Notes under the pieces: generated by a model
Told to the model about the DNA's origin: nothing
The model's input: only the letters and a program-made list of their open reading frames with translations
The model's database searches: none
NCBI GenBank assembly: GCA_945861435.1
Contig: CAMAUX010000002.1
Coordinates: 62,001-126,000, forward strand
Direction: 5' to 3'
DNA length: 64,000 nt
DNA from: Chthoniobacter flavus
GTDB lineage: Bacteria > Verrucomicrobiota > Verrucomicrobiia > Chthoniobacterales > Chthoniobacteraceae
Part shown: in pieces, positions 1-64,000 of the stretch
How the letters are laid out: every line of letters begins with the position of its first letter
How positions within the stretch are numbered: position 1 is the stretch's first letter
Made by a program: the position numbers and the translations under genes

Positions 1-909
1 GCGGTGGTGGCGCAGGCTTCGCAGTTGGAGGAGTTGTGCGAACCGTTGAGGGCGGGAGGGCGGCTGCCCAGCCGCATTGGACTGTTTGCGAAGCAGGCCG
101 TGGCGTCGACGAGCGGTGTGTGCCTTTGTGTGTGGGTGGAGCTCGGACAGGTGGTGCTGGCGGTGGCGGAGTCCGGTTTGTTGGGCTTTGTGCATTCGCT
201 GCCTGATGCTTCGGAGGAAACGTTGCGTCAGGAATTGCCCCGGGTGCTTTTGGAGGCGGAGATGGCTGGCGCTTCGGGAGCGTTTGAAATGGTGCGCCTC
301 GACCCTGCATTGTCGGAGTGGGAGGGCGCGCTAGGGGAGTTGATGGCGGTGCATGTCAAGGTGGGGGCTTTCTTGGCTCCGACGGTTTCCGCTGAGACGG
401 CAGGGGCTGGGAGTCTTGCTCCGGCGCGCTGGCAGGCAGAGGTGGAGCAGATGCAACGCAGGGGACAGCTCCGGCAGAGGTTGCAGGTGGGAGCCTTGGT
501 ATACCTGCTCTTTGTTGCGTGCGCCTTTCTGTATCTTGGGTGGATGCAGTATCATGTGAGGCAGCTGGATGTGCGTCTTGCCCAGACGCAACCGCTAATG
601 GATTTTGTGAGCAAGCATCAGACGCAGTGGAACCAGCTTGCGCCGGCGATTGATCCGGACCGGTACTTGGTGGAGGTGCTGCGTCAGGTGCATCGGTCGC
701 GTCCGTCTGGGGAGGTGAAGATCACGGTGTTCGAGGCGGGCCCAGGTCAGTTCAAGGTGGAGGGGGAGGCGCCTTCGGCGAATCTGGCCATCGAGTTCAA
801 GGAGAAGCTGCGCGCGGAGCAGGCGCTGGAGCCGTATCGGATTGAGGGGCCGCCACCGAACATCCTGCCTACGGGCGGGGCGCGGTATGTGATTTTTGGA
901 AAGCCATGA
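1..909 (+). CDS. GspL/PilN-like T2SS inner-membrane protein, 5' truncated
   Basis: The reading frame is open from the first base, so the true start lies upstream. The visible 302 codons show a soluble N-terminal part, one strong membrane segment at about residues 163-182, then a predicted coiled stretch and a small alpha/beta C-terminal domain. This is the layout of the C-terminal half of GspL and of PilN/fimbrial assembly proteins, which bridge the cytoplasmic ATPase platform to periplasmic partners. The next gene, a GspM/PilO-like protein, overlaps it by 4 bp, and pseudopilin and gspF genes lie 1.5 kb away, which supports a secretion role. GspL is preferred over PilN because of the soluble domain before the membrane helix. 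The assignment is by architecture, not by a diagnostic motif. Confidence 0.6.
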   Translation, partial: AVVAQASQLEELCEPLRAGGRLPSRIGLFAKQAVASTSGVCLCVWVELGQVVLAVAESGLLGFVHSLPDASEETLRQELPRVLLEAEMAGASGAFEMVRLDPALSEWEGALGELMAVHVKVGAFLAPTVSAETAGAGSLAPARWQAEVEQMQRRGQLRQRLQVGALVYLLFVACAFLYLGWMQYHVRQLDVRLAQTQPLMDFVSKHQTQWNQLAPAIDPDRYLVEVLRQVHRSRPSGEVKITVFEAGPGQFKVEGEAPSANLAIEFKEKLRAEQALEPYRIEGPPPNILPTGGARYVIFGKP

Positions 910-1424
910 CACCCAGAGAGAAGAAAATGGCCCTGATCGTGGGGGTGATTGTGGCGTTGCTTGGGAACTATTTCCTTGTGGAGTTTTTCTTTCAAAACCG
1001 TAGCCGATTGGGTCAGGAGCATGCGCGAAAGGTGGGTGAGTTGAAGGTCCGGGATAAGATCGCCTCGGAAAAGGATCTCTGGGAACAACGCAGTACGTGG
1101 GCGAGGGAGCACCAGCCCCGCATGGAGAAGGAGGATCGTGCCGGGGCGGATCTTCTGGAGGTAGTCAATCAGGCGGCGAGTCGGCATTCGGTGACGACGC
1201 TTTCACCTTTGATCGAAAAGCCCGACAAGCGGCCCCATTGCGCCGCAGCGATCGTGCGCTTGGAAACCAAGAGCAGTTGGGAGGCGCTCTGCGCTTTTTT
1301 GCGGGATATTCAAGCGCCTGAGCAGTTCATGGTTTTTGAGTCTGCGCAGATTCAGGTGGATGCGGCAGACAAGACGCAGATGCACGGGGTGTTCCGTGTG
1401 GCCAAATGGTACGCGCCGAAATGA
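906..1424 (+). CDS. GspM/PilO-like T2SS protein
   Basis: 172 residues. The short cytoplasmic N-terminus (MTPREKK) is followed by a single membrane helix at about 8-28, a charged helical stretch to about residue 90, and a small alpha/beta domain. This is the size and layout of GspM/PilO, the bitopic partner of GspL/PilN in the inner-membrane assembly platform. The start overlaps the stop of the preceding GspL-like gene (ATGA), so the two are probably translationally coupled. It is followed by another 4-bp overlap with a GspC/PilP-like gene, giving an L-M-C order. Family sequence conservation is low, so the call leans on context. Confidence 0.6.
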   Translation: MTPREKKMALIVGVIVALLGNYFLVEFFFQNRSRLGQEHARKVGELKVRDKIASEKDLWEQRSTWAREHQPRMEKEDRAGADLLEVVNQAASRHSVTTLSPLIEKPDKRPHCAAAIVRLETKSSWEALCAFLRDIQAPEQFMVFESAQIQVDAADKTQMHGVFRVAKWYAPK

Positions 1425-2206
1425 AACCCGATTTTTGGATGACTGACGGTGCGGTCGGTCGGTTGACAGGGGGGTGTTCTGGGGCGTTAGATGCGGGGAT
1501 GCGTGTGGTGCGTACCGGATGCTTTGCAGTCAGCCTTGCGGTGTTCCTGAAGGCGGGAGCGTTTGCGGAGTTGCGCGCCGTGCCGGAATCATTTCCGGCG
1601 GAGCGTTACAAGGAGCTGATCGAAGATTCGCCGTTCTCTTTAGCGACTCCTGTGGCAGCGGTGGTGGAGGATGCGCCCGGGTTTGCATCGAGCCTGTACG
1701 TGGTGGGCGTGATGAAGATGCGGGACGGTGAGGGGCGGGAGGTGGATTATGTGAGCATCAAGTCGCGTACGGATAACACGACGTTCAGTCTTTCGGGTTC
1801 AGCGGCCAATAAGGACGGGATATCGCTCGTGGGAGTGGAGTGGAACGAGAAGGTGGGCAAGAGCAAGGTGAGTTTAAAAAAGGGCTCGGAGGCTGGGACG
1901 TTGGAGTTTGACGAGGCCATCTTGAAGACACCCGGTCCCGCACCGCAGGTTGCTGTGCGGCCTCAGAACGGACAGGTGCCGCCGGCGGTTCCCCTGCGGG
2001 CGGGCGCACCTGGAGGAGCTGGGCCGTCGGCCCAGCCGGGTCTGCCAAAGCCGCCATCGACTCCTGGGCGCACATCGACCACGCCGGCCCCGAAGACGGG
2101 GGGGGTTCCTGCGACGCAGTTTACGCCAGGCCAGCCTACGGGTCCTGTTGTGGCGCCTCCATCCTCGCTCCGGCAACGAATCCGTCCGATCGGCAGCAAG
2201 CCGTGA
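1421..2206 (+). CDS. GspC/PilP-like secreted protein with proline-rich tail
   Basis: The ATG at 1421 overlaps the previous stop (ATGA) and is preferred to upstream in-frame codons; it gives 261 residues. A hydrophobic segment at about 33-50 could be a signal peptide or membrane anchor. A beta-rich stretch at about 70-165 (containing LYVVGVMKM, then TTFSLSG and GISLVGVEW) resembles the homology-region fold of GspC/PilP, which contacts the outer-membrane secretin. The last 90 residues are rich in Pro, Ala and Gly and are probably disordered. Position after GspL/GspM-like genes fits this role. No secretin gene is in the window. It could instead be an unrelated periplasmic protein. Confidence 0.45.
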   Translation: MKPDFWMTDGAVGRLTGGCSGALDAGMRVVRTGCFAVSLAVFLKAGAFAELRAVPESFPAERYKELIEDSPFSLATPVAAVVEDAPGFASSLYVVGVMKMRDGEGREVDYVSIKSRTDNTTFSLSGSAANKDGISLVGVEWNEKVGKSKVSLKKGSEAGTLEFDEAILKTPGPAPQVAVRPQNGQVPPAVPLRAGAPGGAGPSAQPGLPKPPSTPGRTSTTPAPKTGGVPATQFTPGQPTGPVVAPPSSLRQRIRPIGSKP

Positions 2207-2420
2207 TGAGGGCGAGCGGTGGATCCCTGCGATAGGGATTGAATGCGGATTACCGGATCGTCCGCGATCTCTCTTCCTCACGTTGGCTCGGGGACAAAGC
2301 GGTGCAAAAATGGGGCGCAGGTTGTTTCCGAGACTCCGCCAAGATTCGGAGTTTGTTTCGGGGCCCCGTGGTCGCTGCCGTGGTGGCTGGAGAGGGGCGG
2401 GATTCCCCTGATTGCGAGGG

Positions 2421-2873
2421 CTACTTGTTTTCCCAGTTTCCCACGTCGTCTGCGGTGCCAGCCGCGCCGTCCCTGCCCATGGAGAAGAGATCGTACCCGT
2501 CGGTATTGTGGCGGCCCGGGACGAGGTATTGGTACTCGCGTCCGTACGGGTCGCGGGGGACTTCGGGGAGGAGTTGGCGCCAGTTGCGCGGGCGCGGTTC
2601 GGTCTGGGGTTTTTCGACGAGGGCTTTGAGGCCCTGTTCTGCGGAGGGGAGGGATCCCGAGCTTTCGTAGAGGAGCAACTGGGTGGCGATGGATTGAATG
2701 TCGCCTTTGATGCGGGTGTCTTTTGCGAAGTCGAGGTTGCCTTTGAGCTTGGAGACAGCGAAGCCGAGGAGGAGGACGATGATGACCACCACCATCATCA
2801 TTTCCAGCAGGGTGAATGCTGAGCGGCGGCGAAACGGGGAGTTGCTCCGGCGGTTGCTTAGGGACGGGGTCAT
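2421..2873 (-). CDS. gspG: Type II secretion major pseudopilin GspG
   Basis: 150 residues. A 19-residue leader ends in RRRSA, followed by the processed N-terminus FTLLEMMMVVVIIVLLL with the conserved Glu at mature position 5. The residue before the cleavage site is Ala, not the usual Gly. The C-terminal part shows the GspG signature: DPYGREYQYLVPG, then a calcium-site-like stretch of MGRDGAAGTADDVGNW. GspG polymerises into the short periplasmic pseudopilus that drives T2SS export and is processed and methylated by prepilin peptidase. It is the last gene of a three-gene - strand unit (gspF, unknown, gspG) that converges with the GspL/M/C-like genes. Confidence 0.93.
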   Translation of the reverse strand: MTPSLSNRRSNSPFRRRSAFTLLEMMMVVVIIVLLLGFAVSKLKGNLDFAKDTRIKGDIQSIATQLLLYESSGSLPSAEQGLKALVEKPQTEPRPRNWRQLLPEVPRDPYGREYQYLVPGRHNTDGYDLFSMGRDGAAGTADDVGNWENK

Positions 2874-2893
2874 GGATTCAGGGGTTGAAGGCT

Positions 2894-3946
2894 TCAGGGG
2901 ATGCGTGGGTAGCGGAGGGGGGCGTCGGAATATTTGAGGTCCATTTCGAGTGAGCGGATGACGAGGGAGGCGGCGCCTTTGGGGAGTTCGACAAGGATCT
3001 GGTTGCGGCCCGGCCGGAGTGCGCTTCCAAGAACAGGAGCCTGGCAGTGGATCCAGCCGCTGTACTGGAAGTGCGGGGAGCCTTGGTAGCCGGGGTCGGC
3101 GAGGTCTGGGAGTTGCATGCCGGGATTCGGCAGTTTGTTTTGGTTGACGGCGAGGATCGGGGGGCTCAGCGGGCTGAGTTGGAGAACCTCGAAGTGAAGC
3201 ACGGCGAGTTTGGGCGGCTTTTCCAAGTCGAACTCGAACACCGCTTGCGGCGCCTGTGGGGTGAGGGGCGCCATCGCAGCATCGATGGTGGCGCGGACAC
3301 GGCCGAAGAGGAAGCTGTCGTTCTCGGACGGAGTGCGTCCAGCGCGGTTTTGGAAGGGGTCGGAGAAGACGGACTCGGGATCGAAGTCGAGGGCGTGGCG
3401 GCCTTCGAACCGGCGCAGGGTGGAAACAAAAGCACCGCGAACGCTGCTTCCGTCGCCCGGGGTTTCGATGTCGAGGTAATCGGTTCCGGCGACGGGGATG
3501 AAGAGGGTTTCCGAGGAGGGGAGACGGAGGCCTGCGCCGATGGGCTTGGATCGGTAGACTTCCTGTCCGGTTTCGGTCCAGCCTGTGACCACAAGGGCGC
3601 CTTCGGCCACGTCGTCGAAGAAGAGCCGGAGTTGCACTTCGGGATTCAAGTCCGGCATGCGGAGGAGTCGCAGGCGGAAGCGGGTTTTCTGAGGGGAGCC
3701 GTCCGGGGCGAGTTCGGGGATTTGTTGGACGGCTTCCATCCAGAGCGGCAGGCCTGTGCGCTGGCCTGGTTCTGGGTGGAAGTCGAGCATCACGGAGAAG
3801 GGGGTGGGGTGGACGCGGAGTTCCTGAGCGTGGGAGGCTGGGGCGAGCGGGAGAATGAGGGCGAGGCCGATTGCGCTGAGGCTCGTGGCCATCGTGACGG
3901 CGCCGCGGAGAGCGGTTTGGAGGTGGCGTGTGCGGGGCGTTCTCAT
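2894..3946 (-). CDS. Secreted protein of unknown function between gspF and gspG
   Basis: The ATG at 3946 is preceded by an AGAGGAAA ribosome-binding-like sequence; an in-frame GTG lies one codon earlier. The 350-residue product begins with a basic stretch and a hydrophobic core (about 18-40) ending in SHAQ, a good signal peptide. The rest is beta-rich and has no Cys-pair or catalytic motif I recognise. A stretch near the end, RPGRNQILVELPKG, resembles the carbohydrate-binding or jelly-roll modules of secreted glycosidases, but this is weak. It sits 20 bp before gspG and 27 bp after gspF, so it is probably cotranscribed with the secretion genes. It may be an accessory T2SS component or an export substrate. 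Confidence 0.75.
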   Translation of the reverse strand: MRTPRTRHLQTALRGAVTMATSLSAIGLALILPLAPASHAQELRVHPTPFSVMLDFHPEPGQRTGLPLWMEAVQQIPELAPDGSPQKTRFRLRLLRMPDLNPEVQLRLFFDDVAEGALVVTGWTETGQEVYRSKPIGAGLRLPSSETLFIPVAGTDYLDIETPGDGSSVRGAFVSTLRRFEGRHALDFDPESVFSDPFQNRAGRTPSENDSFLFGRVRATIDAAMAPLTPQAPQAVFEFDLEKPPKLAVLHFEVLQLSPLSPPILAVNQNKLPNPGMQLPDLADPGYQGSPHFQYSGWIHCQAPVLGSALRPGRNQILVELPKGAASLVIRSLEMDLKYSDAPLRYPRIP

Positions 3947-3973
3947 CACTTTCCTCTGACTAAGGCGGGTGGC

Positions 3974-5245
3974 TCAGCCGTGCAAGCCTGAGCTAATGCT
4001 GAACACTGCGCTGAGGATGGCGTAGACGACGAGACCGACGACCGAGGCGATGACGAGCATGACCAAGGGGGGGATGAGGGAGGCGGTGATCTGCACCTGT
4101 TTGTCGAGCTCGCGTTCGTACACATCGGCGATCATGAGCATGGTGTTGCCGAATTTGCCGGATTGTTCGCCGACGGCCATCATATCGGCGAAGAGTTCCG
4201 GGAAGATGGCCTGCTCAGTCATGGCGACGGAGACAGAGGCGCCGTCCATCACTGCCTGGCGCACGCTGGTCATGCGTGTGCGGACGTATTCGTTCCCGGC
4301 GACTTCCTCGAGGAGTTCGAGGGCGCGCAGGAGGGTGACGCCGTTTTCGATGAGGGTGCCGAGGGTGCGTGCGAATTGGGCGTAGAAGCGGTACCTCGGG
4401 ATGAGGCTGAGGACCGGGGCCTTCCAGCGGAAGGTATCCCATGCGGCGCGGCCTTGGGGGCTGCGGATGAAGAGTTTGAAGCCGCTGATCGAGCCGCCGA
4501 TGGCAAAGATGCCGACCCACCAGTAGTCGGTGAGAAGCTCGTTGGTTTTGAGGAGGATCTGAGCGGGGACCGGGAGGGCTTGGCCGGTCTTGCTGAGGAA
4601 GTCCATCAACTGGGGAACCATGACCTTGATGAAGACCAGGACGAGGCCGAGGCCGACTACGACGAGGAGCGCAGGGTAGATGAGCGCCTGTTGGACGCGG
4701 TCGCGCATGGCTTTGACCTCCCCTAGATGCTTGACGAGGCGGTGGAGGATGTCTGGAAGGGTGCCGCTGGCCTCGCCTGCCGAGACCATGTTCACGTAGA
4801 GCGGGGAGAAGATGGCAGGGAAATCGCGGAGTGCCTGGGAGAGGCTGCGGCCGTCCACGAGCGCCTGGTGCAGGGCTTTGGAGAGAGCGCCGAGTTTTGG
4901 GTGCTTGAGCCGCTTGACGAGGATGCCGAGCGCTTCGTCGAGGGTCATGCCCGCGACGAGCAGGTGGGCGAGTTGTTCGGTGAAGAGGTGGATGTGGGTG
5001 GTGCCGAGTTTCGCCTTTGATGTGAGCGTGGTTTCGGGCGTCCCGGTTCCCGAAGCGGCGGCTGTTTTCTTCGGTGCAGCGGTTGTTTGCGGGCTGGTGC
5101 CGCCCTCGGCGATGGGTTGCAGTTTGATGGGAATGCCGAATTCCCGTTCCACCTGACGAATGGCACTGGAGCGGTCGGGGGAGGTCAGCACGCCTTCGGT
5201 TAGTTTGCCTTGGGTATTACGGGCGACGTAGCTGAACTGTGGCAC
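3974..5245 (-). CDS. gspF: Type II secretion inner-membrane protein GspF
   Basis: 423 residues, close to the usual 400. It begins MPQFSYVARNTQGK, the standard GspF/PilC opening (xF.Y.A.d..G). It has two T2SSF repeats: the first around residues 88-215 (FTEQLAHLLVAGMTLDEAL), the second around 285-410 (FARTLGTLIENGVTLLRAL). Three membrane helices lie near 188-210, 240-260 and 392-415. A low-complexity Ala/Thr linker of about 30 residues separates the N-terminal domain from the first repeat. GspF is the platform protein that couples the GspE ATPase to pseudopilus growth. It is the first gene of the gspF-unknown-gspG unit, and the 523 bp upstream are noncoding. Confidence 0.95.
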   Translation of the reverse strand: MPQFSYVARNTQGKLTEGVLTSPDRSSAIRQVEREFGIPIKLQPIAEGGTSPQTTAAPKKTAAASGTGTPETTLTSKAKLGTTHIHLFTEQLAHLLVAGMTLDEALGILVKRLKHPKLGALSKALHQALVDGRSLSQALRDFPAIFSPLYVNMVSAGEASGTLPDILHRLVKHLGEVKAMRDRVQQALIYPALLVVVGLGLVLVFIKVMVPQLMDFLSKTGQALPVPAQILLKTNELLTDYWWVGIFAIGGSISGFKLFIRSPQGRAAWDTFRWKAPVLSLIPRYRFYAQFARTLGTLIENGVTLLRALELLEEVAGNEYVRTRMTSVRQAVMDGASVSVAMTEQAIFPELFADMMAVGEQSGKFGNTMLMIADVYERELDKQVQITASLIPPLVMLVIASVVGLVVYAILSAVFSISSGLHG

Positions 5246-5768
5246 GCAGGTACAATAGATGGCCGGAGCTGCGAGGCAAGTCAGTGGACTTTTTGGTTGG
5301 GGGCATATGGTCGGCAGGGTGACGTGGGCTGCCCGCCCCCTTTGCCTCGGCTAATCGGTATATTTCATCACCCGCGTATGGTTGCTTTGTGTGATTGCGT
5401 AGGCGGGCGCGGTCTTGCGGCCGTTGCGCCGTTTTTGCGGGGTTTATGGGGGGCACAGGAGGTGGTTGCGCATAAGCCCCGGCGCACCTTTGTGGAGGGC
5501 GTTGCGTATTAGCACGACTGCGGGGCGTCGCAGCGTTTGTAGACGAAGTGGTGCCTCGGGTGACGTGGGGCGGTTGCTGGTGGTTCCATAGCCTGCGGGG
5601 TGTGCAGATGGGGCTGGGGAACGGTGATTTTGGGCTTGGTTGCAGCGGAAGGTCGGCGCAGCGAGAGCCGATCGCGATCGGCTTCCGACTAGATATAAAC
5701 ATAATCATTAGTTTGCCCTCGCATTTGTGTGAGGAGCTGGCTTTTTTGGTCCTTCCCCCAGCAAAACC
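5246..5768. other. 523-bp intergenic region between divergent gspF and LRR genes
   Basis: No convincing gene was found. The region must hold the promoters for gspF (-) and the LRR gene (+). The last 90 bp are AT-rich (TATAAA at 5694-5699) and are preceded by an 18-bp perfect palindrome listed separately. I compared it by eye with RNase P, tmRNA and SRP RNA signature segments and saw no match. Confidence 0.5.
5666..5683. promoter_or_regulatory. 18-bp perfect palindrome, possible operator
   Basis: AGCCGATCGCGATCGGCT reads identically on both strands. It lies 10 bp before an AT-rich TATAAA element at 5694-5699, so with a 17-bp spacer it would cover the -35 position of a + strand promoter for the LRR gene. 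That placement suits a dimeric transcription factor site. No regulator gene is adjacent, so the binding protein is unknown. Confidence 0.4.
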
Positions 5769-7802
5769 ATGAAAGACCGAGACGCTGTTTGCACAGTTTC
5801 GCGGGCTGGATGGCACAGATTACGGGTGCCTATAGCCGCGGATAGGGGGGGTGACGCCTTGATCATCCAAAAATTGCTGCGCCTCTTTCTGATGGTGGCG
5901 GCCGCGTGCACAGCAGTTCCAGCGCCCGTGCTTCGGGCTGCAGACGCAGAGGGGAAGCCTGCACCGGCGATTGAGGCATCTGCAGAGCTCCGCGCGTGGA
6001 TCCGAGAGGCCGTGGAGCCGGCGGAATCCGCGCTGAAGGCGGCTGCGGGGAATCCGTTTGAAAAGGGGATTGCGGAGCTGCGGCGCAAGCATCTTGCGGA
6101 GATCCAGAGACTGACGGCGGAGGCGGTTGCGGCTGGGGACCAAGATTCCGAGGCAAAGCTGCGGCGCGAACGGGACCAGTTTTTCGCGTCTCGTCACATG
6201 GTGCCCGCGGCGGATGCCGATGCGCCGCCAGCAGTCATTCGGAAATTGAGGATGGATTTCCGGCAGGAGATTCAGCGTCTCGAGAAGGAGCGGATGCGGA
6301 ATGCGGAACCGCTCGAGAGGCGCTTGGATGCATTGCTGGCGCAGAAGCAGGAGACGCTTGTGGCGGGGGCGCACTCTGCGGATGCGGCGTTCGTGCGGGT
6401 TCGGCGCGAGGCTCTTGCCAAGGAGTGGCTCAAGCCCGTGTTCGGCGAACCGGTTCAGGTCGTGCCCGGCGGAAAGGTTGCGGTGGAGACTCCCTCGGTG
6501 AAGCTTTCGCCGTTGCGTGAAGCGGTGAAGGATCTGCTGGCGCTCGGGGTTGAGTTGTCGGTGCAAGAGGGGCGTGCGACCCGTCGGATCAAATCGCATG
6601 GGGATCTGCCGAATGGCCATGTGGAGTTTGCCAGCGTGGCTTGGGTGACCAGCGCACTGACGGCGGAGCCGACGGAGGCCGATATGCAGAAGCTGGGTCT
6701 GCTCGAGGAGGTGAAGAGCTTTTCGGGAAACGGTATCACCCTCGCGAGCACGGCGTTCACGTTCCTCGACAAATGGACGGGACTGGAGGGCTTCAGTCTT
6801 TCGGGGAGCGAGGTGAAGGACGAGACCTTGGAGCGTCTTGTGCGCTTTCGGGCTCTCAAGCGTTTGAGCCTGACGGGGTGTACGCTTTCTGGAGACCGCG
6901 TTGCGGCGGTGATCGGTGAACTGCACGGACTGGAGCAGTTGACGATGGACGGAACGACCTTTGGCGAGGAGCTGCCCGTGAGTATCAGTCGGATGAGCCG
7001 TCTCAAGCGGCTTTCGCTCAGTTCCACCCCGCTCACTGACGAGGGGGTGCTGTATCTGGATAAGCTCTCCGAGCTCGTGTTGCTGGACATCTCCAAGACG
7101 CAGGTGAGTCCCCGGGGGTTTGCTGGCCTCACGAAGCTGCACCGGCTCGAGGACCTGACGTACCTGAGCACGGCGATGCCGGATTACCCCGTGGCAGTGC
7201 AGGTGCTCGTGGAAACCCTGCCCAAACTCACCAGGCTGCGCATTGTCGGGGAACATCTGGAGGCGGCGGACCTGAAGCCGGTGCTCAAGCTGCGCGATCT
7301 GCAGTCCCTTCAACTTTGGATCACGGAGATCGAGTCGATCGACGAACTGCCCCGCGTAAAGAAACTGGATATGCGTACCGAGGTGCTTTCTGACAAGGTT
7401 GCCGTGGCGATCGGCAAGGCAAGCCATCTGGAGGAACTCAGCCTGGCGTGTTCGGAGATTTCCCAGACGCAGGCGGATGCATTGCGAGGACTGCGCAATC
7501 TTGTGAAGTTGGGGATCAACTGGAGCTGGGTGAGCCGGTCCTGTCTGGGCCGGTTTTCCTCGATCAAGAGTTTGAAGGAACTCTCCTGCTTTTCAGTCGA
7601 TGACCAGCATGCCCCGGCGCTGCGGGAATTCAGGGGGCTCACAAGCCTGCGTCTCAACGGATCGGGAATCACCGATGCAGGCGTGGGTAAGCTGAGGATC
7701 CTGCACAATCTGCGGCAGATTAGTCTTCAGGATACGGCCGTCAGCGAGGATGCCGTGGAGTCGCTGGAGCGCTCGCTGCCAGGTTGCAAGGTGATGCGCT
7801 GA
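5769..7802 (+). CDS. Secreted leucine-rich-repeat protein
   Basis: The frame opens with ATG at 5769, but a signal-peptide-like segment (LIIQKLLRLFLMVAAACTA) begins only at a TTG at 5859 that follows a run of G, so the real start may be 5859 (647 residues). After the signal peptide comes a charged, coiled-coil-like region to about residue 230 (many Glu, Arg and Lys). From about 320 to the end come irregular leucine-rich repeats of about 24 residues, e.g. LKRLSLTGCTLSGDRV and LRQISLQDTAVSEDAV. These repeats form solenoids that bind proteins or polymers. The gene is monocistronic, ends at a hexamer-repeat hairpin, and shows no enzymatic motif. Confidence 0.8.
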   Translation: MKDRDAVCTVSRAGWHRLRVPIAADRGGDALIIQKLLRLFLMVAAACTAVPAPVLRAADAEGKPAPAIEASAELRAWIREAVEPAESALKAAAGNPFEKGIAELRRKHLAEIQRLTAEAVAAGDQDSEAKLRRERDQFFASRHMVPAADADAPPAVIRKLRMDFRQEIQRLEKERMRNAEPLERRLDALLAQKQETLVAGAHSADAAFVRVRREALAKEWLKPVFGEPVQVVPGGKVAVETPSVKLSPLREAVKDLLALGVELSVQEGRATRRIKSHGDLPNGHVEFASVAWVTSALTAEPTEADMQKLGLLEEVKSFSGNGITLASTAFTFLDKWTGLEGFSLSGSEVKDETLERLVRFRALKRLSLTGCTLSGDRVAAVIGELHGLEQLTMDGTTFGEELPVSISRMSRLKRLSLSSTPLTDEGVLYLDKLSELVLLDISKTQVSPRGFAGLTKLHRLEDLTYLSTAMPDYPVAVQVLVETLPKLTRLRIVGEHLEAADLKPVLKLRDLQSLQLWITEIESIDELPRVKKLDMRTEVLSDKVAVAIGKASHLEELSLACSEISQTQADALRGLRNLVKLGINWSWVSRSCLGRFSSIKSLKELSCFSVDDQHAPALREFRGLTSLRLNGSGITDAGVGKLRILHNLRQISLQDTAVSEDAVESLERSLPGCKVMR

Positions 7803-7828
7803 GGGGGTGTGGTTCCTGCCCCTGCTTC

Positions 7829-7979
7829 CTACTCCTACTCCTACTTTTACTTTTACTTTTACTTTTACTCCCTGCCCGCCCTCACGGCTGCATGGCGTGA
7901 GGTGAAGTGAGGAGTAAAAGTAGGAGTGCCAGTAAGAGTAAGAGTAAGAGTAAGAGTAAGAGTAAAAGTAAGAGAAAAG
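7829..7979. repeat. Inverted arrays of TACTTT/GTAAGA hexamers around a hairpin
   Basis: About seven TCCTAC/TTTTAC hexamers (7829-7870) face about nine GTARRAG-type hexamers (7909-7979) in inverted orientation. A 15-bp perfect stem pairs 7837-7851 with 7913-7927. Inside it a second stem pairs CCTCACG (7880-7886) with CGTGAGG (7896-7902). The structure lies between the converging ends of the LRR gene and the DUF1552 gene and could act as a bidirectional terminator. Confidence 0.85.
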
Positions 7980-7995
7980 CGCTGGGGGATGCCAA

Positions 7996-9312
7996 TCAAC
8001 CCAGCGCCAGCGGGCCGTCGGCGCAGAGGTCGGCTTGGCCGAAGGTGGTGAGTCCGGAATGCCCCATGGCCTGCGCGATGCTGAGCCAGAGCCTGTTGTG
8101 GGGCGCCTTTTCGAACCGCAGCGAGCGGCCCATGCGGATGCCGGGCGCACCGCCGAGCAGCACCATCGGGATGTTCTCGTGGGTGTGCGAGTTGCCCTTG
8201 CCCAGTTCGTTCGTCCAGACAAGGAGGGTGTTGTCCAGCATCGAGCCGGTGCCGCCGGGTTCCGGGGTCTCGGCGAGCCGCTGTGCGAGATAGGCGAATT
8301 CGCCGGCGAACCAGCGGTTGATCTTCTGCAGTTTGGCGAAGGATTCGGCGTTGTCGTCGGGATCGTGCGAGAGGGAATGGTGCCCCTCCTCGATGCCGAG
8401 CCAGCGGAACTGCGCCTGGCCGACGGAGCGCATGTACTGGAGGGTGGCGACGCGGGTCATGTCGTTGGCGAGTGCGTTCACGAGGAGGTCGACCTGCATG
8501 CGGCTGATCCGGGGCGTGTTGTCGTTGACGAGTTCGATGCCCGGGTCGGGAGGAGGCATGGGGTGCCCGATGGTCTTGTCCACAGGGGCCTGAAGTTCCG
8601 CTTCCATGGCGCGCACCAGAGTGAGGTGCTGCTCGAGCCGGGAACGGTCATCCGCGCTGAGTTTGCGCGAGACCTTGCGCAGGTCCTCCTGGACGTCGTC
8701 GAGCACGCTGGTGAGGCTGGCCTTGTCCTTCACCTGCCCGTACATCTTCGAGAACATCTGGTACGGGTCGTCGATGGGAGCGACGGGTTGGTTGGGGCCA
8801 AGGTAGCTCATCCGGGTCCATGGATCGGCGCGGTTCGGGACGGCGACGCCGAATTCCAGCGAGCCGAAGCGAGTGCGTGTGTCGTCGCGGCTTTGGAGGA
8901 AGTTGCGCAGTTCTTGGTCGATGGAGATGTTGCCGGCCCAGCCCGCGGGTTGTCCGCCGCCGCCCATGATGTTGCCGGGCAGCAGACGGCTGGCGGTGAG
9001 CAGACAGCTCATGCCGCGCATGTGCTGGTCGCCGTCGCCGGAGATGCGGTTGTAGACGCCCTTCAGTATGAGGGTGCGCTGTTTGAAGGGTTCCAGCGGC
9101 TGGAGGATGGATTTGAACTGAAATTCTTCCCCTGTTTCTTCCGGCCAGAACTCGCCTGGCAGCGTGCCGTTGGGAGAGAACATGATGACGACCCGCTGGC
9201 GTTTTTGGGTCGAGGGCGCGCCCGTGAGGCTGGAGAGGCTGCTCAGGAAGGGGAGCGCGGCAGCGGAGATTCCGAGCTTGGAGAGGAATTGGCGGCGGTG
9301 GAGAGGGGACAT
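7996..9312 (-). CDS. DUF1552 secreted protein, Tat-exported
   Basis: 438 residues beginning MSPLHRRQFLSKLG, a twin-arginine signal (RRQFL at 6-10) followed by a hydrophobic core. The family hallmark HHSLSH is at 311-316, and the sequence is similar to DUF1552 (PF07586) throughout (e.g. VVIMFSPNG near the N-terminus and the closing segment SGLTTFGQADLCADGPLALG). Family members occur in Planctomycetes and Verrucomicrobiota, nearly always beside a cytochrome c/DUF1592-DUF1588-DUF1585 protein, as here. The biochemical role is not established; the family belongs to the sulfatase/alkaline-phosphatase-like DUF1501 group by general layout. It is the last gene of the cassette and is bounded on both sides by GTAARR repeats. 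Confidence 0.9.
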   Translation of the reverse strand: MSPLHRRQFLSKLGISAAALPFLSSLSSLTGAPSTQKRQRVVIMFSPNGTLPGEFWPEETGEEFQFKSILQPLEPFKQRTLILKGVYNRISGDGDQHMRGMSCLLTASRLLPGNIMGGGGQPAGWAGNISIDQELRNFLQSRDDTRTRFGSLEFGVAVPNRADPWTRMSYLGPNQPVAPIDDPYQMFSKMYGQVKDKASLTSVLDDVQEDLRKVSRKLSADDRSRLEQHLTLVRAMEAELQAPVDKTIGHPMPPPDPGIELVNDNTPRISRMQVDLLVNALANDMTRVATLQYMRSVGQAQFRWLGIEEGHHSLSHDPDDNAESFAKLQKINRWFAGEFAYLAQRLAETPEPGGTGSMLDNTLLVWTNELGKGNSHTHENIPMVLLGGAPGIRMGRSLRFEKAPHNRLWLSIAQAMGHSGLTTFGQADLCADGPLALG

Positions 9313-9340
9313 GGAATGGGGAGGGTGAAGGGGGAGGTTG

Positions 9341-9375
9341 GGGTAAAAGTAAGGAGTAAGAGTAAAAGTAAGAGG
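9341..9375. repeat. GTAARR hexamer array between two cassette genes
   Basis: About five imperfect GTAAAA/GTAAGG/GTAAGA hexamers lie in the 67-bp gap between the DUF1552 gene and the upstream cytochrome c gene. They are of the same unit family as the arrays at 7829-7979 and 13051-13122. Confidence 0.85.
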
Positions 9376-9379
9376 GCGG

Positions 9380-11791
9380 TTATTGTGGTTGGGGCATGCC
9401 GTGGAGCGCTTTGGTGACGGCGATTTCTGTCAGCAGTTTGCGGAGGTGAAAGCCGTTGTCGGCAAACTGGGTGGTGAGGCGTGCAAGGGTGTCCGGGCCG
9501 AAGGCGCCGGGCGGTTGTTTGACGTGGTGATGGAAGAGTTGGCGCACAAAGGCTTCGTGCGCATGAGGGCTCGCGGTGGCATGGCGGGCGACATCGGCCG
9601 GGCCCGTCAGATGCAGGCGCTCGCCGTCCTCGGTGTCGAAGTCGACGGTGGAGTCCACTGGGCGCTGGTTGTCCTCGGAGCGGAATCGGCCGAGGGGGTC
9701 GAAGTGTTCGAGGGTGAAGCCGAGCGGGTTGATGACACCGTGGCAGCCGGCGCATGAAGCGCTCTTTGTAAGCTCGCTGACCTTCTGGCGCATGGTGAGG
9801 CTCGGGTCGAACTTGGCGTCTTCAAACGCAACGGCGGTGGAGGGGTTCTTGAGCTGGATGCCGACGATGCTGCGGCTCAGGAAGACGCCGCGGTGGATGG
9901 GCGAGGTGGTGCGGTTGTACGCGAGGGAGGAGAGAAGGTAGGGATGGGTGAGGACGCCGGACCGCGTCCCGCTCGAGGGGACCACGCGCTCAAAGTCCGG
10001 GCCGGCCACGGACGCACCGTAGAGCTTGGCGAGACGGTCGTTGAGCCAGAGGTGGTCTGCGTTGAGGAGGCGGCGGTAATCCGGGGCATCGCCCCACGCG
10101 ACTTCCCCAAGGAACAGCCGCAGCGAGTGGCGCAGGTCGGCGCGCACGGCTTCGTCGAATTCTGGGAAGAGCGTGGCGTCCTTGGCGGCGTGTTCGGCGC
10201 GCTCGAGGTCGAGCCAGCCGTCGAAGAATCCATCGAGCTTCGCGCGCGCCCGCGGATCGGCGAGCATCCGCTGGACTTCTTTTTCAAGCTGGGCGCGCGT
10301 GCGCAGACGCCCCTCGGTCGCCGACCTCGCAAGGAGGGGGTCCGGGAGCGAGTCCCAGAGGACGAGGGCGAGGCGTGCGGCGATGAGGAAATCCGATGTC
10401 GTCTCGTCCCGGAGGATCTCGGGATAAAGGAAGCGCGGGGATTTGATGGCGAAGAGGACGACCCTGCGGACTGCGATGGAGGGGGTGGGCGCTGTGTCGA
10501 AGTAGCGATCCACCCATGTGGCGCGTTGCTCTTCGTTGAGGCGTGTGCGGAAGGCGGCCTCGAGAAAGCGTGCGGAGAAGGCCTTGAGTTTTTCGATGCG
10601 GTCGGGCGCTGCAGCCTTGGTGCCGGCGAGGCTGTCCACTTCGGCTTCCACGTGGTCGGCGGCATCGAGTGCGGCGGCGGTGGTGGCTTGGTCCCATTCC
10701 TTGGAGAGAGCGGTGCCGCGCTCGTATCCATCGCTGCGGTCATCGGCCGGGAGGTTGGTGCTGAGGGCAAGGGTGGGGCGCGCATCCTGGGGGATGAGGT
10801 TGCGCTGGGGCAGCAGTTCGAGGACGCCGTGCGGGGGTTTCCACCAGAGCTCCACGGAGGCGCTCTTGTCCTTGAACTTCAGCATCTCCACCTGGAGGCG
10901 GTAGGGGCGGCCACCAAGGAGGAAGAGGCTCCTGCGTTCTTCGCGCACTGCCGGGCCGGTGCTCACCCATGCATCGACGATCGGGTCCCGGGTGCTGTTC
11001 ACGAAAAGACGGACGCCGTTTTCAGACTTGAGGATGAACTCGTACAGGCCCGTCTCCGGCGCGAGCAGTGCACCCTGCCAGCGGACCTGGAATTCGCTGG
11101 GAATCATCGTGGCGGGATCTGGTGAGTCGGCGCCGAAATGCACGGAGATCGTGGGCTCGATGCGGTCGAATTTGTGGGCCTTGAGGGGGCGCTTCTCGAG
11201 TTCCTTGCGCTTGTTGGGATCTTTCTCCGCCGCCTTTTTCTCCTCGAGCTCCTCGGGTGTGAGGGTGACGAACCCGCTGTAGAAAACCTGCAGGCCGCGC
11301 TCTTGTTTGAGGGGGGAGTGGAAGCCTGGGCGGAAGTGGCCTACGAGGTCGGCGACCGAGTTGCGGAATTGGGTGGTGGTGAGATGGGAGAAGCTTTCCT
11401 GCACGGGCCGGATGCGCGCCTGTGCGGTGGGCGAGTAAAAGGCTTCGTGGATGTAGGCTGCGACGGCATCGGCATCCGGGCCGACGCAGGTGCCCTCCTT
11501 GTCCTCGGGCATGGTGCGCGCGATGAGGCGTGCGAGGCCGGCGATCGAGCGTGTTCCTGCGAGGGGTTTGTCGTGTTTGCCCTTGACCCCCTCTCCGTGC
11601 TTGCCGTGGCAGTCGACACACATCTTGCGGTAGATCTCCGCGCCGGGATGTTCGGCGGGTGTGGCCGGAGTCTGCGCTGCGAGACGGGCCCCTGTGCAAA
11701 GCAACAGCAACGCCGCGGCGCGCGTCCACAGCGGGAGGATGCGCGGTTCCCGGAGGCGGGACGGATGGAGGCTGGTGGGTGGCTGCCGCAT
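9380..11791 (-). CDS. Cytochrome c, PA14 and DUF1592/1588/1585 multidomain protein
   Basis: 803 residues with a signal peptide (hydrophobic core about 23-40). A cytochrome c motif CVDCH is at 58-62. A PA14-like beta domain spans about 200-335 (WQGALLAPETGLYEFIL, then NGVRLFVN). The remainder matches the DUF1587/1595/1592/1588/1585 series of planctomycete-type secreted proteins, with a second haem motif CAGCH near residue 690 in the DUF1588/1585 part. Such proteins are thought to be periplasmic or extracellular redox enzymes acting on polysaccharide or other polymer, partnered with DUF1552 proteins. PA14 modules bind glycans in many enzymes. It lies 48 bp downstream of the SGNH esterase gene and 67 bp upstream of the DUF1552 gene. 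Confidence 0.9.
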   Translation of the reverse strand: MRQPPTSLHPSRLREPRILPLWTRAAALLLLCTGARLAAQTPATPAEHPGAEIYRKMCVDCHGKHGEGVKGKHDKPLAGTRSIAGLARLIARTMPEDKEGTCVGPDADAVAAYIHEAFYSPTAQARIRPVQESFSHLTTTQFRNSVADLVGHFRPGFHSPLKQERGLQVFYSGFVTLTPEELEEKKAAEKDPNKRKELEKRPLKAHKFDRIEPTISVHFGADSPDPATMIPSEFQVRWQGALLAPETGLYEFILKSENGVRLFVNSTRDPIVDAWVSTGPAVREERRSLFLLGGRPYRLQVEMLKFKDKSASVELWWKPPHGVLELLPQRNLIPQDARPTLALSTNLPADDRSDGYERGTALSKEWDQATTAAALDAADHVEAEVDSLAGTKAAAPDRIEKLKAFSARFLEAAFRTRLNEEQRATWVDRYFDTAPTPSIAVRRVVLFAIKSPRFLYPEILRDETTSDFLIAARLALVLWDSLPDPLLARSATEGRLRTRAQLEKEVQRMLADPRARAKLDGFFDGWLDLERAEHAAKDATLFPEFDEAVRADLRHSLRLFLGEVAWGDAPDYRRLLNADHLWLNDRLAKLYGASVAGPDFERVVPSSGTRSGVLTHPYLLSSLAYNRTTSPIHRGVFLSRSIVGIQLKNPSTAVAFEDAKFDPSLTMRQKVSELTKSASCAGCHGVINPLGFTLEHFDPLGRFRSEDNQRPVDSTVDFDTEDGERLHLTGPADVARHATASPHAHEAFVRQLFHHHVKQPPGAFGPDTLARLTTQFADNGFHLRKLLTEIAVTKALHGMPQPQ

Positions 11792-11839
11792 GGGGTGGGC
11801 GGCAATCAGGCCACACTGGGTGGCGTGGATGCAAGGATG

Positions 11840-12991
11840 TCAGCGCCCGAGTGCCTTGCGCAGGACGGGCTCGAACAGATCGGCCTGCCGCATGAATCCG
11901 AGGTCGCTGGCATGCGAGGCGTCCGTGGCGCCTTCACCATCGGTACCGTAGAGGGCGTCGCCCGGGATGTAAGAGAGGTTGGTGATGCCGAGCTTCTGCA
12001 ATTGCTCGAAGGCGGCCCGCAATGCGGCGTGGTTCTGGTCGTGGAACTTCGCCTTTGCCGGGGTGATCCAGTCGTTGGTGTAGCGCCTGTCCTCGACAAG
12101 GATGATGGGCGTGGAGGGGCGGGCGGCGCGCAGTTGCTGGACGAGCGGGACGCACCGGGCGGTCACATCGGCGGGGCCCATGTTTGGGAGGCAGTCGATG
12201 ACGAAGGCCGCGGCGTCGATGCGGCAGAGCCATTCGCCGACCGGGGCGTCCATGCGTCCGTTGCCGGAGAAGCCGAGGTTGACCACCGGCAGGTCGAGTC
12301 TGCGGCCGAGGATGGCGGTGTGGACCATGCCGGGGCGGCTGGCACAGGCTCCGTGAGTGATTGAGGTGCCGTAGAAAACGACGGGGCGTTGGCGTGGTGC
12401 GAGGCCTTCGAATGTGGCGCCCTTTGGCACGCCGATGGCAAGGGATTCGACGCCGTTGTAGAGCGGGAGGTAGGCGGCGTACTCGCGCAGGCCGGGGGCG
12501 AGGCCGTCGATCACCTTCACCTTCGCTTCTTGAGCCGAGGGCTTGGTGACCATGACCCAACGCCACTTGCCGGAGGCGTCGCGCGCATAGAGATCGACTC
12601 CGCTGACTCCCGTGGCAGGCATGTGCGGCATGCCGAGGGTCGCCTTCGAGAGTTTGTATTGGACGTGCAGCGCGGTCGCATCGGTTTTGAAGCGCACCAT
12701 CATTCCGGCGCTGTCGCGGCTGAGATTCCACACGGGTTTGGGGACCATTTGTTCGGCGGCTGCCGGGAAGCGGTCGAAGTAGCGGAGGCGGGGTTCCTCA
12801 GGCCATGCGCGGCCTTCGAGGCCCCACTGCTGCACGTCGTGCCAGTCGAGATTCTCCGCCGCGGCTTGGCTGGCAGCCATGGCTGGGTCGAGTTTGGCGG
12901 TGTCGGGGGCCTTGGCCGGAGTTTGGGCGCAAAGCGTAGCTGCGAGGAGTTGCGTTGCGAGGAGGATGGGGAGGAGCAGGGGGTGGCGCAT
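11840..12991 (-). CDS. Secreted GxDLY/SGNH-family esterase
   Basis: 383 residues with a clear signal peptide ending near LCAQ. An N-terminal beta domain contains the GxDLY signature (GVDLY at 131-135), which in this family precedes the SGNH hydrolase domain (PF14607 then PF14606). Catalytic blocks are present: VVFYGTSITHG with Ser210, GFSGNG near 243 (block III Asn), and the C-terminal DASHASD with the catalytic His. These enzymes deacetylate or de-esterify carbohydrates. It is the first gene of the - strand cassette followed by the cytochrome c/PA14 and DUF1552 genes, suggesting one extracellular polymer-degrading unit. The substrate cannot be read from sequence. Confidence 0.88.
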   Translation of the reverse strand: MRHPLLLPILLATQLLAATLCAQTPAKAPDTAKLDPAMAASQAAAENLDWHDVQQWGLEGRAWPEEPRLRYFDRFPAAAEQMVPKPVWNLSRDSAGMMVRFKTDATALHVQYKLSKATLGMPHMPATGVSGVDLYARDASGKWRWVMVTKPSAQEAKVKVIDGLAPGLREYAAYLPLYNGVESLAIGVPKGATFEGLAPRQRPVVFYGTSITHGACASRPGMVHTAILGRRLDLPVVNLGFSGNGRMDAPVGEWLCRIDAAAFVIDCLPNMGPADVTARCVPLVQQLRAARPSTPIILVEDRRYTNDWITPAKAKFHDQNHAALRAAFEQLQKLGITNLSYIPGDALYGTDGEGATDASHASDLGFMRQADLFEPVLRKALGR

Positions 12992-13050
12992 GCGGCGGAG
13001 GGTGGGAAGCGAGGAGGGTGGGAGTCAAGGTTGGGCCGGCTTGGCGGGGT

Positions 13051-13122
13051 GGCTCTTACTCTTACTCTTACTCTTACTCTTACTCTTACTCTTACTCGTA
13101 TTGTTCGGGAGTAAGAGTAAGA
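13051..13122. repeat. CTTACT hexamer array with 14-bp stem hairpin
   Basis: Seven consecutive CTTACT-type hexamers are followed by an 11-nt loop and the inverse repeat. TCTTACTCTTACTC (13084-13097) pairs perfectly with 13109-13122. The array sits upstream of the SGNH esterase gene (-) and upstream of the DUF1810 gene (+), so it lies in a divergent promoter region rather than at a gene end. Confidence 0.9.
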
Positions 13123-13261
13123 AACTGAGGATGGGTTGCCTCCCAATGAAAGAACACCCGCTCATCGCCATCGCCATGGCCTTCTGCTTAAGCCACGGGC
13201 TCCGTGCGGAGCCGCCGGTGGATTCCGGAGGGAGGGACACGAAGCGATTTCTTTTTCTTCC

Positions 13262-13702
13262 ATGAGCAACACCGACTCGGATTTTGCCTCGCTCGCTCGC
13301 TTTGTGGACGCCCAGTCGGTTGTTTACGAGAGGGTCATTGGTGAGCTGCGGGCGGGGGAGAAGCGGAGCCACTGGATGTGGTTTGTTTTTCCTCAAGTAG
13401 CGGGCCTCGGCTTCAGCGAGATGGCGGTGCGGTATGCGGTGCAGTCGAGGGAGGAGGCAGAGGCCTATCTTGCGCACCCACTGCTCGGGGTAAGGTTGAT
13501 GGAGTGCTGTGAGGCTCTGCTCGTGGTCGAGAGTCGCACGGCTTTGCAGATCATGGGTGAACCAGATCATTGGAAGCTCCAATCTTCGATGACCCTGTTT
13601 GCGGAGGTATCGGGGGCGGGGTCGGTCTTCGAACAGGTGCTTTGGAAGTATTACGAGGGGAGCAGGGACCGAAGGACGCGGGAGTTTCTCTGTTTGCAGT
13701 GA
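13262..13702 (+). CDS. DUF1810 family protein
   Basis: The ATG at 13262 gives 146 residues, the usual DUF1810 length; the frame is open further upstream but that part is not conserved in character. Family features seen: RSHWMWFVFPQVAGLG near residue 40, the Arg/Tyr-rich middle (MAVRYAVQSREEAEAYLAHP), and LGVRLMEC. DUF1810 proteins resemble macrodomain-linked or NADAR-associated cytosolic proteins of uncertain role. The gene stands alone on +, between two - strand units, and a terminator-like hairpin follows 158 bp downstream. Confidence 0.85.
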   Translation: MSNTDSDFASLARFVDAQSVVYERVIGELRAGEKRSHWMWFVFPQVAGLGFSEMAVRYAVQSREEAEAYLAHPLLGVRLMECCEALLVVESRTALQIMGEPDHWKLQSSMTLFAEVSGAGSVFEQVLWKYYEGSRDRRTREFLCLQ

Positions 13703-13764
13703 GGGCGCAGCGGGCCAGTGCGTGGGATCGGGGTGACGGTTGAGCCGGGTTTCCGCGTGCTGAT

Positions 13765-13883
13765 TTGGCTTATCCTCAATGCGGCGCTGTAAACTTGTCG
13801 GATCTGATGTGAGTTTCTGTGGAAACGGAATTTGCAGCTTAAAATCATCCCGTTTCAGTCTCACCCGTTGGGTGAGTTTCTTT
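13765..13883 (+). ncRNA. Candidate small RNA or attenuator (promoter-like to terminator)
   Basis: TTGGCT (13765-13770) and TGTAAA (13788-13793) are spaced by 17 bp, each 4/6 to the sigma-70 consensus. About 85 nt later a strong terminator ends the unit (13860-13883). Inside, GTGAG (13809-13813) can pair with CTCAC (13860-13864) and GAAACGG (13822-13828) with CCGTTTC (13850-13856). The first pairing is mutually exclusive with the terminator stem. No gene follows on the + strand, so a free small RNA is more likely than a riboswitch. This is an inference from structure alone. Confidence 0.25.
13860..13883 (+). terminator. Rho-independent terminator
   Basis: CTCACCC (13860-13866), loop GTT, GGGTGAG (13870-13876), then TTTCTTT. 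The stem is a perfect 7 bp and is followed by a T-rich tract on the + strand only. Confidence 0.6.
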
Positions 13884-13980
13884 GAGCGATCTTCAAAGTC
13901 GGTAACGACATGGATGTTAACCTCAAGTACCCGGGCACTGAGAGGACTCAGCAGTCGCCTGAACGCGGAGAGTTCCCAAT

Positions 13981-14072
13981 GGCCCACGGAACGCACTGAA
14001 TGCACGGACCACGCAACAGACAACCCCCTCATCCCCCCCATTCCTTCCGTGCGGTCCGTGATTCCGTGGGCC
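13981..14072. repeat. 92-bp inverted repeat built from 9-bp units
   Basis: Left arm units CACGGAACG, CACTGAATG and CACGGACCA (13985-14011) face right arm units CCTTCCGTG, CGGTCCGTG and ATTCCGTGG (14043-14069). GGCCCACGGAA (13981-13991) pairs perfectly with 14062-14072, and CACGGACC (14003-14010) with 14053-14060. It lies just past the stop of the - strand PDZ gene and could terminate its transcription. Confidence 0.8.
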
Positions 14073-14092
14073 GTCCATTCACGGTTTTAGGC

Positions 14093-15418
14093 TTATTGTA
14101 TCGGCAGGTTCAGTTCGATTCGGGAGTCGCCGCGGAGGACTGTGGCGCGGACCGTTTCGCCGGGGAGATGTTTGGTGATCAAGTGGCCCATGAGACCGCT
14201 CTCGCTGATGCGGGTTGTGAGATTGTCGATGGCGACGAGAACGTCGTCTTTGCGAAAGCCGGCGTGTTTGGCTGCGGCGTGCAGGCCGTATTCGCCGGCA
14301 TGTTTGACGAGGAGGGCCATGCTTTCGCGAGGCAGATTGCGGCTGTTGCGTTCGTCGTCCTGAAGGTCCTCGAGGCGCAGGCCGCCGAGGGCCATGCCGC
14401 GCAGTTGCCAGGATCCCACGCGTGCTGAGATCTCGCTCTTTTGGCGCCAGCCCGCATCGAGGGTGACGAGCAGTTCCCGCGAGGTGCCCGCCCGCGCGAT
14501 GTTTAAGATGAGGAGGCCGCTCTCCGGGGAACGATGGAGCGCCCATGCGAAGTCGGCTACGGAGATGAGGGGAGTTCCGTTGAGCGCGACGATGTCGTCA
14601 TCGGTTTGAACACCGGCCCGCGCGGCGGGTGAGTCTGGGGTGACTGCGGCGACGCGGCGTGGTTGAGCCGGGTCGAGTGAGATGCCCACGGTCTCGGGCG
14701 GCGGCATGGGGAAGAGGAGCTCGGGCGGGATGGGTTTGCCTTGGTTCCGGTAGGAGGCGCGGAAGGCTTCGCCGACTTGGTGGCAGTGGACGCAGCTCTG
14801 GACGACTTTGCCGCTCCAGTCCAGTTCGCGCGTGTACTTGTCGGCGAGTGAAGGGATTTCCACCGGTATCTTGGCTGGAGGAGGCGGGCATTGCTTCGGG
14901 ACGAGTGCTTGTTTGTTGGTGGGATAGCTGCGGTGTAGTGCGAGAACGCTCGTGAGCGCGGCTTTGAATCCGGCGGTGGAAGTGTCTGCTGAGTCTTTCT
15001 GGTGCTGCCAGGAGCCGAAGCGCCCGTAGATGGTGCGGTCGGCATGGAAGAAGAGGGTGGAAAGGGAGAGGTCGTAATCGAACTGGAAGAGGGAGAGGTC
15101 GATGGCGTTGGCGTTGATGAGGCGCACGCAGACAAATTGGTCGAGGAGGGGTTGGAGTTCTGCGGCGTTGAGGATGCCGGCGTCGATGCCCATGCAGCTT
15201 TCACAGGGGATGCAGCGCAGCAGGACGAGCAGCGGCTTGCCTGTTCTGGCGGCTTCGGCGAAGCCGCGGTCGATGTCGTTGTAGATCCAGCGCTCGTCCT
15301 TGGACATGGCTGCGCGGTCGCCGCGTACCGCTCCCTCGCGGTCTTTGACGGCTGCCGCAGGAACGGGAGTGGAGAGGGTGGTGAGCAGTGCCAGAAGGAG
15401 GAGGGGAAGGGTCTTCAT
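14093..15418 (-). CDS. Secreted thioredoxin-like protein with two PDZ-like domains
   Basis: 441 residues with a signal peptide (about 1-23). Residues about 38-165 resemble a thioredoxin fold with the Cys cluster CIPCESC in place of CxxC. A single CVHCH near residue 210 is a possible haem c site. One PDZ domain follows (PRRVAAVTPDSPAARAGVQ and DDIVALNG), and a second is near the C-terminus (AAKHAGFRKDDVLVAIDN). Similar Trx-PDZ proteins occur in Planctomycetes and Verrucomicrobiota with unknown function. It may shuttle thiols or act as an envelope chaperone adapter. Next upstream (153 bp) is an S41-like protein, so the two may be linked. Confidence 0.75.
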   Translation of the reverse strand: MKTLPLLLLALLTTLSTPVPAAAVKDREGAVRGDRAAMSKDERWIYNDIDRGFAEAARTGKPLLVLLRCIPCESCMGIDAGILNAAELQPLLDQFVCVRLINANAIDLSLFQFDYDLSLSTLFFHADRTIYGRFGSWQHQKDSADTSTAGFKAALTSVLALHRSYPTNKQALVPKQCPPPPAKIPVEIPSLADKYTRELDWSGKVVQSCVHCHQVGEAFRASYRNQGKPIPPELLFPMPPPETVGISLDPAQPRRVAAVTPDSPAARAGVQTDDDIVALNGTPLISVADFAWALHRSPESGLLILNIARAGTSRELLVTLDAGWRQKSEISARVGSWQLRGMALGGLRLEDLQDDERNSRNLPRESMALLVKHAGEYGLHAAAKHAGFRKDDVLVAIDNLTTRISESGLMGHLITKHLPGETVRATVLRGDSRIELNLPIQ

Positions 15419-15448
15419 GAGGGGGGTGGTGGATGGGGGCGAGATTGC

Positions 15449-15484
15449 GGACGCTATGGACGCCAGAGACGCGATGGACGGGTG
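15449..15484. repeat. Four degenerate 9-bp tandem units
   Basis: GGACGCTAT, GGACGCCAG, AGACGCGAT and GGACGGGTG follow without gaps in the spacer between the S41-like gene and the thioredoxin/PDZ gene. The unit length matches other intergenic arrays in this window although the sequence differs. Confidence 0.7.
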
Positions 15485-15571
15485 CCGGGACTGCAGGAAG
15501 CGCGGGGTGCGGTTCGTTCGCTTCTGAACGGCGGCACTTTTCCGTCAGCGCGCTGGCTGGCGCTTTGATCG

Positions 15572-16708
15572 TTAGCGCGCGCGGTTTTCTGCGCTTTTTG
15601 CGGCGGAGTTTTTGGGTGGCTTCGGAGAGGGGGTGTAAACGCCGAGGCTGATGCAGAGGTCGATGGCGCGCTGGAGTGCTGTGTCTTGCGTGGAGGGGGC
15701 GTTTTTTTCGCGGAGGCTGCGGGACTGTGCCCAGTCGCGCTCGGGGTCTGAACCCGCGACGAGCGCGGCTTCGTTGAGGCGCGGGCGTTCGGGTTCGGCG
15801 AGGACTTGGAGGATGCCTTTTTCCGTGGCGGCTTGGAGTGCGCTGGCTGTGGTTTCCGGGGACATCCGAGCGGTGAGGTCGGGTTTGAGGCCGTTTGGGA
15901 AGAGGGTGGATTTGTCGGAGAGTTCGACGCGGGCGGTGGGGATGCGCAGAAGTTTGCCGCTGGGAAGTGGCATGTCGGAAAATTGGACGGCGAGTCCGCT
16001 GGTGGTGTCGCCGATGACGATCGCTTTGGCCTGAATGCGGAGGACGCCGGCGATGATTTCCGGGGCGCCGGCATCGAGCGCATGGACGAGCACGGTGAGC
16101 GGGCCGCGGAAGCGCGGTTCTTCGCGAGCGGAGAAGAGGCGGTCGTCCTTGGGGTCGGAAGTTTGAACGCGGAAGAGGAGTTTGCCTTTGGGGATGAAGC
16201 GGCGGCAGATATCGGCGGCGAGTTCCCACTGGCTGCTGGGGGCGGTTGCGCGGAGGTCGAGGACGATGGCGGAGATGCCCTTTTCCGTCATGCCTTGGAG
16301 AGCGGTGTCGAGGTCCGCGACGTGGTCGGCGGTGAGGGAGCCAAGGCGGAGGTAGCCGATTTTGCCATCGACGGCATCCATGTGAAAGGGGGTGGCGTCT
16401 TCGGTTTGGGCTGCGGTGGCTGGGAGGAGGCGGACTCCGGGGGCGAGTTGGGTGAGGAGTGCGGCTACGGCGTCGCGGTTGGAGCCGGGGTCCGTGATGG
16501 AGTCGCGCTGGAGGTGGTGGGTGCGCAGCAGGGGGCCGATTTGTGCGAGGTCTTCTTCCGAGCACTCGGCGAGGAGGCGGGAGGTGGTTTCCGCAGGGGA
16601 GGTGGGGCCTGTGCGAAATTGTGGGAGTTCCGCCTGCGAGGCGCACTGGAGGAGGAGAAGCAGTGCGAGGGCGAGGAGCCGCAGGGAGAAGCCGTGGAAG
16701 GGCGTCAT
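15572..16708 (-). CDS. S41-like (C-terminal processing) pseudopeptidase, secreted
   Basis: 378 residues with a signal peptide (about 1-26). The core at about 110-300 resembles the S41 fold: GKIGYLRLGSL, then GISAIVLDLRATAPSS, then the block VLVHALDAGAPEIIAG. In active members the last block reads SASASE with the middle Ser catalytic; here the aligned residue is Gly214. The catalytic Lys of the FGKG block aligns with Leu239 (GDTTSGLA). No PDZ domain is visible. It is therefore probably not proteolytic and may be a binding protein. It lies between purD and the PDZ/thioredoxin gene on the same strand. Confidence 0.7.
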   Translation of the reverse strand: MTPFHGFSLRLLALALLLLLQCASQAELPQFRTGPTSPAETTSRLLAECSEEDLAQIGPLLRTHHLQRDSITDPGSNRDAVAALLTQLAPGVRLLPATAAQTEDATPFHMDAVDGKIGYLRLGSLTADHVADLDTALQGMTEKGISAIVLDLRATAPSSQWELAADICRRFIPKGKLLFRVQTSDPKDDRLFSAREEPRFRGPLTVLVHALDAGAPEIIAGVLRIQAKAIVIGDTTSGLAVQFSDMPLPSGKLLRIPTARVELSDKSTLFPNGLKPDLTARMSPETTASALQAATEKGILQVLAEPERPRLNEAALVAGSDPERDWAQSRSLREKNAPSTQDTALQRAIDLCISLGVYTPSPKPPKNSAAKSAENRAR

Positions 16709-16720
16709 GAGGCGGGAAGC

Positions 16721-17989
16721 CTACGATGCGAGGCCCTTTGCCGCAATGTCGCGGCGGAACTGTGCGCCTTCAAAACTGATCAGGTCGACGGCCTTGTAGG
16801 CGGCGGACTGCGCATCCTTGAGGGTGTCGCCGATGGCGGTGACGCCGAGCACGCGGCCGCCAGCGGTGAGGAGGACTCCCTCGCGCCGCTGGGTTCCTGC
16901 GTGGAAGACGGTGATGCCTGCGTGGAGTTTTTCGCAGCCATGGATGGGCTTGCCGTTTTCGTAGGTGCCCGGGTATCCGGCGGAGGCCATGACGACGCAG
17001 ACGGCGGCTTGGGTTTTCCAAGCGGGAGCGGTCTGGTGGAGGCGTTGGTCGACGGTGGCTTCGAGGAGGTCGAGGAGGTCGCCGTCGAGGAGTGGGAGGA
17101 GAACCTGGGTTTCGGGATCGCCGAACCGGCAGTTGAATTCGAGGACTCGCGGGCCGTCGGCGGTGACCATGAGGCCTGGGAAAAGCATGCCTCGGTAATC
17201 GATGCCGTCGGCTTGGAGGCCTGCGAGGAAGCGGTCGAGGACTTCGGTGCGGATGCGGGCTTGGAGGGCGGGTGAGAGGAGGCGGGAGGGTGGGCTGAAA
17301 GTGCCCATGCCGCCGGTGTTGGGGCCCTGATCGTTGTCGAAGATGCGTTTGTGGTCCTGTGCGCCGGGGAAGAGGACGTAGTCGCGGCCGTCGACGAGTG
17401 CGTGGATGGAGCATTCCTCGCCTTGGAGGAATTCCTCGATGAGGACGCGGCATCCGGCATCGCCGAACCTGCGTTCGTCCATGATCTCGGTGATGGCGGA
17501 GAGTGCGGTGGCCTTGTCCTCGGCGATGATGACGCCTTTGCCAAGGGCGAGTCCGTCGGCTTTGACGACGAGCGGGTATTTCGCGTCTTCGCAGAATTGG
17601 CGGGCCTTGGAGCTGTCGTCGAAGCTGCGGGAGAAGGCGGTGGGGATGCCGTGCCGGAGCATGAATTCCTTGGCGTAGACCTTGGAGGATTCGAGTCGTG
17701 CAGCGCTCTGGCGCGGGCCGAAGATGCGGAGACCTGCGGCTTCGAAGCGGTCGACGATGCCTGCGGCAAGGGCGTCATCGGGGCCGACCACGGTGAGGTC
17801 GATTTTTTCGTTCTGGGCGAAGTCCAGGAGGGCGTTGTGGTCGCTGATTTTGAGGGGGACGCAGGTGGCGAGTTCTGCGATGCCGGCATTTCCCGGGGCG
17901 CAGAAGATCTGGGTGACGCGCGGGGACTGGCGCAGTTTCCAGACGAGGGCGTGTTCGCGGCCGCCGCCACCGATGACAAGGATCTTCAT
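16721..17989 (-). CDS. purD: Phosphoribosylamine-glycine ligase
   Basis: 422 residues from the ATG at 17989; a TTG two codons earlier is possible but the family starts MKILVIGGGGREHA. The enzyme joins glycine to 5-phosphoribosylamine with ATP in purine synthesis. Family blocks seen: GPDDALAAGIVD, VVKADGLALGKGV (ATP-grasp), DNDQGPNTGGMG, and EFNCRFGDPETQ with metal and ATP ligands. Full length, all domains present (N, ATP-grasp, C). It lies between two pseudoprotease genes on the same strand, with 12 bp to the S41-like gene downstream and 98 bp from the HtrA-like gene upstream. There is no other purine gene in the window. Confidence 0.97.
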   Translation of the reverse strand: MKILVIGGGGREHALVWKLRQSPRVTQIFCAPGNAGIAELATCVPLKISDHNALLDFAQNEKIDLTVVGPDDALAAGIVDRFEAAGLRIFGPRQSAARLESSKVYAKEFMLRHGIPTAFSRSFDDSSKARQFCEDAKYPLVVKADGLALGKGVIIAEDKATALSAITEIMDERRFGDAGCRVLIEEFLQGEECSIHALVDGRDYVLFPGAQDHKRIFDNDQGPNTGGMGTFSPPSRLLSPALQARIRTEVLDRFLAGLQADGIDYRGMLFPGLMVTADGPRVLEFNCRFGDPETQVLLPLLDGDLLDLLEATVDQRLHQTAPAWKTQAAVCVVMASAGYPGTYENGKPIHGCEKLHAGITVFHAGTQRREGVLLTAGGRVLGVTAIGDTLKDAQSAAYKAVDLISFEGAQFRRDIAAKGLAS

Positions 17990-18087
17990 AGGCAAGGGCC
18001 GGGGACAGTAGGGGAAGGGCGCGGGAAGATCAACGTGCGCTGGCGCGAAAATCAGGGCGGCGACCGATGGCGTGCGCCCGGTGTCGT

Positions 18088-19143
18088 TCAGGGCACGATG
18101 CTGTTGACGGGGATGCCGGAGGGGAGTCGGGGCCGGGGGGGGCGGGTTTCGGAGTGGAGAGGATGGTCTTCCGGGAGGAGGCTGAGTTCGATTTCGCGGT
18201 GGTCACGAGCCACACGGACGGGGACTGGGTCGGATGCGGTGAGGTAGAAGCAGGCATCGAGGACGTCCTCGATTTCGACGATTTTCCGGGTGCCGATCTG
18301 GAGGAGGACGTCGTCTTTTTGGAGGCCGGCTTTTTGTGCCGGGCCGTTGTGGACGGTTTCATCGATGCGGGCGTGGGAGCCGGACTGGGGTTCGGGAGAG
18401 GAGGCGACGTGGAGGCCGATCCAGCCATGGCGGATTTCGCCGAAGCGGAGGTAGTCGCGGTGAACTTTTTCGGCGGCCTCGATGGGGAGGGCGAAGGCGG
18501 CGCTGCCGGAGTCGAGGCTGGCGATGAGCATTCCGACGACCTCCCCGTTCATGTTGAGGAGGGGGGATCCGCCTTCGCCGCGCTGCACGGGGAGGTTTGC
18601 GCGGATGTGGAAGACGGCGAAGAATCGGCCAAGGTGCTGGAAGTCGAAGCCGCCGATGGTGCCGAAGCTGGGGGTGAGCGGGAGGTCCATGGGATACCCG
18701 AGTGCGATGACGGGTGATGCCATGTGGAGCTGGCGCGTATTGCCCGAGGGGAGGAATGGGGTGTGGGCGTCGACCTTCAGGATGGCGATGCCGGTGCGGC
18801 GGTCGGCGGTGAGGCGGCGTGCGGGGTGGCGGGTGTTTTTCTGGCAGACGACAATTTCCTGGGACTCACCGCCGACGGTGTAGGAGGTGAAGAGGGTGCC
18901 GTTGGCATCGACGAAGAATCCGGTGCCTGCGAGGGGGCCGTTGGTGTCGATGGCTTCGATGCGGATGACGGCTTGCCTGCTGTGTTCGAAGATGGAGAGG
19001 ATCTCTTGGGTGATGGCTTCGATGGCCTGCTGTCGGTCAACTTGGGCAGCTGTCTGGGCATCCGGCGGGGGGGACTGGGCCCAGAGTCCGAGTGGGGCGG
19101 CCCAAATGAGAATCCAGAGTCTAAAAGCTGAAGGACGGCTCAT
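18088..19143 (-). CDS. HtrA/DegP-like pseudoprotease with PDZ domain, secreted
   Basis: 351 residues with a signal peptide (about 1-22), a trypsin-like domain (about 60-225) and one PDZ domain (about 232-325: GWIGLHV, then GPAQKAGLQKDDVLLQIG). The chymotrypsin-type fold is recognisable, but each triad position is changed: LFTSYTVGG has Thr89 where TNxHVV carries His; RRTGIAILKV has Gly118 where tDLAvLKv carries Asp; GEGGSPLL has Gly191 where GNSGGPL carries Ser. It should not cleave peptides, but may bind substrates or misfolded protein. The start overlaps the end of the upstream membrane protein by 23 bp, after an ECF sigma gene, like the rpoE-rseA-mucD order. Confidence 0.8.
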   Translation of the reverse strand: MSRPSAFRLWILIWAAPLGLWAQSPPPDAQTAAQVDRQQAIEAITQEILSIFEHSRQAVIRIEAIDTNGPLAGTGFFVDANGTLFTSYTVGGESQEIVVCQKNTRHPARRLTADRRTGIAILKVDAHTPFLPSGNTRQLHMASPVIALGYPMDLPLTPSFGTIGGFDFQHLGRFFAVFHIRANLPVQRGEGGSPLLNMNGEVVGMLIASLDSGSAAFALPIEAAEKVHRDYLRFGEIRHGWIGLHVASSPEPQSGSHARIDETVHNGPAQKAGLQKDDVLLQIGTRKIVEIEDVLDACFYLTASDPVPVRVARDHREIELSLLPEDHPLHSETRPPRPRLPSGIPVNSIVP

Positions 19144-19741
19144 AGCTTACCGGGCGTGCATCGATGATGTAACGCGTGGAGCGCTGGATTTGCGGGCGCT
19201 GGGGAAGGGACTGGGATGGGGAGGTGGAGGTGCGGATGGCCTGCGTGCGCTGCATGGAACGCAAAGTTTCGAGGTGTTCTAGGGGGGGCCAGGGATCACC
19301 CAGCAGCGTGTGTTGGGGTTGCGTCTGTAGCTGTCCCTGCGCGTGCATATGCAACGGTGCATGCGATTGGACCGGCATGGTCGTCTGGATCGCTTGGGGT
19401 ACGGGGAATGGGGAGGAGGGTGCGATTGCGGGCGGCGCAGCCTCTGCGATTTCGGCGCCCCCGGGGTTGGTGGCGGTTGGTGGATCCTGCGGGAGCATTC
19501 GGAGTCCGAGGAAGCCTGCAAGAGCGAATCCGGCGGTGGCACCGGCGTAGCGCAGGGCGGGGGTGTTGTGGCTGCTGAAGAAGGTGCGGAAGCGGTCGAG
19601 GGCGATGTTCCAGAGTGATTTGCGCAGGAGTTCTGTGCGCTGGTTTTGTCGGATTTGGATGAGGAGGCGGTCGTAGTAGCCTTCGGGAGGCTGCTCGTAG
19701 CGTTTGAGCCGAAGGAGGGCTCGCAGTTGATCGTCGTTCAT
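19121..19741 (-). CDS. Single-span membrane protein, probable anti-sigma factor
   Basis: 206 residues. It has a basic, helical cytoplasmic N-terminus (about 1-60) and one membrane helix near 65-83 (GATAGFALAGFLGLRML). A long low-complexity periplasmic tail rich in Pro, Gln, His and Thr follows. The type-II orientation and length of the N-terminal domain fit a membrane anti-sigma factor that binds the sigma factor encoded 34 bp upstream. I see no HxxxCxxC zinc motif, so it is not of the ZAS class. The C-terminus overlaps the start of the HtrA-like gene. The call depends on gene order. Confidence 0.55.
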   Translation of the reverse strand: MNDDQLRALLRLKRYEQPPEGYYDRLLIQIRQNQRTELLRKSLWNIALDRFRTFFSSHNTPALRYAGATAGFALAGFLGLRMLPQDPPTATNPGGAEIAEAAPPAIAPSSPFPVPQAIQTTMPVQSHAPLHMHAQGQLQTQPQHTLLGDPWPPLEHLETLRSMQRTQAIRTSTSPSQSLPQRPQIQRSTRYIIDARPVSYEPSFSF

Positions 19742-19775
19742 GCGTTCTGGGCGGGTGCTGGAGCGGGAGGGGGCG

Positions 19776-20366
19776 TCAGTTTTGGTGGAACTCGCCGAGG
19801 GAGGCTTGGAGTTGGCGGTGGGCGTAGAAGAGGCGGGAGCGAACGGTGCCTTCGGAGATGCCGAGGATGGATGCGATTTCGGCGTGGGGCATGCCTTGGA
19901 TATCGAACATAGTCACCACGGCGCGGTGTTCGTGGGAGAGTTTCTGCATGGCCTCGTTGAGGCGTTTTTGGAGTTCCTTGAGATTGGTTTCGCGGACGGG
20001 GGTGGAGCCTGCGGTGAGTTCCATGAACTCCTTGTCGTGTTCGACGTTGGCGTCGATGTCGTCGAGGCTGAGATGGCTGCGGCGGCCGCGTTTTTTGAGG
20101 AAGTTGATGCTCATGTTGACGGCGATGGCGTGCATCCAGGTGGGGAAGCTGGAGCGGCCGCGGAAGCCGTTGATGGAGCGGAAGGCCTTGGCCCAGATGT
20201 CTTGGAGGAGGTCGTTGGTGTCCTCGTGGTTGGAGGTCATGTTGTAGACGAGGCCGTAGAGCCTTGGGCTGTACTTGACCACCAGTTGGTCGAATGCGGC
20301 CGGGTCGCCGTTCTGGGAACGTGCGATGAGTTGGTCGTCTTCGCGGCGGCTATCCTGCTCCTGCAT
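19776..20366 (-). CDS. ECF sigma factor
   Basis: The ATG at 20366 gives 196 residues; the frame extends upstream but only this start fits the family. Region 2 lies at about 22-95 (FDQLVVKYSPRLYGLVY, DLLQDIWAKAFRSINGFRG, FPTWMHAIAVNMSINFLKK). Region 4 lies at about 130-190 (LSHEHRAVVTMFDIQGMPHAEIASILGISEGTVRSRL). No region 3 is present, as expected for the ECF group. It directs RNA polymerase to envelope-stress or other extracytoplasmic promoters and is held by a membrane anti-sigma. The next genes downstream are a candidate anti-sigma and an HtrA-like protein. Which signals activate it cannot be read. Confidence 0.93.
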   Translation of the reverse strand: MQEQDSRREDDQLIARSQNGDPAAFDQLVVKYSPRLYGLVYNMTSNHEDTNDLLQDIWAKAFRSINGFRGRSSFPTWMHAIAVNMSINFLKKRGRRSHLSLDDIDANVEHDKEFMELTAGSTPVRETNLKELQKRLNEAMQKLSHEHRAVVTMFDIQGMPHAEIASILGISEGTVRSRLFYAHRQLQASLGEFHQN

Positions 20367-20476
20367 GGTGGCGGACTTCCTACCAGCGAGCGCCCCGGTT
20401 GCGCACGGAGATTGAGCCTCGGGCAGCGTGGGGAGGAGGATGGTGGGGAGCGCCTGAGTGAGGCTGGGTGGCATGG

Positions 20477-21151
20477 TTAGTCGCGGTTGCGTGAGGCGAG
20501 GAGGAGATAAACGAGGTTGCCGAGGGCAGCGACGAAAGCGGCGACGTAGGTAAGCGCGGCTGCATCGAGCACGCGGTTGACTCCGAGGGCTTCGTTGCCG
20601 GGGCGCACGATGCCCATGTCCTGCAGGATGATCTTGGCGCGGCGTGAGGCGTCGAACTCGACCGGAAGGGTGATGAGTTGGAAGACTGCGAGGGCGGTGT
20701 AGCAGACGATGCCGAGCTTGATGAGGCCTGTGAAGTGGAAGAAGAAGCCGCCGAAGATGACGAAGGGCAGCAGCTGGGAGGCGAGCATGGTGACGGGGAC
20801 GAGGCTCGTGCGCCACTGCAGGGCCCAGTAGGCTTTGGCGTGCTGGATGGCGTGGCCGACTTCATGGGCGGCGATGCCAACAGCTGCCACCGAAGCGTTG
20901 TTATAGACCTCGCTGGAGAGGCAGAGCCGTTTGTGGGTGGGGTCGTAATGGTCGCCGAGCATCCCGTTGATTTCGGCCACTTCGACGTCGTGGATGCCGG
21001 CTGCCGAGAGGATGTCGCGTGCCGTTTCCGCGCCGGAACGTCCGGAGCCGACCGGCTCATCGGAGTAGCGTTTGAAGGCGCTTTTGACGCGGAATTGGGC
21101 CCAGAGGCCGAGGAGCATTGGGAGGAGGATGAGGAGGAAATAGTTCTGCAT
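20477..21151 (-). CDS. Membrane zinc metallopeptidase, YugP family
   Basis: 224 residues. It has a hydrophobic N-terminal helix (1-20), the zincin motif HEVGHAIQH (His96-Glu97 and His100), and three membrane helices from about 115 to 220. The segment TLPVEFDASRRAK with a third metal ligand region is typical of the putative neutral zinc metallopeptidase family (PF04298, YugP-like). Substrates are unknown. It lies 110 bp upstream of the sigma factor gene on the same strand. Cotranscription is possible but not shown. It is not a site-2 protease: there is no LDG motif. Confidence 0.9.
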   Translation of the reverse strand: MQNYFLLILLPMLLGLWAQFRVKSAFKRYSDEPVGSGRSGAETARDILSAAGIHDVEVAEINGMLGDHYDPTHKRLCLSSEVYNNASVAAVGIAAHEVGHAIQHAKAYWALQWRTSLVPVTMLASQLLPFVIFGGFFFHFTGLIKLGIVCYTALAVFQLITLPVEFDASRRAKIILQDMGIVRPGNEALGVNRVLDAAALTYVAAFVAALGNLVYLLLASRNRD

Positions 21152-21190
21152 ATGCTCGTTGAATGGGAGGTGTTCGAGGGGTTTAGAGAG

Positions 21191-21244
21191 TGGGGGGTGT
21201 GGGGGGTGTGGGGGGTGTGGGGGGTGTGGGGGGTGTGGGGGGTG
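21191..21244. repeat. Tandem TGTGGGGGG (9 bp) array, about 6 copies
   Basis: TGTGGGGGG is repeated about six times without interruption in the 267-bp spacer between folB and the metallopeptidase gene. The rest of the spacer contains an 8-bp inverted repeat (21326-21333 with 21382-21389), which could terminate folB transcription on the - strand. Confidence 0.9.
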
Positions 21245-21418
21245 ACGCGTTTTGAAGCTGTTTGAGGTACGCCTTGAGGGGTGGAAGCTCCTTTGGGGAA
21301 GAATCCGGACCCTTCGTTTGACAGGCGCCTCGGCGGTCCGTTCAAATCAAATGCTCCACCGGGGAGGAGTCGAATTTGGCCCCGAGGCGTTTCTGCGGGA
21401 AAAAGGGGGGACGGGCCT

Positions 21419-21769
21419 TTACCGGGTCCTGAAGACTCGGACCGCGACATATGCGGTGTCCGGGAGGATGAACTTGCGCAGTTCGAGTTCCACTGAGCGG
21501 ACGGGGAATTCCGCGAGGATCGTCTGTGCGATGTCTTCCACGAGGGTTTCGATGAGATGGCGAGGGCAGCTGCGGGCGATGGCTTGGATGCGTTTTGCCA
21601 AGGCATCGTAGTTCACCGTGTTCTCGATGCTGTCTTGGAGTGCAGAGAACGGGATGAGGGGTTCGATGGAGAGGTTGAGGGTGAGGCGCTGGGGGAAGCG
21701 GCGTTCCAAGTCCGGCACACCAATGTGGGCGTGGAGTTCGAGTTCTTGGATGCGGATGGAGTCGGCCAT
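21419..21769 (-). CDS. folB: Dihydroneopterin aldolase
   Basis: The ATG at 21769 gives 116 residues, the usual size. The enzyme cleaves dihydroneopterin to 6-hydroxymethyl-dihydropterin and glycolaldehyde in folate synthesis. Family features seen: the opening IRIQELELHAHIGV (usual I.l..L...a.iGv...E), LNLSIE, TVNYDALAKRI, the substrate loop HLIETLVEDIAQTIL with its conserved Glu, and the C-terminal VELELRKF in place of VxVxKP. It lies 43 bp downstream of a DUF721 gene, with which it is probably cotranscribed. Confidence 0.88.
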   Translation of the reverse strand: MADSIRIQELELHAHIGVPDLERRFPQRLTLNLSIEPLIPFSALQDSIENTVNYDALAKRIQAIARSCPRHLIETLVEDIAQTILAEFPVRSVELELRKFILPDTAYVAVRVFRTR

Positions 21770-21812
21770 GGAGGGGTGGATCGGCTGGGTTGGGTCGAGG
21801 GATCCGGCTGAG

Positions 21813-22175
21813 TCAGCCGAGGCGGAATCGGATTTCGCGCACGGTACGCGGTCCGAAGCGCTCTTGGAAGCGCTTGAGGATCTGGGGTTTCCAGACGCGG
21901 TCGAGTTCGTAGTGGATGGTGGACTGGAGGACGCGGACGGAGAGGACGCCGTGGTGGAGGCTTTGGGGGGTGGCGTTGGCAGCGAAGAAGGGGCCGACGA
22001 GTTCAGCCCATGCGTGGAGGGCTTCTTCCTGACTGATCTGGGACTTGATGCCGAGGTCGGCGAGGACTTTGCCGAGGATCTTGTCGATGGGCTTGGAAGT
22101 GTCCTTGGGGAAGGGGATTTCCGGCAGGCCGCGCCATTCCTGAAGCGCAATTGCTCTGAGGCGGGCTGCTCGCAT
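21813..22175 (-). CDS. DUF721 (DciA-like) family protein
   Basis: The ATG at 22175 gives 120 residues; a longer open frame upstream runs through the terminator and is rejected. The DUF721 layout is present: KPIDKILGKVLADLGI at the start, WAELVGPFFAANATPQSL (usual W..iVG...a.hs.P..l..G.L.V), VLSVRVLQSTIHYEL, and a C-terminal basic stretch. In many bacteria lacking DnaC, DUF721 proteins (DciA) help load the replicative helicase DnaB. Here it is 11 kb from dnaA. The role is inferred from the family. Confidence 0.8.
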   Translation of the reverse strand: MRAARLRAIALQEWRGLPEIPFPKDTSKPIDKILGKVLADLGIKSQISQEEALHAWAELVGPFFAANATPQSLHHGVLSVRVLQSTIHYELDRVWKPQILKRFQERFGPRTVREIRFRLG

Positions 22176-22212
22176 TGGAAGATCAATCCATCGGCCGCGA
22201 GGGATGGGCAAT

Positions 22213-22246
22213 AAAAAACCCTCGTCCGTGTGGGCGAGGGTTTTTT
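22213..22246. terminator. Bidirectional Rho-independent terminator
   Basis: AAAAAACCCTCG (22213-22224), a 10-nt loop and CGAGGGTTTTTT (22235-22246). The 12-bp perfect stem has T-runs on both strands. It ends the ferredoxin transcript (-) 34 bp after its stop and insulates the DUF721-folB unit. Confidence 0.93.
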
Positions 22247-22279
22247 GATTGAAAGGGGGTTGTGTGTGCGGGCGGTTTT

Positions 22280-22513
22280 TTAGAGGCCGTCGCTGCCGAT
22301 GGCTTCGACCGGGCAGCCGCTCATTGCCTCTTTGCAGAGGGCTTCCTCCTCGGGGGAGGTGGGCTGCTTGTGGACGAAGCTGTGGCCGCCATCGTCGTTG
22401 CGAGTGAAGTTTGCGGGAGCCGTTTCGCGGCACAGGTCGCAATCAATGCACTGGTCGTCCACATAGAAGGTGCCGGGGACGTTCTCCGGGTATTTGTTAG
22501 CGAGGTCAGCCAT
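22280..22513 (-). CDS. 4Fe-4S ferredoxin
   Basis: 77 residues. The cluster motif is CIDCDLC (Cx2Cx2C) plus a distant Cys-Pro (CKEAMSGCPVEAIG), the pattern of single-cluster [4Fe-4S] ferredoxins. The acidic overall composition fits an electron carrier. It is a monocistronic gene with its own promoter-like sequence upstream and a strong terminator downstream. The first Cys pair follows the usual YVDDQCIDCDLCRE context. The partner enzyme is not evident; the divergent HemQ-like gene is the only close neighbour. Confidence 0.92.
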   Translation of the reverse strand: MADLANKYPENVPGTFYVDDQCIDCDLCRETAPANFTRNDDGGHSFVHKQPTSPEEEALCKEAMSGCPVEAIGSDGL

Positions 22514-22539
22514 CGGGAAGTTTTTTTTGGAGGCGCGTG

Positions 22540-22567
22540 AAAATAGGCTTGGGGCTTGTTAATGCAA
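22540..22567 (-). promoter_or_regulatory. Sigma-70-like promoter for the ferredoxin gene
   Basis: Read on the - strand, TTGCAT (22567-22562) and TATTTT (22545-22540) are separated by 16 bp and lie 27 bp before the ferredoxin start. The elements match the consensus in 4 of 6 positions each. Confidence 0.4.
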
Positions 22568-22626
22568 TGCAAAACGCGGGCGATGCTTGACCAGCGGGTG
22601 CGGGGTTCGGAAGGTGTGGGATAGGG

Positions 22627-23334
22627 ATGAGCGAAGCCGAAAATATGCTGCGGGTGGCGGATGCTGGCTGGTATGCCCTGCACTTGTTTTACCGTATCGA
22701 GCATGGGCAGTGGGCCCTGCTGACTTCGGACGAGCAGCGTGCCGCGAAGACGGCGTTTACGGAATTGGTGGCTGAGGTGAGGAAGACGCCGGGCGTACAG
22801 CTGCTGATTTTTAGCATGGTAACGCCGAAGGCTGACATGGGTTTCCTGCTGCTTGCGGAGGATTTGCACACGGGGCATGCGGTGGAAAAGAAGCTCTCGC
22901 TGTCGCTGGGGACGGACATTCTTTCGCCGGTTTATTCGTGCCTTTCCGTGCTGGAGCGGGGTGGCGGTGTGGAGGGTGGAATGGAGTGGGAACTGCCTGG
23001 CTGGGAGGTTTTTTGCTTTCATCCGTTGGCGACGCGCCGGGTTCCGGGGCAGAATTGGTACGGGCTCGCGTCGGAAGAGCGCCTGCGGTTGATGCAGGGC
23101 TGCTGGGAGGTGGCAGGAAGGTACGAGGGGAGGGTTTTTCCGCTGGTGACGGTGGCTGTCGGGTTGGACGATGCGGAGGGGGTGCTGAGCCTTTTTGCGC
23201 ATGAACTGGCGGATGTGCAGGCGATGGTGGGTGAGTTGCGAGCGCATCCGGCGGCTTGTTATGTGGAGGACGGGGAGTTCTATATTGGGCTGCGCCTGAC
23301 ATTGGATGAGGCTTTCAGGAGGCTGCAGCTCTGA
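22627..23334 (+). CDS. Chlorite dismutase/HemQ-like protein with altered haem ligand
   Basis: 235 residues. Family blocks include WYALHLFYRIEH, ADMGFLLL, NWYGLASEERLRLM, VGLDDAEGVLSLF and ELRAHPAACY, giving the double ferredoxin-like fold of Cld/HemQ. HemQ decarboxylates coprohaem in the haem pathway of many bacteria. The region that in HemQ reads NWYMLPFEERRRLMHEHG has here LMQGCWEVAGRY. In an ungapped alignment the proximal haem His falls on Cys159. The protein may bind haem differently or not at all. Its stop (23332-23334) abuts the next gene. Confidence 0.8.
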   Translation: MSEAENMLRVADAGWYALHLFYRIEHGQWALLTSDEQRAAKTAFTELVAEVRKTPGVQLLIFSMVTPKADMGFLLLAEDLHTGHAVEKKLSLSLGTDILSPVYSCLSVLERGGGVEGGMEWELPGWEVFCFHPLATRRVPGQNWYGLASEERLRLMQGCWEVAGRYEGRVFPLVTVAVGLDDAEGVLSLFAHELADVQAMVGELRAHPAACYVEDGEFYIGLRLTLDEAFRRLQL

Positions 23335-24198
23335 GTGGAGCGGCGGTTGGTGCCCTCAATGGAGATGAATAAGGCAGAGCACGTGCAAATGAAGGAGTCG
23401 GATTCATTGGAGCGGAAGGTGGCGGCGATGAGTGTGCTTTTGGAGGCGCATGCGCCCTTGGTTGTTGCCTATAGCGGGGGGGTCGACAGTGCGTACCTGT
23501 TGGCGCAGGGGCATCGGATTTTGGGGCGTGGAATGCTGGGGGTGATCGCCGACAGTGCGAGTCTTCCCAGACAGGCGTTGGCCGACGCGTTGGCGCTGGC
23601 TCGTTCGCTGGGCGCGGAGGTGGAGGTGGTGAAGACCGGGGAACTGGACAACCCCGAGTATGCTGCGAATCCCGTGAACCGGTGCTATTTCTGCAAGGCG
23701 GAGCTTTTCACCCGGTTGGACGAATTGGCGAGGGGGCGGGGGTTCCGCGCGATTGCGTACGGGGAGAACGCGGATGACCTGCGTAGTGTGCGTCCGGGCC
23801 GTCTGGCGGCCGAGGAGTTCTCCGTGCTTGCACCGTTGAAGGAGGCGGGGCTGGGGAAGGAGGAGATCCGTGCACTCTCCCGCCGACTGGGCCTGCCCAC
23901 GGCGGATGCGCCTGCGCAGCCGTGCCTGAGTTCGCGGATCCCGCATGGCACTCCGGTGACGGTGGACGCCCTTGCGATGGTGGAAAAGGGCGAGGCGTTC
24001 CTGAGGGGGCTTGGCTTCCGAGTATTTCGTGTGCGGCACATGGTCCAGCAAGGGGGGGGGGCGACTGCGCGGGTGCAGGTGGCGCTGGAGGAGATGGGCA
24101 GGCTGGAGGGGTTGCAGGAGGGGGTGCTGGGGGCCGGGTTGGCGACGGCTGGCTACGCGGCTGTGGAAATCGACCCTGCGGGATACCGGGTGTCCTGA
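23335..24198 (+). CDS. larE: LarE-like ATP-dependent sulfur transferase
   Basis: A GTG start at 23335 directly follows the previous stop and has AGGAGG 17 bp upstream; it gives 287 residues. Starts at 23359 or 23392 are also possible. LarE is the PP-loop enzyme that sacrifices a Cys sulfur to build the nickel-pincer cofactor of lactate racemase-type enzymes. Motifs seen: PP-loop AYSGGVDSAYL, NRCYFCKAELF, and PCLSSRIPHG (the Cys that supplies sulfur in LarE is in PCLxSRxP). No larB, larC or larA gene is in the window, so the cofactor pathway is either encoded elsewhere or this homologue has another target. Confidence 0.88.
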   Translation: MERRLVPSMEMNKAEHVQMKESDSLERKVAAMSVLLEAHAPLVVAYSGGVDSAYLLAQGHRILGRGMLGVIADSASLPRQALADALALARSLGAEVEVVKTGELDNPEYAANPVNRCYFCKAELFTRLDELARGRGFRAIAYGENADDLRSVRPGRLAAEEFSVLAPLKEAGLGKEEIRALSRRLGLPTADAPAQPCLSSRIPHGTPVTVDALAMVEKGEAFLRGLGFRVFRVRHMVQQGGGATARVQVALEEMGRLEGLQEGVLGAGLATAGYAAVEIDPAGYRVS

Positions 24199-24337
24199 GG
24201 GCGGACGCTCGGGTTTGTGGTGGGTTTGTGGTGGGGAGAAAACCTTGGACAAATTTCGGCTGCCCAATAACGTCCTCGTCCCCAGTTTTCCCCGGGCGGA
24301 CTAATCCGGGGCAGTCAATAATCATCCAACGCAACCT

Positions 24338-24688
24338 ATGAATTTTTCAACCCTTCTCGTGCTTGCCCAGACGGACGCCGCAGCGCCAGCCACGCCGCCG
24401 GCGGGAGCGAACATGATGGTCATGATGGCCTTCTTTTTTGTGATGATGTACTTCCTGATGATTCGTCCGCAGCAGAAGCGGCAGAAGGAGTTGGCGGCGC
24501 AGATTGCGTCAACGAAGACAGGGGACAAGGTGGTCACTTCCGGCGGGATTCACGGGATCATTGCCAACGTGAAGGACAAGACGTTCACGCTGAAGGTGGC
24601 AGACAATGTGAAGATCGAGATCGACAAGTCGGCGATATCGACAGTGACCAAGAGTGCCGAGTCGTCCTCCCCGGAGGCGAGCGCATAA
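24338..24688 (+). CDS. yajC: Preprotein translocase subunit YajC
   Basis: 116 residues. One membrane helix at about 28-47 (MMVMMAFFFVMMYFLM) is followed by the family signature IRPQQKRQKELAAQIASTKTGDKVVTSGGIHG. The C-terminal domain is small and charged. YajC associates with SecDF and stimulates export through SecYEG. It sits 60 bp upstream of secDF, which is the standard arrangement. An imperfect GC hairpin (CCCCGG 24290-24295 with CCGGGG 24306-24311) lies just upstream and may end the larE transcript. Confidence 0.97.
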   Translation: MNFSTLLVLAQTDAAAPATPPAGANMMVMMAFFFVMMYFLMIRPQQKRQKELAAQIASTKTGDKVVTSGGIHGIIANVKDKTFTLKVADNVKIEIDKSAISTVTKSAESSSPEASA

Positions 24689-24748
24689 GCGAGGCGACTT
24701 ACTCCAACGTTTTTAAAATCTCTTCCGCAGCCCCCAATACCTCCTCAA

Positions 24749-27082
24749 ATGGCTCCCATTTGGACTTTCCTGTTCGGCCTAGCCCTGCTGGTGATTTTCG
24801 GTTGGTACTTTTTCACTGATAGCGATCGCACAAAGCGCGTGCTTGGCACGCTGCTGACGGTTCTCCTGATGGCGTTGTGTATCGCGCAGGTGAACCCGCC
24901 GCAGGAGCGCATCCAGCTTGGACTCGACCTGAAGGGAGGCACGTCCTTCCTGATCCGGCTGATGGAGCCGCAGAGTGAGACGGTGTCGGAGAGTGGGGAG
25001 AAGAAGGTGGAGAACCGGGAGATCACCACGAGCATGGTGGACCAGGCGGTGGAGGTGATCCGCAAGCGGGTGGACAAGTTGGGCACGAGCGAGCCGGTGA
25101 TCACTCCGCAGGGTAAGGATCGGATTTTGGTGCAGATTCCTGGATTGAGCACGGCGGCGCTTTCGGAGACGAGGGAGCAGTTGAGGAAGGTGGCGAAGCT
25201 GGAGTTCAAGATGGTGCATCCCGACAGTTCGGCGATGCTGGCCGGGAGCATGCCGCCTGATCCCGCCTACAAGCTGGAGACGCAGAAGGATGAGCGCAAT
25301 GGGCAGCCTTTCGAGGAGCAGTTATTCATCAAGAAGAAGGCCGATATTCCGGGTAGTATGGTGAGTGGTGCGTATGCGTTTTTCGACAAGGAGGGTTGGG
25401 GTGTGAGTCTGCGGTTTACGAAGGAGGGGGCGGACCTCTTCGGGAAGTTGACGGCGGAGAACGTCGGCAAGCGGTTCGCGATCATGCTGGATAATGCGGT
25501 GACGTCGGCGCCGGTGATCCGCGATGCGATTTACGGTGGGAGCGCGCAGATCACGGGGAGTTTCAGTGAGCAGCAGGCGCGTTCGCTGGCGAGTGTGCTG
25601 GAGAATCCGCTGCAGAATGAAGTGAAGATCGAGGAGGAGCGCAGCACCTCGGCGACCCTGGGGCAGGAAGCCGTGGAGAGCGGGTTTGCGGCCGGGTTGG
25701 TGGGGATTGCGATGACGCTGGTCTGCGTGATGCTGTACTATCGGTTTTCCGGCGTGGTGGCGAACATCGCGCTGGCGGTGAATGTGGTGCTGCTCTTCGG
25801 AGCGATGGTGATGTTTGGGACAGTGCTGACGCTGCCGGGTATGGCGGGGGTGATCCTCACCCTTGGCATGGCGGTGGATGCCAACGTGCTGGTCTACGAG
25901 CGGTTGCGGGAGGAGTTGGCGGAAGGCAAGTCGAACAAGGCGGCGGTGAGCGCCGCGTTTAGCAAGGCGTTTTCGGCGATCTTTGATTCGAACGTCACGA
26001 CGCTGATCACGGCGGTGATCCTTTTCTGGCAGGCGACTGGCCCTGTGAAGGGGTTTGCAGTGGCGCTGGCGATCGGGATTCTGGCGTCGATGTTCACGGC
26101 GCTGGTGGTGACGCGCAATCTGTTTGAGTGGGCGCTGCAGTGGGGTTTGCTGCGTCGGATCCGGCTCAGCAACCTGATTGGTGTGACGAACATCGATTTC
26201 ATGGGTAAGCGCCGCTACACGCTGGCTTTCTCGATCCTGATCATAGTGAGTTCGATAACTCTCTTCGTCGTGCGCGGTGAAAAGAACTTCGGCGTGGATT
26301 TCAAGGGGGGGGACCGCTTGGTGCTGGAAGCCACAAAGGCCAAGCCATCCGATGGAGATGTGCGCGCTGCGATCGCTCAGATAAGTCCGAAGATTGGTGA
26401 CTTCGTTGTTCAGACGGAGACCTCGGCCCAGAAGAGCTTCACTACCGTGCGTAGCCCGAAGGAGACCAGCGATGCCATCAGCGCGTACCTGATTGAGCAC
26501 CTGCCATCGGCTGGATTCCGTGTGGAGCAGTCCGACAAGGTGGGGAGCCTGGTGGGGCAGGAACTGGCGCGCAACTCACTGGTGGCGCTGGTTCTGGGGA
26601 TGTTGGGGATTCTGATTTTCGTGACGGTGCGGTTCGACTTCTCCTTTGCGATCGGGGCGCTTGTGGCGTTGTTGCATGATGTGATTATCACCGTGGGTGC
26701 TTTTGCGCTGTTCGAGCGGGAGCTCTCTTTGATCATCGTGGGAGCCGTGCTCACGATCGCCGGCTATTCCGTGAATGACACGATCGTCGTGTTCGACCGG
26801 ATTCGCGAGGGTATCCAGACTGGGCGGCGTGGGACGTTGCTGGAGATCCTGAATTTGAGCGTGAATGAGACTTTGAGCCGGACGCTGATCACGAGCGGCG
26901 TGATTTTGCTGACGACGGTGGGTCTGTATTTCTTTGGCGGTCCTGTGCTGAACGACTTTGCCTTTGCGATCTTGGTCGGTGTGTTGGTGGGAACCTATTC
27001 ATCGATCTTCGTTGCCGCACCGGTGGTGCTTTGGTGGTCCGGGTATAAGGGGCGCAAGAGTCCCAAGGCATCCGCGGCTTGA
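24749..27082 (+). CDS. secDF: Fused protein-export membrane protein SecDF
   Basis: 777 residues with SecD and SecF in one chain. The SecD half carries DLKGGTSFLIRL (usual DLQGGxxLxL), the P1 periplasmic domain, and six membrane helices (from about 310) including the TLPGMAGVILTLGMAVDANVL block with the proton-relay Asp. The SecF half begins near residue 480 with NFGVDFKGGDRLV and ends in six helices including YSVNDTIVVFDRIRE. SecDF uses the proton gradient to pull secreted proteins across the inner membrane. It pairs with YajC upstream. A fused SecDF occurs in several phyla. Confidence 0.97.
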   Translation: MAPIWTFLFGLALLVIFGWYFFTDSDRTKRVLGTLLTVLLMALCIAQVNPPQERIQLGLDLKGGTSFLIRLMEPQSETVSESGEKKVENREITTSMVDQAVEVIRKRVDKLGTSEPVITPQGKDRILVQIPGLSTAALSETREQLRKVAKLEFKMVHPDSSAMLAGSMPPDPAYKLETQKDERNGQPFEEQLFIKKKADIPGSMVSGAYAFFDKEGWGVSLRFTKEGADLFGKLTAENVGKRFAIMLDNAVTSAPVIRDAIYGGSAQITGSFSEQQARSLASVLENPLQNEVKIEEERSTSATLGQEAVESGFAAGLVGIAMTLVCVMLYYRFSGVVANIALAVNVVLLFGAMVMFGTVLTLPGMAGVILTLGMAVDANVLVYERLREELAEGKSNKAAVSAAFSKAFSAIFDSNVTTLITAVILFWQATGPVKGFAVALAIGILASMFTALVVTRNLFEWALQWGLLRRIRLSNLIGVTNIDFMGKRRYTLAFSILIIVSSITLFVVRGEKNFGVDFKGGDRLVLEATKAKPSDGDVRAAIAQISPKIGDFVVQTETSAQKSFTTVRSPKETSDAISAYLIEHLPSAGFRVEQSDKVGSLVGQELARNSLVALVLGMLGILIFVTVRFDFSFAIGALVALLHDVIITVGAFALFERELSLIIVGAVLTIAGYSVNDTIVVFDRIREGIQTGRRGTLLEILNLSVNETLSRTLITSGVILLTTVGLYFFGGPVLNDFAFAILVGVLVGTYSSIFVAAPVVLWWSGYKGRKSPKASAA

Positions 27083-27116
27083 GCTTTTGGGGCTAAGGCC
27101 GATGGGCTTGCCCCTT

Positions 27117-27180
27117 GGTCGGGATGGTCGGGATGGTCGGGATGGTCGGGATGGTTGAGAGGGTGGTTGAGAGGGTGGTT
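27117..27180. repeat. Tandem GGTCGGGAT x4 and GGTTGAGAGGGT x2
   Basis: Four exact copies of the 9-bp unit GGTCGGGAT (27117-27152) continue directly into two copies of GGTTGAGAGGGT (27153-27176) and a partial third. The array lies 35 bp after the secDF stop, in the 215-bp spacer before the FmdB gene. Confidence 0.95.
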
Positions 27181-27297
27181 GGGGATGGCTGGGATTTATT
27201 TGGTGGAGCAATCGGCCGGTAGCTCGCGGGTTGGTGATTGGGCTCGTGATTCCGATTGAGCGTGAGAGTCCTTGGGATTAGATATTGGGGCTGAATT

Positions 27298-27597
27298 ATG
27301 CCGACCTACGAATACCAGTGCGCAAAGTGCAAGAAGGGCTTTGAGGTCTTCCAGTCCATGAAGGACGACGCGCTCAAGACCTGCCCCAAGGACCTTTGCC
27401 AGCAGAAGACCTGGGGAAAGGGAAAGGTGGCTCGGCAGCTTGGCAGCGGGGCGGGTTTGATTTTCAAGGGATCCGGGTTCTACATCACCGACTATCGAAG
27501 CGAGGGGTATAAGGCGGCTGCGAGGAAGGATTCTTCTTCGGGCGGCGATGTTAAAAAGAGCGACAAGCCGGCCGGGGGAGCATCGGCCAAAAGCTGA
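27298..27597 (+). CDS. FmdB-family zinc ribbon protein
   Basis: 99 residues. It opens MPTYEYQCAKCKKGFEVFQSM, the standard start of the FmdB/CxxC-CxxC regulatory family, with a second Cys pair CPKDLC spaced wider than the usual CxxC. A Gly-rich stretch is followed by GSGFYITDYR, also typical. The last 25 residues are Ser/Lys-rich. These are small putative nucleic-acid or protein-binding zinc ribbons of uncertain function. The stop overlaps the start of the next gene by 1 bp (TGATG). Confidence 0.88.
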   Translation: MPTYEYQCAKCKKGFEVFQSMKDDALKTCPKDLCQQKTWGKGKVARQLGSGAGLIFKGSGFYITDYRSEGYKAAARKDSSSGGDVKKSDKPAGGASAKS

Positions 27598-28394
27598 TGG
27601 GGGAGCAAGTCCTGCCGTTGGAGTGCAAGGGTTGCGGGCACGTAAACGAGCAGGGCCGCATTTACTGCGGGCGTTGCGGGGTGAAGTTTATGAGTCCCGT
27701 GCCGGTGGGGCAAGGGGCCGGCGGGCCGGATTTTGGGAGGGCAGGGGACCATCTTCGGGCTGGGGTTAGGAGCGAGCAGCACCAACCATTGAAGCGAAAC
27801 CCAACGGTGGGTGTGGGCGGGAGCGGACGTTCGGTTGCTTTCAGGACTTTGATTTGGATGGTTCTGGTGATGATCGGCGGAGGGTTTCTTTTTCAGATGG
27901 GGCGGCGGCCGTTGGGTTTGCCTGAAGATTTGGTGTCGGCGGGTGAGGAGGCGAATTTTGGCGAGGTGCTCAGGAGTCAAGTAGAGGCGAAAGAGCCGCG
28001 GCGCTTCACAGTGAAGGAGGAGGTGATCAACGGGTATCTGACCAAACTTCGGGAGAGGTTTGTGGGTGTGGGGGGAGAAGGGATGAGGAGTGGAATCGTG
28101 CGGATCCGTTGCGAGCCGAGGTTTGGAAGGATCTGGGTGGAGCGTTGGGTTCTGGGGGTGCCTATTTATCTGGAGGCCGCCTACAGGTTGGAGTTTGAGC
28201 GCGATATTTTGCGTGCGCAGTTGGAGGGCGGCGCGGTTGGTCGGGTGCGTCTGCCTGCGTTTGCGGCTCATTGGTTTGAGCCGGCGTTCGAGCCTGTATG
28301 GGAGGTGCTTAAGGAGGATGTGGGAAGGATGCGAGGGATGCAGGCGGTGGTATTGGAGCGGGGGGGGGTCACACTGATCACGCGGGGGCGATGA
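27597..28394 (+). CDS. Membrane protein with N-terminal zinc ribbon, unknown function
   Basis: 265 residues. An N-terminal zinc ribbon has Cys pairs CKGC (about 10-13) and CGRC (about 24-27). A flexible linker follows, then one membrane helix near 85-103 (LIWMVLVMIGGGFLFQM) and an extracytoplasmic domain of about 150 residues rich in beta-strands (VIRIRCEPRFGRIWVERWVLG-like spacing). The fold is reminiscent of zinc-ribbon-anchored proteins that sense envelope signals, but I do not recognise the family. It starts 1 bp inside the FmdB gene stop and overlaps the next gene (ATGA), so it is part of a three-gene unit. Confidence 0.7.
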   Translation: MGEQVLPLECKGCGHVNEQGRIYCGRCGVKFMSPVPVGQGAGGPDFGRAGDHLRAGVRSEQHQPLKRNPTVGVGGSGRSVAFRTLIWMVLVMIGGGFLFQMGRRPLGLPEDLVSAGEEANFGEVLRSQVEAKEPRRFTVKEEVINGYLTKLRERFVGVGGEGMRSGIVRIRCEPRFGRIWVERWVLGVPIYLEAAYRLEFERDILRAQLEGGAVGRVRLPAFAAHWFEPAFEPVWEVLKEDVGRMRGMQAVVLERGGVTLITRGR

Positions 28395-29728
28395 GGTTCG
28401 GAGCATGGATGTTGGCGGTGTTGTTCTGCCTCGTGGGGGGGGGCGCCGCGCGTGGCGTGGATGTGCGGCAGCGCACCGTGAGTACCAGTGGCCAGTTCAT
28501 TGTGTACTGTGACGATAAGGAGCTGCGTTCGGAGGCGGCGAGTTTCTGCGAGGAGCTAAAGTCGGGCCTGCTGCGTACCTTGGGTGCAACGGATCAGTGG
28601 ACTATGCCTGTGGTGCTCAGATTGATGGATGCGCAGGCGGCGAGTTTCAGTCGCGGGGAAACCCGCCTTACGGAGACGCCTGATGGATGGCAGGTGGGTG
28701 TGGATTTTTGGTTCGGTCGTCTTACGGCTCGGGAGGGTCTGGACAAGTTGATTATCCGGGCCGTGTTGATGGAAATGATCTATCGGAGGCCTGGATCGGT
28801 GCGTGCGGGGGAGCCGTACCGTTTGCCGCCATGGTGGTTGGAGGATGGAGTGTTGTTGCTGAGGCGTCAGCGGGATGTGGGTTTGGACCCGGCGCCCTTC
28901 CGCGCCTTGATGCAAAGTCAGAAATTACCCTCGGTGGAGGGAGTGCTGTGTTCGGATCCCTCGCGAAAAATTTCGCGTACGGCGGCGGCGATGGATGCGT
29001 TGTTTGGCTACGCGCTCTTGAAGTTGCTGTTGGAGCAACCGGAGGGGCGTGCAGGGTTGGCGGGGCTGCTTAAGGGGTGGCCGGAGGAGGGGCTGGATCC
29101 GCTGGCTGCGTTGCATAGGTATTTTCCAGCGTTTGCAGCCTCACCTCTGGCACTGCAGAAGCTTTGGGCGCTGCACATTGCGCGTCTTGCTGCTGCTGAT
29201 CCGCACAATTTTATGGAAGCGTCAGAGACGGAAACCGAATTGCAACTGCTGCTTCGGCTGGAGATTCCGGTCGGAAAATACGGATCGAGCAAGGGATTCG
29301 ATCTTGCACAGTTTGCGGAATTCCTGCCGTTGGAAGGGGCCCGGCGAGTCCTGCAGGAAAAGCATGCGGCGCTCCTTGTGCTCGGGACGCGTGCGCACCC
29401 GCTTTTCCGGCCGATCATTGCGGACTATGAGCAGGTTTTCGCGTTGCTCGAGGCTGGTAGGACGGGCGGGATGGGGGAGCGTCTGGTGAAGATAAGCCAA
29501 TATCGGCGTGAGGTGCTGAGCCGTATGGACAAGATGAACGACCTCCTCAACTTCTATGAGGCTACGCAGATGAAGACGCGTAGTTCGGCGTTTGATGGGT
29601 ATTTGGAGGTGGCCAGAAGATTATCTGAGCTGGAGGTTTCGGAGGAGCAGCGCACGGTCGTGAACCGCATGCTGGACGAGTGGGAGGAGAAGATGCGCAA
29701 GGAGCGCGGGTCATCCGGGGGCCGCTGA
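28391..29728 (+). CDS. Secreted protein with degenerate gluzincin-like segment
   Basis: 445 residues with a signal peptide (about 1-21). Residues about 30-160 resemble the N-terminal region of peptidase-MA-like gluzincins: a conserved spacing of LIIRAVLMEMIY, then PPWWLEDGVLLL. In active relatives the first block holds HExxH and the second PxWLxEG. Here HExxH aligns with Met127-Glu-Met-Ile-Tyr131, so zinc binding is unlikely. The C-terminal half is helical. It overlaps the previous gene by 4 bp. The homology is suggestive only; a TPR-like all-alpha protein is an alternative. Confidence 0.6.
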   Translation: MRFGAWMLAVLFCLVGGGAARGVDVRQRTVSTSGQFIVYCDDKELRSEAASFCEELKSGLLRTLGATDQWTMPVVLRLMDAQAASFSRGETRLTETPDGWQVGVDFWFGRLTAREGLDKLIIRAVLMEMIYRRPGSVRAGEPYRLPPWWLEDGVLLLRRQRDVGLDPAPFRALMQSQKLPSVEGVLCSDPSRKISRTAAAMDALFGYALLKLLLEQPEGRAGLAGLLKGWPEEGLDPLAALHRYFPAFAASPLALQKLWALHIARLAAADPHNFMEASETETELQLLLRLEIPVGKYGSSKGFDLAQFAEFLPLEGARRVLQEKHAALLVLGTRAHPLFRPIIADYEQVFALLEAGRTGGMGERLVKISQYRREVLSRMDKMNDLLNFYEATQMKTRSSAFDGYLEVARRLSELEVSEEQRTVVNRMLDEWEEKMRKERGSSGGR

Positions 29729-29791
29729 GTGTTGGGTCGGTGAATCTTTTTGCGCTTTGAGCTGGGGAGGCACTACAGTGCGCGGCCATCG

Positions 29792-31099
29792 ATGAGAGTT
29801 TCCGACCTGCGCGACATCCTCCAGTACGTGCCTCGTTTTCGGGATCGTATTTTCGTGGTTGCGGTGGACGGGGAGGCGGTGGCTTCGACGAATTTCTCGA
29901 ACCTGCTTCTGGATCTCGCGGTGCTGCGGTCGCTGAGTATCAAGGTCATTTTGGTGCATGGGGCTGGATTGCAGATTGAGCAGCTTTGTCGAGAGCATGG
30001 GCTGGCGACGGCGGGGGCTGATGGGACGGGGCCGACGGACGATGCGATGCTGCGGCTGAGCATTGAGGCGAGCACCAACGTGATGAACGAGGTCATGCAG
30101 GGTTTGACCTCCGTGGACCTGCGGGCGGCTTACGCGAACGTGATTATTGCCCATCCGGCGGGTATTCTCGGGGGGATCGACCAGCTCAACACCGGCCGGG
30201 TGGAACGGGTGGACACGAAGCCCCTGCACCTCTTTCTCAACGAGGGCATCATCCCGGTAATTCCGTGCATTGGCTTTGATGGGGAGGGGCGCACGCTGCG
30301 GGTGAACTCCGACGGGATCGCGCTGGAGGTGGCCGAGGCAATGCAGGCGATGAAGATCCTGTTCCTCACCGCAGACGGACTGACGCTCAACGGCCATATT
30401 GTGCATCAGCTTTCGATTGCGGAGACCGAAGACCTTGTGCGCAAGCGCAGGGCACAGATTGAACCCAAGCTGCTTTCCAAGCTGGATCACGCGGCGAGGG
30501 CCTGTCGACAGGGGATTCCGAGAGTGCACTTGCTCAACGGCCACCAAGATGAGGCGCTCCTGACCGAGGTGTTCAGCCATGAGGGGGTGGGAACGATGGT
30601 GTACTCCAACGATTACCAGCAGGTGCGGCGGATTTTTAAGAAGGACGTGCGTGCGGTGATGGCGCTGATCCGGCAGTCGGTGCAGAACGAGGAGTTGGTG
30701 CGGCGGACTCGGGCGGACATCCTTGCCCAGTTGAACGACTACTGGGTGCTGGAGATCGACCGCACCTTGGTTGGGTGCGTGGCGGTCCATCTCTACCCGG
30801 AGCAGGGGATGGCGGAGCTCGCCTGTCTGTATGTGAAGAAGAATCAGGAGGGCCAGGGGCACGGTCGCAAGCTGATGACCTTTGCCGAGCAACTCGCGGC
30901 CGAGAAGGGCATGCGACAGATCTTTGCAGTCTCCACGCAGACTTATAATTTCTTCCAGCAGAAGGGCGGCTATTCCGAGGTTACTGCGGACGTGCTGCCT
31001 CCGGAACGTCTTCGGAAATGGGAGGCGAGCGGGCGGAAGTCCAAGGTGATCATCAAGTCCATGGTGGCGCAGGTTCCCATGGAGCCGCGTCGGGTTTGA
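29792..31099 (+). CDS. argA: N-acetylglutamate synthase-like acetyltransferase (ArgA type)
   Basis: The ATG at 29792 (MRVSDLRDILQYVPRFRD) gives 435 residues. An N-terminal amino acid kinase-like domain (about 20-285; KVILVHGAGLQIE, LTADGL) is followed by a C-terminal GNAT domain (about 290-430; LACLYVKKNQEGQGHGRKLM is the acetyl-CoA pyrophosphate loop). This is the layout of ArgA, which acetylates glutamate as the first arginine step. The kinase domain is regulatory in ArgA and lacks the acetylglutamate kinase Lys pattern. No other arg gene is in the window. The start at 29750 is not supported by family alignment. Confidence 0.9.
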   Translation: MRVSDLRDILQYVPRFRDRIFVVAVDGEAVASTNFSNLLLDLAVLRSLSIKVILVHGAGLQIEQLCREHGLATAGADGTGPTDDAMLRLSIEASTNVMNEVMQGLTSVDLRAAYANVIIAHPAGILGGIDQLNTGRVERVDTKPLHLFLNEGIIPVIPCIGFDGEGRTLRVNSDGIALEVAEAMQAMKILFLTADGLTLNGHIVHQLSIAETEDLVRKRRAQIEPKLLSKLDHAARACRQGIPRVHLLNGHQDEALLTEVFSHEGVGTMVYSNDYQQVRRIFKKDVRAVMALIRQSVQNEELVRRTRADILAQLNDYWVLEIDRTLVGCVAVHLYPEQGMAELACLYVKKNQEGQGHGRKLMTFAEQLAAEKGMRQIFAVSTQTYNFFQQKGGYSEVTADVLPPERLRKWEASGRKSKVIIKSMVAQVPMEPRRV

Positions 31100-31172
31100 G
31101 GCGGTGCGCTGCCTTCCGTTGGTGCGTCTGTCGCCTCCTTCCAGAAGCCAGTAAAAGCCCCCTCCAAACCTC

Positions 31173-32801
31173 ATGCATACCGGCCTGATCATCGACGCAC
31201 TCATCATCCTGGGCTACTTTGCGGCCGTCGTTTCCATCGGTCTTTACAAGGGGCGAGGCAGCAACACCATGGAGGGGTTTGCGGTGGGCGATCGCAACAT
31301 CCCATGGTGGGCGGTGCTCGCCTCCATCCTCGCGGCGGAGATCAGCGCGGCCACGTTCCTCGGGGCGCCGGGCGAGGGGTATGCGCTGCGAAACTTCACC
31401 TATGCGCAGCTCGCCATCGGAACGATCCTCGCCCGCATCGTCATCGCGTACGTCTTCATCCTTCCTTACTACCGGTACAGGGTGGTCTCCATTTATGAGT
31501 TCCTGCTGATCCGTTTCGGGCGTAGGACTCGGGACGCGGCGTCTGCGGTTTTCCTTGTGACGCGTGCCCTTGCGAGCGGAACGCGGCTGTACGTGGCGGC
31601 GGTGGTGCTTGTCCTTGGTTATGAGCATTTCAGCGGAGCGCATCTGGAGCCTCTCCAGGAGGTGGCCGTCTACGTGGTGGCGCTGGTGCTTCTCACCGCG
31701 GTGACGGCGGTTTACACGGCTCTCGGCGGTATTAAGGCGGTGGTGTGGACTGACTTCATCCAGGCGACAATCATGTTCGGCGCCCTTGGTTATGCGATCT
31801 GGGCGCTGCTGGGGCGGGTGGAGGGGGGATGGGCCGGGGCCCTCAGCGTGCTTAAGGGACCGACGGACCTCGTCTTTCTGGACACCGGCATCCAGAGCGG
31901 GCTGGGGTTATGGGGGAATGTGAAGGGGATTCTGGAAAGTGAGTACACCATCTTTGCCGCGGTTCTGGGTTCCACCTTCCTGACCATGGCCACGCATGGG
32001 ACGGATCAGGACATGGTCCAGCGGATGCTGACGGCAAAGGATCATCACCGCAGTCGTCTTGCGTTGATTCTGTCTGGCTTGGCGGACCTGCCGCTGGTGC
32101 TCTGCTTTCTGCTCGTGGGCATCCTGCTCTGGGTGTTCTACCAGAAGCCCGGGATGCAGCATCCGTTCGCCCACTTTATTTTGGAGGAGATGCCGACGGG
32201 AGCGCGTGGGCTTCTTGTGGCGGGCATCTTCGCCACAGCCATGGGCTCGTTGAGTACTGCGCTCAATGCGTTGGCGACCAGTTTTACCGAGGACTGGTAC
32301 GTCCCACGGATCAGCCCGGGGGCGACATCTCAGCAGGTGGTGCGTGCGGCGCGGATCAGCACGGTGGTTTTCTCCGTGCTGCTGGTGCTCATTGGATCAG
32401 CGACGGCCTATGCGGTGATCGTGCTGAAGTCGCGCGTCATTCCGATCGTGTTGGGAATTTTCGGCTACACGTATGGCTCGCTGCTGGGCGTGTTTCTGGT
32501 TGGAATGCTCACGCGGACGCGCGGCAGCAATCGGGGGAATCTGGTGGCGATGGCCTGTGGATTTGTCTTCGTGGCGGTGCTCAGTGGGCTTCACAACGAC
32601 CTGTGGACGCTGATCCATCCGGCGGCGGCGGTTGGCGCATCCGTGAGTCCGCTTTGGAAGCCAGACTGGCTGCCGACCGTGGAATTCCCATGGAGAATCA
32701 TGTTTGGAACGCTTCTGACGTTCGCCGTCGCCGTTGCTTTTCGGACCCCGCAAGAGCAGGTGGAGAAGGCCCGCAACCACGTCCATCCGGATTCTCCATG
32801 A
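31173..32801 (+). CDS. Sodium/solute symporter (SSS family)
   Basis: 542 residues with about 13-14 membrane helices. Family markers: an opening helix, SNTMEGFAVGDRNIPWWAV in the first loop, and SAATFLGAPGEGYALRNFTY in the second helix region. Next come RLYVAAVVLVLGYEHFSG and the SSS signature region AVVWTDFIQATIMFG. These carriers import sugars, amino acids, choline/betaine or other solutes with Na+. The substrate cannot be assigned from sequence. An upstream gap of 73 bp separates it from the argA-like gene, and a terminator-like hairpin follows (32834-32853). Confidence 0.92.
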   Translation: MHTGLIIDALIILGYFAAVVSIGLYKGRGSNTMEGFAVGDRNIPWWAVLASILAAEISAATFLGAPGEGYALRNFTYAQLAIGTILARIVIAYVFILPYYRYRVVSIYEFLLIRFGRRTRDAASAVFLVTRALASGTRLYVAAVVLVLGYEHFSGAHLEPLQEVAVYVVALVLLTAVTAVYTALGGIKAVVWTDFIQATIMFGALGYAIWALLGRVEGGWAGALSVLKGPTDLVFLDTGIQSGLGLWGNVKGILESEYTIFAAVLGSTFLTMATHGTDQDMVQRMLTAKDHHRSRLALILSGLADLPLVLCFLLVGILLWVFYQKPGMQHPFAHFILEEMPTGARGLLVAGIFATAMGSLSTALNALATSFTEDWYVPRISPGATSQQVVRAARISTVVFSVLLVLIGSATAYAVIVLKSRVIPIVLGIFGYTYGSLLGVFLVGMLTRTRGSNRGNLVAMACGFVFVAVLSGLHNDLWTLIHPAAAVGASVSPLWKPDWLPTVEFPWRIMFGTLLTFAVAVAFRTPQEQVEKARNHVHPDSP

Positions 32802-32833
32802 CGTCGTCATGGTCAACCCGAAATGTCGTGATT

Positions 32834-32853
32834 CCCTGAAATAAAGTTCAGGG
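32834..32853 (+). terminator. Hairpin after the symporter gene
   Basis: CCCTGAA (32834-32840), loop ATAAAG, TTCAGGG (32847-32853), 33 bp beyond the stop. The stem is 7 bp, but no long T-run follows, so termination is likely only partial. Confidence 0.4.
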
Positions 32854-32932
32854 TCTTACCCTAAATTCTCTTGGCCTGCTGAGGGGCCGAAATTAGTCTC
32901 ACGCCCTCCCCGGCGAGGCTGTCTGGCTGGGT

Positions 32933-32952
32933 TGTGAATAAGTTGTGAATAA
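32933..32952 (-). promoter_or_regulatory. Two tandem DnaA boxes
   Basis: TGTGAATAA at 32933-32941 and 32944-32952 are both the reverse complement of TTATTCACA, one mismatch from the consensus TTATCCACA, and lie 11 bp apart in the same orientation. Confidence 0.7.
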
Positions 32953-33204
32953 GGGAATAAAATTTCAAATGTCCGCCCGCGATGCCGACTCTCCGGTATG
33001 GTGTGGTGCTCTCTGATTGCGGTGATTTCTCCCATGTCTTTGTCGTTGATTCTTCCGTCCTCTTTCCTCCTCGAATCGCCTGCAGTACTAGGCTGTGCAC
33101 CTGTGTATATACATTCAGGTCCTTGGCCTTGGAGGGCGGATGAGTTGTCGGCGTGCGCTGGGGCGTGTCGGGATCGCTTGGTTGGTGGAAACCCGGGGGT
33201 GCGC

Positions 33205-33213
33205 TGTGGATAA
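33205..33213 (-). promoter_or_regulatory. Consensus DnaA box overlapping the dnaA start codon
   Basis: TGTGGATAA is the perfect reverse complement of TTATCCACA. The GTG start of dnaA is bases 2-4 of this box, so DnaA binding would block translation initiation or early transcription elongation, in line with autoregulation. Confidence 0.75.
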
Positions 33214-34576
33214 CGGGCCCGAATTGCGCAGTTTGGAGGCCGTTTGGACCGAGATTTCCGGGCGGTTGCGTAGCGAAGTGAGCGTAGACACTTTCGAGCG
33301 CTGGTTTAGGGAGGCCGATTTGGTGGCCTTGGACGAGGTGCAGATGACGCTCCAAGTGCCGAACCATATTTATCAACTCTGGATCGAGAGCAATTACCTC
33401 TCGCTATTACGATCGGCGACAATGTTGGTGTGTGGATCCCCTCGTGAAGTGCATTTTGCCTTTAGTGCCCCTGATCAGGAGCCTGCGCCTCTGCCGACTC
33501 CGGCGCTCAAGCCCGCGGAGCGGGCGTCTGCGGTCACGGAAGTCGAGGCAGGGCCCTCAGGTTTGAATCCGCGCAACACTTTTGACCTGTTCGTTGTGGG
33601 GGCTAACAACCAGTACGCCCACGCGGCCTGTTCAGCGGTCGCGAACGCGCCTGGAAAGACCTACAATCCGCTTTTCGTTTACGGGGGAGTGGGTTTGGGC
33701 AAAACGCACCTCATGCAGGCGATCGGCCATCAGGTCGGGAAGCAGAAAAAGGGGAGCAAGGTTTTCTATGTCAGTAGCGAGCGGTTCACCAACGAGTTCA
33801 TCGACGCGATCCAGAACAGTACGCTGGTGAAGTTTCGGAAGCGGTATCGTCAGGCCGACGTCCTGCTGATTGACGATATTCAGTTTCTCGCCGGCAAGGA
33901 GCGTTCGCAGGAGGAGTTTTTCCATACCTTCAATGCTCTCTTCGACGGTCATAAGCAGATCGTCCTGTCCAGCGACAGGCCGCCATCGGAGATCGCCAAC
34001 CTCGAGCAGCGTCTGGTGTCCCGCTTTGAATGGGGTCTCACCGCAGAACTGCAACCGCCGGACGTGGAGACCCGTCTGGCGATTCTTCGGAAAAAAGCCC
34101 AGAGCCTTGGTGTGCAACTGGAACCGGCGGTGTTGGAGTTTCTGGCTGACCGTATTCGCAGCAATGTGAGGCGACTGGAAGGTGCGCTGATGCGTGTGGC
34201 CTCCTTCGCCTCTCTTTCCGGGCATGCTCCGACGAGCGACAAGATCGAGCAATTGCTCAAGGACATCCTGCAGGAGGAGGCGCGCCGGGCGGTATCCATC
34301 GAAGAGATTCAGCGTCGTGTAGCGGACCATTTTGACGTGCGTCTAGCGGATATGACCAGCAAGCGGCGTCCGCAAAACATCGCTTTTCCTCGTCAGATCG
34401 CCATGTACCTGGCCCGGGAGCTCACTCGTTCGTCACTGATGGAAATTGGGGAGGCTTTCGGTGGGCGCGACCACGGCACCGTTTTGCATGCACACCGGCA
34501 GATCAAGGGCAAGATGCACAGTGAGGAGAAGATCCGGCAGGTGGTGTCTTATCTGGACTCGCAACTGCAACGTTAG
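33206..34576 (+). CDS. dnaA: Chromosomal replication initiator DnaA
   Basis: The GTG start at 33206 is chosen because it places the first conserved helix (AVWTEISGRLRSEVSVDTFERW) at residue 12, as in the family; it gives 456 residues. Upstream in-frame ATGs would add an unconserved extension. Domain III has Walker A GGVGLGKT, Walker B DVLLIDDIQF, and sensor motifs. Domain IV ends in GGRDHGTVLHA, the DnaA signature that reads the DnaA box. DnaA opens the origin and recruits helicase. The next gene is dnaN, 114 bp downstream, giving the classic dnaA-dnaN pair; there is no recF or gyrB after it. Confidence 0.97.
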   Translation: MDNGPELRSLEAVWTEISGRLRSEVSVDTFERWFREADLVALDEVQMTLQVPNHIYQLWIESNYLSLLRSATMLVCGSPREVHFAFSAPDQEPAPLPTPALKPAERASAVTEVEAGPSGLNPRNTFDLFVVGANNQYAHAACSAVANAPGKTYNPLFVYGGVGLGKTHLMQAIGHQVGKQKKGSKVFYVSSERFTNEFIDAIQNSTLVKFRKRYRQADVLLIDDIQFLAGKERSQEEFFHTFNALFDGHKQIVLSSDRPPSEIANLEQRLVSRFEWGLTAELQPPDVETRLAILRKKAQSLGVQLEPAVLEFLADRIRSNVRRLEGALMRVASFASLSGHAPTSDKIEQLLKDILQEEARRAVSIEEIQRRVADHFDVRLADMTSKRRPQNIAFPRQIAMYLARELTRSSLMEIGEAFGGRDHGTVLHAHRQIKGKMHSEEKIRQVVSYLDSQLQR

Positions 34577-34592
34577 TGGTGAATCGGTGCCG

Positions 34593-34604
34593 ATTGGCGC
34601 CAAT
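34593..34604. promoter_or_regulatory. 12-bp palindrome in the dnaA-dnaN spacer
   Basis: ATTGGCGCCAAT is a perfect palindrome 88 bp before dnaN. It may be an operator; nothing else supports this. Confidence 0.25.
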
Positions 34605-34690
34605 TCTCTGCGGAGTGAGAGGAAAAGAAGATTGCCACCTTGAGGGGGGGATGGCATCAGATAGCGGTTTTATAGAATCTTGGTCTCCGT

Positions 34691-35785
34691 ATGAAATTCA
34701 GCGTCAGCAAAGAGAAACTTCTTGAGGGGTTGCAGACGGTTCAGAATGTGGTCAGCACCCGCACCACTCTGCCGATCCTTTCCAACGTCCTGCTCCAAGC
34801 GAGCGAGGGCAAACTCCGGTTGACGACCACGGACCTCGATGTTGGGGTTTCCGGAGAGTTCGATGTGCAAGTGGAGAAGGAGGGGGCTACGACCCTTCCT
34901 GCCCGGCGCCTTGCGACAATCGTGCGCGAGTTGCCTTCGAGCGAGGTGCAAGTCGAGATCGACTCCAAGAACGTCGCGTCGATCCGCTGCGGCCAGAGCT
35001 TCTTCAAGATCCTTGGGCTTCCCGAGGAGGAGTTTCCCCCGTTGCCCAAGTTTCAAAACGCGAAGGAATTTAAGATCAGCCAGAAGCAATTGCGTGATGC
35101 GCTGAAAAAGACCTCCTACGCGATTTCCACCGACGAGTCGCGTTACGTGCTCAACGGCATTCTGTTTTCCTTCAAGGAAAACAAGCTCACCATGGTGGCG
35201 ACTGACGGGCGCCGCCTTGCGCTGGTCGATATTGAACTCGAGTTTCCCCGCAGCCAAGAGGTCGAAGTCGTCGTTCCCGCCAAGTGCGTGACCGAGCTTC
35301 AGCGGTTGTTGGGCGAGGACGGGGAGTTGTTGATGACCGTGGGCGACAATCAAGTGGCCTTTGACATCGACCACACCCTGCTCGTGTCGAAGTTGATTGA
35401 AGGGAATTATCCCAACTATCGCCAGGTGATTCCGGGTGAGCCGAAGGAGCGGGTAACGCTTGAGCGCGAACTGTTTCTCACCGCGGTACACCGGGTCTCC
35501 TTGCTGGCCAGTGAGAAGTCCAATTCGGTGAAGTTGGTGTTTACCAAGAACAACATCGAGATCGCCGCCAATACCCCCGACATCGGCGAGGCTCGCGAAT
35601 CGATGACCGTGAGTTACAAGGGCAAGGACCTTTCCATCGCTTTCAATCCCGACTTTCTGCTGGCTCCGCTGCGCAATCTCGGGACGGACGAAGTTTTCCT
35701 CGATCTCATCGACGAGATGAGTCCGGGCGTCATCAAGATCCAGAGTCCCTTCCTCTACGTGCTGATGCCGATGCGGATAAGCTAG
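34691..35785 (+). CDS. dnaN: DNA polymerase III sliding clamp (beta subunit)
   Basis: 364 residues, the usual length. Three clamp domains of about 120 residues are visible: domain 1 from MKFSVSKEKLLEGLQTVQNVV, domain 2 from about 130 (SYAISTDESRYVLNGI), and domain 3 from about 250. The C-terminal SPFLYVLMPMRIS forms part of the groove that binds polymerase and repair factors. Two clamps dimerise into the ring that tethers the replicase. It lies 114 bp after dnaA and is followed by a 12-bp palindrome (GGGAAATTTCCC, 35791-35802) and tRNA-Leu. Confidence 0.97.
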   Translation: MKFSVSKEKLLEGLQTVQNVVSTRTTLPILSNVLLQASEGKLRLTTTDLDVGVSGEFDVQVEKEGATTLPARRLATIVRELPSSEVQVEIDSKNVASIRCGQSFFKILGLPEEEFPPLPKFQNAKEFKISQKQLRDALKKTSYAISTDESRYVLNGILFSFKENKLTMVATDGRRLALVDIELEFPRSQEVEVVVPAKCVTELQRLLGEDGELLMTVGDNQVAFDIDHTLLVSKLIEGNYPNYRQVIPGEPKERVTLERELFLTAVHRVSLLASEKSNSVKLVFTKNNIEIAANTPDIGEARESMTVSYKGKDLSIAFNPDFLLAPLRNLGTDEVFLDLIDEMSPGVIKIQSPFLYVLMPMRIS

Positions 35786-35867
35786 GTGCGGGGAAATTTC
35801 CCTTTGCATTCTCGGATGGGCTCTGAGACATATGCGACTCCTCTGGCGCAGGCCGGATTCTTTACAT

Positions 35868-35951
35868 GCTCGTGTGGCGGAATGGCAGACGCGTACGGCT
35901 CAGGACCGTATGGGGAAACCCGTGGAGGTTCGAGTCCTCTCGCGAGCACCA
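35868..35951 (+). tRNA. tRNA-Leu (CAG)
   Basis: 84 nt including an encoded CCA. The acceptor GCTCGTG (35868-35874) pairs with CGCGAGC (35941-35947), followed by A and CCA. The anticodon stem TACGG/CCGTA holds loop CTCAGGA, so the anticodon is CAG. A long variable arm is present, as expected of a class II tRNA, and the T arm has GGTTCGAGTCC. It lies between dnaN and the menG/ubiE gene. I saw no direct repeat of its 3' end that would mark an integration site. Confidence 0.97.
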
Positions 35952-36001
35952 CTTAGAACTGAGGGGATTGGTTAACCCAGTGGGCAGGATGGGGGTGTGT
36001 G

Positions 36002-36748
36002 ATGGGCCGTGATGAAAAGGTGACAAAGGCAACCGGGTCGGAGTTGCCTCCAGCTAGGACGGCTGCCAACCGGGAAACCCCGGGTTCCGTGCAGGCGATG
36101 TTCGCGTCCATCGCCGGACGCTATGACCTCGCCAACCACCTGCTCAGCGGGGGCATGGATTTCTTCTGGAGGCGCCGCGCATCACGGTTGGTGAAGTCAT
36201 GGGCGCCCGCCCGCATCCTTGATCTGGCGACTGGCAGCGGTGATCTTGCGCTCACGCTCTCCATGGGATGTCCGGATGCAGATATGGTTGCCGCGGATTT
36301 CTGCCTGCCGATGCTGGCGCAGGCGAGTCGCAAAGGGCTTGGAAATCTTGTGGCGGCCGATGGCATGGCCCTGCCTTTCCTCGACCAGAGCTTTGATGCG
36401 GTGACCATTGGCTTCGGCCTGCGGAACATGGCTTCCTGGCGGGGTGCGCTTGGGGAGGCTTTCCGTGTTCTGCGCCCGGGTGGGCATGTGGTGGTCCTCG
36501 ATTTTGCCATGCCGCAGGGCAACCCGTGGCGTTGGGTTTACCGGCAGTATCTGCACCGGGTTCTGCCGCGCATTGCTGCATGCGTGACGGGTCAAAAGTC
36601 TGCCTACGACTACCTGGGGGAATCGATCGAGAAGTTTCCTGCCGGGCCGCAGATGAAGGCGCTGCTCGGGGATGTGGGATTTGTGGAAGCCGACTGGGAG
36701 CCGTTGAGTGGGGGGATTGTGGGGCTTTACTCCGGGATGCGCGCTTGA
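36002..36748 (+). CDS. menG: Demethylmenaquinone/ubiquinone methyltransferase (UbiE/MenG)
   Basis: The ATG at 36002 gives 248 residues (a GTG one codon upstream also works). Family motifs: MFASIAGRYDLANHLLSGGMDFFWRR (the usual F..IA..YD..N.l.S.g.d..WR), the SAM loop LDLATGSGDLAL, FGLRNM, and RVLRPGGHVVVLDF. The protein transfers a methyl group from SAM to demethylmenaquinone. The menaquinone rather than ubiquinone role follows from the phylum, not from the sequence. It is 50 bp downstream of the tRNA and appears monocistronic. Confidence 0.92.
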   Translation: MGRDEKVTKATGSELPPARTAANRETPGSVQAMFASIAGRYDLANHLLSGGMDFFWRRRASRLVKSWAPARILDLATGSGDLALTLSMGCPDADMVAADFCLPMLAQASRKGLGNLVAADGMALPFLDQSFDAVTIGFGLRNMASWRGALGEAFRVLRPGGHVVVLDFAMPQGNPWRWVYRQYLHRVLPRIAACVTGQKSAYDYLGESIEKFPAGPQMKALLGDVGFVEADWEPLSGGIVGLYSGMRA

Positions 36749-36849
36749 AGGGGTGGTGGGTGGACTGATGCCGTGGCCGGGGAGTGGCCTTTTTGACTGT
36801 TGAAGACGGGCGGGATACAACATCGGCCGTAGTGAACAAAGTAATACAT

Positions 36850-37260
36850 ATGAAAATAACTCGTCTCATCCTCCTCGCCGCCACCGCCGCCCTCAGCCAG
36901 GCCGGCGCCGCCGATCGTGCTGCGGCGCCTTCGCAAGAAGCGTCCTCGGCAGCGGCTCCAGCAGCGGCTCCAGCAGCGGCCAAGGTGCCGTATCATGGGA
37001 CCGTGTCCTCCATCGATCCCGCTGCGCGCACCTTCCGCCTCAAGGGGCGTGAAAAGGAGCGCGTCTTTGCGCTGACTCCCGCCACCAAGATCATGCGTGA
37101 CGGCGTGGCGGTGGAACTCAGTGCGATGGCGCTCGGAGAGGAAGTGCGCGGACAGGCAGTGCGCAACAGCGAACGTTGGGATGCGGTGAGCATCCTGCTG
37201 GGGGCGAAAGCGCCGCCGGTGAAGGCGCAGAAGGCGGCGGGCGAGCCCGCGCGGGAGTAA
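36850..37260 (+). CDS. Small secreted protein, DUF5666-like
   Basis: The ATG at 36850 (MKITRLILLAATAALSQAGA) gives 136 residues with a signal peptide and an Ala-rich linker up to about residue 48. A compact beta domain follows (YHGTVSSIDPAARTFRLKGR, then TPATKIMRDGVAVELS). The GTVSSIDPAARTFxL motif is typical of DUF5666-like OB-fold domains. The function is unknown. The frame extends upstream to 36784 without a signal peptide, so the shorter start is chosen. A strong terminator follows at 37286-37329. Confidence 0.7.
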   Translation: MKITRLILLAATAALSQAGAADRAAAPSQEASSAAAPAAAPAAAKVPYHGTVSSIDPAARTFRLKGREKERVFALTPATKIMRDGVAVELSAMALGEEVRGQAVRNSERWDAVSILLGAKAPPVKAQKAAGEPARE

Positions 37261-37285
37261 AGTTTCCCCGGCGGTTTGAGAGCAG

Positions 37286-37329
37286 GCAGCGGCGTGCGGA
37301 GGATGGCCTCCGGCGCCGCTGCGTTTTTT
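37286..37329 (+). terminator. Rho-independent terminator
   Basis: GCAGCGGCG (37286-37294) pairs with CGCCGCTGC (37314-37322), with an inner GGAGG/CCTCC stem and an ATGG tetraloop, followed by G and six T. It ends the DUF5666-like gene and shows that the next gene must start after 37330. Confidence 0.93.
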
Positions 37330-37374
37330 CCTGAAGTCAACGGCAACCTTGACGCCTCTCTGCTCCGGCGTTAT

Positions 37375-37992
37375 GTGGGCCGCAAGTTGAAACTGCGACT
37401 TTGCATGTTGTTGTTGGTTCTCGGTGCCTCGCTGCTTGGCGGGGGCTGTGCACTCAAGGATCCGCGTCTTGACCCTTCGGTGGTTTACGTGGGGGAACGA
37501 CCCGCCGCGAAGGAGGCGACGCGGGCTAATTTTGACGACGTGTCCTACTGGGACGACGCGGGCATTTCTGGCTCTGCTTCCATCCGAATCAGTCTCTCGG
37601 AGCAGAGGGCGTACTTCTACAAGGGGGGCGAACTGGTTGCCGTCTCAGCCCTTTCCAGCGGGCGCGAGGGTTTCGGCTCTCCAACGGGTAGCTTCAAGGT
37701 TTTGGAGAAGAGCCGCGACCACAAGTCGTCCCTGTACGGGGATTATGTCGATGCCAGCGGGAATGTGATCCGTAAGGATGTCGATGTCTCGAAGGATCCG
37801 AAACCGTCGGGCGCGAAGTTTGACGGTGCGAAGATGCCGTTCTTCATGCGGGTGAGTGGCGGGGTGGGATTGCATGAGGGATTCCTACCCGGTTATCCGG
37901 CCTCGCATGGCTGCATTCGGATGCCGGGGTTCATGGCGCAGAAATTTTTCGACAACGTGAGCGTTGGCACCCCGGTAGTCATCGCGCCTTGA
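37375..37992 (+). CDS. L,D-transpeptidase (YkuD) lipoprotein
   Basis: The upstream frame is excluded by the terminator, so the GTG at 37375 (205 residues) is chosen; TTG at 37387 and ATG at 37405 are alternatives. A lipobox LLGGGC makes it a likely lipoprotein. The YkuD domain carries the catalytic block HEGFLPGYPASHGCIRMP (His, Ser-His-Gly-Cys-Ile-Arg), with the Cys as nucleophile. These enzymes make 3-3 peptidoglycan cross-links or attach lipoproteins and resist most beta-lactams. It is 3 bp from the rhodanese gene and 1.5 kb from a class C serine hydrolase and BlaI/M56 pair. Confidence 0.92.
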   Translation: MGRKLKLRLCMLLLVLGASLLGGGCALKDPRLDPSVVYVGERPAAKEATRANFDDVSYWDDAGISGSASIRISLSEQRAYFYKGGELVAVSALSSGREGFGSPTGSFKVLEKSRDHKSSLYGDYVDASGNVIRKDVDVSKDPKPSGAKFDGAKMPFFMRVSGGVGLHEGFLPGYPASHGCIRMPGFMAQKFFDNVSVGTPVVIAP

Positions 37993-37994
37993 GC

Positions 37995-38327
37995 ATGGAC
38001 GCGGTGCAGCAAATCTCAGCGCAGGATGCTCGGAAGTTGCTTTCCGGGCCGCTACCTCCGCGGCTCATCGATGTGCGCGAGCAGCGGGAGTGGGCGCTGG
38101 CCCGCGTGGAGGGAGCCGAACTTCTTCCGCTCTCGCAGTGGCCTGGGATTGTGGGTGAGTCACTCAAGGATCCGGAGGAGGCTCTGGTGTTGATCTGTCA
38201 CCACGGTGTGCGCTCGGCGTCGGCGGCGTCCCATCTCATCACGCTTGGGTTCAAGAGGGTGTTCAATCTGCGCGGTGGGATCGATGCGTGGACGCGCGAG
38301 GTCGATCCCAGCGTGCCGCTTTACTGA
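37995..38327 (+). CDS. Rhodanese-like sulfurtransferase
   Basis: 110 residues from ATG 37995 (a TTG two codons earlier is also in frame). A single rhodanese domain: PPRLIDVREQREWALARVEGA, the active loop LICHHGVRS with the catalytic Cys, and FNLRGGIDAW near the end. Rhodaneses transfer sulfane sulfur to cyanide or protein acceptors. It begins 3 bp after the L,D-transpeptidase. Its stop codon overlaps the stop of the convergent serine hydrolase by 7 bp, so there is no terminator between them. Confidence 0.9.
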   Translation: MDAVQQISAQDARKLLSGPLPPRLIDVREQREWALARVEGAELLPLSQWPGIVGESLKDPEEALVLICHHGVRSASAASHLITLGFKRVFNLRGGIDAWTREVDPSVPLY

Positions 38328-39475
38328 GCGGGTGCTGCCCTCCCGGCGGGCGCTATTGTCAGATGCTGGCGGATAAGAAGCGAGAGGGCTTGGTCACAGG
38401 CGCTTTCTGCGGCTGGGCCCGCGATGTTGGTGGCGGCGACGGCGGCGAAGCCGCGTTCGGGAGCGACCCACATTACGGCGAAGAACATCGTGTTGGAGCC
38501 AGCGTGTGTCAGCGCCCGCCCCCCCGCCCACTGGCGTTGGGTCACGCGCCAGCCGAGCGCGTAATCCCCGGCGGAAGGAGTGTGCAGTTTCTGGAGGGTC
38601 TTTTCCGGAAGGAATCCGGCAGCGCCCTCGCGCGCATGGAAGCCTGCGTACCGTGCGAAGTCTCCGATGGAGAGGTGGACAGCCCCTGCGGGAGCGATTG
38701 CGGGCGGGTTGTCGGCTTGCGGGCCTGGAGGGACAGGGTGCGGCGTCCCGCGGATCCACCTGTGGCCGAGGGGTTGCCGTGGGCGCTCTGGGCTGCATGG
38801 TGGGCCGAAGCCGGCCGAAGAAAGGCCCAGGGGTTGGAAGAGGCGGGTGCTAAGGAGATCCTCCCACGGCTGTCCGGCTGCTTTTTCGAGCATGGACCCA
38901 GCGATGGCGTAGCCTTGGTTGGAGTAGGTGAATGTTCGCTGCGGCGTGTCAGGCGGATCGTGGAGCAGGCCGGCGACAAACGCGGTTCGCTGTCGTGTGT
39001 GGGTTCCTGACTGCCGCCATGCCTCCTGCCACAGGGTGGGTGGGGGAACCGCAGGCGCTCCGGCACGGTGGCTCAGCAGGTCGATGAGCGTGGCCTGACG
39101 CCAGTGCTCGTGCATGGGAATCTCAGAGAGGACATCGCCCACGGTGCTCTCCCAGTGAATCTCCCCTTTATCCACCATCATCGCCGCGAGGGTGGATGTC
39201 ATCGATTTGGTGCAGGATCCCACGTGCCAGAGGTCGTCCACCGTAACTGCGTCGGTGCCGTCGGAGGATCGGACGCCGGAGGCGCCCTGTGCGATGAGTT
39301 CCCCTCCGATGACCGCCGCTGCAGCGAGGGCTGGCACGCCACAATCCGCACGGATGGTTTCAAGTGCGGGTGCGATGTCTGCGGGGGCGGCGGGAGCACT
39401 GAGTGGCAGTGCGGTGCACGCGACTGTGAGGATGCCGCGCAAGACGGCTCCGGGCTTTGCGAGGGGGCGGTGCAT
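38321..39475 (-). CDS. Class C beta-lactamase-like serine hydrolase, secreted
   Basis: 384 residues with a signal peptide (about 1-30). Motifs: SCTK (Ser87-Lys90) as SxxK, YSNQGY as YxN, and HAG (THAGSN) in place of KTG. This is the class C/DD-peptidase/esterase group (PF00144). The HAG motif is common in esterases and peptidases of the group, so beta-lactam hydrolysis is not assured. It lies divergent to the BlaI gene (259-bp spacer), like a bla operon, and its stop overlaps the rhodanese stop. The spacer carries a palindromic operator next to the blaI promoter. Confidence 0.88.
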   Translation of the reverse strand: MHRPLAKPGAVLRGILTVACTALPLSAPAAPADIAPALETIRADCGVPALAAAAVIGGELIAQGASGVRSSDGTDAVTVDDLWHVGSCTKSMTSTLAAMMVDKGEIHWESTVGDVLSEIPMHEHWRQATLIDLLSHRAGAPAVPPPTLWQEAWRQSGTHTRQRTAFVAGLLHDPPDTPQRTFTYSNQGYAIAGSMLEKAAGQPWEDLLSTRLFQPLGLSSAGFGPPCSPERPRQPLGHRWIRGTPHPVPPGPQADNPPAIAPAGAVHLSIGDFARYAGFHAREGAAGFLPEKTLQKLHTPSAGDYALGWRVTQRQWAGGRALTHAGSNTMFFAVMWVAPERGFAAVAATNIAGPAAESACDQALSLLIRQHLTIAPAGRAAPAQ

Positions 39476-39672
39476 CGAAGGACATTATGGATGGAGGAAT
39501 CGTGCAGGCAAGGGGCCCGCAGGTTGGGCGCTTGCGGCATTGCTGCGATGGCCGGGCAGGAGGCGCGCCGGTTCCTGTGAATGAGCACGCCAGAGTGATG
39601 GGCTGTTGGAGGGCCGCGGTTTGGATGCTGCGTTTTCGCAGTGACCCGTCCGGGGGTGGGACGGCGTCCTGA

Positions 39673-39690
39673 GTGTTAATTTATTAACAC
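39673..39690. promoter_or_regulatory. Palindromic operator upstream of blaI
   Basis: GTGTTAAT-TT-ATTAACAC is an inverted repeat with 8-bp arms and a 2-bp centre. It sits just upstream of the -35 element of the blaI promoter and 197 bp from the serine hydrolase start. BlaI-type repressors bind such dyads, so autoregulation is likely. Confidence 0.6.
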
Positions 39691-39697
39691 ATCGGTA

Positions 39698-39727
39698 TTG
39701 ACGCGGCCTGTGTTTTCGATGTTAAAA
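39698..39727 (+). promoter_or_regulatory. Sigma-70-like promoter, possibly leaderless, for blaI
   Basis: TTGACG (39698-39703) and TTAAAA (39722-39727) with 18-bp spacing. Transcription would begin about 39734-39735, at the ATG of blaI, which suggests a leaderless mRNA. The -35 matches 5 of 6 positions. Confidence 0.5.
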
Positions 39728-39734
39728 AATACGC

Positions 39735-40115
39735 ATGTCGTCAGATTCCCCTCATCTCACCCGGCGTGAGCGTCAGATCATGGACATCATCTTCCGTCGC
39801 GGTGAGGCAACCGCCGCTGAGGTCAATGCGGCGCTTCCCGATCAGCCCAGCTATTCCACCGTCCGCACCCTGCTGCGTATCCTTGAGCAGAAGGGCCATT
39901 TGAAGCACCGCGAGGACGGGCAGAAGTTCGTTTATTCTCCAACGCGCACGCGTGCCGCGGCGAGCCGGTCCGCGCTCAAGCGCGTGGTGAACACCTTCTT
40001 TGAGGGATCGTTTTCGGAAGCGGTTGCCGCGCTCGTGGACACGGCGGACGGGAAGTTGCCGGCCGCGGAGTTGAAGCGCATCGAGGCCATTATCAAGAAC
40101 GCGAAATCCAAATAA
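39735..40115 (+). CDS. BlaI/MecI/CopY-family transcriptional regulator
   Basis: 126 residues. A winged-helix DNA-binding domain covers about 8-85: LTRRERQIMDIIFRRGEATAAEV and SYSTVRTLLRILEQKGHLKHREDGQKFVYSP (the usual typical turn and wing). A C-terminal dimerisation part ends in LKRIEAIIKNAKSK. Such repressors are cleaved or released when an M56 membrane protease senses a signal. The M56-containing partner gene starts 11 bp downstream, the usual blaI-blaR arrangement. A dyad operator precedes its promoter. Confidence 0.95.
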   Translation: MSSDSPHLTRRERQIMDIIFRRGEATAAEVNAALPDQPSYSTVRTLLRILEQKGHLKHREDGQKFVYSPTRTRAAASRSALKRVVNTFFEGSFSEAVAALVDTADGKLPAAELKRIEAIIKNAKSK

Positions 40116-40125
40116 TCTCCCCGCC

Positions 40126-41907
40126 ATGGAACTCGGATCCCATCTCCCGCTTCTGATCGATCTTCATTTGAAAAGTGCGGTGCTCATCGCGTTCGCGGCG
40201 CTGTTAACCGCAGTGCTGCGGCACACGTCGGCGGCGAACCGGCACGGCATCGGGCTCGCGGCCCTCATCGCATTACTGGTGCTGCCTTTCACGCAACTTG
40301 GGAAGCCGCTCTGGTCCTATGCGCTGAAAAATGGGGAAGTGGTCGAGTCGGTCATCCTCGAATCGCAACCAACCGCCGTGAAGTCCTCAGCGGGAAGCGG
40401 TGCGGCGTTGTCTCGGGTTGACTCCGGTGACACATGGGAGTTTTGGAGTTCGATCCCTGCGCACTGGCCCGCCATGGTTGTCGGTCTCTGGGCTGCGGGA
40501 ACTGTGTTCGTTCTGATGCGCCGAGCGGTGGGGCAGGTGAAGCTGCGTCTGATTGCCTCTCGGAGTCGTGTGATGTCCGAAGGGCGCGCCGTCGTGCTCG
40601 CTCGCGATATTGCGGCTGATTGGGGTGTGCGCGCGCAAATTCGGGAGTCGGAGACGTGCCGTGTGCCATTGGTCTTTGGGGTGTGGCGGCCCGTGGTGCT
40701 TCTGCCGAGTGAAGCGCTGGCGTGGAGCGACGAGCGTCTGAGTGCGGCTTTGCGGCACGAGTTTGGTCACATCCGTCGTCGGGATGTTCTCACTCGGTGG
40801 CTTGCGGATCTGGCGTGCGCTTTCTACTGGATGAATCCGTTGGCATGGCATGGCGTTCGTTTCCTGCGACTGGCGCAGGAGCAGGCCTGCGACGATCTCG
40901 TGCTGCGTTCCGGCATTTGTCCGGACGCCTACGCCACGCAGTTGGTGGAGGTCGTCCGGAGTCTGCGCCGCAGCCGTTTCGGGAGCAGCCACGCATTGGC
41001 GATGGCGCAGCCCTCGTCGCTTGAAGTCCGCGTACGGGCCATTGTGGATGCGAGCCGCGATCGCACTCCGCGGGGCTTGCGCGGAGCATGGGCGGGAGGC
41101 GTGCTTGCTCTCTTCGTGCTCGCGCTTTGCACGGTTGCACAGCTGCGCGGAGCCGATGGAGGGAAGGCCTCGGCTGTTGCGAATGACAAGGAGCGGCAGG
41201 TGGAGGTCGAGGCGATCTTCGTCGAGTATTCTGGCAAAGATGGGGATCTGCCCGAGTTTTTGAGAAGCTTTGTGCGGATGACGAAGCCGGGGGTGGGAGG
41301 GCTTGTGTCCGGGGAGGTCGCCAACAAGGGATTGAAGGCGCTGCGTGAGATCAAGGGATTGGATGTGCTTTCCTCTCCAAGGGTCCTCTTGCGGCCGAAA
41401 ATGCAGGGGGTGATCGCGGTGGGACGCGAGTTCGTCTATCCGAAGGAATGGGAGACAGACGCCCCATCCGGCAAGGGGCAGCCCAAGGCTCTCGACAACC
41501 GGTTCATTGGGGTGCGTTTCGGGGTGACTGCCGATCTGACTGCGGGCGGTGCCATCCAGCTGCAGTTGGCGCCCGAGGTCACAGAGTTCGAGGGATTTGT
41601 GATGTGCGATAAATCGGGACGGGTGCTGGGAGACGGAGCGCCTGTCTTGAAACCAGGGAGCGCCCCGCGACCGCCCGATGGCACGGAGCCAGGTGACCTT
41701 CTGAAGCAGCCCATCTTTAGCACGCGCAAAGTGGAAGCCAGTGTGACGCTGGAGGACGGGCAAATGGTCGTGCTCGGAGGTTTGCAGCGGAAGTGGACCC
41801 CGGATGTTCCGGGGGCTGATGCCGGTGGCAGTCCCATTCAGAAGGGAGCAGAGCAGGGTGCAAAGACGCTGATGGTGCTGGTCACTGCCCGGGTTTTGGC
41901 ACCATAG
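40126..41907 (+). CDS. BlaR1-like M56 membrane protease fused to a secretin-like domain
   Basis: 593 residues. Membrane helices lie at about 14-32, 42-58, 115-132 and 323-341. The M56 zinc motif HEFGH is at 211-215 with a third ligand Glu252 in QEQACDD. In BlaR1 a beta-lactam-binding domain follows the last helix; here residues about 355-593 instead resemble the secretin C-terminal fold: SPRVLLRPKMQGVIAVGRE, VTADLTAGGAIQLQLAPEVT, and VTLEDGQMVVLGGLQRKW. A signal sensed by this domain could trigger cleavage of BlaI. Alternatives are that the domain oligomerises or docks on outer-membrane machinery. It is 11 bp after blaI. Confidence 0.9.
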   Translation: MELGSHLPLLIDLHLKSAVLIAFAALLTAVLRHTSAANRHGIGLAALIALLVLPFTQLGKPLWSYALKNGEVVESVILESQPTAVKSSAGSGAALSRVDSGDTWEFWSSIPAHWPAMVVGLWAAGTVFVLMRRAVGQVKLRLIASRSRVMSEGRAVVLARDIAADWGVRAQIRESETCRVPLVFGVWRPVVLLPSEALAWSDERLSAALRHEFGHIRRRDVLTRWLADLACAFYWMNPLAWHGVRFLRLAQEQACDDLVLRSGICPDAYATQLVEVVRSLRRSRFGSSHALAMAQPSSLEVRVRAIVDASRDRTPRGLRGAWAGGVLALFVLALCTVAQLRGADGGKASAVANDKERQVEVEAIFVEYSGKDGDLPEFLRSFVRMTKPGVGGLVSGEVANKGLKALREIKGLDVLSSPRVLLRPKMQGVIAVGREFVYPKEWETDAPSGKGQPKALDNRFIGVRFGVTADLTAGGAIQLQLAPEVTEFEGFVMCDKSGRVLGDGAPVLKPGSAPRPPDGTEPGDLLKQPIFSTRKVEASVTLEDGQMVVLGGLQRKWTPDVPGADAGGSPIQKGAEQGAKTLMVLVTARVLAP

Positions 41908-42215
41908 GAAATTCTTGGCGGCAGGTGTTGGAGGTCTCTTGCTTGCTCGCAGTTTCCAGCGGATTTGCGGAGCGGTTGGAAAACTGCGTGTTCGACTTGG
42001 CGCGGAGGTCATCCGGGACTCCAGCCACAACGGCACGGGGAAGTGCGCGGCGTGGTTTCTGGAGGGCATGTTTGCTCTGATTTTACAGGATGCGCATGAG
42101 GAGTCGGTTGACCCGCTCCCTCGCGGCGGTGTTAGCTAGACAGCAGTCCTTGTTTCGGAGGGCCCGTATTGGACCTTGGGCACTCCGGACATTCCCCGCT
42201 CGATCCGAATTGCTT
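41908..42215. other. 308-bp spacer before the MoxR operon
   Basis: No gene is visible. A weak promoter-like pair (TTGACC at 42108-42113 and TTAGCT at 42132-42137) lies about 80 bp before the MoxR start. A frame is open through most of the spacer but has no family resemblance. Confidence 0.4.
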
Positions 42216-43235
42216 ATGACCGCCCCGACACCCGCCCCCCTGCTGCCGAAGGATGATGTGGACGCGCTGGATCATCTGCGGGAGGTGTATCAGAAGCTCC
42301 GCAGCGAACTGGGGAAGATCATTGTGGGGCAGGACAAGGTGGTGGAACAACTGGCCATCTGTCTGTTTGCGCGCGGCCATGCGTTGCTCATGGGCGTGCC
42401 GGGCCTTGCCAAGACGCTGCTGATCAGCCGGCTTGCGGAGACGCTTTCGCTGAGCTTCAGCCGGATCCAGTTTACGCCGGACCTCATGCCGATGGACATC
42501 ACCGGCACCGACATCCTACAGGAGCTGCCTGGTGGGAAGCGGGCGTTCGAGTTTGTGAAGGGGCCGGTGTTTGCCAACATCGTGCTCGCCGATGAGATCA
42601 ACCGTGCGCCGGCGAAGACGCAGGCCGCCATGCTGGAGGCCATGCAGGAGCACCGGGTGACCGTCGCCGGACGTCCGTACACGCTGGAGTCGCCGTTCTT
42701 CGTTCTCGCGACGCAGAACCCCGTGGAGCAGGAGGGGACGTACCCGCTGCCCGAGGCGCAGCTCGACCGTTTCATGTTCATGATCGGCGTGGATTATCCG
42801 TCGCGGGCCGAGGAGATCACGATCGCGCGCAACACCACCGGGATGCAGCTGCCGCGTCTTGAACATGTGCTTGATGGTGCGAAGGTGCTGGCGTTTCAGG
42901 ATCTCGTGCGCCGCATTCCCGTTCCCGACCATCTCTATGAGTTTGCGGTCGACCTTGTGCGCAGGACGCGTCCCAACGGCGGTGATGCTCCGGCATGGGT
43001 CAAGCCGCTCGTGAGTTGGGGCGCGGGCCCGCGTGCGGTCCAGTATCTGATCCTTGGAGCGAAGGCGCGTGCGGCGCTGCACGGGAGTTATGTGGTGCGG
43101 CGGGAGGACCTCGTGGAGGTGGCGGAGCCTGTGCTGCGTCATCGTGTGATGACCACCTTCACCGCGGAAAGCGACGGAATCAGCAGCCGCGACGTGACGC
43201 GTCGCCTGCTCGAGGAGTTGGCCAAAGAGGTGTAG
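42216..43235 (+). CDS. MoxR-family AAA ATPase
   Basis: ATG 42216 (MTAPTPAPLLPKDD) gives 339 residues. MoxR motifs: Walker A GVPGLAKT, Walker B VLADEINRAPAKTQ, the arginine-finger region EGTYPLPEAQLDRFMF, and a helical lid. MoxR proteins assist the maturation of partner proteins, usually vWA and DUF58 proteins encoded alongside, as here. It is the first gene of a seven-gene operon (42216-58237) with mostly 4-bp overlaps. A frame upstream is open to 42090 but is unlikely to be coding. Confidence 0.95.
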   Translation: MTAPTPAPLLPKDDVDALDHLREVYQKLRSELGKIIVGQDKVVEQLAICLFARGHALLMGVPGLAKTLLISRLAETLSLSFSRIQFTPDLMPMDITGTDILQELPGGKRAFEFVKGPVFANIVLADEINRAPAKTQAAMLEAMQEHRVTVAGRPYTLESPFFVLATQNPVEQEGTYPLPEAQLDRFMFMIGVDYPSRAEEITIARNTTGMQLPRLEHVLDGAKVLAFQDLVRRIPVPDHLYEFAVDLVRRTRPNGGDAPAWVKPLVSWGAGPRAVQYLILGAKARAALHGSYVVRREDLVEVAEPVLRHRVMTTFTAESDGISSRDVTRRLLEELAKEV

Positions 43236-43239
43236 GCCC

Positions 43240-44139
43240 ATGGCCGAGACCGGATCGTTCCTCGAACCTGCGGTCCTTGCGCGTCTGATGGCGCTGCCGG
43301 TGCATGCGCGCCATGCGATGCTGGGGAGCGTTTCCGGCAAGCACCGCAGCCCCGTGCGAGGATCGTCCCTGGAGTTTGCCCAGTATCGCAAATACGTGCC
43401 GGGAGACGACACGCGGCGTCTGGACTGGCGGACATGGGGGCGCAGCGATCGGTTTTACATCAAGGAATTCGAGGCCGACACCAACCTGCGGCTCTGCCTG
43501 CTGCTGGACACGAGCGGTTCCATGGGATTCGGGGTGGAGGGCGCGACGCGCTTTGATTACGCACGCAAGCTTGCGGGGACGCTGGGTTATCTCGCAGCGA
43601 AGCAGGGCGACGCGGTGGGTTTGTGGAGCATGGCTGCGGATCGCGTGGAGCTTCCGGCGCGCCGCGGTGCATCGCATCTCGGACTTGTCCTTGAGCAGAT
43701 GGGTGGCTTGCGGCCCATGGGGGGGACGACGTTGATTGGAGCGCTCCATGATGTGGCGGAGCGGATCCGGCAGCGGGCGCTGGTGATTGTGTTTTCGGAC
43801 TTCTTCGTGCCGCCGGCTGAGCTCAAGGGGGCGCTCCAGCACCTGCGCTTTCGCAGGCACGATGTGGCGGCGTTCCATCTCCTTGATCAGCAGGAGTTGG
43901 ACTTCGACTTTGAGCGGCCCGTGCGCTTTGTGGACATGGAGGGTGGGGAGCCGGTGCAGGCCGATCCCTCGCTGATTGCGCGCAATTACCGGGAGGCGGT
44001 CGCGAACTACCTCAAGGAGATGGATGAGTTGGTGAGGACCACGGGACTCGACTATCACCGCGTGATAACGCAGGAGCGCTACGACGCTGTGCTTGCGAGG
44101 TTCCTTCTGGGAAGAACGCCGAAGACCGGCTCGCGATGA
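43240..44139 (+). CDS. DUF58 protein
   Basis: 299 residues. DUF58 hallmark: RGSSLEFAQYRKYVPGDD, then RRLDWRTWGRSDRFYIKEFE. A vWA-like fold follows with CLLLDTSGSMGFG (DxSxS, residues about 87-97). MoxR/DUF58/vWA modules chaperone or assemble envelope enzymes in many bacteria. It starts 5 bp after moxR and its stop overlaps the next start (ATGA). No membrane helix is predicted, so it is probably cytoplasmic. Confidence 0.95.
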   Translation: MAETGSFLEPAVLARLMALPVHARHAMLGSVSGKHRSPVRGSSLEFAQYRKYVPGDDTRRLDWRTWGRSDRFYIKEFEADTNLRLCLLLDTSGSMGFGVEGATRFDYARKLAGTLGYLAAKQGDAVGLWSMAADRVELPARRGASHLGLVLEQMGGLRPMGGTTLIGALHDVAERIRQRALVIVFSDFFVPPAELKGALQHLRFRRHDVAAFHLLDQQELDFDFERPVRFVDMEGGEPVQADPSLIARNYREAVANYLKEMDELVRTTGLDYHRVITQERYDAVLARFLLGRTPKTGSR

Positions 44140-46163
44140 CGTTCCTCGAGCTCAGCCCGCTTTACGCGCTGCCGTTGGCCGCCCTGCCGGTGGTGATCCA
44201 CCTCATCCATCTGTACCGGCGCAAGCAGGTGCGATGGGCGGCGATGATGTTTTTGTTCACGGCGCAGCAGATGCACAAGGGACTCTCGCGCCTGCACCGC
44301 ATCGCGATTCTCTGTCTGCGGGTGCTGGCCGTGTTCGCCATCCTCTGCGCGATCGCGCGTCCGCTTGCGGGCGGGTGGCTCGGGCTCACGGGTGGCGCGC
44401 CAGACACCGTGCTGGTGCTGCTCGATCGGTCCGCGAGCATGGAGGAGGTTCATCCCGCAACGGGGGTGAGTAAGCGACTGGCTGCTGTGCGCAATGTTTC
44501 CAAGGCGATCGAGGATGCGGTGGGGCGACGGTCCAAGGTGGTGCTGATCGAAAGCGGGCACGGAAAGCCCCTGCTGCTTGAGCATGCGGGTGCCATGACG
44601 GATCTGGTGGAAACCGCTGCCACGGACGCTGCCGCGGACATTCCGGGGATGCTGCAGGGCGCTCTCGACTACGTCACCACGAACAAGACGGGGCGCACGG
44701 ATGTCTGGCTGGTGGCGGATTTGCAGAGGAGCGCTTGGGCGCAGGAGAGCGGGCGTTGGGAGGCGCTGCGCGGTGCGTTCGCGGCTCTGCCCGGGGTGCG
44801 TTTTCATGTGCTGACCTATCCGCAGGTACCGGAGGAAGACCTTGGGGTGCGCGTGGAACGGGTGGCGCAGCGGCGCAGCGGCGAGAAAGCCGAGCTGCTG
44901 CTCGATCTGCGCGTCGCGCGTCGTGGTGCTGGTGCTGGTGCTGGGCCGTTGGAGGTGCCGCTGCGGCTGGTGGTCAACGGGGTGGCGACGACGAGCAAGG
45001 TCACCATTCAGGAGTCGGAGTTGCTGCTGCAGGCGTTCCCGGTTGCGGTCGACCGCTCCACGGTGCGCGGTTGGGGGCGGGTGGAATTGCCTGCGGATGC
45101 ATTCCCCGCCAACGACGTGTTCCACTTCGTCTTTGATGAGCAGCCTGTGCTGGCCTCTGTGGTGGTGAGCGATGACGAGGCGGAGGCGGCGCCGCTTGCT
45201 GCCGCGTTGAGTGCGCCCGCCGAGCCGCATCAGAAGTACCGTTGCAGCGTGCTGCCCGTGAAGCGCGCGGCTGAGATCGCATGGGAGCAGACTGGTCTGC
45301 TGGTGTGGCACGCGCCCATTCCTGCAAGGGAGGAGGCGATTCATGCACAGATGAAGGAGCACCTTGCGCAGGGACGTGCGATCCTCTTCCTGCCGCCTGC
45401 CAATCCCGGTGCGGCGGAGTTTGCGGGGCTGAGTTGGGGGGCGTGGGAGACGTTGGATCCGCCCGCCGGGCCCGACTGGTGGCGCAACGACACGGGTTTG
45501 CTTGCCAACACGCGCGACGGCACCGCGCTGGCAGTGGGCGGGCTTGAGGTCTCGCGCCTGTGCAAGATCGGTGGTGCGGGGATTCCTCTTGCCCGGCTTC
45601 CCGGGGGTGGCGCTCTGCTGATGCGTGCCGCGGAGCAGCCTGCATACTTTCTCGCGACCCTTTGCGGGGCGGGGAGTTCCAGCTTTGCGCGAGACGGGGT
45701 GGCGATGTTTGCGATGCTACATCGGGCGCTTCAGGAGGGGGCGGGGACTCTGGGAGCGGCACAGCAGCGCATTGCGTCGGCGGATGCGCTTGCTCGCGGC
45801 GGGGAGGGGTGGCGTCCTGCGGATGAACGTGCAGTGCCGGCTGGCGAGATGGTGTTGAAGGCTGGTGTGCTGGCGTCTGGGAAACAGTTGGTGGCGTTGA
45901 ACCGGCCGGCTTCGGAGGACGACTTCAGCACGGTTTCGCCGGCGGTCCTCAAGGAGTGTTTTGCAGGTCTTAATGTGCAGATTTTGAGTGATGCGATGGA
46001 GGAGGGCGGGAGTCTCACGAGCGAGGTGTGGCGCACGTTCCTTGTGGCGATGGCGCTGGCGCTCGTGGGCGAGGCGCTGCTGTGCCTGCCTCCCCGTCGT
46101 GCGGCTTCCCCGCTTGAACGCGGTGCCGCGGGAGCTTTTGCCGTGCATTTCAGCAAGTCATGA
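44136..46163 (+). CDS. BatA-domain membrane protein with vWA-like region
   Basis: 675 residues. N-terminal BatA domain with two membrane helices (about 5-25 and 55-75): MTFLELSPLYALPLAALPVVIHL and IAILCLRVLAVFAILCAIAR. A vWA domain follows (LVLLDRSASMEEV with DxSxS). After a middle extracytoplasmic part, one last helix lies near the C-terminus. A GAG-repeat codon run (GCTGGTGCTGGTGCTGG) encodes GAGAGAG near 268. BatA-type proteins act with MoxR and are in the Bacteroides aerotolerance (Bat) group. It overlaps both neighbours by 4 bp. Confidence 0.88.
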   Translation: MTFLELSPLYALPLAALPVVIHLIHLYRRKQVRWAAMMFLFTAQQMHKGLSRLHRIAILCLRVLAVFAILCAIARPLAGGWLGLTGGAPDTVLVLLDRSASMEEVHPATGVSKRLAAVRNVSKAIEDAVGRRSKVVLIESGHGKPLLLEHAGAMTDLVETAATDAAADIPGMLQGALDYVTTNKTGRTDVWLVADLQRSAWAQESGRWEALRGAFAALPGVRFHVLTYPQVPEEDLGVRVERVAQRRSGEKAELLLDLRVARRGAGAGAGPLEVPLRLVVNGVATTSKVTIQESELLLQAFPVAVDRSTVRGWGRVELPADAFPANDVFHFVFDEQPVLASVVVSDDEAEAAPLAAALSAPAEPHQKYRCSVLPVKRAAEIAWEQTGLLVWHAPIPAREEAIHAQMKEHLAQGRAILFLPPANPGAAEFAGLSWGAWETLDPPAGPDWWRNDTGLLANTRDGTALAVGGLEVSRLCKIGGAGIPLARLPGGGALLMRAAEQPAYFLATLCGAGSSSFARDGVAMFAMLHRALQEGAGTLGAAQQRIASADALARGGEGWRPADERAVPAGEMVLKAGVLASGKQLVALNRPASEDDFSTVSPAVLKECFAGLNVQILSDAMEEGGSLTSEVWRTFLVAMALALVGEALLCLPPRRAASPLERGAAGAFAVHFSKS

Positions 46164-48364
46164 GCACCGGCCCCGCATCGCTTGTTTTCACGCAGACTCC
46201 GGCCTCGTTGGCTGTGGCGGTGGGGTTCGTTGCTCTGGTGCTGTTTCTTGGTTGGGTGGCGTGGCAGCGGAGTGGATGGCGCAGGGCCACAGGCTGGTTG
46301 GAGGTGCTGCGGGTTTTGATTGCGGTGATGATCGCCATCACGCTCAACCAGCCGGAGTGGCGCGAGGTGTTTCAGCCGGACTTCAAACCCACGCTGGCGG
46401 TGCTGCGCGATGTGTCCCGTTCGATGGAGACGCGCGATGTCGTGGATCCGGCGAATACGGTGGCGGAACCGAAGTCGCGCGCCGAACTGGTGGCGCCGTT
46501 CGTTGAAGCCCGTGTGTGGGCGGGGATTGCGGAGCGCATGGAGGTTGTGCCGGAGACGTTTTCGTCGTCGCTGGAACCCGCCGTGGAAGGCTCTGATCTG
46601 AATGCCGCGCTCGCCCAGGTGTCCGAGAAGCACCCGCATCTCGGTGCGGTGGTGCTGCTCTCTGATGGAGATTGGACTGCGGGCGAGGCGCCGAGTGTTG
46701 CCGCGACGCGGCTGCGGATGCGCGGGGTGCCGGTGTTTACGTTGCCGGTGGGGGCGGAGGCGCGTCTGCCGGACGTGCAGCTCACGAGCTTCGAGGTGCC
46801 GACGTTCGCGGTGGCAGGCAAGCCGGTGCGCATTCCATTCACGATTGAGAGTTCGCTGCCTGGAGATGAGCCGGCTTTGCTGGAGATGACCTCGAGCGAT
46901 GGTGAGGTGGTGTCCAAGCGAGTGGTGATCCCGGCGATGAGCCGTCTTCAGGACGTGCTCGTGTTCAAGCCACAGAAGCCCGGGGAACTGAAGCTTTCGC
47001 TCAAGGTTCCGCGGACGGCCGGGGAGCGGTATGTGGAGAACAACGTGCTGGAGGCGCCGCTTTCCGTGCGCAAGGAGCAGTTGCGTGTGCTGGTGCTGGA
47101 CACCTATCCGCGCTGGGAGTTTCGGTACCTGCGCAACGCGCTCGAGCGTGATCCCGGCGTGCTGCTGCATTGTGTGCTCCTGCATCCGGATCTTGGAAAA
47201 ACGGGTGTCGGGCGGGGCTATCTCCCGGCGCTCCCGAAGGACGATGATCTTGCGGGTTACGACGTGGTGTTTCTCGGGGACGTTGGGGTGGGTGCGGGAC
47301 AACTCACACCGGCGCAGTGCACGGCGCTCCAGAAGCTCGTGCGTGATCAGGCGGCCGGGATTGTCTTCCTGCCTGGGCTGCGCGGATTTGAGGGGACGCT
47401 GCCGAATTCGCCGCTTGGGGATCTGCTGCCCGTGGTGCTCGACGACGCCAATCCGCGTGGATCGGGCTCTGCGAGCGTGTCGCAGTTGGTGCTCACGGAT
47501 GCCGGGACACGCAGCCTGCTCACCAAGCTGGAGGATACCGAAGAGGGCAGCGCCAACGTGTGGCGCAATCTCCCGGGTTTCCAGTGGCACGCTCCGGCGC
47601 TGCGGGCGAAGGCGGGGAGCGAGGTGCTGGCCACGCATTCCACGGAGTCGAATCGGTTCGGACGGATCCCATTGCTGGTGACCAAACCGTACGGTGCGGG
47701 GAAGGTGTTGTTTCTCGGGACGGACGGCGCGTGGCGTTGGCGCAAGGGGGTGGAGGACCGCTATCACTACCGGTTCTGGGGGCAGGTGGTGCGGTGGATG
47801 GCGTATCAGCGCAACATGTCGCAGGGGGACAAGATGAGGCTGTTCTACTCGCCGGACCGGCCGCAGTTGGGAGCCGGGCTGACATTGAACGTGAATGCCA
47901 CGAGTGCGGCGGGCGAACCGTTGCGTGAGGGGACGGTGGTGGCGCAGTTGACCGCGCCCTCGGGCAAGACCTCGAGTGTGCGTTTGTTGAGTGCCGGGGA
48001 GGATGCATGGGGGCTCTTCAGCGGCGTGTTCATCCCCGCGGAACCCGGCGAGTACAGGGTCTTGGTATCCTGTGCAGAGGCGGGTTCGCGGCTTGAGACG
48101 CGTCTTTCGATCCAAGGGAGCAGCCGCGAGGTGGTGGGTCGGCCGGCAAGACACGATGTGCTGCGCGAGATCTCCCAGCTCACCCGTGGGCGCATGCTGG
48201 AGTCAGCGGATCCGAAGGCCCTTCTTGAGGCCGTGGCCGCACTTCCGCCCCAGGAGCTCATCGAACGTCGGGTTCGTATTTGGGCGCACCCGCTCTGGGC
48301 TGGATTGGTGATCCTTCTTCTGGGCATCTTCTGGGCGGCCCGCAAATCGACCGGCTCGTTCTAG
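46160..48364 (+). CDS. Membrane protein with vWA-like and class I glutamine amidotransferase-like domains
   Basis: 734 residues. Two N-terminal helices (about 14-34 and 46-65) precede a vWA-like region with LAVLRDVSRSMETRD (DxSxS). A beta-sandwich stretch of about 200 residues follows, then at about 310-430 a glutamine-amidotransferase-like fold (YDVVFLGDVGVGAGQLT, GIVFLPGLRGFEG), and a last helix near the C-terminus. This is the layout of the large vWA/GATase-like proteins encoded with MoxR/DUF58/BatA in Planctomycetes and Verrucomicrobiota. It overlaps the previous gene and is 12 bp before the next. Confidence 0.85.
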   Translation: MSTGPASLVFTQTPASLAVAVGFVALVLFLGWVAWQRSGWRRATGWLEVLRVLIAVMIAITLNQPEWREVFQPDFKPTLAVLRDVSRSMETRDVVDPANTVAEPKSRAELVAPFVEARVWAGIAERMEVVPETFSSSLEPAVEGSDLNAALAQVSEKHPHLGAVVLLSDGDWTAGEAPSVAATRLRMRGVPVFTLPVGAEARLPDVQLTSFEVPTFAVAGKPVRIPFTIESSLPGDEPALLEMTSSDGEVVSKRVVIPAMSRLQDVLVFKPQKPGELKLSLKVPRTAGERYVENNVLEAPLSVRKEQLRVLVLDTYPRWEFRYLRNALERDPGVLLHCVLLHPDLGKTGVGRGYLPALPKDDDLAGYDVVFLGDVGVGAGQLTPAQCTALQKLVRDQAAGIVFLPGLRGFEGTLPNSPLGDLLPVVLDDANPRGSGSASVSQLVLTDAGTRSLLTKLEDTEEGSANVWRNLPGFQWHAPALRAKAGSEVLATHSTESNRFGRIPLLVTKPYGAGKVLFLGTDGAWRWRKGVEDRYHYRFWGQVVRWMAYQRNMSQGDKMRLFYSPDRPQLGAGLTLNVNATSAAGEPLREGTVVAQLTAPSGKTSSVRLLSAGEDAWGLFSGVFIPAEPGEYRVLVSCAEAGSRLETRLSIQGSSREVVGRPARHDVLREISQLTRGRMLESADPKALLEAVAALPPQELIERRVRIWAHPLWAGLVILLLGIFWAARKSTGSF

Positions 48365-48376
48365 AGAAAACCCGCG

Positions 48377-51300
48377 ATGAAGCTCGAACTGCCAACCATC
48401 CTTGAAGACCAGCTGAGCCGGTTCCGGCGACGGGTGTGGTTTGTGAAGCTTGCCGAGGGCGCGTTGGCTGGGGTTTCCGGACTGGTGCTCACTTATCTGC
48501 TGGTGTTCGCCGCGGATCGTTTTTGGGAGACGCCCGGCTGGGTGCGCGGCGTGTTGCTTGCGCTTGGGGCTGCTGTGCCTGGCATCGGCCTGCCATGGAA
48601 GTGGCACCGGTGGGTGTGGAGGCAGCGGCGTCTGGAGGATTCCGCGCGGCTTTTGAGGAGGACGTTTCCGCGTCTTGGGGACCAGCTGTTGGGAATCGTG
48701 GAGCTGGCGCATGCGGTGGATCCTGGATCGGGCCGCAGCGAACGTCTGGTGCGTGCCGCGATGGAGCAGGCTGCAGCGGAGGTGAAGGACCGGGATTTCA
48801 CGCACGCAGTTCCGGAGGCGAGCCATCGCCGGTGGGCGTGGGTGGCGTGCGGGCTGGGTGTTTTGGTGGTGGCGGCTGTGGTTCTCACGAGCGATGCGGC
48901 CGCGAATGCCCTTGCACGCTGGATTGTGCCGTGGAGGACGGTGGAGCGGTTCACCTTCACACGGTTGGAAGATCTCCCTGCACGGCTCGTGGTGCCGTAT
49001 GCGGAACCCTTCGAGCTACCCGTGCGTCTGGCCTCGGATACGCGTGCGTTTCCGGGGAAGGGCTGGGCGCGGATTGCCGGACAGACTTGGGTGGGAGCGC
49101 CTTTGGAAGCGGGCGCGTGCCGTCTGCAGTTCCTTGCGCAGAGGGAGGATGGACCGCTTGCGCTTTCGGTGGGCGATTACCGGCGGACCATTGCGCTGCA
49201 GCCCCGGCCGCGGCCCGAGCTCTCGGAGCTGGCGGTGTTGGTGGAGCTTCCGGGCTATCTCGGGTGGAGCACAAAGCCGCGGATCGAGGTCCGTGGCGGA
49301 GCGGTGAGTGTTGTGCGGGGTGCCCGCGCCATGGTGGAGGCGCATGCAAGCCGTGAGCTCTCCACCGCGCGCATGAACGAGGAGCCTCAGCGGATTGAGG
49401 GGTCGATGATCCGTACCGGCGCGCTGGCGGTGGAGGCGGATGCAACGCACACGCTTTTCTGGCGGGACGTGGATGGTCTCACGCCGCGCGATCCTTTGCT
49501 GCTCAAGATCCGGGCGGTTGAGGATGAGGCGCCGCGCATTGTGGCGGTGCGAGAGTCGCAGGAGCAGGTGGTGTTGGAGACGGAAGTGGTGGCTTTCGAT
49601 CTCTCGGGGACGGACGACTTTGGTGTCAGGCGCATGGGGCTGGAATGGACTGCGGTGGAAGGTGGGAAGGGCGATCTGAAGGCTGTGCACGGGGAGCGCG
49701 TGGCATTGGCCGGTGCGCCTGAGAAACGGGAGGCGGCGGGGCGCGCGACCTTCTCTGCGCAGCGTGAAGGATTGGGGCCGATGACGGTGGAGGTGCGCGG
49801 ATGGGTGGAGGATTACCTGCCGGGACGTGCCCGCGCGTATTCACCGCCATTTGTGCTGCACATTCTCAACCCGGCCGATCATGCGCTCTGGCTGGCGGAA
49901 CAGTTTGGGAAATGGCTGGGGGCATCGAGGGAGAGCTACGACCGTGAGTTGCAGCTCTTTGAGGAGAACAAGGAGTTGCGCGCGCTGGATGCCGCGGAGC
50001 TGGACCGGCTCGAGAACCGGCGGCGTGTGGCGCAACAGGCGGCTGCGGAGATGGCGAATGCGCGGCGTCTCGAGAACCTGACCCAGTCGGGACGTAGTCT
50101 TGTGGAGCAGGCGACCAAGAACCCGGAATTCGATGCGGGACAGCTGGAGAAGTGGGCGGAGATGCTGAAGTCGCTCACGGAGATTGCGTCCAAGCGGATG
50201 CCGGGTGTGGCGGATCTTCTGAAGCAGAGCGCGAATGCGAGTGCGAAGGCGGAGCCGAATGCGAATGCCGCGACACCGTCGCCTGGAGCCGATGCGCCGC
50301 GCATCGAGCAGGGTGCGCAACCCGCCGCGGAGCCGCAGAAGGGTTCGGCGTCCAAGCCGGATGAGCTGCCGCAGCCTGTGGTGCCTCAGATCGTGGATCG
50401 GGAAGGGGGGCTTTCAAAGCCCGATGCATCGAAGGGAGGGGACCAGAGCGAGGGGGCGAAGGGTGGAGGCGGTGGAAAACTGGGGTTGCCGCAAACGACA
50501 CTGGCGGCGACGCCAGTGGAGGGCGGAGGCGGAGGCGGCGGGAGTTCGCCTGCGCAGGCGAAGATGGGGGCGGCGATGGAGGAGCAGGAGCGGTTGCTGG
50601 CGGAGTTTGCGAAGGTGACGGATGAACTGACGGCGATCCTTGCTGGACTTGAGTCGAGTACGTTTGTGAAGCGGTTGAAGTCTGCCTCGCGGCAGCAGAT
50701 GCGGATGGCGGACGGGGTGTCGCAGAAGACGCTGGAATCCTTTGGAATCGTGCGTGGAGCGCTGCCGGAGGCGGAGCCGCTGATGAAGACGGCAAAGGAA
50801 CAGAGCGAGTTCGTCGGGGTGATCGAGGAGGATCTCGGTGCGTATGTGGCGCGCAAGTCGGAGGACCGGTTCCGGAATATTCTTGAGGAGATGCGCAAGA
50901 CGGCTGTGGTCCGCAATCTTGCACGCAACGGGGAGAAGCTGCGCACCAACTTGAGCGGGCAGACCCGAACGGGGGCGGAGTTTTGGGCGGATACTCTGGA
51001 CCGGTGGGCGGAGGAGTTGGTGGATGCGAGCAAGCCGGGCGGGGAGGGATCTGAGTCGAAAAGCGAGGACAGTCTCCCCCCGGAACTTGTGTTGCAGGTG
51101 ATGAAGGCGTTGCGTGATGAGATGAAGCTGCGCGATCAGACGCGAGAGATGCAGAATGCAAGGGAGGCGCTCGAGACCGCGAAGTTTGCAGGGGAGGCGG
51201 CGCGGCTTGCGGAAGGGCAGCGCGCGATTCGGAGCAACGTGAAGGAGGTTGGGGCTGAGATTGAGAAGCTGGCGAAGAAGGACGATTTCACGAGCTACCT

Positions 51301-51706
51301 GCCGCCGCCTCCGGGAGGGAGTGGGAAGTTCGCGAAGGAGCTGCGGCTTCTGAGTGCTGTGGGTAAGGTGATGGAGGAGGCTGCGTCGATTCTGGGGCAG
51401 CCCTCGACGGGACCCGATGCGGTGGCTGCGGAGACGGAGGTCATTGAGATGCTTTTGCAGGCTGGGCGGCCACCCGGTGGAGGGGGCGGCGGTGGAGGAG
51501 GAGGGGGCAGCGCGGGAGGAGGGGGACAGGCGCTTGCGGCATCGTCCTCAGCATTGTCGGAGTTCGGGCCGGGCGCCGATGGCAAGGTGGTGGCGGGCCA
51601 GCGGGCGGTGGGGCAGTCCACAGGAAGCGCGGGCCGCGAGTTTCCGGCGGAGTTCAAGGCGGGGCTGGACGCGTACTTCAACCAGTTGGAGGTCTCCAAG
51701 CAATGA
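48377..51706 (+). CDS. Large DUF4175-like membrane protein with Gly-rich tracts
   Basis: 1109 residues. Three N-terminal helices (about 28-48, 55-73 and 155-175) are followed by a long extracytoplasmic region. It contains predicted helices at about 510-600 (ENKELRALDAAELDRLENRRR), an Ala/Pro/Gly-rich linker, and glycine runs (11 consecutive Gly in the C-terminal part). This resembles the DUF4175 family found in bat-type operons. The role is unknown; coiled and low-complexity segments suggest scaffolding. It overlaps the next gene by 4 bp. The glycine tracts are in frame and need no assembly error to explain them. Confidence 0.75.
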   Translation: MKLELPTILEDQLSRFRRRVWFVKLAEGALAGVSGLVLTYLLVFAADRFWETPGWVRGVLLALGAAVPGIGLPWKWHRWVWRQRRLEDSARLLRRTFPRLGDQLLGIVELAHAVDPGSGRSERLVRAAMEQAAAEVKDRDFTHAVPEASHRRWAWVACGLGVLVVAAVVLTSDAAANALARWIVPWRTVERFTFTRLEDLPARLVVPYAEPFELPVRLASDTRAFPGKGWARIAGQTWVGAPLEAGACRLQFLAQREDGPLALSVGDYRRTIALQPRPRPELSELAVLVELPGYLGWSTKPRIEVRGGAVSVVRGARAMVEAHASRELSTARMNEEPQRIEGSMIRTGALAVEADATHTLFWRDVDGLTPRDPLLLKIRAVEDEAPRIVAVRESQEQVVLETEVVAFDLSGTDDFGVRRMGLEWTAVEGGKGDLKAVHGERVALAGAPEKREAAGRATFSAQREGLGPMTVEVRGWVEDYLPGRARAYSPPFVLHILNPADHALWLAEQFGKWLGASRESYDRELQLFEENKELRALDAAELDRLENRRRVAQQAAAEMANARRLENLTQSGRSLVEQATKNPEFDAGQLEKWAEMLKSLTEIASKRMPGVADLLKQSANASAKAEPNANAATPSPGADAPRIEQGAQPAAEPQKGSASKPDELPQPVVPQIVDREGGLSKPDASKGGDQSEGAKGGGGGKLGLPQTTLAATPVEGGGGGGGSSPAQAKMGAAMEEQERLLAEFAKVTDELTAILAGLESSTFVKRLKSASRQQMRMADGVSQKTLESFGIVRGALPEAEPLMKTAKEQSEFVGVIEEDLGAYVARKSEDRFRNILEEMRKTAVVRNLARNGEKLRTNLSGQTRTGAEFWADTLDRWAEELVDASKPGGEGSESKSEDSLPPELVLQVMKALRDEMKLRDQTREMQNAREALETAKFAGEAARLAEGQRAIRSNVKEVGAEIEKLAKKDDFTSYLPPPPGGSGKFAKELRLLSAVGKVMEEAASILGQPSTGPDAVAAETEVIEMLLQAGRPPGGGGGGGGGGGSAGGGGQALAASSSALSEFGPGADGKVVAGQRAVGQSTGSAGREFPAEFKAGLDAYFNQLEVSKQ

Positions 51707-53808
51707 TCCGGTCCCGGCTGATGCGTGGAATTTTCGGGGTGCTGCTGTGGTGGATTGGAGGGATGGAGCTTGGGTTGTCGGCCCAGGTGTTTGTGGGCAA
51801 TGCGATTGAGTTGAGGGGGGGAGTTGTGGTGAAGGACGGGAAGCTGATGGTTGGGGGCGGGCAGGATGCAATGCCGGTTGCGGACACGCCGGAGGCTGCG
51901 GTGACGATCGCCACCGAGGTGCAGAAGACGCGGATTCGCAAGCGGGTGGCTGAGGAGGTGGAGGCGTGGAAGACCGCAGGGGTTTTGAATGGAGCGGCGG
52001 CAGCGCGTTTTGAGGAGGATGTGAGATCGGTGATGGAAGAGTCGTTTGCGGTGTGGGCTGCGTATTTTGCGTCGAGGGCTGCGGAGCTGCAGAAAGCGAG
52101 TGGGGCGATTGCGCCCGAAGAGTTGCAGGCGGCTCTGGTGGCTGCAGGAGGCTATTTGTACAGGCCGCCGCCTGCTTCGAGCCTGCTGACGGTGCCCGTT
52201 TATCCGGACCAAAGTCCGAAGTGGTTGGAGGCTCTGCGTCGCCGGGTGGGCGATGAGCAGTGGGCGCGCGTGCAGGAACTGGAGGCTGCCCGGGTCGCGC
52301 AGTTGGACAAGTACGTGAGGGGCAAGGTGGGCGGTTTGCGGACGACTTGGATTTCAGAGATGGAGTCGGCGATCGGGCGCCTGGAGTGTGTGTTGGAGTT
52401 GGGCAATGATCGGCGGGCGGAGCTGGAGGGGCTTTCCAAGCGGGCCGTGGAGGAGTGTGCGGAGCAGTTTTTGAAAGGTGCTGTGGATCGTCTGGGACTC
52501 CTGCTGCGTTCGGAGTGGGCGATCGTGGTGCGGGATCAGACGCCGCTCTCGCCGCTGCTTGCGGGGAAGGCGCCGGAGAAGAGGACGGTCTGGTTGGAGG
52601 GCGTGGTCAGGGTGCTCAGGCCGGAGGAGAACAAGAAGGTGGAGGAGATGGAGAGGGAGCTGTGGAGGGAGGATGTGCGCCTTGCGGCGAGGGAGTTGGT
52701 GATCGAGGTGGACAGGATCACGGCGCTCTCTGTGGGGCAGCGGACTGCGCTCGAGCCTCGCACGGTGGCGCTGATGGAGGGGCTTCCGCGTCCTGTAATC
52801 AACGAGGGGGTGGCATTGCAGAACAATTTTCTTCCGAATGGCATTCGGGTGGGGACGGCCGGGGCTGCAGTGAGGGAGGAGCTTTTGAGGGCAGCCCGTC
52901 CGAAGATGGAGGAGGAGCTGCAGCGGGTGGTTGATGCGGACCAGATGAAACGCTGGAAGGCCGCATTGAACGGAAACTCCGGGGCTGGGAGGTTTGTTAA
53001 CAGACGCAGAATACCAGTGGCCGAGCCCGCGGGAGATGTCGTGGCCAAGCGGATGGTGACGGAGCCTGAGGAGATGGAGAAGGCTCTTTCCGACAAGCTT
53101 GCGGAGATGGCGGTGAAGTGGCGCGATGAGTTGCGGGGACGGATTCTTTTGAGGGTGGAGGAGGCGATCCGAGAGTTTCATCTTCCGCAAGAAAAGGCGG
53201 TGCGGCTTCGGAGTGCGGCGTTTGGAGTGGTGGAGGCTGTGATCGCTGGGCAGAGGGATGGAGCGGAGAATCAGCTGCGACAACTGATGCAGAAGGAGGC
53301 GCTGGAGAGCTTCAAGGCGCGGGTGGAGCAGATGTTGGGATCCGGGGGGAGGTTCTTTGAGCGGGGTGGGGAGGTGGTGCTGGAGAAGGAGGCGATGTGG
53401 TTGGGGGCGTTGGATTCGGTGCTGACGGCGGAGCAGTTGCAGGAGCTCAAGGCGTTTGAGGTGCAGCGCGTTGAGTACCGGGAGGCCATCGCGTCTGAGT
53501 CGGTGCTTCAGGCGTTTCAGGGTGTGGTGTGGCTTGATTCGGCGCAGACGCTGAAGATGCGCGAAGTGCTTGGCGTGGCGATGCGGGAGTACGAACCGGA
53601 CATCCGCAGCACGTACTCGGGAGACTGGGCGCGCGCGGTCTCGCCGCTTTTCCCCGTTGCCGGGATTCCGGAGGAGCAGCTGCGGAAGCTTTTGAATGCG
53701 CGTCAGTGGGAGCGCTGGGTGAAGTCGCCTGGCTACGCGAATATTCAAGGCAACTGGAACGTGATTCAGAGCCGCCATGAGCAGCGGGTGAAGAGTAACA
53801 AGAAATGA
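51703..53808 (+). CDS. Secreted protein of unknown function (701 aa) in the MoxR operon
   Basis: 701 residues with a signal peptide (about 1-25). The rest is predicted mostly helical with long charged stretches rich in Glu, Arg, Val and Leu, and no motif I recognise. Its position between the DUF4175-like and the cyclase-repeat genes, with 4-bp overlaps on both sides, implies it works in the same envelope complex. It may be a periplasmic coiled scaffold. It cannot be assigned to a family from sequence alone. Confidence 0.8.
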   Translation: MIRSRLMRGIFGVLLWWIGGMELGLSAQVFVGNAIELRGGVVVKDGKLMVGGGQDAMPVADTPEAAVTIATEVQKTRIRKRVAEEVEAWKTAGVLNGAAAARFEEDVRSVMEESFAVWAAYFASRAAELQKASGAIAPEELQAALVAAGGYLYRPPPASSLLTVPVYPDQSPKWLEALRRRVGDEQWARVQELEAARVAQLDKYVRGKVGGLRTTWISEMESAIGRLECVLELGNDRRAELEGLSKRAVEECAEQFLKGAVDRLGLLLRSEWAIVVRDQTPLSPLLAGKAPEKRTVWLEGVVRVLRPEENKKVEEMERELWREDVRLAARELVIEVDRITALSVGQRTALEPRTVALMEGLPRPVINEGVALQNNFLPNGIRVGTAGAAVREELLRAARPKMEEELQRVVDADQMKRWKAALNGNSGAGRFVNRRRIPVAEPAGDVVAKRMVTEPEEMEKALSDKLAEMAVKWRDELRGRILLRVEEAIREFHLPQEKAVRLRSAAFGVVEAVIAGQRDGAENQLRQLMQKEALESFKARVEQMLGSGGRFFERGGEVVLEKEAMWLGALDSVLTAEQLQELKAFEVQRVEYREAIASESVLQAFQGVVWLDSAQTLKMREVLGVAMREYEPDIRSTYSGDWARAVSPLFPVAGIPEEQLRKLLNARQWERWVKSPGYANIQGNWNVIQSRHEQRVKSNKK

Positions 53809-54881
53809 AAGCGACCCTCCTGATCGATCCGTGCGCGCGCCGTTTTTCGAAGGCCTTCGTTGCGGCACTTGTCTGTGTCGCGGGTGTGGTGGTGCTTGGG
53901 GCTGCCGGACCTGTGCGTGCGCAGGATCCGCTGTTGCGCTTTGGAGGTGCGATTCCTGTGGAGGTGCAGTCTCTTTACGACCGTGGCCTTGCGAATCTTG
54001 CGAGTACGCAGAATGCGGATGGTTCGTGGGCGTGTGCGGAGGGGGTGGGCCCCGGGGTGACAGGGATCTGCGTGATGGCGCTGATGGCGAGCGGCGAAGA
54101 TCCGAACTTTGGGCGCTACGCGGCGAATATCCGGCGGGGTGTGCGTGCGATGGTGGAGAGTCAGGATGAGAAGACGGGTTACCTGCCTTCGAGCATGTAC
54201 CATCATGGGTTCGCGATGCTGGCGTTGGCGGAGGCGTACGGGGCGGTGGACGAGGGGATGCTTTGGGAGGGAAAGAAGGCGCCCCGCACGATCAGCCAGT
54301 GTCTGGATCGTGCGATCCGGTGTGCGGCGACTGCGCAGAAGAAGAGCCGGCTTGGTGCGTGGCGTTACTCGCCGGATTCCACCGATGCGGACACGTCAGT
54401 GGCGGGTGCGGTGCTGATGGGGTTGATGGCGGCGCGCAACGCAGGGATGGACGTGCCGGATGAGACGGTGCAGTTGGCGATGGAATATCTGCGGCGCAGC
54501 ACATCGCCGGACGGCTCGGTGGCGTACAGCGGCGGGTTTGCTGGCATGGGTGGATCGATGAATCTCACGGCCATCTCGGTGCTCCTTGGAGCGGTGACGA
54601 AGACGAAGGATTCCGATGCGTACAAAGCGAGTCTTGGGCGGTTGACGGAGAATCTGGAGCACCGTGAGAATTATCATCCGGAGTACTTCGCGTATTATGC
54701 GGCGCAGGCGCTTTTTCAGGGGGACTTTGCGGCGTGGGAGAAATGGAACGGAGCCAAGATCCGGGAGCTGCAGGGGTCGCAGAACGCGGATGGATCGTTT
54801 GTGAGCAGCGGTTACCAGACCGGAATGGCGCTTCTGGCGCTGGCGCTCAATTACCGCTACCTGCCTGTTTACGAGCGATGA
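53805..54881 (+). CDS. Prenyltransferase/squalene-oxidase-repeat (alpha/alpha toroid) secreted protein
   Basis: 358 residues with a signal peptide (about 10-40) ending in VRAQ. The alpha/alpha toroid repeats resemble squalene-hopene cyclase QW motifs: STQNADGSWACAEGVG and, near the end, SQNADGSFVSSGYQTGMALL. A motif TDADTSVAG stands where class II terpene cyclases carry DxDDT; one Asp is missing, so cyclisation is unlikely. This secreted toroid fold is also seen in complement-like and alpha-2-macroglobulin proteins. It overlaps both neighbours by 4 bp (ATGA). Confidence 0.85.
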   Translation: MKATLLIDPCARRFSKAFVAALVCVAGVVVLGAAGPVRAQDPLLRFGGAIPVEVQSLYDRGLANLASTQNADGSWACAEGVGPGVTGICVMALMASGEDPNFGRYAANIRRGVRAMVESQDEKTGYLPSSMYHHGFAMLALAEAYGAVDEGMLWEGKKAPRTISQCLDRAIRCAATAQKKSRLGAWRYSPDSTDADTSVAGAVLMGLMAARNAGMDVPDETVQLAMEYLRRSTSPDGSVAYSGGFAGMGGSMNLTAISVLLGAVTKTKDSDAYKASLGRLTENLEHRENYHPEYFAYYAAQALFQGDFAAWEKWNGAKIRELQGSQNADGSFVSSGYQTGMALLALALNYRYLPVYER

Positions 54882-57800
54882 GAGGCGTCCCTGTTTTTCC
54901 GTGGTTGATCGTGTGGGGGCTTGCGGCGTGGCTGCCGGAGGAGGCATTCGCCGAGAAGCCCGCGGTGGGTCTCAATGGCGCGGTGAAGGTGGTTGCGGCG
55001 GCGTCTGGTTCCAGTTCTGTGCAGGCAGCGGATGCGGTTCAAAAGCCGGGACGGCTGCGCTGGACCAACGGTGAGATGCTCCATGGGAATCTTGGGGATG
55101 CGGATGCGGGCGGGCTGGCATGGGCGACGCCGTTTTTTGTGGAGCCGCTGCATCTCGATTGGAAGGCGCTGCGGAGGGTGGATCTTCCTGTTGTTGCTAC
55201 CGCACAGGGCGTGTCCGGGGACGGGTGGAGCTTTGCGCTGCGGGACGGAAGCTTTGTGTACGGGAATCCGGGGGAGGTGAGTGAGGGGGAGGTGGTGGTG
55301 GAGAGTTCGCGGCACGGGACGCTCCGGTTGCGGCGTTCCCATGTGCTGTGGATGCGGCGCAACGGTTCTGCGGACGCTGGGTCTCAGGTGGTTTTCAATG
55401 GGCCGCAGGGTGCTGCGGGTTGGTGGGTGGAGAAGAGTCCTGAGCGAGATTGGGCGGTGCGTCCAGTGGAGGGCGGGGCGTGCGGCGTGTTGGTGTTTCC
55501 TTATTGGAACACGGAGGCGGTGATGTCGCTGGAACTCCCTGCAGAGGGGGAGATGGAGTGTGTGTTGCGTGGGAAAGGGCGTCCTGATTTCGCGCTGACA
55601 GTGCAGGGGATTGGCGGCGTGGTGCGTGTGGAAACGTGGGGGGAGGAGTTGGTGCTCGCGTCCGGGACTGGGTTTGTGACGTTGCGCACGCTTGGGGAGG
55701 GGGATGAGAAGGTGGCGTTGCGGATGCGTTGGGATAGTCAGAGGCGGCGTTGCAGCGTGTACGCGGAGGAAGGTGCGCTGCTCGGGGAGATCGATGTTTT
55801 GGAGGCGGCGCCCGCGCAGGCGGGGCAGATTGGCCGGCAGCGTGGGGCGTTGATCACGTTGATCAAAAGGGGGGGAGAGGTTGCTGTTGTTGATGGGGAC
55901 GGGGGGGTGGTGGTTTCTTCAGGAGCTTCCGGAGCGAGCGAGGCAACGGGCGATGCTGGTGCGCGGAAGATCCGGCTTCTCAACAAGGGGAAGGGCCTCG
56001 TACTTGAGCGTTTGAGGGTGGAGGCGGTGCGCGGGGATGCACTGCAGACGAAGGCTGCCGGTGCGGGACCGAGCGCGGTGGTGCTGCGCGATGGCCGGTC
56101 GCTGCGCGGTGAGCGGATCGCGCTGAGTGGTGGGATGATGCGGGTGGTCTCTGGAAATGGGGCGGAGGATCCGCTGTCGCTGAGTGAGGTGGAGTCGGTG
56201 GTTTTTGTGACGGATGTTCCGCAGGTGGATGCAGCGGCCGATGTGGTGTCGTATGGGGACGGGACGCTTCTTTTTGGCGAGATTTTGGGGCTCGGGGCGG
56301 GGCGGGCGGTGATGCGCACGCAGTTTGCCGGGGAGCCCGTGGCGGTGACGGGTGCGGGGTTGCAGCAGTGGCGCAGGCCTCCGGGATCGCCTGTGGAGGC
56401 GGATGCGGCGGTGAAGGGGATGGACAAGGTGGAGATGGAGGGTGGGCTCGCATTGCATGGGAGCATGGTGGATGCGGGCGGAGGGCAGCCGGGGTGGTTG
56501 CCGGTGGGGGGGCTTCGTGCCAGTGCGCTGACCTTGGATCGCGTGTGGGAGGTGATCCGTGGGTTCCCGGCTTCGGCGCAGCATGCGGCGCCGAAAGCGC
56601 AGTTGCATGCGGTGAACGGGGACGTGCTGCCGGTGGTGCTCGGGGCGGTGGAGGCGGAGGAGGTGGGTTTTGAGTCGTCGCTCTTCAGTGCGCGCGTTCT
56701 TGGTGCGGGGCAGTTGAGTGCGGTGGATTTTCAGCCGAAGTCTTTCGAGAAGCTGGCGGGTTTTGCAGATGGGTGGGAGGTGGTGAAGGGGGATGGGGAA
56801 AGGGCGGTGCGGACGCGGGAGCGGCTGGTTCTCAAGCCTGGAGCGGTGGTGTGGCATCCCACGGCGGCGGAGAGCCGGGAGTTGCGTTTCCAGGTGGACT
56901 CTCCCGCCAATGGAGGAAATGGCGCGCAGCTCTTGATCGGGCTCTGCGCGGATCGGGCCGGGAAGAGCGCGGCGAAGTTGCAGTTCGTGCGCTATGGGGA
57001 TTTTGCGTATCTGAATGGGATGAGCGGGGCCGCCCCGCAGCGGAACTCGCAGTCGCGGCAGATGACGGCGGGGGAGCCCGCGGTGATTCGCATCGTGAAC
57101 GAGAGCGGCCATGTGGTGGTGTGGCTCAATGGGATGCAGATGATGGAGTTCGAGGTGGGGAACAACACGGCTGCGGCTGGGCTGCGTCTGGAGTATGGGG
57201 AGGGCGGGGTGCGCGCTGGTGCCGCTGAATTGAGTGTGTCGGGATTTTCTGCGGAGGCAGGTTTCGGGACGGCGCCGCTGCCTGCGGTGGACGTTGCGGA
57301 GAAGGCGCAGGCGTTGACGGTGCCGCGGTTTCGCAAGGATCTGCCGCCGCTTCACGCGTTGATTGCGCAGAACGGGGATCTGCTGCCCGGGGCGATTGAG
57401 GCGGTGAGCGCGAAGCAGCTCCGGTTTCGTGCGGGGCTGCAGCACTTCGACGTGCCGAGGGAGCGAGTGCGAATGGCGGTGTGGTTGCGTGGGCCGGGAT
57501 CCGCGGAGGCCGCGCCGGGGCTGCCGCCGGAGATTGAGGCGAAGCTTGCGAAGGAAATCCCGCAGCATTTCAGCATCCATGGCAATGCGGAGTCCATTGC
57601 GAGCACCGTGGGTGCGCAAGGCGGGATGGAGGTGAGGTTGCCGAGGGGGCTCGGGCAGACGGTGAAATTGGTGCAGTTCCAGGGATGCACGGTGCGCGAG
57701 GCGTTGGATCTCGTGGCCCAGACGTTCTCGCTGAGCTACGAGGTGGATGAGAAGGGCGTGGTGGTTTTTGAAAAGAGCGCGGGCGATGCGGGGGTGTTAA

Positions 57801-58237
57801 GGGAGGCGACGTTTTGGTTGAAGGAAAAGGCGTTTGCGTCTGGTGCGTCCGTGGCCGGGGTGCTCAAGGGGGCGGGGGTGGCGATTGGCGGAAGCAAGCG
57901 GGTGGCGTGGGAGCCGGAGTTCCGGCAACTCACGGTGGTGCACACGGCGGAGGGGATTGGGCGTGTGCGCGCGTTGCTTGCTGAGAAGTTGGGGGGGATC
58001 GAGGACGAGGCGTCCCATCATCTGGTGCTCGTGGATGGCTCGCGGTTTTACCTGAAGGTGGAGGAGTTTTCGAAGGAGGCGATCACGGGGCGGCATCCGG
58101 TGTATGGGCGGTGCACGGTGCCGATGGCGCAGGTGTGCCGGATTTCCTCGGCGACAGTGGTTCGTGCGATGGGCGATGTGTTGCGTGGGTGGACGCTGGT
58201 GAATGCGCCGGAGCCGAAGATTCCCGAGGGGAAGTAG
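54878..58237 (+). CDS. Large secreted protein with seven NGD-type beta modules and an STN-like domain
   Basis: ATG 54878 (ATGA overlap) gives 1119 residues with a signal peptide. A beta module of about 42 residues recurs seven times: 58-103, 119-160, 401-444, 457-499, 577-619, 828-870 and 1049-1092. Each opens with a turn like NGD-x-L or RDGRSL, then alternates hydrophobic strands and ends in a VP.....V pattern. Residues 660-790 form a LamG/DUF1080-like beta sandwich. Residues 892-970 resemble an STN (secretin/TonB N-terminal) domain (TVREALDLVAQTFSLSYEV). It is the last gene of the MoxR operon, perhaps an envelope assembly partner. Confidence 0.8.
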   Translation: MRGVPVFPWLIVWGLAAWLPEEAFAEKPAVGLNGAVKVVAAASGSSSVQAADAVQKPGRLRWTNGEMLHGNLGDADAGGLAWATPFFVEPLHLDWKALRRVDLPVVATAQGVSGDGWSFALRDGSFVYGNPGEVSEGEVVVESSRHGTLRLRRSHVLWMRRNGSADAGSQVVFNGPQGAAGWWVEKSPERDWAVRPVEGGACGVLVFPYWNTEAVMSLELPAEGEMECVLRGKGRPDFALTVQGIGGVVRVETWGEELVLASGTGFVTLRTLGEGDEKVALRMRWDSQRRRCSVYAEEGALLGEIDVLEAAPAQAGQIGRQRGALITLIKRGGEVAVVDGDGGVVVSSGASGASEATGDAGARKIRLLNKGKGLVLERLRVEAVRGDALQTKAAGAGPSAVVLRDGRSLRGERIALSGGMMRVVSGNGAEDPLSLSEVESVVFVTDVPQVDAAADVVSYGDGTLLFGEILGLGAGRAVMRTQFAGEPVAVTGAGLQQWRRPPGSPVEADAAVKGMDKVEMEGGLALHGSMVDAGGGQPGWLPVGGLRASALTLDRVWEVIRGFPASAQHAAPKAQLHAVNGDVLPVVLGAVEAEEVGFESSLFSARVLGAGQLSAVDFQPKSFEKLAGFADGWEVVKGDGERAVRTRERLVLKPGAVVWHPTAAESRELRFQVDSPANGGNGAQLLIGLCADRAGKSAAKLQFVRYGDFAYLNGMSGAAPQRNSQSRQMTAGEPAVIRIVNESGHVVVWLNGMQMMEFEVGNNTAAAGLRLEYGEGGVRAGAAELSVSGFSAEAGFGTAPLPAVDVAEKAQALTVPRFRKDLPPLHALIAQNGDLLPGAIEAVSAKQLRFRAGLQHFDVPRERVRMAVWLRGPGSAEAAPGLPPEIEAKLAKEIPQHFSIHGNAESIASTVGAQGGMEVRLPRGLGQTVKLVQFQGCTVREALDLVAQTFSLSYEVDEKGVVVFEKSAGDAGVLREATFWLKEKAFASGASVAGVLKGAGVAIGGSKRVAWEPEFRQLTVVHTAEGIGRVRALLAEKLGGIEDEASHHLVLVDGSRFYLKVEEFSKEAITGRHPVYGRCTVPMAQVCRISSATVVRAMGDVLRGWTLVNAPEPKIPEGK

Positions 58238-58294
58238 GGACTGGAGCCGGCGGGGCAGAGTGGGCGGTGAGGGTTCTTACGGCTTCTCCGCGGG

Positions 58295-58909
58295 GTGGGG
58301 CGGGCCTATAAGGGAACGCCTGTGAACCGTGAGCCGACGATCTCGAGCGAGGTGCTGCTGCACGCCTATCGGAGCGCCGTTTTTCCGATGGCGCTGGAGG
58401 ACGGGGAGATCGGCTGGTTTTCACCGGACCCGCGCGCGATCATTCCGCTGGAGGAGTTCCATGTGCCGCATGGATTGAAGCGGACGCTGAAGAAGAACCT
58501 GTTCGAGATTCGTCTGAACACGGTGTTTGAAGAGGTGATGAAGGCCTGTGCGCAGCGGCCGGAGACGTGGATCAGCGCAGAGATCATCGGGAGTTTCTGC
58601 GAACTGCACCGACTGGGGTACGCGCATTCAGTGGAGGCGTGGCGCGATGGACAGTTGGCCGGGGGGCTCTACGGAGTGGCGATCGGCGGGGCTTTCTTCG
58701 GCGAGTCGATGTTTCACCGGGTCACGGATGCATCGAAGGTGGCGCTGTGTGCGTTGGTGGATCGGCTGAAGCGCAACGGGTTCGGGCTTCTGGACACGCA
58801 GTGGAGCACGCCGCATTTGGCGACGTTTGGGACGAGAGAGGTGCCGCGTTCCACCTACCGCCGGATGCTGGAAGCGTGCACGGCATGGGATCGCGACTTC
58901 CTCGCGTGA
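58295..58909 (+). CDS. aat: Leucyl/phenylalanyl-tRNA-protein transferase
   Basis: 204 residues from GTG 58295; GTG 58322 would give 195 residues and is also plausible. Motifs: MALEDGEIGWFSPDPRAIIP, VEAWRDGQLAGGLYGVAIG and GAFFGESMFHR, with TDASKVAL, all diagnostic of Aat. It adds Leu or Phe to N-terminal Arg or Lys of proteins, marking them for ClpS/ClpAP degradation in the bacterial N-end rule. It stands 57 bp after the MoxR operon, on the same strand, but has its own start region. Confidence 0.97.
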   Translation: MGRAYKGTPVNREPTISSEVLLHAYRSAVFPMALEDGEIGWFSPDPRAIIPLEEFHVPHGLKRTLKKNLFEIRLNTVFEEVMKACAQRPETWISAEIIGSFCELHRLGYAHSVEAWRDGQLAGGLYGVAIGGAFFGESMFHRVTDASKVALCALVDRLKRNGFGLLDTQWSTPHLATFGTREVPRSTYRRMLEACTAWDRDFLA

Positions 58910-58974
58910 GGGGGCGCTGATGGCTGTGAGGCCGTCCTGTGTCGGAAGGCGGTGCAGTGTGAAAAGCGGGCGGT

Positions 58975-59661
58975 TTAGCGCCCTTCGTACGGCGTCCAGC
59001 GGAGGCGCCCGGTGTCGCCGCTGGTGTCGGCGTATTCTTTGTAGCTGAGGTTCTGCGCGTGACTGTCCGCGAATACCACGTTGATCTGGTTGCGGTTGGA
59101 GTGGGTGCCGAGGGGTTTGTTTGCGCTGCCGGAAGGGGTGATGGTGACGCTGGTTGTGGAGGTGCCGGAGAAGGCGATCTCGGCGCCTGGATCCATGGCG
59201 GGGGCCATGAGGATGAGTTGGGAGGGAGCGTCGAACTTGGCGGTGTTCTTGCCGAGGGCCTTTTCGTTGATGCCGTAGCTTACGGGAGCGGGGGTGTTGT
59301 TGTCGGCGGGCCGGCTGGTGGAGGGTTTGTCAAAGGGAGAGCGGAATGCGCGCCAGTCTGAGACGGCTTTGTCGTGGAGTGCCGTCGGCCACGGGTTTGT
59401 GGTGGAGAACATGGTGTCATCATTGTCATTGAGATAGATGCGTGTTCCGGTGCCGAGCTGCTTGAGGTTGGCGAGGCAGCTGGTGGCGCGGCCGCGTTCC
59501 ATCACCTTCGGGCCGACGGTCATTGTCATGCCTGCCAGCAGGACGATGATGGTGATGACGACGAGCAGTTCGACCAGCGTGAAGCCGGAACTGGAGCGGG
59601 AGCTGCGGGAGCTGCGGGAAACGAGGCCGGGGAATGGGGTTCTGCCGAGGGGGTGGCTCAT
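58975..59661 (-). CDS. Prepilin-like secreted protein with N-terminal methylation motif
   Basis: ATG 59661 (MSHPLGRTP) gives 228 residues; the longer upstream frame is not needed. The prepilin motif SRSSSGFTLVELLVVITIIVLLAG has Gly before the cleavage site and Glu at mature position 5. The C-terminal 60 residues show the H-x-G box-like tail (NQINVVFADSHAQNL) typical of DUF1559-like type IV prepilin proteins of Planctomycetes and Verrucomicrobiota. Many dozens of these occur per genome in that phylum. Function: minor pseudopilin or surface protein. It is convergent with aat. Confidence 0.88.
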   Translation of the reverse strand: MSHPLGRTPFPGLVSRSSRSSRSSSGFTLVELLVVITIIVLLAGMTMTVGPKVMERGRATSCLANLKQLGTGTRIYLNDNDDTMFSTTNPWPTALHDKAVSDWRAFRSPFDKPSTSRPADNNTPAPVSYGINEKALGKNTAKFDAPSQLILMAPAMDPGAEIAFSGTSTTSVTITPSGSANKPLGTHSNRNQINVVFADSHAQNLSYKEYADTSGDTGRLRWTPYEGR

Positions 59662-59803
59662 GGAGCGCAAGCTAGCCGCGTGTGGTTTGCCGCGCAAAGG
59701 CGAAAATGGGTGGACGAGGGGCTGGAATGGGCTCCGGGTGCAGGGAGGCACGTGAGGGGTGGCGGGCTTGCGTCCGCGGGGTGTTCCCTGCAATGACATG
59801 GGC

Positions 59804-60430
59804 ATGTCCCCGGCATCCGTAACCAAGCCTGTGCGCGCATTCCTCTTTGACATTGGAAACGTGCTCCTGCGGTTTGATTTTGGGCGGACGCTCCGGGCGC
59901 TGGCGGCGAAGAGCAGGGTGTCGGATCCCGGCGTCCTGCTGGGGGCTGTCGACGTGTTGAAGGCGGGTTACGAGGAGGGGGGGATGGATCGGGCGACTTT
60001 TCTGCGCGAGGTGTTCGCGCTGCTGGAGTTCCGGGGATCGGAACGGGAGTTTGTGACTGCGTGGGAGGAGATCTTTGAGCCGAACCTGCCGATGGTGGCG
60101 CTGGTGGAGCGGCTTTGGGGGAGGTATCCGCTTTTTCTGCTAAGCAACACCAACGACATCCACCGCGAGTATATCTTCCGAGAGTATCCGTTTTTTAAAC
60201 GGTTTTCCGGCGGCATCTATAGTTACGAGGTGGGGGCATCCAAGCCCGGGCCGGAGATTTATCGGATTGCGTGCGAGCGTCTGGGTTTGGAGCCCGAGGG
60301 GACGTTTTTCATCGACGACCTGCTGCCGAACATCGAGACGGCACGCAGTCTGGGTTTTCATGCGCACCATTACCATCACGCCGAGCATGAGGCCCTGCTT
60401 GGGGCGTTGCCGGCTGAGGTGCGGGTGTGA
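59804..60430 (+). CDS. HAD superfamily hydrolase (subfamily IA)
   Basis: ATG 59804 (MSPASVTKPVRAFLFDIGNV) gives 208 residues. HAD motif I is DIGNVLLRFD (here DxG rather than DxD at the second Asp), motif II is LLSNTN, the Lys motif is ASKPGPEIY, and motif IV is FFIDDLLPNIE. The cap is the small type. HAD IA phosphatases hydrolyse small phosphate esters. The G in motif I at the second Asp position (DIGN) is common in the epoxide-hydrolase-N-terminal/ haloacid-like branch. No near neighbour indicates the substrate. Confidence 0.85.
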   Translation: MSPASVTKPVRAFLFDIGNVLLRFDFGRTLRALAAKSRVSDPGVLLGAVDVLKAGYEEGGMDRATFLREVFALLEFRGSEREFVTAWEEIFEPNLPMVALVERLWGRYPLFLLSNTNDIHREYIFREYPFFKRFSGGIYSYEVGASKPGPEIYRIACERLGLEPEGTFFIDDLLPNIETARSLGFHAHHYHHAEHEALLGALPAEVRV

Positions 60431-60474
60431 AGTAGGGGAACCTGCGCTGAGTCGAGGGCGCCGACCATGGAGGG

Positions 60475-61146
60475 TCAGGCTTCTGGCTCGGGGGTGGAGG
60501 GGAGGGGGCCGTCTTCGAAGAGGACGTGGAGGTCGCGGTTGCCGGAGCGTGTCCAGTCCAACTGCTTGGTCTTGGCGGGCCGGAAATCGGAGCATACGAC
60601 TCCCTCGAGAGTGGTTTCCACTTCGGCGAAGCGGCCCAGATGTCGCAGGGCTTCGGCTCGGAAGAGGAGGAGGGTTTCATCGCCTTCCGCCGTGAGTTCG
60701 ATGATGCGAGCGAGGTTTTCGCAGGCCTGCTCGGAGGTTGGGTGGCCGGTTTGGGCAGGGTCGACGCGGAAGCGATCGTTGCCGCGCCACCATGCGGCCA
60801 CGCGTAGTTCGAGTTCGGACTCGGTGTCGTGTGCAGCGCCTGAGGCGACGGCTTCTAGAAAACCAGCTTCGTCAAGGGGAGCGACGTAAGGGGCTGAGGT
60901 CCATGCGGGGTCTGGATTCGGGGATTCGGGGTCGAGGTAGCCGCAGGGGATGGCTGCGCCGACCCAGAAGATGTGTGCGCAGTGATGGCAGCGTGTGATC
61001 CGCGGTGGGCGCGGCATCATGGGGGCGTCGCGGAATCCGTCGCTCCAGATGATTGCGCCGTAGGAGTCGCCCATTCCTGGGGAGAAGACCTTGGCGAGTA
61101 CATCGCAGGCGGGGCAGGCGATGAGGAGTTCCGGGCCGGGCATCAT
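60475..61146 (-). CDS. Zinc-ribbon protein, unknown function
   Basis: 223 residues. An N-terminal CPACD (about 11-15) and CHHC (about 53-56) form a likely zinc ribbon. The middle is acidic (YVAPLDEAGFLEAVASGAA), and the C-terminal half looks helical, with repeats resembling TPR (SEQACENLARIIELTAEGDETLLLFRAEALRHLGRF). No family name is recognised. It overlaps nothing; the ACT-domain gene is 24 bp upstream on the same strand, so it could be cotranscribed. Confidence 0.7.
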   Translation of the reverse strand: MMPGPELLIACPACDVLAKVFSPGMGDSYGAIIWSDGFRDAPMMPRPPRITRCHHCAHIFWVGAAIPCGYLDPESPNPDPAWTSAPYVAPLDEAGFLEAVASGAAHDTESELELRVAAWWRGNDRFRVDPAQTGHPTSEQACENLARIIELTAEGDETLLLFRAEALRHLGRFAEVETTLEGVVCSDFRPAKTKQLDWTRSGNRDLHVLFEDGPLPSTPEPEA

Positions 61147-61170
61147 GGCGTTGAGTGCTGTGCCGCTGGC

Positions 61171-61635
61171 TCAGCGGGAGATGTCGTTTTGGGTGAGGAT
61201 GGCGAAGCCGTTGGATTGGAGGACGGCGGCCGCGCACTCGTTGTCTTCGACGTGGAGGGCGAGGGCGGTGCGTCCGCGCGGGCGCATGAGGAGGGCATAG
61301 GAGCCGAAGATGTTGACCTCCGCCTGAAGCATGGCGGCGAGGAGGTTGCCTAGTTCGGAGGCTTCCTTGAGTTCGACGACGCAGAGTTCGCAGACGGAGA
61401 AGGCGATCTTGTTCTGTTGGAAGATCTCATCGACGCTTTCCGGGTCGCTGACCACGACGCGTACGATGGCGGTGTCGGCGGAGTCCTGAACGTTGACGGC
61501 CAGTACGTCGACGTGGTGTTCGTTGAGGAGTTTGACGACGTCCAGCAGGGCACCGACCCGGTTGGGAAGGAAGATGGAGAACTGGTTAACCCCGGATCCG
61601 CTGTGGCGATTGGTGGTTGATGAGGATTCAAACAT
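61171..61635 (-). CDS. Protein with two ACT domains
   Basis: 154 residues. ACT-like domain 1 (about 17-82) has the opening FSIFLPNRVGALLDVVKLLNEHHVDVLAVNVQD, and domain 2 (about 83-150) has LGNLLAAMLQAEVNIFGSYALL and LHVEDNECAAAVL. Tandem ACT proteins bind amino acids and often regulate metabolic enzymes. No catalytic domain is present. Neighbours: a zinc-ribbon protein downstream (24 bp) and a two-gene secreted unit upstream. The ligand is not known. Confidence 0.88.
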   Translation of the reverse strand: MFESSSTTNRHSGSGVNQFSIFLPNRVGALLDVVKLLNEHHVDVLAVNVQDSADTAIVRVVVSDPESVDEIFQQNKIAFSVCELCVVELKEASELGNLLAAMLQAEVNIFGSYALLMRPRGRTALALHVEDNECAAAVLQSNGFAILTQNDISR

Positions 61636-61685
61636 GGGACTTCAGTGAAGCGGGGGGGAGGGTGAAAGAGACGGTGAAAAGTCGT

Positions 61686-62120
61686 TCAACGGTAGGAGTA
61701 TAACAAGCAGAACGTCGTGAGCTCTGGCGAGGAGGTGTCGACCTTCAGGTAGTAGGGTCCGCTCGTCTTCGGGGCGAATGCGGCGGCCGCACGGCCGGGT
61801 TCAGCGAGTCGCTCTCCTTCCATGAGCCTGCCTGTTTCATCGTAAACAGTCAGGGTCACTGGGATGGAAGGATCCGCAGAGGCGAGGGAGAACCAGTACA
61901 GATTGCCGGCGTGCAGGTTGACTTCGACGAGGCGTGGCCTGCCTGCGGCCACCGTTTCGCACCAGTGCCCGTCCCGGAGTCGGAATCCGTCATTGGAGAA
62001 AGCGCCCGCCAGTTCCAAGGCGAGGCGGCGGGCTTCGGTCTTGCGGTTGTCTTGGGCGTGAAGCGGACGGGGGTTCGCGAACAGGGCGAGGAGTCCAGCG
62101 AGGAGAAGGGCCGTTTTCAT
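61686..62120 (-). CDS. Small secreted protein with PPC-like beta sandwich
   Basis: 144 residues with a signal peptide (about 1-22). The second half resembles a bacterial pre-peptidase C-terminal (PPC) beta-sandwich: GNLYWFSLASADPSIPVTLTVYD, then FAPKTSGPYYLKVDT. It contains two Cys (GHWCET and TTFCLL) that may pair. PPC domains bind substrates or are left on secreted proteases. The ATG overlaps the previous gene stop by 3 bp, so the two are coupled. It is not itself an enzyme. Confidence 0.75.
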   Translation of the reverse strand: MKTALLLAGLLALFANPRPLHAQDNRKTEARRLALELAGAFSNDGFRLRDGHWCETVAAGRPRLVEVNLHAGNLYWFSLASADPSIPVTLTVYDETGRLMEGERLAEPGRAAAAFAPKTSGPYYLKVDTSSPELTTFCLLYSYR

Positions 62121-62986
62121 TTCACGTCGCGGCGGCCGATTTCCGCCAGGGCATCGACCAGAAGGCGGCTGAGTTCTGCTGCGTCCTGCTGGGTGGGGAT
62201 TTGTCCTGCTCCGAAGGAGACAATCTGTTCCACCCGGGCCAGTTTGGGGCGGATGGCGCGGATGACGGCATCTTCCCGGAGTTTTTCGGGCAGGGCGTCG
62301 AGGTGTTCGTTGAGAAAGTGAGCGATGCCTGGCTGGCGAAGGAGGGCGGCGGTCTGCGGGGCGTACTGGAGCGAAACGTGGGTGGCGAGTGCCTCGGCCC
62401 CCCGGAGCCACCCTCCGATGGTGACGAGTTCGATGAGTTTGGAGTCCTTGTTTTCCGCAAGGGCTATCTTCGCTTCGTTCTGGGTTGCTTCGAGTTCCTC
62501 GCGCAGCGGTTCCCACTGGCTTTCCGAGGCGAAGTCGGTGACGGATTTTCCCCGGTTGATGAGATCTTGGTGGACGCCGAGGGGGCGTGCCAGGGCGACG
62601 ATGTCTCGGCCGATATTTTTGACCTGCTGTGCGTCCTGAGCTTGAACCGCGATGTACCCGTCGGCCACCAATCCACCGAGGTTCAACGCCATCTGGGCCC
62701 GGCTGCGGAATCCCGTTGCGATGGGGGCGCGGAACCGCGCCGCCCAGTCGAGCTTGCCGGTCTTATCGACGGCGGCCAGAAGTTCCCCCGGGGTCGGGAT
62801 CGAGATTTCGTCGATTCGAACGATTTGCGCTATTTCCTCAGCGTTGAGTCGAGGGGCGGCCGGGGGGGGCGGATCAAGAAGGGGGGCAGCAGCCCGGGCG
62901 GATTGGAGGCAGAGGCATGCGGCCAGCCCAAGAATCGGGCGGGGGATCAAGCCTCTCCCGATGGCACGCCGGATTGCACACCTCAT
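62117..62986 (-). CDS. Secreted helical protein of unknown function
   Basis: ATG 62986 gives 289 residues with a signal peptide (about 1-33); an ATG at 63004 is an alternative. A Pro-rich linker follows, then a predicted helical domain rich in Ala, Leu, Glu and Asp, with VTIGGWLRGAEALATHVSLQY and FGAGQIPTQQDAAELSRLL. It shows no motif I recognise. It is coupled to the PPC-like gene and diverges from the TauE gene, with 148 bp between. Confidence 0.75.
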   Translation of the reverse strand: MRCAIRRAIGRGLIPRPILGLAACLCLQSARAAAPLLDPPPPAAPRLNAEEIAQIVRIDEISIPTPGELLAAVDKTGKLDWAARFRAPIATGFRSRAQMALNLGGLVADGYIAVQAQDAQQVKNIGRDIVALARPLGVHQDLINRGKSVTDFASESQWEPLREELEATQNEAKIALAENKDSKLIELVTIGGWLRGAEALATHVSLQYAPQTAALLRQPGIAHFLNEHLDALPEKLREDAVIRAIRPKLARVEQIVSFGAGQIPTQQDAAELSRLLVDALAEIGRRDVK

Positions 62987-63134
62987 AGGAAACCTTAAGC
63001 ACATCAATTTCGGGTTGTCATCCGGCAATTTCCCCGCTCCCGGGTGTACGGTGCTCGGGGATGTGCGGTTTTTCCCGGTTGCGCTCCGTGGGGGCCTGCC
63101 TAGGGTTGGGAGAAGGTGCGGGTCTTCCATTTCC

Positions 63135-63908
63135 ATGACGGTTTCTGAGGTGATTGCGCTTGCGGTGGCTGCGGCTGCTGCCGGCGGAGTGAACGCTGTG
63201 GCGGGAGGCGGGACGTTGCTGACATTTCCTGCGCTGTTGTTTTTTGGCACGCCGGCCGTGGTGGCGAATGCGACGAGCACTTTTGCCCTGTTTGCGGGTA
63301 CCAGCGGCAGCATTTACGGGTTTCGTCGGCAGATCGGGGCGGTGCGGCCGTGGCTCCTGCGGTTTGGGCCGGTGAGCGTGTTGGGGGGGGGAATGGGCAG
63401 CTTTCTACTTACCAGCACCGGCGAGCAGCGCTTTGCGGCGATGGTGCCTTGGTTGCTGCTCTTCGCGACGCTGCTTTTTCTTTTCCAAGGGGTTCTGCGT
63501 AGGTTGTTTACATTTGAGAGTCAGTGGGCCAATCCGGGGCGGCCGGCCCTGTTCGCAGCCATCGGGTTCCAGTTCGCGGTGTCCCTGTATGGGGGATATT
63601 TTGGGGCGGGGATCGGGATCCTCATGCTGGCGGCCCTGGGCCTGCTGGGCGTGCGGGACATGCACGAGGCCAATGCCCTTAAAAATGTGCTCAGTTCCGT
63701 GATCAACGCCGTGGCCGCCGTCTGGTTCGTCGTCCATGGACTGATTGACTGGCCGAGAGCCGGAGTGATGACCGCGGGTGCGGTCGCCGGGTACTTTCTG
63801 GGCGCGCATTTCTCGCAGAAGATTCCGCAGGAGCGGGTGCGGCAGTTGGTGGGAGGGGTGGGGGTGGCGATCACGGTGGTGCTTTTTGTGCGGCAGTGTT
63901 TCCGCTGA
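63135..63908 (+). CDS. TauE/SafE (DUF81) membrane transporter
   Basis: ATG 63135 gives 257 residues with about 8 membrane helices. Family markers: the opening GGVNAVAGGGTLLTFPALLFFGTPAVVANATST, and the second half LYGGYFGAGIGILMLAALGLLG followed by NALKNVLSSVINAVAAVWFV. Members export sulfite, sulfoacetate or other anions. A longer frame upstream through 62652 is not conserved. Substrate is unknown, and no sulfur gene adjoins it. Confidence 0.93.
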   Translation: MTVSEVIALAVAAAAAGGVNAVAGGGTLLTFPALLFFGTPAVVANATSTFALFAGTSGSIYGFRRQIGAVRPWLLRFGPVSVLGGGMGSFLLTSTGEQRFAAMVPWLLLFATLLFLFQGVLRRLFTFESQWANPGRPALFAAIGFQFAVSLYGGYFGAGIGILMLAALGLLGVRDMHEANALKNVLSSVINAVAAVWFVVHGLIDWPRAGVMTAGAVAGYFLGAHFSQKIPQERVRQLVGGVGVAITVVLFVRQCFR

Positions 63909-64000
63909 GGCCGCGGTGGGTTCCTGTGCTTGAGTGCATGAGGTGTCTTTGGGGCGTCCACCCAGTTGGCCGCTGCAATGGAAGGGTTTTTACTTGGAGG
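63909..64000. other. Trailing noncoding sequence at the window edge
   Basis: No feature visible in the last 92 bp. Confidence 0.4.

Follow-up and report, generated by a model that had tools for sequence, protein, structure and literature searches.

Gene content and conservation of the sigma locus

The window, that is, the whole stretch of 64,000 nucleotides of Chthoniobacter flavus DNA that was analysed, harbours on its minus strand three successive genes, coding respectively for an RpoE/AlgU-like ECF sigma factor (positions 19776-20366, 196 amino acids), for an anti-sigma-like protein with a single membrane span and of no known family (19121-19741, 206 amino acids) and for an HtrA/PDZ protein (18088-19143, 351 amino acids) composed of a signal-like N-terminal segment, a trypsin-like domain and one PDZ domain. 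The last two genes overlap by 23 bp, and this single DNA stretch encodes both the end of the anti-sigma-like protein, YEPSFSF followed by the stop codon, and the start of HtrA, MSRPSAF. Coordinates, strands and overlap had already been reported in a first-pass annotation and were all correct on recheck.

The sigma gene product possesses Sigma70 regions 2 (Pfam Sigma70_r2, 4e-16) and 4 (r4_2, 2e-14), and its best solved relatives in profile searches include P. aeruginosa sigma-H/AlgU (6in7) and E. coli RpoE (1or7). In other words, it has the regions and the nearest relatives of an RpoE-type ECF sigma factor; it is 35% identical to E. coli RpoE and scores under the cut-off of the NCBIfam RpoE equivalog. 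An orthologue is encoded in 254 of the 286 genomes of the class. When an ECF-type autoregulatory promoter was searched for 5′ of the gene, dyad counts were swamped by the coding sequence of the upstream gene; only a possible TGnTAnnAAG element near the start was spotted by eye.

Of the 180 sigma loci on the tree, 144 show the order sigma, anti-sigma-like, HtrA/PDZ, and they are spread over the Chthoniobacterales, further families of the same class and one genome outside it. The order was kept in 39 of the first 40 loci, where the fortieth departs from it merely by having no detected sigma ORF. A larger set has it in 131 of its 140 loci, several of the exceptions being truncated at contig ends. 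In the loci surveyed, the anti-sigma-like gene always lies immediately downstream of the sigma gene, and the complete arrangement is also present in the named strain C. flavus Ellin428. The first-pass annotation had read the locus as the operon of an RpoE-like sigma factor, with an HtrA that is inactive, and both the gene order and the HtrA substitutions turned out to be conserved among relatives. A triad-less HtrA in a sigma operon is, accordingly, not restricted to one genome.

The product of the second gene found no match in Pfam, NCBIfam, PDB or Foldseek. Its predicted structure, of low confidence (pLDDT 62.9), comprises three cytoplasmic helices (residues 3-57), a helix at residues 61-81 and an unstructured tail (82-206). 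The predicted transmembrane segment (positions 19499-19561, minus strand) corresponds to the second of these elements, with a hydrophobic run around YAGATAGFALAGFLGLRML. Homology to RseA, sought by hhalign (E 0.13), PDB profile, Pfam and Foldseek, gave nothing significant. As far as topology and position go, the layout is that of a membrane anti-sigma factor, with cytoplasmic helices, one span, a periplasmic tail and a sigma gene as neighbour, and on these two grounds the protein is a candidate anti-sigma factor.

A further gene of the window encodes a Peptidase_S41 protein (15572-16708, Pfam 2e-19) that had also been described as inactive. Specifically, the Ser-Lys dyad of C-terminal processing peptidases, present in the active paralogues L283 and L284, is replaced by Gly and Leu, and both residues are gone in all orthologues read. 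The proposal of a unified locus, with this protein as a member of the sigma system, was not borne out and is rejected on synteny: the gene goes together with purD and not with the sigma module, its orthologues adjoin purD in most genomes, and it adjoins the module only in genus g1, that of the window, being separate from it elsewhere. Judged from its sequence, the S41 protein is a conserved pseudoprotease forming a pair with purD.

An HtrA fold devoid of catalytic residues

The third gene product matches Pfam Trypsin_2 (1e-14) and PDZ. Its pseudo-catalytic domain (18529-18927, minus strand) carries Thr89 (18877-18879), Gly118 (18790-18792) and Gly191 (18571-18573) in place of His, Asp and Ser, as had been claimed, and these three positions align exactly with the catalytic residues of MucD and DegQ in the PDB and of two HtrA paralogues of the same genome (L176 and L177), in which the H-D-S triad is intact. 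Among 120 distinct orthologues, the catalytic His and Asp never occur, the latter being replaced by Gly in 107 and by Asn in 13, and Ser is found in 4; a full triad is likewise absent from 13 further htrA-containing loci of other families. The PDZ domain (18175-18432, minus strand; Pfam PDZ_2/PDZ), on the other hand, retains its carboxylate-binding loop GWxG, namely G240-W-I-G243 at 18415-18426, with W241 in 115 of 120 orthologues (Tyr in 4) and G243 in 119. In one other family the protease domain is more eroded, with the PDZ loop still present. The AlphaFold model (pLDDT 88.1, pTM 0.81) has the HtrA fold, with DegP 8f0a (Z 32.5 over 284 residues) and DegQ 4ynn (Z 32.3) as structural matches.

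The protein therefore shares with the S1C/HtrA family the trypsin-like and PDZ folds and not the His-Asp-Ser triad; fold retained, triad gone and gene conserved are the marks of an HtrA pseudoprotease. It could be argued that proteolysis persists through relocated catalytic residues, as the surroundings of the pseudo-active site are highly conserved (G189, E/Q190, G192, H179 and R181). However, His and Asp are missing in 120 of 120 orthologues, the aligned active-site region yields no invariant set of nucleophile, His and acid, and its Ser, Thr and Cys positions vary, which makes a surviving protease extremely improbable. On the residues it carries, the third-gene HtrA is a pseudoprotease of ancient origin, its catalysis permanently abolished.

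The aromatic C-terminus of the anti-sigma-like protein

The conserved periplasmic C-terminus of the anti-sigma-like protein, RYIIDARPVSYEPSFSF-COOH (19124-19174, minus strand), with Phe at position 0 and Phe at -2, is a proposed PDZ ligand. The last residue is aromatic in all 127 distinct loci that contain htrA (Phe in 120, Tyr in 7), with an entropy of 0.31 bits vs 1.8-3.1 bits at adjacent positions, and the stop codon follows it regardless of differences of 1-3 residues in tail length. Pockets of AlgW and DegS accept aromatic residues at 0 and -2 (PMC8545111), and the corresponding ligand pattern, an aromatic residue at 0 and a large hydrophobic one at -2 (PMC8545111), is found in 109 of the 127 loci, compared with 3 of the 36 loci that lack the gene; among other long ORFs it reaches 1.8%.

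Where htrA is absent, the anti-sigma end is aromatic in only 6 of 36 loci. In particular, in genus g4, which has lost htrA and retained sigma and anti-sigma genes, none of 8 loci has such an end. The exceptions with a terminal Phe are L200, L241 and L278, which belong to one reduced genus, together with L253 and L276; L243 ends in Tyr. Hence the aromatic tail is associated with the presence of the pseudo-HtrA, an association newly found here. A sign test on independent pairs for tail and htrA did not reach significance (median p 0.5, with 2 pairs on well-supported branches), htrA presence requiring just 6 changes on the tree and thus providing few independent events.

Since the two genes of the window share 23 bp across YEPSFSF, and an upstream overlapping htrA start is possible in 114 loci, the terminal conservation might be imagined as a DNA-level by-product of the htrA start codon, uninformative on protein binding. 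This is hardly credible, because in the 21 loci where an htrA start upstream of the anti-sigma stop is impossible the end is Phe or Tyr in 21 of 21, and the loci make use of both codons for Phe and of each of the three stop codons; on these grounds DNA overlap is rejected as the cause. The fact that the aromatic tail tracks a dead HtrA suggests that the present work of this HtrA is gripping the tail rather than cutting it.

A putative anti-sigma guard and its relation to known systems

The reading that we consider somewhat probable is an envelope-stress switch of the RpoE type whose dead HtrA attaches by its PDZ domain to the tail of the anti-sigma factor and shields the latter from site-1 cleavage. 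The membrane anti-sigma factor would keep sigma in the cytoplasm and extend a disordered tail into the periplasm, whose hydrophobic-x-Phe-COOH end is of the type bound by the PDZ domains of DegS and AlgW. The pseudo-HtrA would dock on it through the PDZ, perhaps also via its substrate groove, and protect the anti-sigma factor against site-1 cleavage. Displacement of the pseudo-HtrA by unassembled outer-membrane proteins, which likewise have a C-terminal Phe, or by a different ligand may then allow cleavage by another protease and then by RseP; away from the locus, the genome encodes a Peptidase_M50 (RseP-type) protein and active S41 and HtrA proteins. The role of the pseudo-HtrA as binding partner of the tail is well supported by these sequence features, while physical binding, shielding, competition and later proteases are steps that we infer; as to the direction of the effect, shielding rather than presentation is a conjecture drawn from where the gene lies. 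The earlier suggestion of "decoys or ligand-binding sensors" holds for HtrA, for which a non-catalytic, ligand-binding role would agree with the aromatic tail and with a PDZ loop that is still in place, and not for the excluded S41 protein. "Anti-sigma guard" would be a better term than "decoy", because the likely ligand is the C-terminus of the anti-sigma factor itself and the positional counterpart of the gene is rseB. More tentatively, the DegS logic might be reversed, with the built-in, porin-like tail of the anti-sigma factor holding a dead HtrA in place as a clamp and the tails of misassembled porins displacing this clamp by competition, so that a protease-less PDZ protein would serve as a class-wide stress sensor.

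The same PDZ loop and aromatic tail could also belong to an adaptor, that is, a pseudo-HtrA promoting sigma release by handing the tail to an active protease or by joining an active HtrA in mixed trimers. The genome does have HtrA paralogues with intact H-D-S, and MamO, an HtrA pseudoprotease of magnetotactic bacteria, is required for MamE-dependent proteolysis with its own triad dispensable (PMC4794232). Nevertheless, the operon slot is that of rseB, a stabiliser in E. coli, and no particular active HtrA is linked to the locus by sequence, and we regard the adaptor as unlikely. Slightly less likely still is that another PDZ protease (an active HtrA, CtpA/Prc or RseP) reads the tail, the pseudo-HtrA being a co-transcribed, MucD-like periplasmic chaperone. 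HtrA-, S41- and M50-type proteins, families often bearing PDZ domains, are encoded in the genome, profile scores against DegP/MucD-like proteins are high, and the reduced genus that retains the terminal Phe has an intact HtrA and no pseudo-HtrA. Against this, HtrA-type paralogues are also present in genomes without the operon htrA and without the aromatic end, and the end is aromatic in 127/127 loci with pseudo-HtrA vs 6/36 without.

If the guard reading is correct, the finding predicts an envelope-stress sensor of Verrucomicrobiota. Within this large group, living mostly in soil and water, a large part of one class of abundant and little-studied bacteria retains an operon HtrA without active site and a matching tail. 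Two defined proteins, and in one of them a single residue, the terminal Phe, thus offer a handle on a pseudoprotease as regulator. Most knowledge of stress switches of the RpoE type comes from Proteobacteria, in which the anti-sigma factor is cut by an active HtrA. A search limited to an open-access library found no description of a sigma/anti-sigma/pseudo-HtrA system.

The likeness to an rpoE-rseA-mucD layout, drawn in the first-pass annotation, stands for the order of sigma, anti-sigma and HtrA; in E. coli, however, the positional counterpart of htrA is rseB. The rpoE-rseA-rseB operon is similar in its RpoE-like sigma factor, in a membrane anti-sigma factor as second gene, in a putative periplasmic anti-sigma partner as third and in an RseP-type M50 protein in the genome, but the third gene there is RseB and here a catalytically dead HtrA fold, which sets it apart from the RseB/MucB family; the MucB_RseB domain (PF03888) has no match anywhere in the genome of the window. 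Moreover, E. coli RseA ends in the non-aromatic TQSQ, whereas the anti-sigma-like protein of htrA-containing loci ends in Phe or Tyr. In P. aeruginosa, the algU-mucA-mucB-mucC-mucD locus combines an ECF sigma factor, an anti-sigma factor and an HtrA-type gene. MucD (8k2y) is among the top profile matches of the pseudo-HtrA, yet its triad is intact in the alignment, and that locus has a mucB, unlike the genome studied here. M. tuberculosis sigE-rseA-htrA (Rv1221-1223) presents sigma, anti-sigma and HtrA in that very order, but its HtrA, taken as catalytic (crystals were obtained with S-to-A mutants), differs from the triad-less protein described here; it also has a large cytoplasmic domain (PMC3062566). 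The PDZ-gated site-1 proteases DegS and AlgW (S1C) share with the pseudo-HtrA the protease-PDZ architecture and the type of pocket for hydrophobic-x-Phe, whereas the latter is without catalytic His, Asp and Ser and would have, as candidate ligand, the anti-sigma factor itself rather than misfolded porins only. Finally, MamO is likewise an HtrA pseudoprotease kept for a non-catalytic job (PMC4794232), although it keeps His and Asp, has Thr for Ser and acts in magnetosomes and metal binding, outside any sigma operon.

The HtrA partner of a conserved sigma factor module

On the minus strand, from 20366 down to 18088, three genes in a run encode an ECF sigma factor (19776-20366; Pfam sigma-70 regions 2 and 4), a putative single-span anti-sigma protein of 206 residues for which the Pfam search returned no family (19121-19741), and an HtrA-like protein of 351 residues (18088-19143; Pfam Trypsin_2 and PDZ), whose start codon falls within the final codons of the anti-sigma gene. 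The source genome assembly amounts to 5.35 Mb; among named organisms it is closest to Chthoniobacteraceae / Spartobacteria of the Verrucomicrobiota. In profile comparison, the nearest solved relatives of the sigma factor include P. aeruginosa AlgU/sigma-H and E. coli RpoE, the latter with 35% identity. In several relatives, a TGnTAnnAAG-like element, which looks like an extended -10 box, is located ~20-30 nt 5' of the sigma start; the corresponding stretch of the window is about 20367-20400 (-). The gene order reported in the first-pass annotation is maintained in relatives: it is found in 39 of the 40 first loci, the 40th lacking only a detected sigma ORF, and in a larger set all three genes are present in 131 of 140 loci, several of the remaining 9 ending at contig borders. 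A sigma orthologue is encoded in 254 of the 286 genomes of the class.

The replacement of the catalytic His, Asp and Ser by Thr89, Gly118 and Gly191, claimed in the same annotation, is borne out by alignment to solved HtrA proteins and to two paralogues of the same genome, which carry H, D and S at these positions. Orthologues were collected from genomes of the same order, from 80 organism-named loci, from further families in the class and from a single genome beyond it. Among 120 distinct sequences, the catalytic His and Asp are never present (Gly in 107 and Asn in 13 at the Asp position), and the Ser, alone, occurs in 4. The full triad is likewise absent in 13/13 further loci from other families; in one of these families the protease domain is more eroded and the PDZ kept. 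Moreover, structure prediction gives an HtrA fold with high confidence (pLDDT 88.1), superposing on DegP 8f0a with Z 32.5 and rmsd 2.4 over 284 residues. These counts, together with the retained fold, rule out a sequencing or assembly error; the HtrA of the module is therefore an old, conserved pseudoprotease. In family f15 (loci L248-L252), the HtrA partner has a heavily eroded protease domain in open frames of 285-350 aa; its PDZ W-x-G loop is conserved, and the anti-sigma protein terminates in Phe.

The aromatic end of the anti-sigma protein

In the predicted structure of the anti-sigma protein, three helices precede a single membrane helix, after which comes a disordered tail, poorly conserved apart from its end, typically RYVLDxRPVSYExxxSF in Chthoniobacterales. 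Of 127 distinct sequences from loci with the pseudo-HtrA gene, 120 end in Phe and 7 in Tyr, the entropy of this final position being 0.31 bits vs about 1.8 or more at each neighbouring position; a hydrophobic residue occupies position -2 in 109. The PDZ pockets of DegS and AlgW accommodate an aromatic residue at position 0 and at -2 (PMC8545111), and the anti-sigma end matches their ligand pattern. The pseudo-HtrA PDZ retains its glycine-flanked loop (W241 in 115 and G243 in 119 of 120 orthologues). The spacing from PVSY to the end differs by one to three residues, with the final Phe constant. Tail codon choice and stop codon vary among loci, and the aromatic end is still invariant in 21 loci where overlap with htrA is impossible; the constraint thus acts on the protein rather than on the overlapping DNA.

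Genus g4 is nested in the same family, and eight of its genomes encode sigma and anti-sigma; no pseudo-HtrA orthologue was found in any of the eight, and the last anti-sigma residue is R, P, K or Q (aromatic in 0/8). Across the class, the end is aromatic in 127/127 loci with the pseudo-HtrA gene vs 6/36 sampled loci without it (Fisher test, p 4e-27, kinship ignored). Kinship does weigh on this figure: the sigma tree implies only about six changes in the presence of htrA, and significance is out of reach of an independent-pairs sign test. The six exceptions are L243, L253, L276 and three loci of the reduced genus g27 (L200, L241, L278); these three keep the terminal Phe with no pseudo-HtrA in the locus. 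Searching the genomes of all six for the HtrA of the module returned ordinary HtrA-type matches only. Of these, L175/L322 (genus g27) was read residue by residue; its H-D-S triad is intact, and it could therefore have replaced the pseudo-HtrA as the partner of the tail.

The S41 protein and other neighbours

The first-pass annotation had also placed in this locus an S41 protein without Ser and Lys (15572-16708, -). The substitutions hold: in all orthologues read, Ser is replaced by Gly, and Lys by Glu, Gln, Leu or Arg. With matches in 45/47 relatives, it is a second conserved pseudoprotease. The shared locus does not hold, as purD and the S41 gene adjoin the module in genus g1 only (L031, L032), whereas elsewhere the S41 orthologue accompanies purD: in most of the 25 loci read, the two are about 1.5 kb apart or less. 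The S41 protein is a matter separate from the sigma module, tied by gene position to purine biosynthesis.

Nearby, a protein at 14093-15418 (-) matches NCBIfam 'Trx7/PDZ domain-containing (seleno)protein' (E 6e-106) and has Cys in its CIPCESC motif. Short perfect or near-perfect tandem repeats of 6-9-base units occur at four sites of the window: GAGTAA x10.5 (7912-7974), CTCTTA x7.5 (13053-13097), GTGGGGGGT x6.1 (21190-21244) and TGGTCGGGA x4.4 (27116-27155).

A proposed guard of the anti-sigma factor

The E. coli operon has rseB in third place, coding for a protein that stabilises the anti-sigma factor, whereas here the third gene is HtrA-like. A search of this genome for RseB-family proteins found none; M50 proteins and active S41 and HtrA proteins are encoded in it. 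Our proposal, on these grounds, is that the pseudo-HtrA guards the anti-sigma factor by binding its tail. The tail and PDZ pattern suggests that the two proteins may interact, the pseudo-HtrA binding the anti-sigma tail; as further steps, binding would shield the anti-sigma factor rather than present its tail, and porin tails would compete for it. MamO shows that an HtrA pseudoprotease can be indispensable as a partner without being catalytic, and that it can also favour cleavage by another, active protease (PMC4794232); for this reason an adaptor role, in which binding presents the anti-sigma factor instead of shielding it, may apply.

No description of such a system was found among the open-access papers searched. 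The switch is of the same kind as RpoE/RseA; what appears to be new is an HtrA partner that has lost catalysis in every locus where it was found.

Follow-up and report, generated by a model that had tools for sequence, protein, structure and literature searches.

The window, a stretch of 64,000 nucleotides from a Chthoniobacteraceae-like Verrucomicrobiota genome (G000), carries two genes that lie 10 bp apart on the forward strand. The first, blaI (39735 to 40115, +), encodes a BlaI/MecI-type winged-helix repressor of 126 aa, which is 70 to 78% identical to the M56-adjacent BlaI proteins of three related loci (L040, L041, and L042). The second (40126 to 41907, +) encodes an M56 metalloprotease-receptor of 593 aa with Pfam matches to both M56 and Secretin. 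An earlier note had read these genes as the usual BlaI-protease pair with a class C-type serine hydrolase divergent to them, and profile searches bear this out (Penicillinase_R, E 8e-30, for BlaI; Peptidase_M56, E 3e-26, for the receptor; and PF00144, E 3.5e-49, for the hydrolase at 38321 to 39475, −). An L,D-transpeptidase gene (37276 to 37992, +; YkuD, E 9.6e-19) lies nearby. The Penicillinase_R winged helix, the adjacent M56 gene, and a dyad operator at its own promoter together place the first gene product among the BlaI/MecI repressors.

The BlaR1-like part of the receptor (40126 to 41160, +) is conventional. Peptidase_M56 (PF05569) covers residues 10 to 306 in the Pfam hmmscan, and the AlphaFold model (mean pLDDT 81.7, pTM 0.56), for which the leading Foldseek matches were BlaR1 and secretins, places membrane helices at residues 3 to 30, 36 to 58, 114 to 146, and 318 to 345. 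The zinc-protease residues are HEFGH at 211 to 215, E252, D256, and R302; of these, H211, E212, H215, E252, D256, and R302 are invariant in an alignment of 11 M56-secretin fusions, and their BlaR1 equivalents have been assigned to catalysis and to a domain-swapped active site (PMC9834060). Residues 6 to 301 superpose on the cryo-EM structure of Staphylococcus aureus BlaR1 (8exs; Z 21.4, 256 aligned, 5.0 Å) and on a further BlaR1 structure (8ext; Z 20.7, 244 aligned, 3.2 Å). The M56 profile, the HExxH motif with its downstream glutamate and aspartate, and the four membrane helices mark the protein as a BlaR1-type transducer of peptidase family M56. It shares with the BlaR1/MecR1 and BlaI/MecI systems of S. 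aureus and B. licheniformis the blaI-M56 pairing, the four helices, the gluzincin zinc site, the superposable protease half, and the repressor operators at the blaI promoter. To our knowledge, receptors of this type have been studied almost exclusively as antibiotic sensors.

The window protein parts company with BlaR1 in its sensor. BlaR1 has a penicillin-binding sensor that is acylated by beta-lactam, and the receptor cuts itself and BlaI (PMC9834060), whereas the window protein ends in a secretin-type domain (residues 355 to 593; 41188 to 41904, +). Pfam Secretin (PF00263) matches residues 409 to 556 with 55.2 bits (E 8.7e-15) against a curated cut-off of 27.5, and the best NCBIfam secretin family is Amuc_1098 (Amuc_1098_fam, E 1.4e-20), a Verrucomicrobiota outer-membrane protein of type IV pili. 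When residues 345 to 593 are searched against the PDB as a single sequence, type II secretins rank first (E 9e-5), and a profile built from the M56-fused sensors alone, with true secretins left out, matches GspD (E 4e-12), pIV, RcpA, and PilQ. In the model, residues 355 to 593 superpose on pIV and GspD (Z 12, ~130 aligned, 2.6 to 3.5 Å, 27 to 28% identity), a match that is not fully independent because the input alignment contained true secretins; the Pfam match and the single-sequence PDB search are independent of that alignment. Core fold and sequence thus agree in placing the domain in the secretin superfamily, and the resemblance is homology, not chance. The earlier note's proposal that the region after the last membrane helix is secretin-like was therefore right in substance, while its boundary at residue 342 has to move: residues 318 to 345 are the fourth helix, and the sensor fold begins near residue 355. 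The best reading of its ancestry is that the sensor domain derives from, or stands close to, the Verrucomicrobial type IV pilus secretin of the Amuc_1098 family.

The same searches speak against an ordinary beta-lactam receptor. Pfam found no transpeptidase, beta-lactamase, or other penicillin-binding family in residues 342 to 593, where secretins match instead, and the NCBIfam model blaR1_generic aligns to residues 116 to 340 only, with 74 bits against a cut-off of 400. No C-terminal class D-like transpeptidase sensor of the BlaR1/MecR1 kind was thus found in the protein. We considered an STRK tetrapeptide in the sensor as an SxxK-like serine site and rejected it, as it falls within the conserved FSTRK block of secretins. 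The locus encodes, with virtual certainty, a BlaI-paired M56 protease that bears a secretin-type sensor.

What the sensor has kept and lost relative to true secretins suggests where it resides. The long barrel strands are kept (residues 426 to 444, 451 to 471, 477 to 494, and 526 to 542), and the alignment shows no amphipathic helical loop motif, so that the window protein lacks the VPxLGxIPxLGxLF-type loop of an outer-membrane channel. Every secretin of known structure has this loop, which is believed to initiate outer-membrane insertion (PMC6532946). Every Amuc_1098-type secretin that we compared has it, in the genome's own copy as GDIPLVGRLF, whereas 16 of 17 M56 fusions, including the window protein, do not; the exception, L085, retains it. 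Because the inserting loop is lost, the sensor should be a secretin core that remains periplasmic and tethered to the inner membrane. Set beside Amuc_1098-family secretins (the genome's own copy is at G000:C18:33084-35888, which is L052:5085-7889), the window sensor has the same core blocks, and its sister sensors share the N0/STN repeats, but it is fused to an inner-membrane protease and is without the secretin's own N-terminal region.

The architecture is not confined to this locus. The note had called for a genome search for other M56-secretin fusions, and nine of the 147 genomes searched in the order had matches spanning both halves, partial contigs included (two each in G000 and G047, and in G054, G136, G139, G041, G118, G020, and G124). 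The second pair in the window's own genome (contig C8) has two N0/STN-like repeats behind the core. A sample of 387 genomes of the phylum, searched with a strict cut and three candidates scored per genome, added five genomes with fusions matching in both halves (G358, G517, G221, G168, and G500). Named carriers include Chthoniobacter flavus Ellin428, Rariglobus, Phragmitibacter, an Opitutae MAG, and other Verrucomicrobia; the members in Prosthecobacter and Verrucomicrobium have an N0/STN-type sensor without the secretin core. No match was found in the viral contigs searched. A single origin of the fusion was considered and set aside, as the tree is unresolved and its starred branches force at least three label changes; we claim neither one origin nor many. 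Our literature search found no description joining BlaR1, M56, and secretin, and BlaR1-type receptors with sensors from secretins and related envelope modules are real and, as far as that search shows, undescribed.

Sister receptors show what else this core can carry. With profiles of our own derived from the loci, the secretin core, N0/STN repeats, and LptA-like segments appear in varied order behind a conserved BlaI/M56 core. Amuc_1098 is the top-scoring NCBIfam secretin family for every sensor tested, with E 2e-69 over four stretches of the C. flavus sensor region (E 2e-38 for the STN repeats alone) and E 2e-48 for the sensor of L091 (Verrucomicrobiaceae UBA7681). LptD_N scores above its cut-off in L040 and L081, and STN stays below the Pfam cut-off in all members tested. 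The STN repeats alone match the PilQ N0 domain both by sequence (E 9e-4) and by structure (Z 8.9). When the C. flavus sensor was modelled in its turn (pLDDT 71), the structure aligned with secretin cores at Z 13 and, at Z 9 to 10, with N0 domains and the signalling domain of PupR; the match to LptA was weak (Z 7.9). Since other sister receptors carry unrelated modules, namely a squalene-cyclase-like toroid in L042 and L082 and a Trx-like module in L018, the conserved BlaI/M56 core accepts different sensors.

This diversity bears on how much the origin of the sensor says about its signal. The secretin-type domain could be a structural scaffold that oligomerises the M56 protein or presents loops for an unrelated ligand (a peptidoglycan fragment, lipid, metal, or sugar), in which case secretin ancestry would be uninformative. 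The fused sensors are indeed highly divergent (about 20 to 35% identity, on long branches of the unresolved tree), and near-identical BlaI/M56 cores bear modules as unrelated as the toroid and the Trx-like domain; yet independent sensors repeatedly draw their modules from a single machinery (secretin core, N0/STN, LptA-like), which would be unexpected of a random scaffold, and the barrel strands are retained. We take the scaffold seriously as a minority possibility.

Some loci also encode secreted proteins of the same domain types. G041 has a gene for a secreted secretin-like protein of 219 aa between blaI and M56, and in C. flavus M56 is followed by a protein that is predicted to be secreted and has two STN-like repeats. 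In Rariglobus, a thioredoxin-secretin protein is encoded ~4 kb upstream, and its core is sister to the M56 sensor core (99/87 support). The window's sensor has no STN or LptA-like module, and no secretin-like partner is encoded beside its M56 gene. As a side observation that is suggestive only, a hopanoid-type cluster adjoins M56 in C. flavus, and the true secretin of the window's genome also has such a cluster close by.

The operators point mainly to autoregulation. Dyads of the TGYTAA-N4-TTARCA type were present in the 18 blaI promoters inspected (14 blaI promoters were aligned), whatever the type of sensor, and differ from the TACA-type operators of BlaI/MecI. Most of these promoters have two dyads ~43 to 46 bp apart with a TTGNC box between them, and the second dyad overlaps the start of blaI; across 227 kb of these loci, 33 such dyads lie at blaI and 2 elsewhere. 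In the window, the distal dyad GTGTTAATTTATTAACAC (39673 to 39690), at the same place as in most relatives, is intact, unique in the genome at 0 mismatches, and unmatched in shuffles of the window, while the proximal one (39720 to 39735, TGTTAAAAAATACGCA) is degenerate and lacks its right half. Between them lies a probable −35 element, TTGACG (39698 to 39703, +), which we infer from a conserved CTTGNC/TTGAC column in the promoter alignment and which a sigma-70 scan did not return. G054 and G136 hold no other exact dyads, and a genome-wide search for the CTACAN2TGTAG dyads of the second system, in both G000 and G124, placed them nowhere but at its own blaI promoter. A wider regulon in G120 did not withstand inspection: of the 17 dyads found, several that match most closely fall within coding sequence, at least two of them reading VKFLT in frame. 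With dyads at their own promoters, these BlaI repressors look mainly autoregulatory, and the window BlaI very probably represses its own operon. Where BlaR1/MecR1 systems govern beta-lactamase or PBP2a, the putative target here is mainly the operon itself. M56 is followed by a MoxR gene, and since neither a terminator nor a promoter was predicted in the interval, transcription may read through.

Joint control of the divergent hydrolase from the same operator is also possible, and the pair might then respond to antibiotic or peptidoglycan damage, with the sensor acting together with a penicillin-binding protein in trans. The intact operator does lie in the stretch between the PF00144 gene and blaI, with the L,D-transpeptidase close by, but it is ~198 bp from the hydrolase start, and residues 355 to 593 match secretins, with no penicillin-binding domain found. 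The hydrolase itself scores far below all class C beta-lactamase cut-offs (NF033085, 51.6 bits against 415) and is a PF00144 hydrolase not assignable to that class. The earlier note had leaned on both neighbours, and here the comparison with relatives went against it: the hydrolase is near blaI-M56 in no relative examined. The L,D-transpeptidase sits among several unrelated genes that surround dnaA-dnaN. Neither the hydrolase nor the MoxR operon is conserved beside blaI-M56 in relatives, and we rejected both as functional partners. Beta-lactam or cell-wall sensing of this kind is improbable. The note's suggestion of a signal other than beta-lactam survives the loss of its neighbour-gene argument, and in all likelihood it is correct, given the secretin-type domain, the negative search for a penicillin-binding domain, and the other fusions. 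The receptor's probable role is to watch over the cell envelope, not to detect antibiotics.

Operators confined to the system's own promoter (the window dyad, those of G054 and G136, and the CTACAN2TGTAG dyads of G000 and G124) would suit an M56-secretin protein that acts as the effector, either as an inner-membrane protease that induces its own synthesis or as a trap for misrouted secretin protomers, with BlaI as a feedback valve only. We consider this unlikely: weaker operators may have been missed, known BlaR1 works through BlaI, and direct proteolysis of secretins is hard to envisage because the sensor faces the periplasm and the protease the cytoplasm.

We are left with a signal that plausibly is the assembly state of secretins or of the outer membrane, a reading helped by the LptA-like and N0/STN modules in sister sensors. 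BlaI would repress the blaI-M56 operon, and the inner-membrane-tethered sensor would form beta-sheet contacts with periplasmic secretin-type proteins, candidate ligands being secretin protomers that are not assembled or are in the wrong place, or a secreted protein resembling them. Contact, or its loss, would alter the M56 dimer and, as in BlaR1, lead to self-cleavage followed by cleavage of BlaI. The genes affected would be mainly those of the blaI-M56 operon, and perhaps downstream read-through genes or the divergent hydrolase.

Two precedents make such secretin contact a reasonable proposal. The inner-membrane regulator PupR, which has a juxtamembrane beta-domain and ends in an STN, binds an outer-membrane transducer at the transducer's STN-type domain (PMC7186176), and PspBC forms specific inner-membrane complexes with mislocalised secretin multimers (PMC5596341). 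The likeness to FecR/PupR lies in an inner-membrane regulator with a periplasmic beta-domain, to which sister sensors add a C-terminal STN; the STN repeats of the C. flavus model superpose on the PupR CCSSD (6ovk, Z 9.8). FecR, however, acts on a sigma factor, whereas M56 and BlaI serve here and the window protein has no STN. With the Psp response the window system would share the reading of secretin misassembly at the inner membrane, but PspBC is unrelated to it in sequence. PspC was not found in G000, G054, G120, or G041 and is present in C. flavus, so M56-secretin is not a clean Psp replacement; we discarded the absence of PspC as support, as G120, which has no secretin sensor, lacks it too.

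In favor of secretin contact, sister sensors are built exclusively or for the most part from modules of secretins and of outer-membrane assembly, secreted partners of the same domain type lie beside M56 in G041 and C. flavus, and the operators are conserved in the 18 promoters; against it, the window sensor is a secretin core alone, the operators found are only autoregulatory and point to no effector genes that would reveal the stress, the proximal operator is degenerate, and some sister sensors carry unrelated modules (the toroid of L042). Co-occurrence with Amuc_1098-type secretins is uninformative because most genomes of the order have one. We put engagement of the sensor by secretin-type proteins, weaker forms included, at slightly below an even chance. 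More tentative is the full version, in which like-with-like contacts report the assembly of secretin or outer-membrane machines to transcription through M56 and BlaI, the sensors being domesticated secretin cores, N0 domains, and LptA-like segments.

The BlaR1-type protease-repressor core is shown here carrying sensors drawn from an envelope machine. This gives a concrete hypothesis for how bacteria could monitor secretin or outer-membrane assembly, and one that is directly testable, since the operators, the sensor, and, in the Amuc_1098-type secretin that the genome encodes, a candidate partner are all defined, and the named strain Chthoniobacter flavus Ellin428 carries a member. If it is true, outer-membrane secretins would signal to transcription by proteolysis, in a BlaI-based parallel to FecR/PupR cell-surface signalling and to Psp sensing of secretin stress.

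The genome that holds the window (G000) contains another blaI-M56-secretin pair, on the minus strand at G000:C8:20600-23360, which corresponds to L039:6107-8860. N0/STN-like repeats, two in number, form part of this system. Its dyads are of the canonical CTACAN2TGTAG type, with no other copies genome-wide in G000. Palindromes of the TGTTAAAWWTTTAACA type are scattered through another genome, G120 (for example, at L042:7504 and L075:3830); several fall within coding regions, and two translate in frame to VKFLT. The dyad count in G120 was 17, versus 1 in the control. Immediately 3′ of the window M56 gene, and on its strand, runs a row comprising a MoxR ATPase, a DUF58 gene, a BatA-like gene, and one more large gene (42090-48364).

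Secretin-like proteins also occur without M56. A secreted, stand-alone secretin core of 302 aa (L002/L051, G000:C5:~55850-56760) retains the amphipathic helical loop and is possibly a mini-secretin. In the secreted proteins L050 (G000:C89) and L053 (G124:C5), a secretin-like core precedes an STN-like repeat, the opposite of the order in real secretins; L053 additionally has an LptA-like segment. The Rariglobus locus L088 encodes a thioredoxin-secretin-core fusion (L088:34-1854), with a blaI-M56-secretin pair ~4 kb downstream.

Other M56 receptors have a squalene-cyclase-like toroid as the sensor (L042:7772-10438, minus strand; also L082 and L083), and STN repeats are present too in those of L042 and L082. 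The nearest BlaI (78%) and M56 (52%) are nonetheless those that go with this toroid sensor. The C terminus of one M56 protein (L018, G038) is TlpA/thioredoxin-like and that of another (L017, G103) is a beta-rich repeat, so the sensor diversity of M56 proteins extends further.
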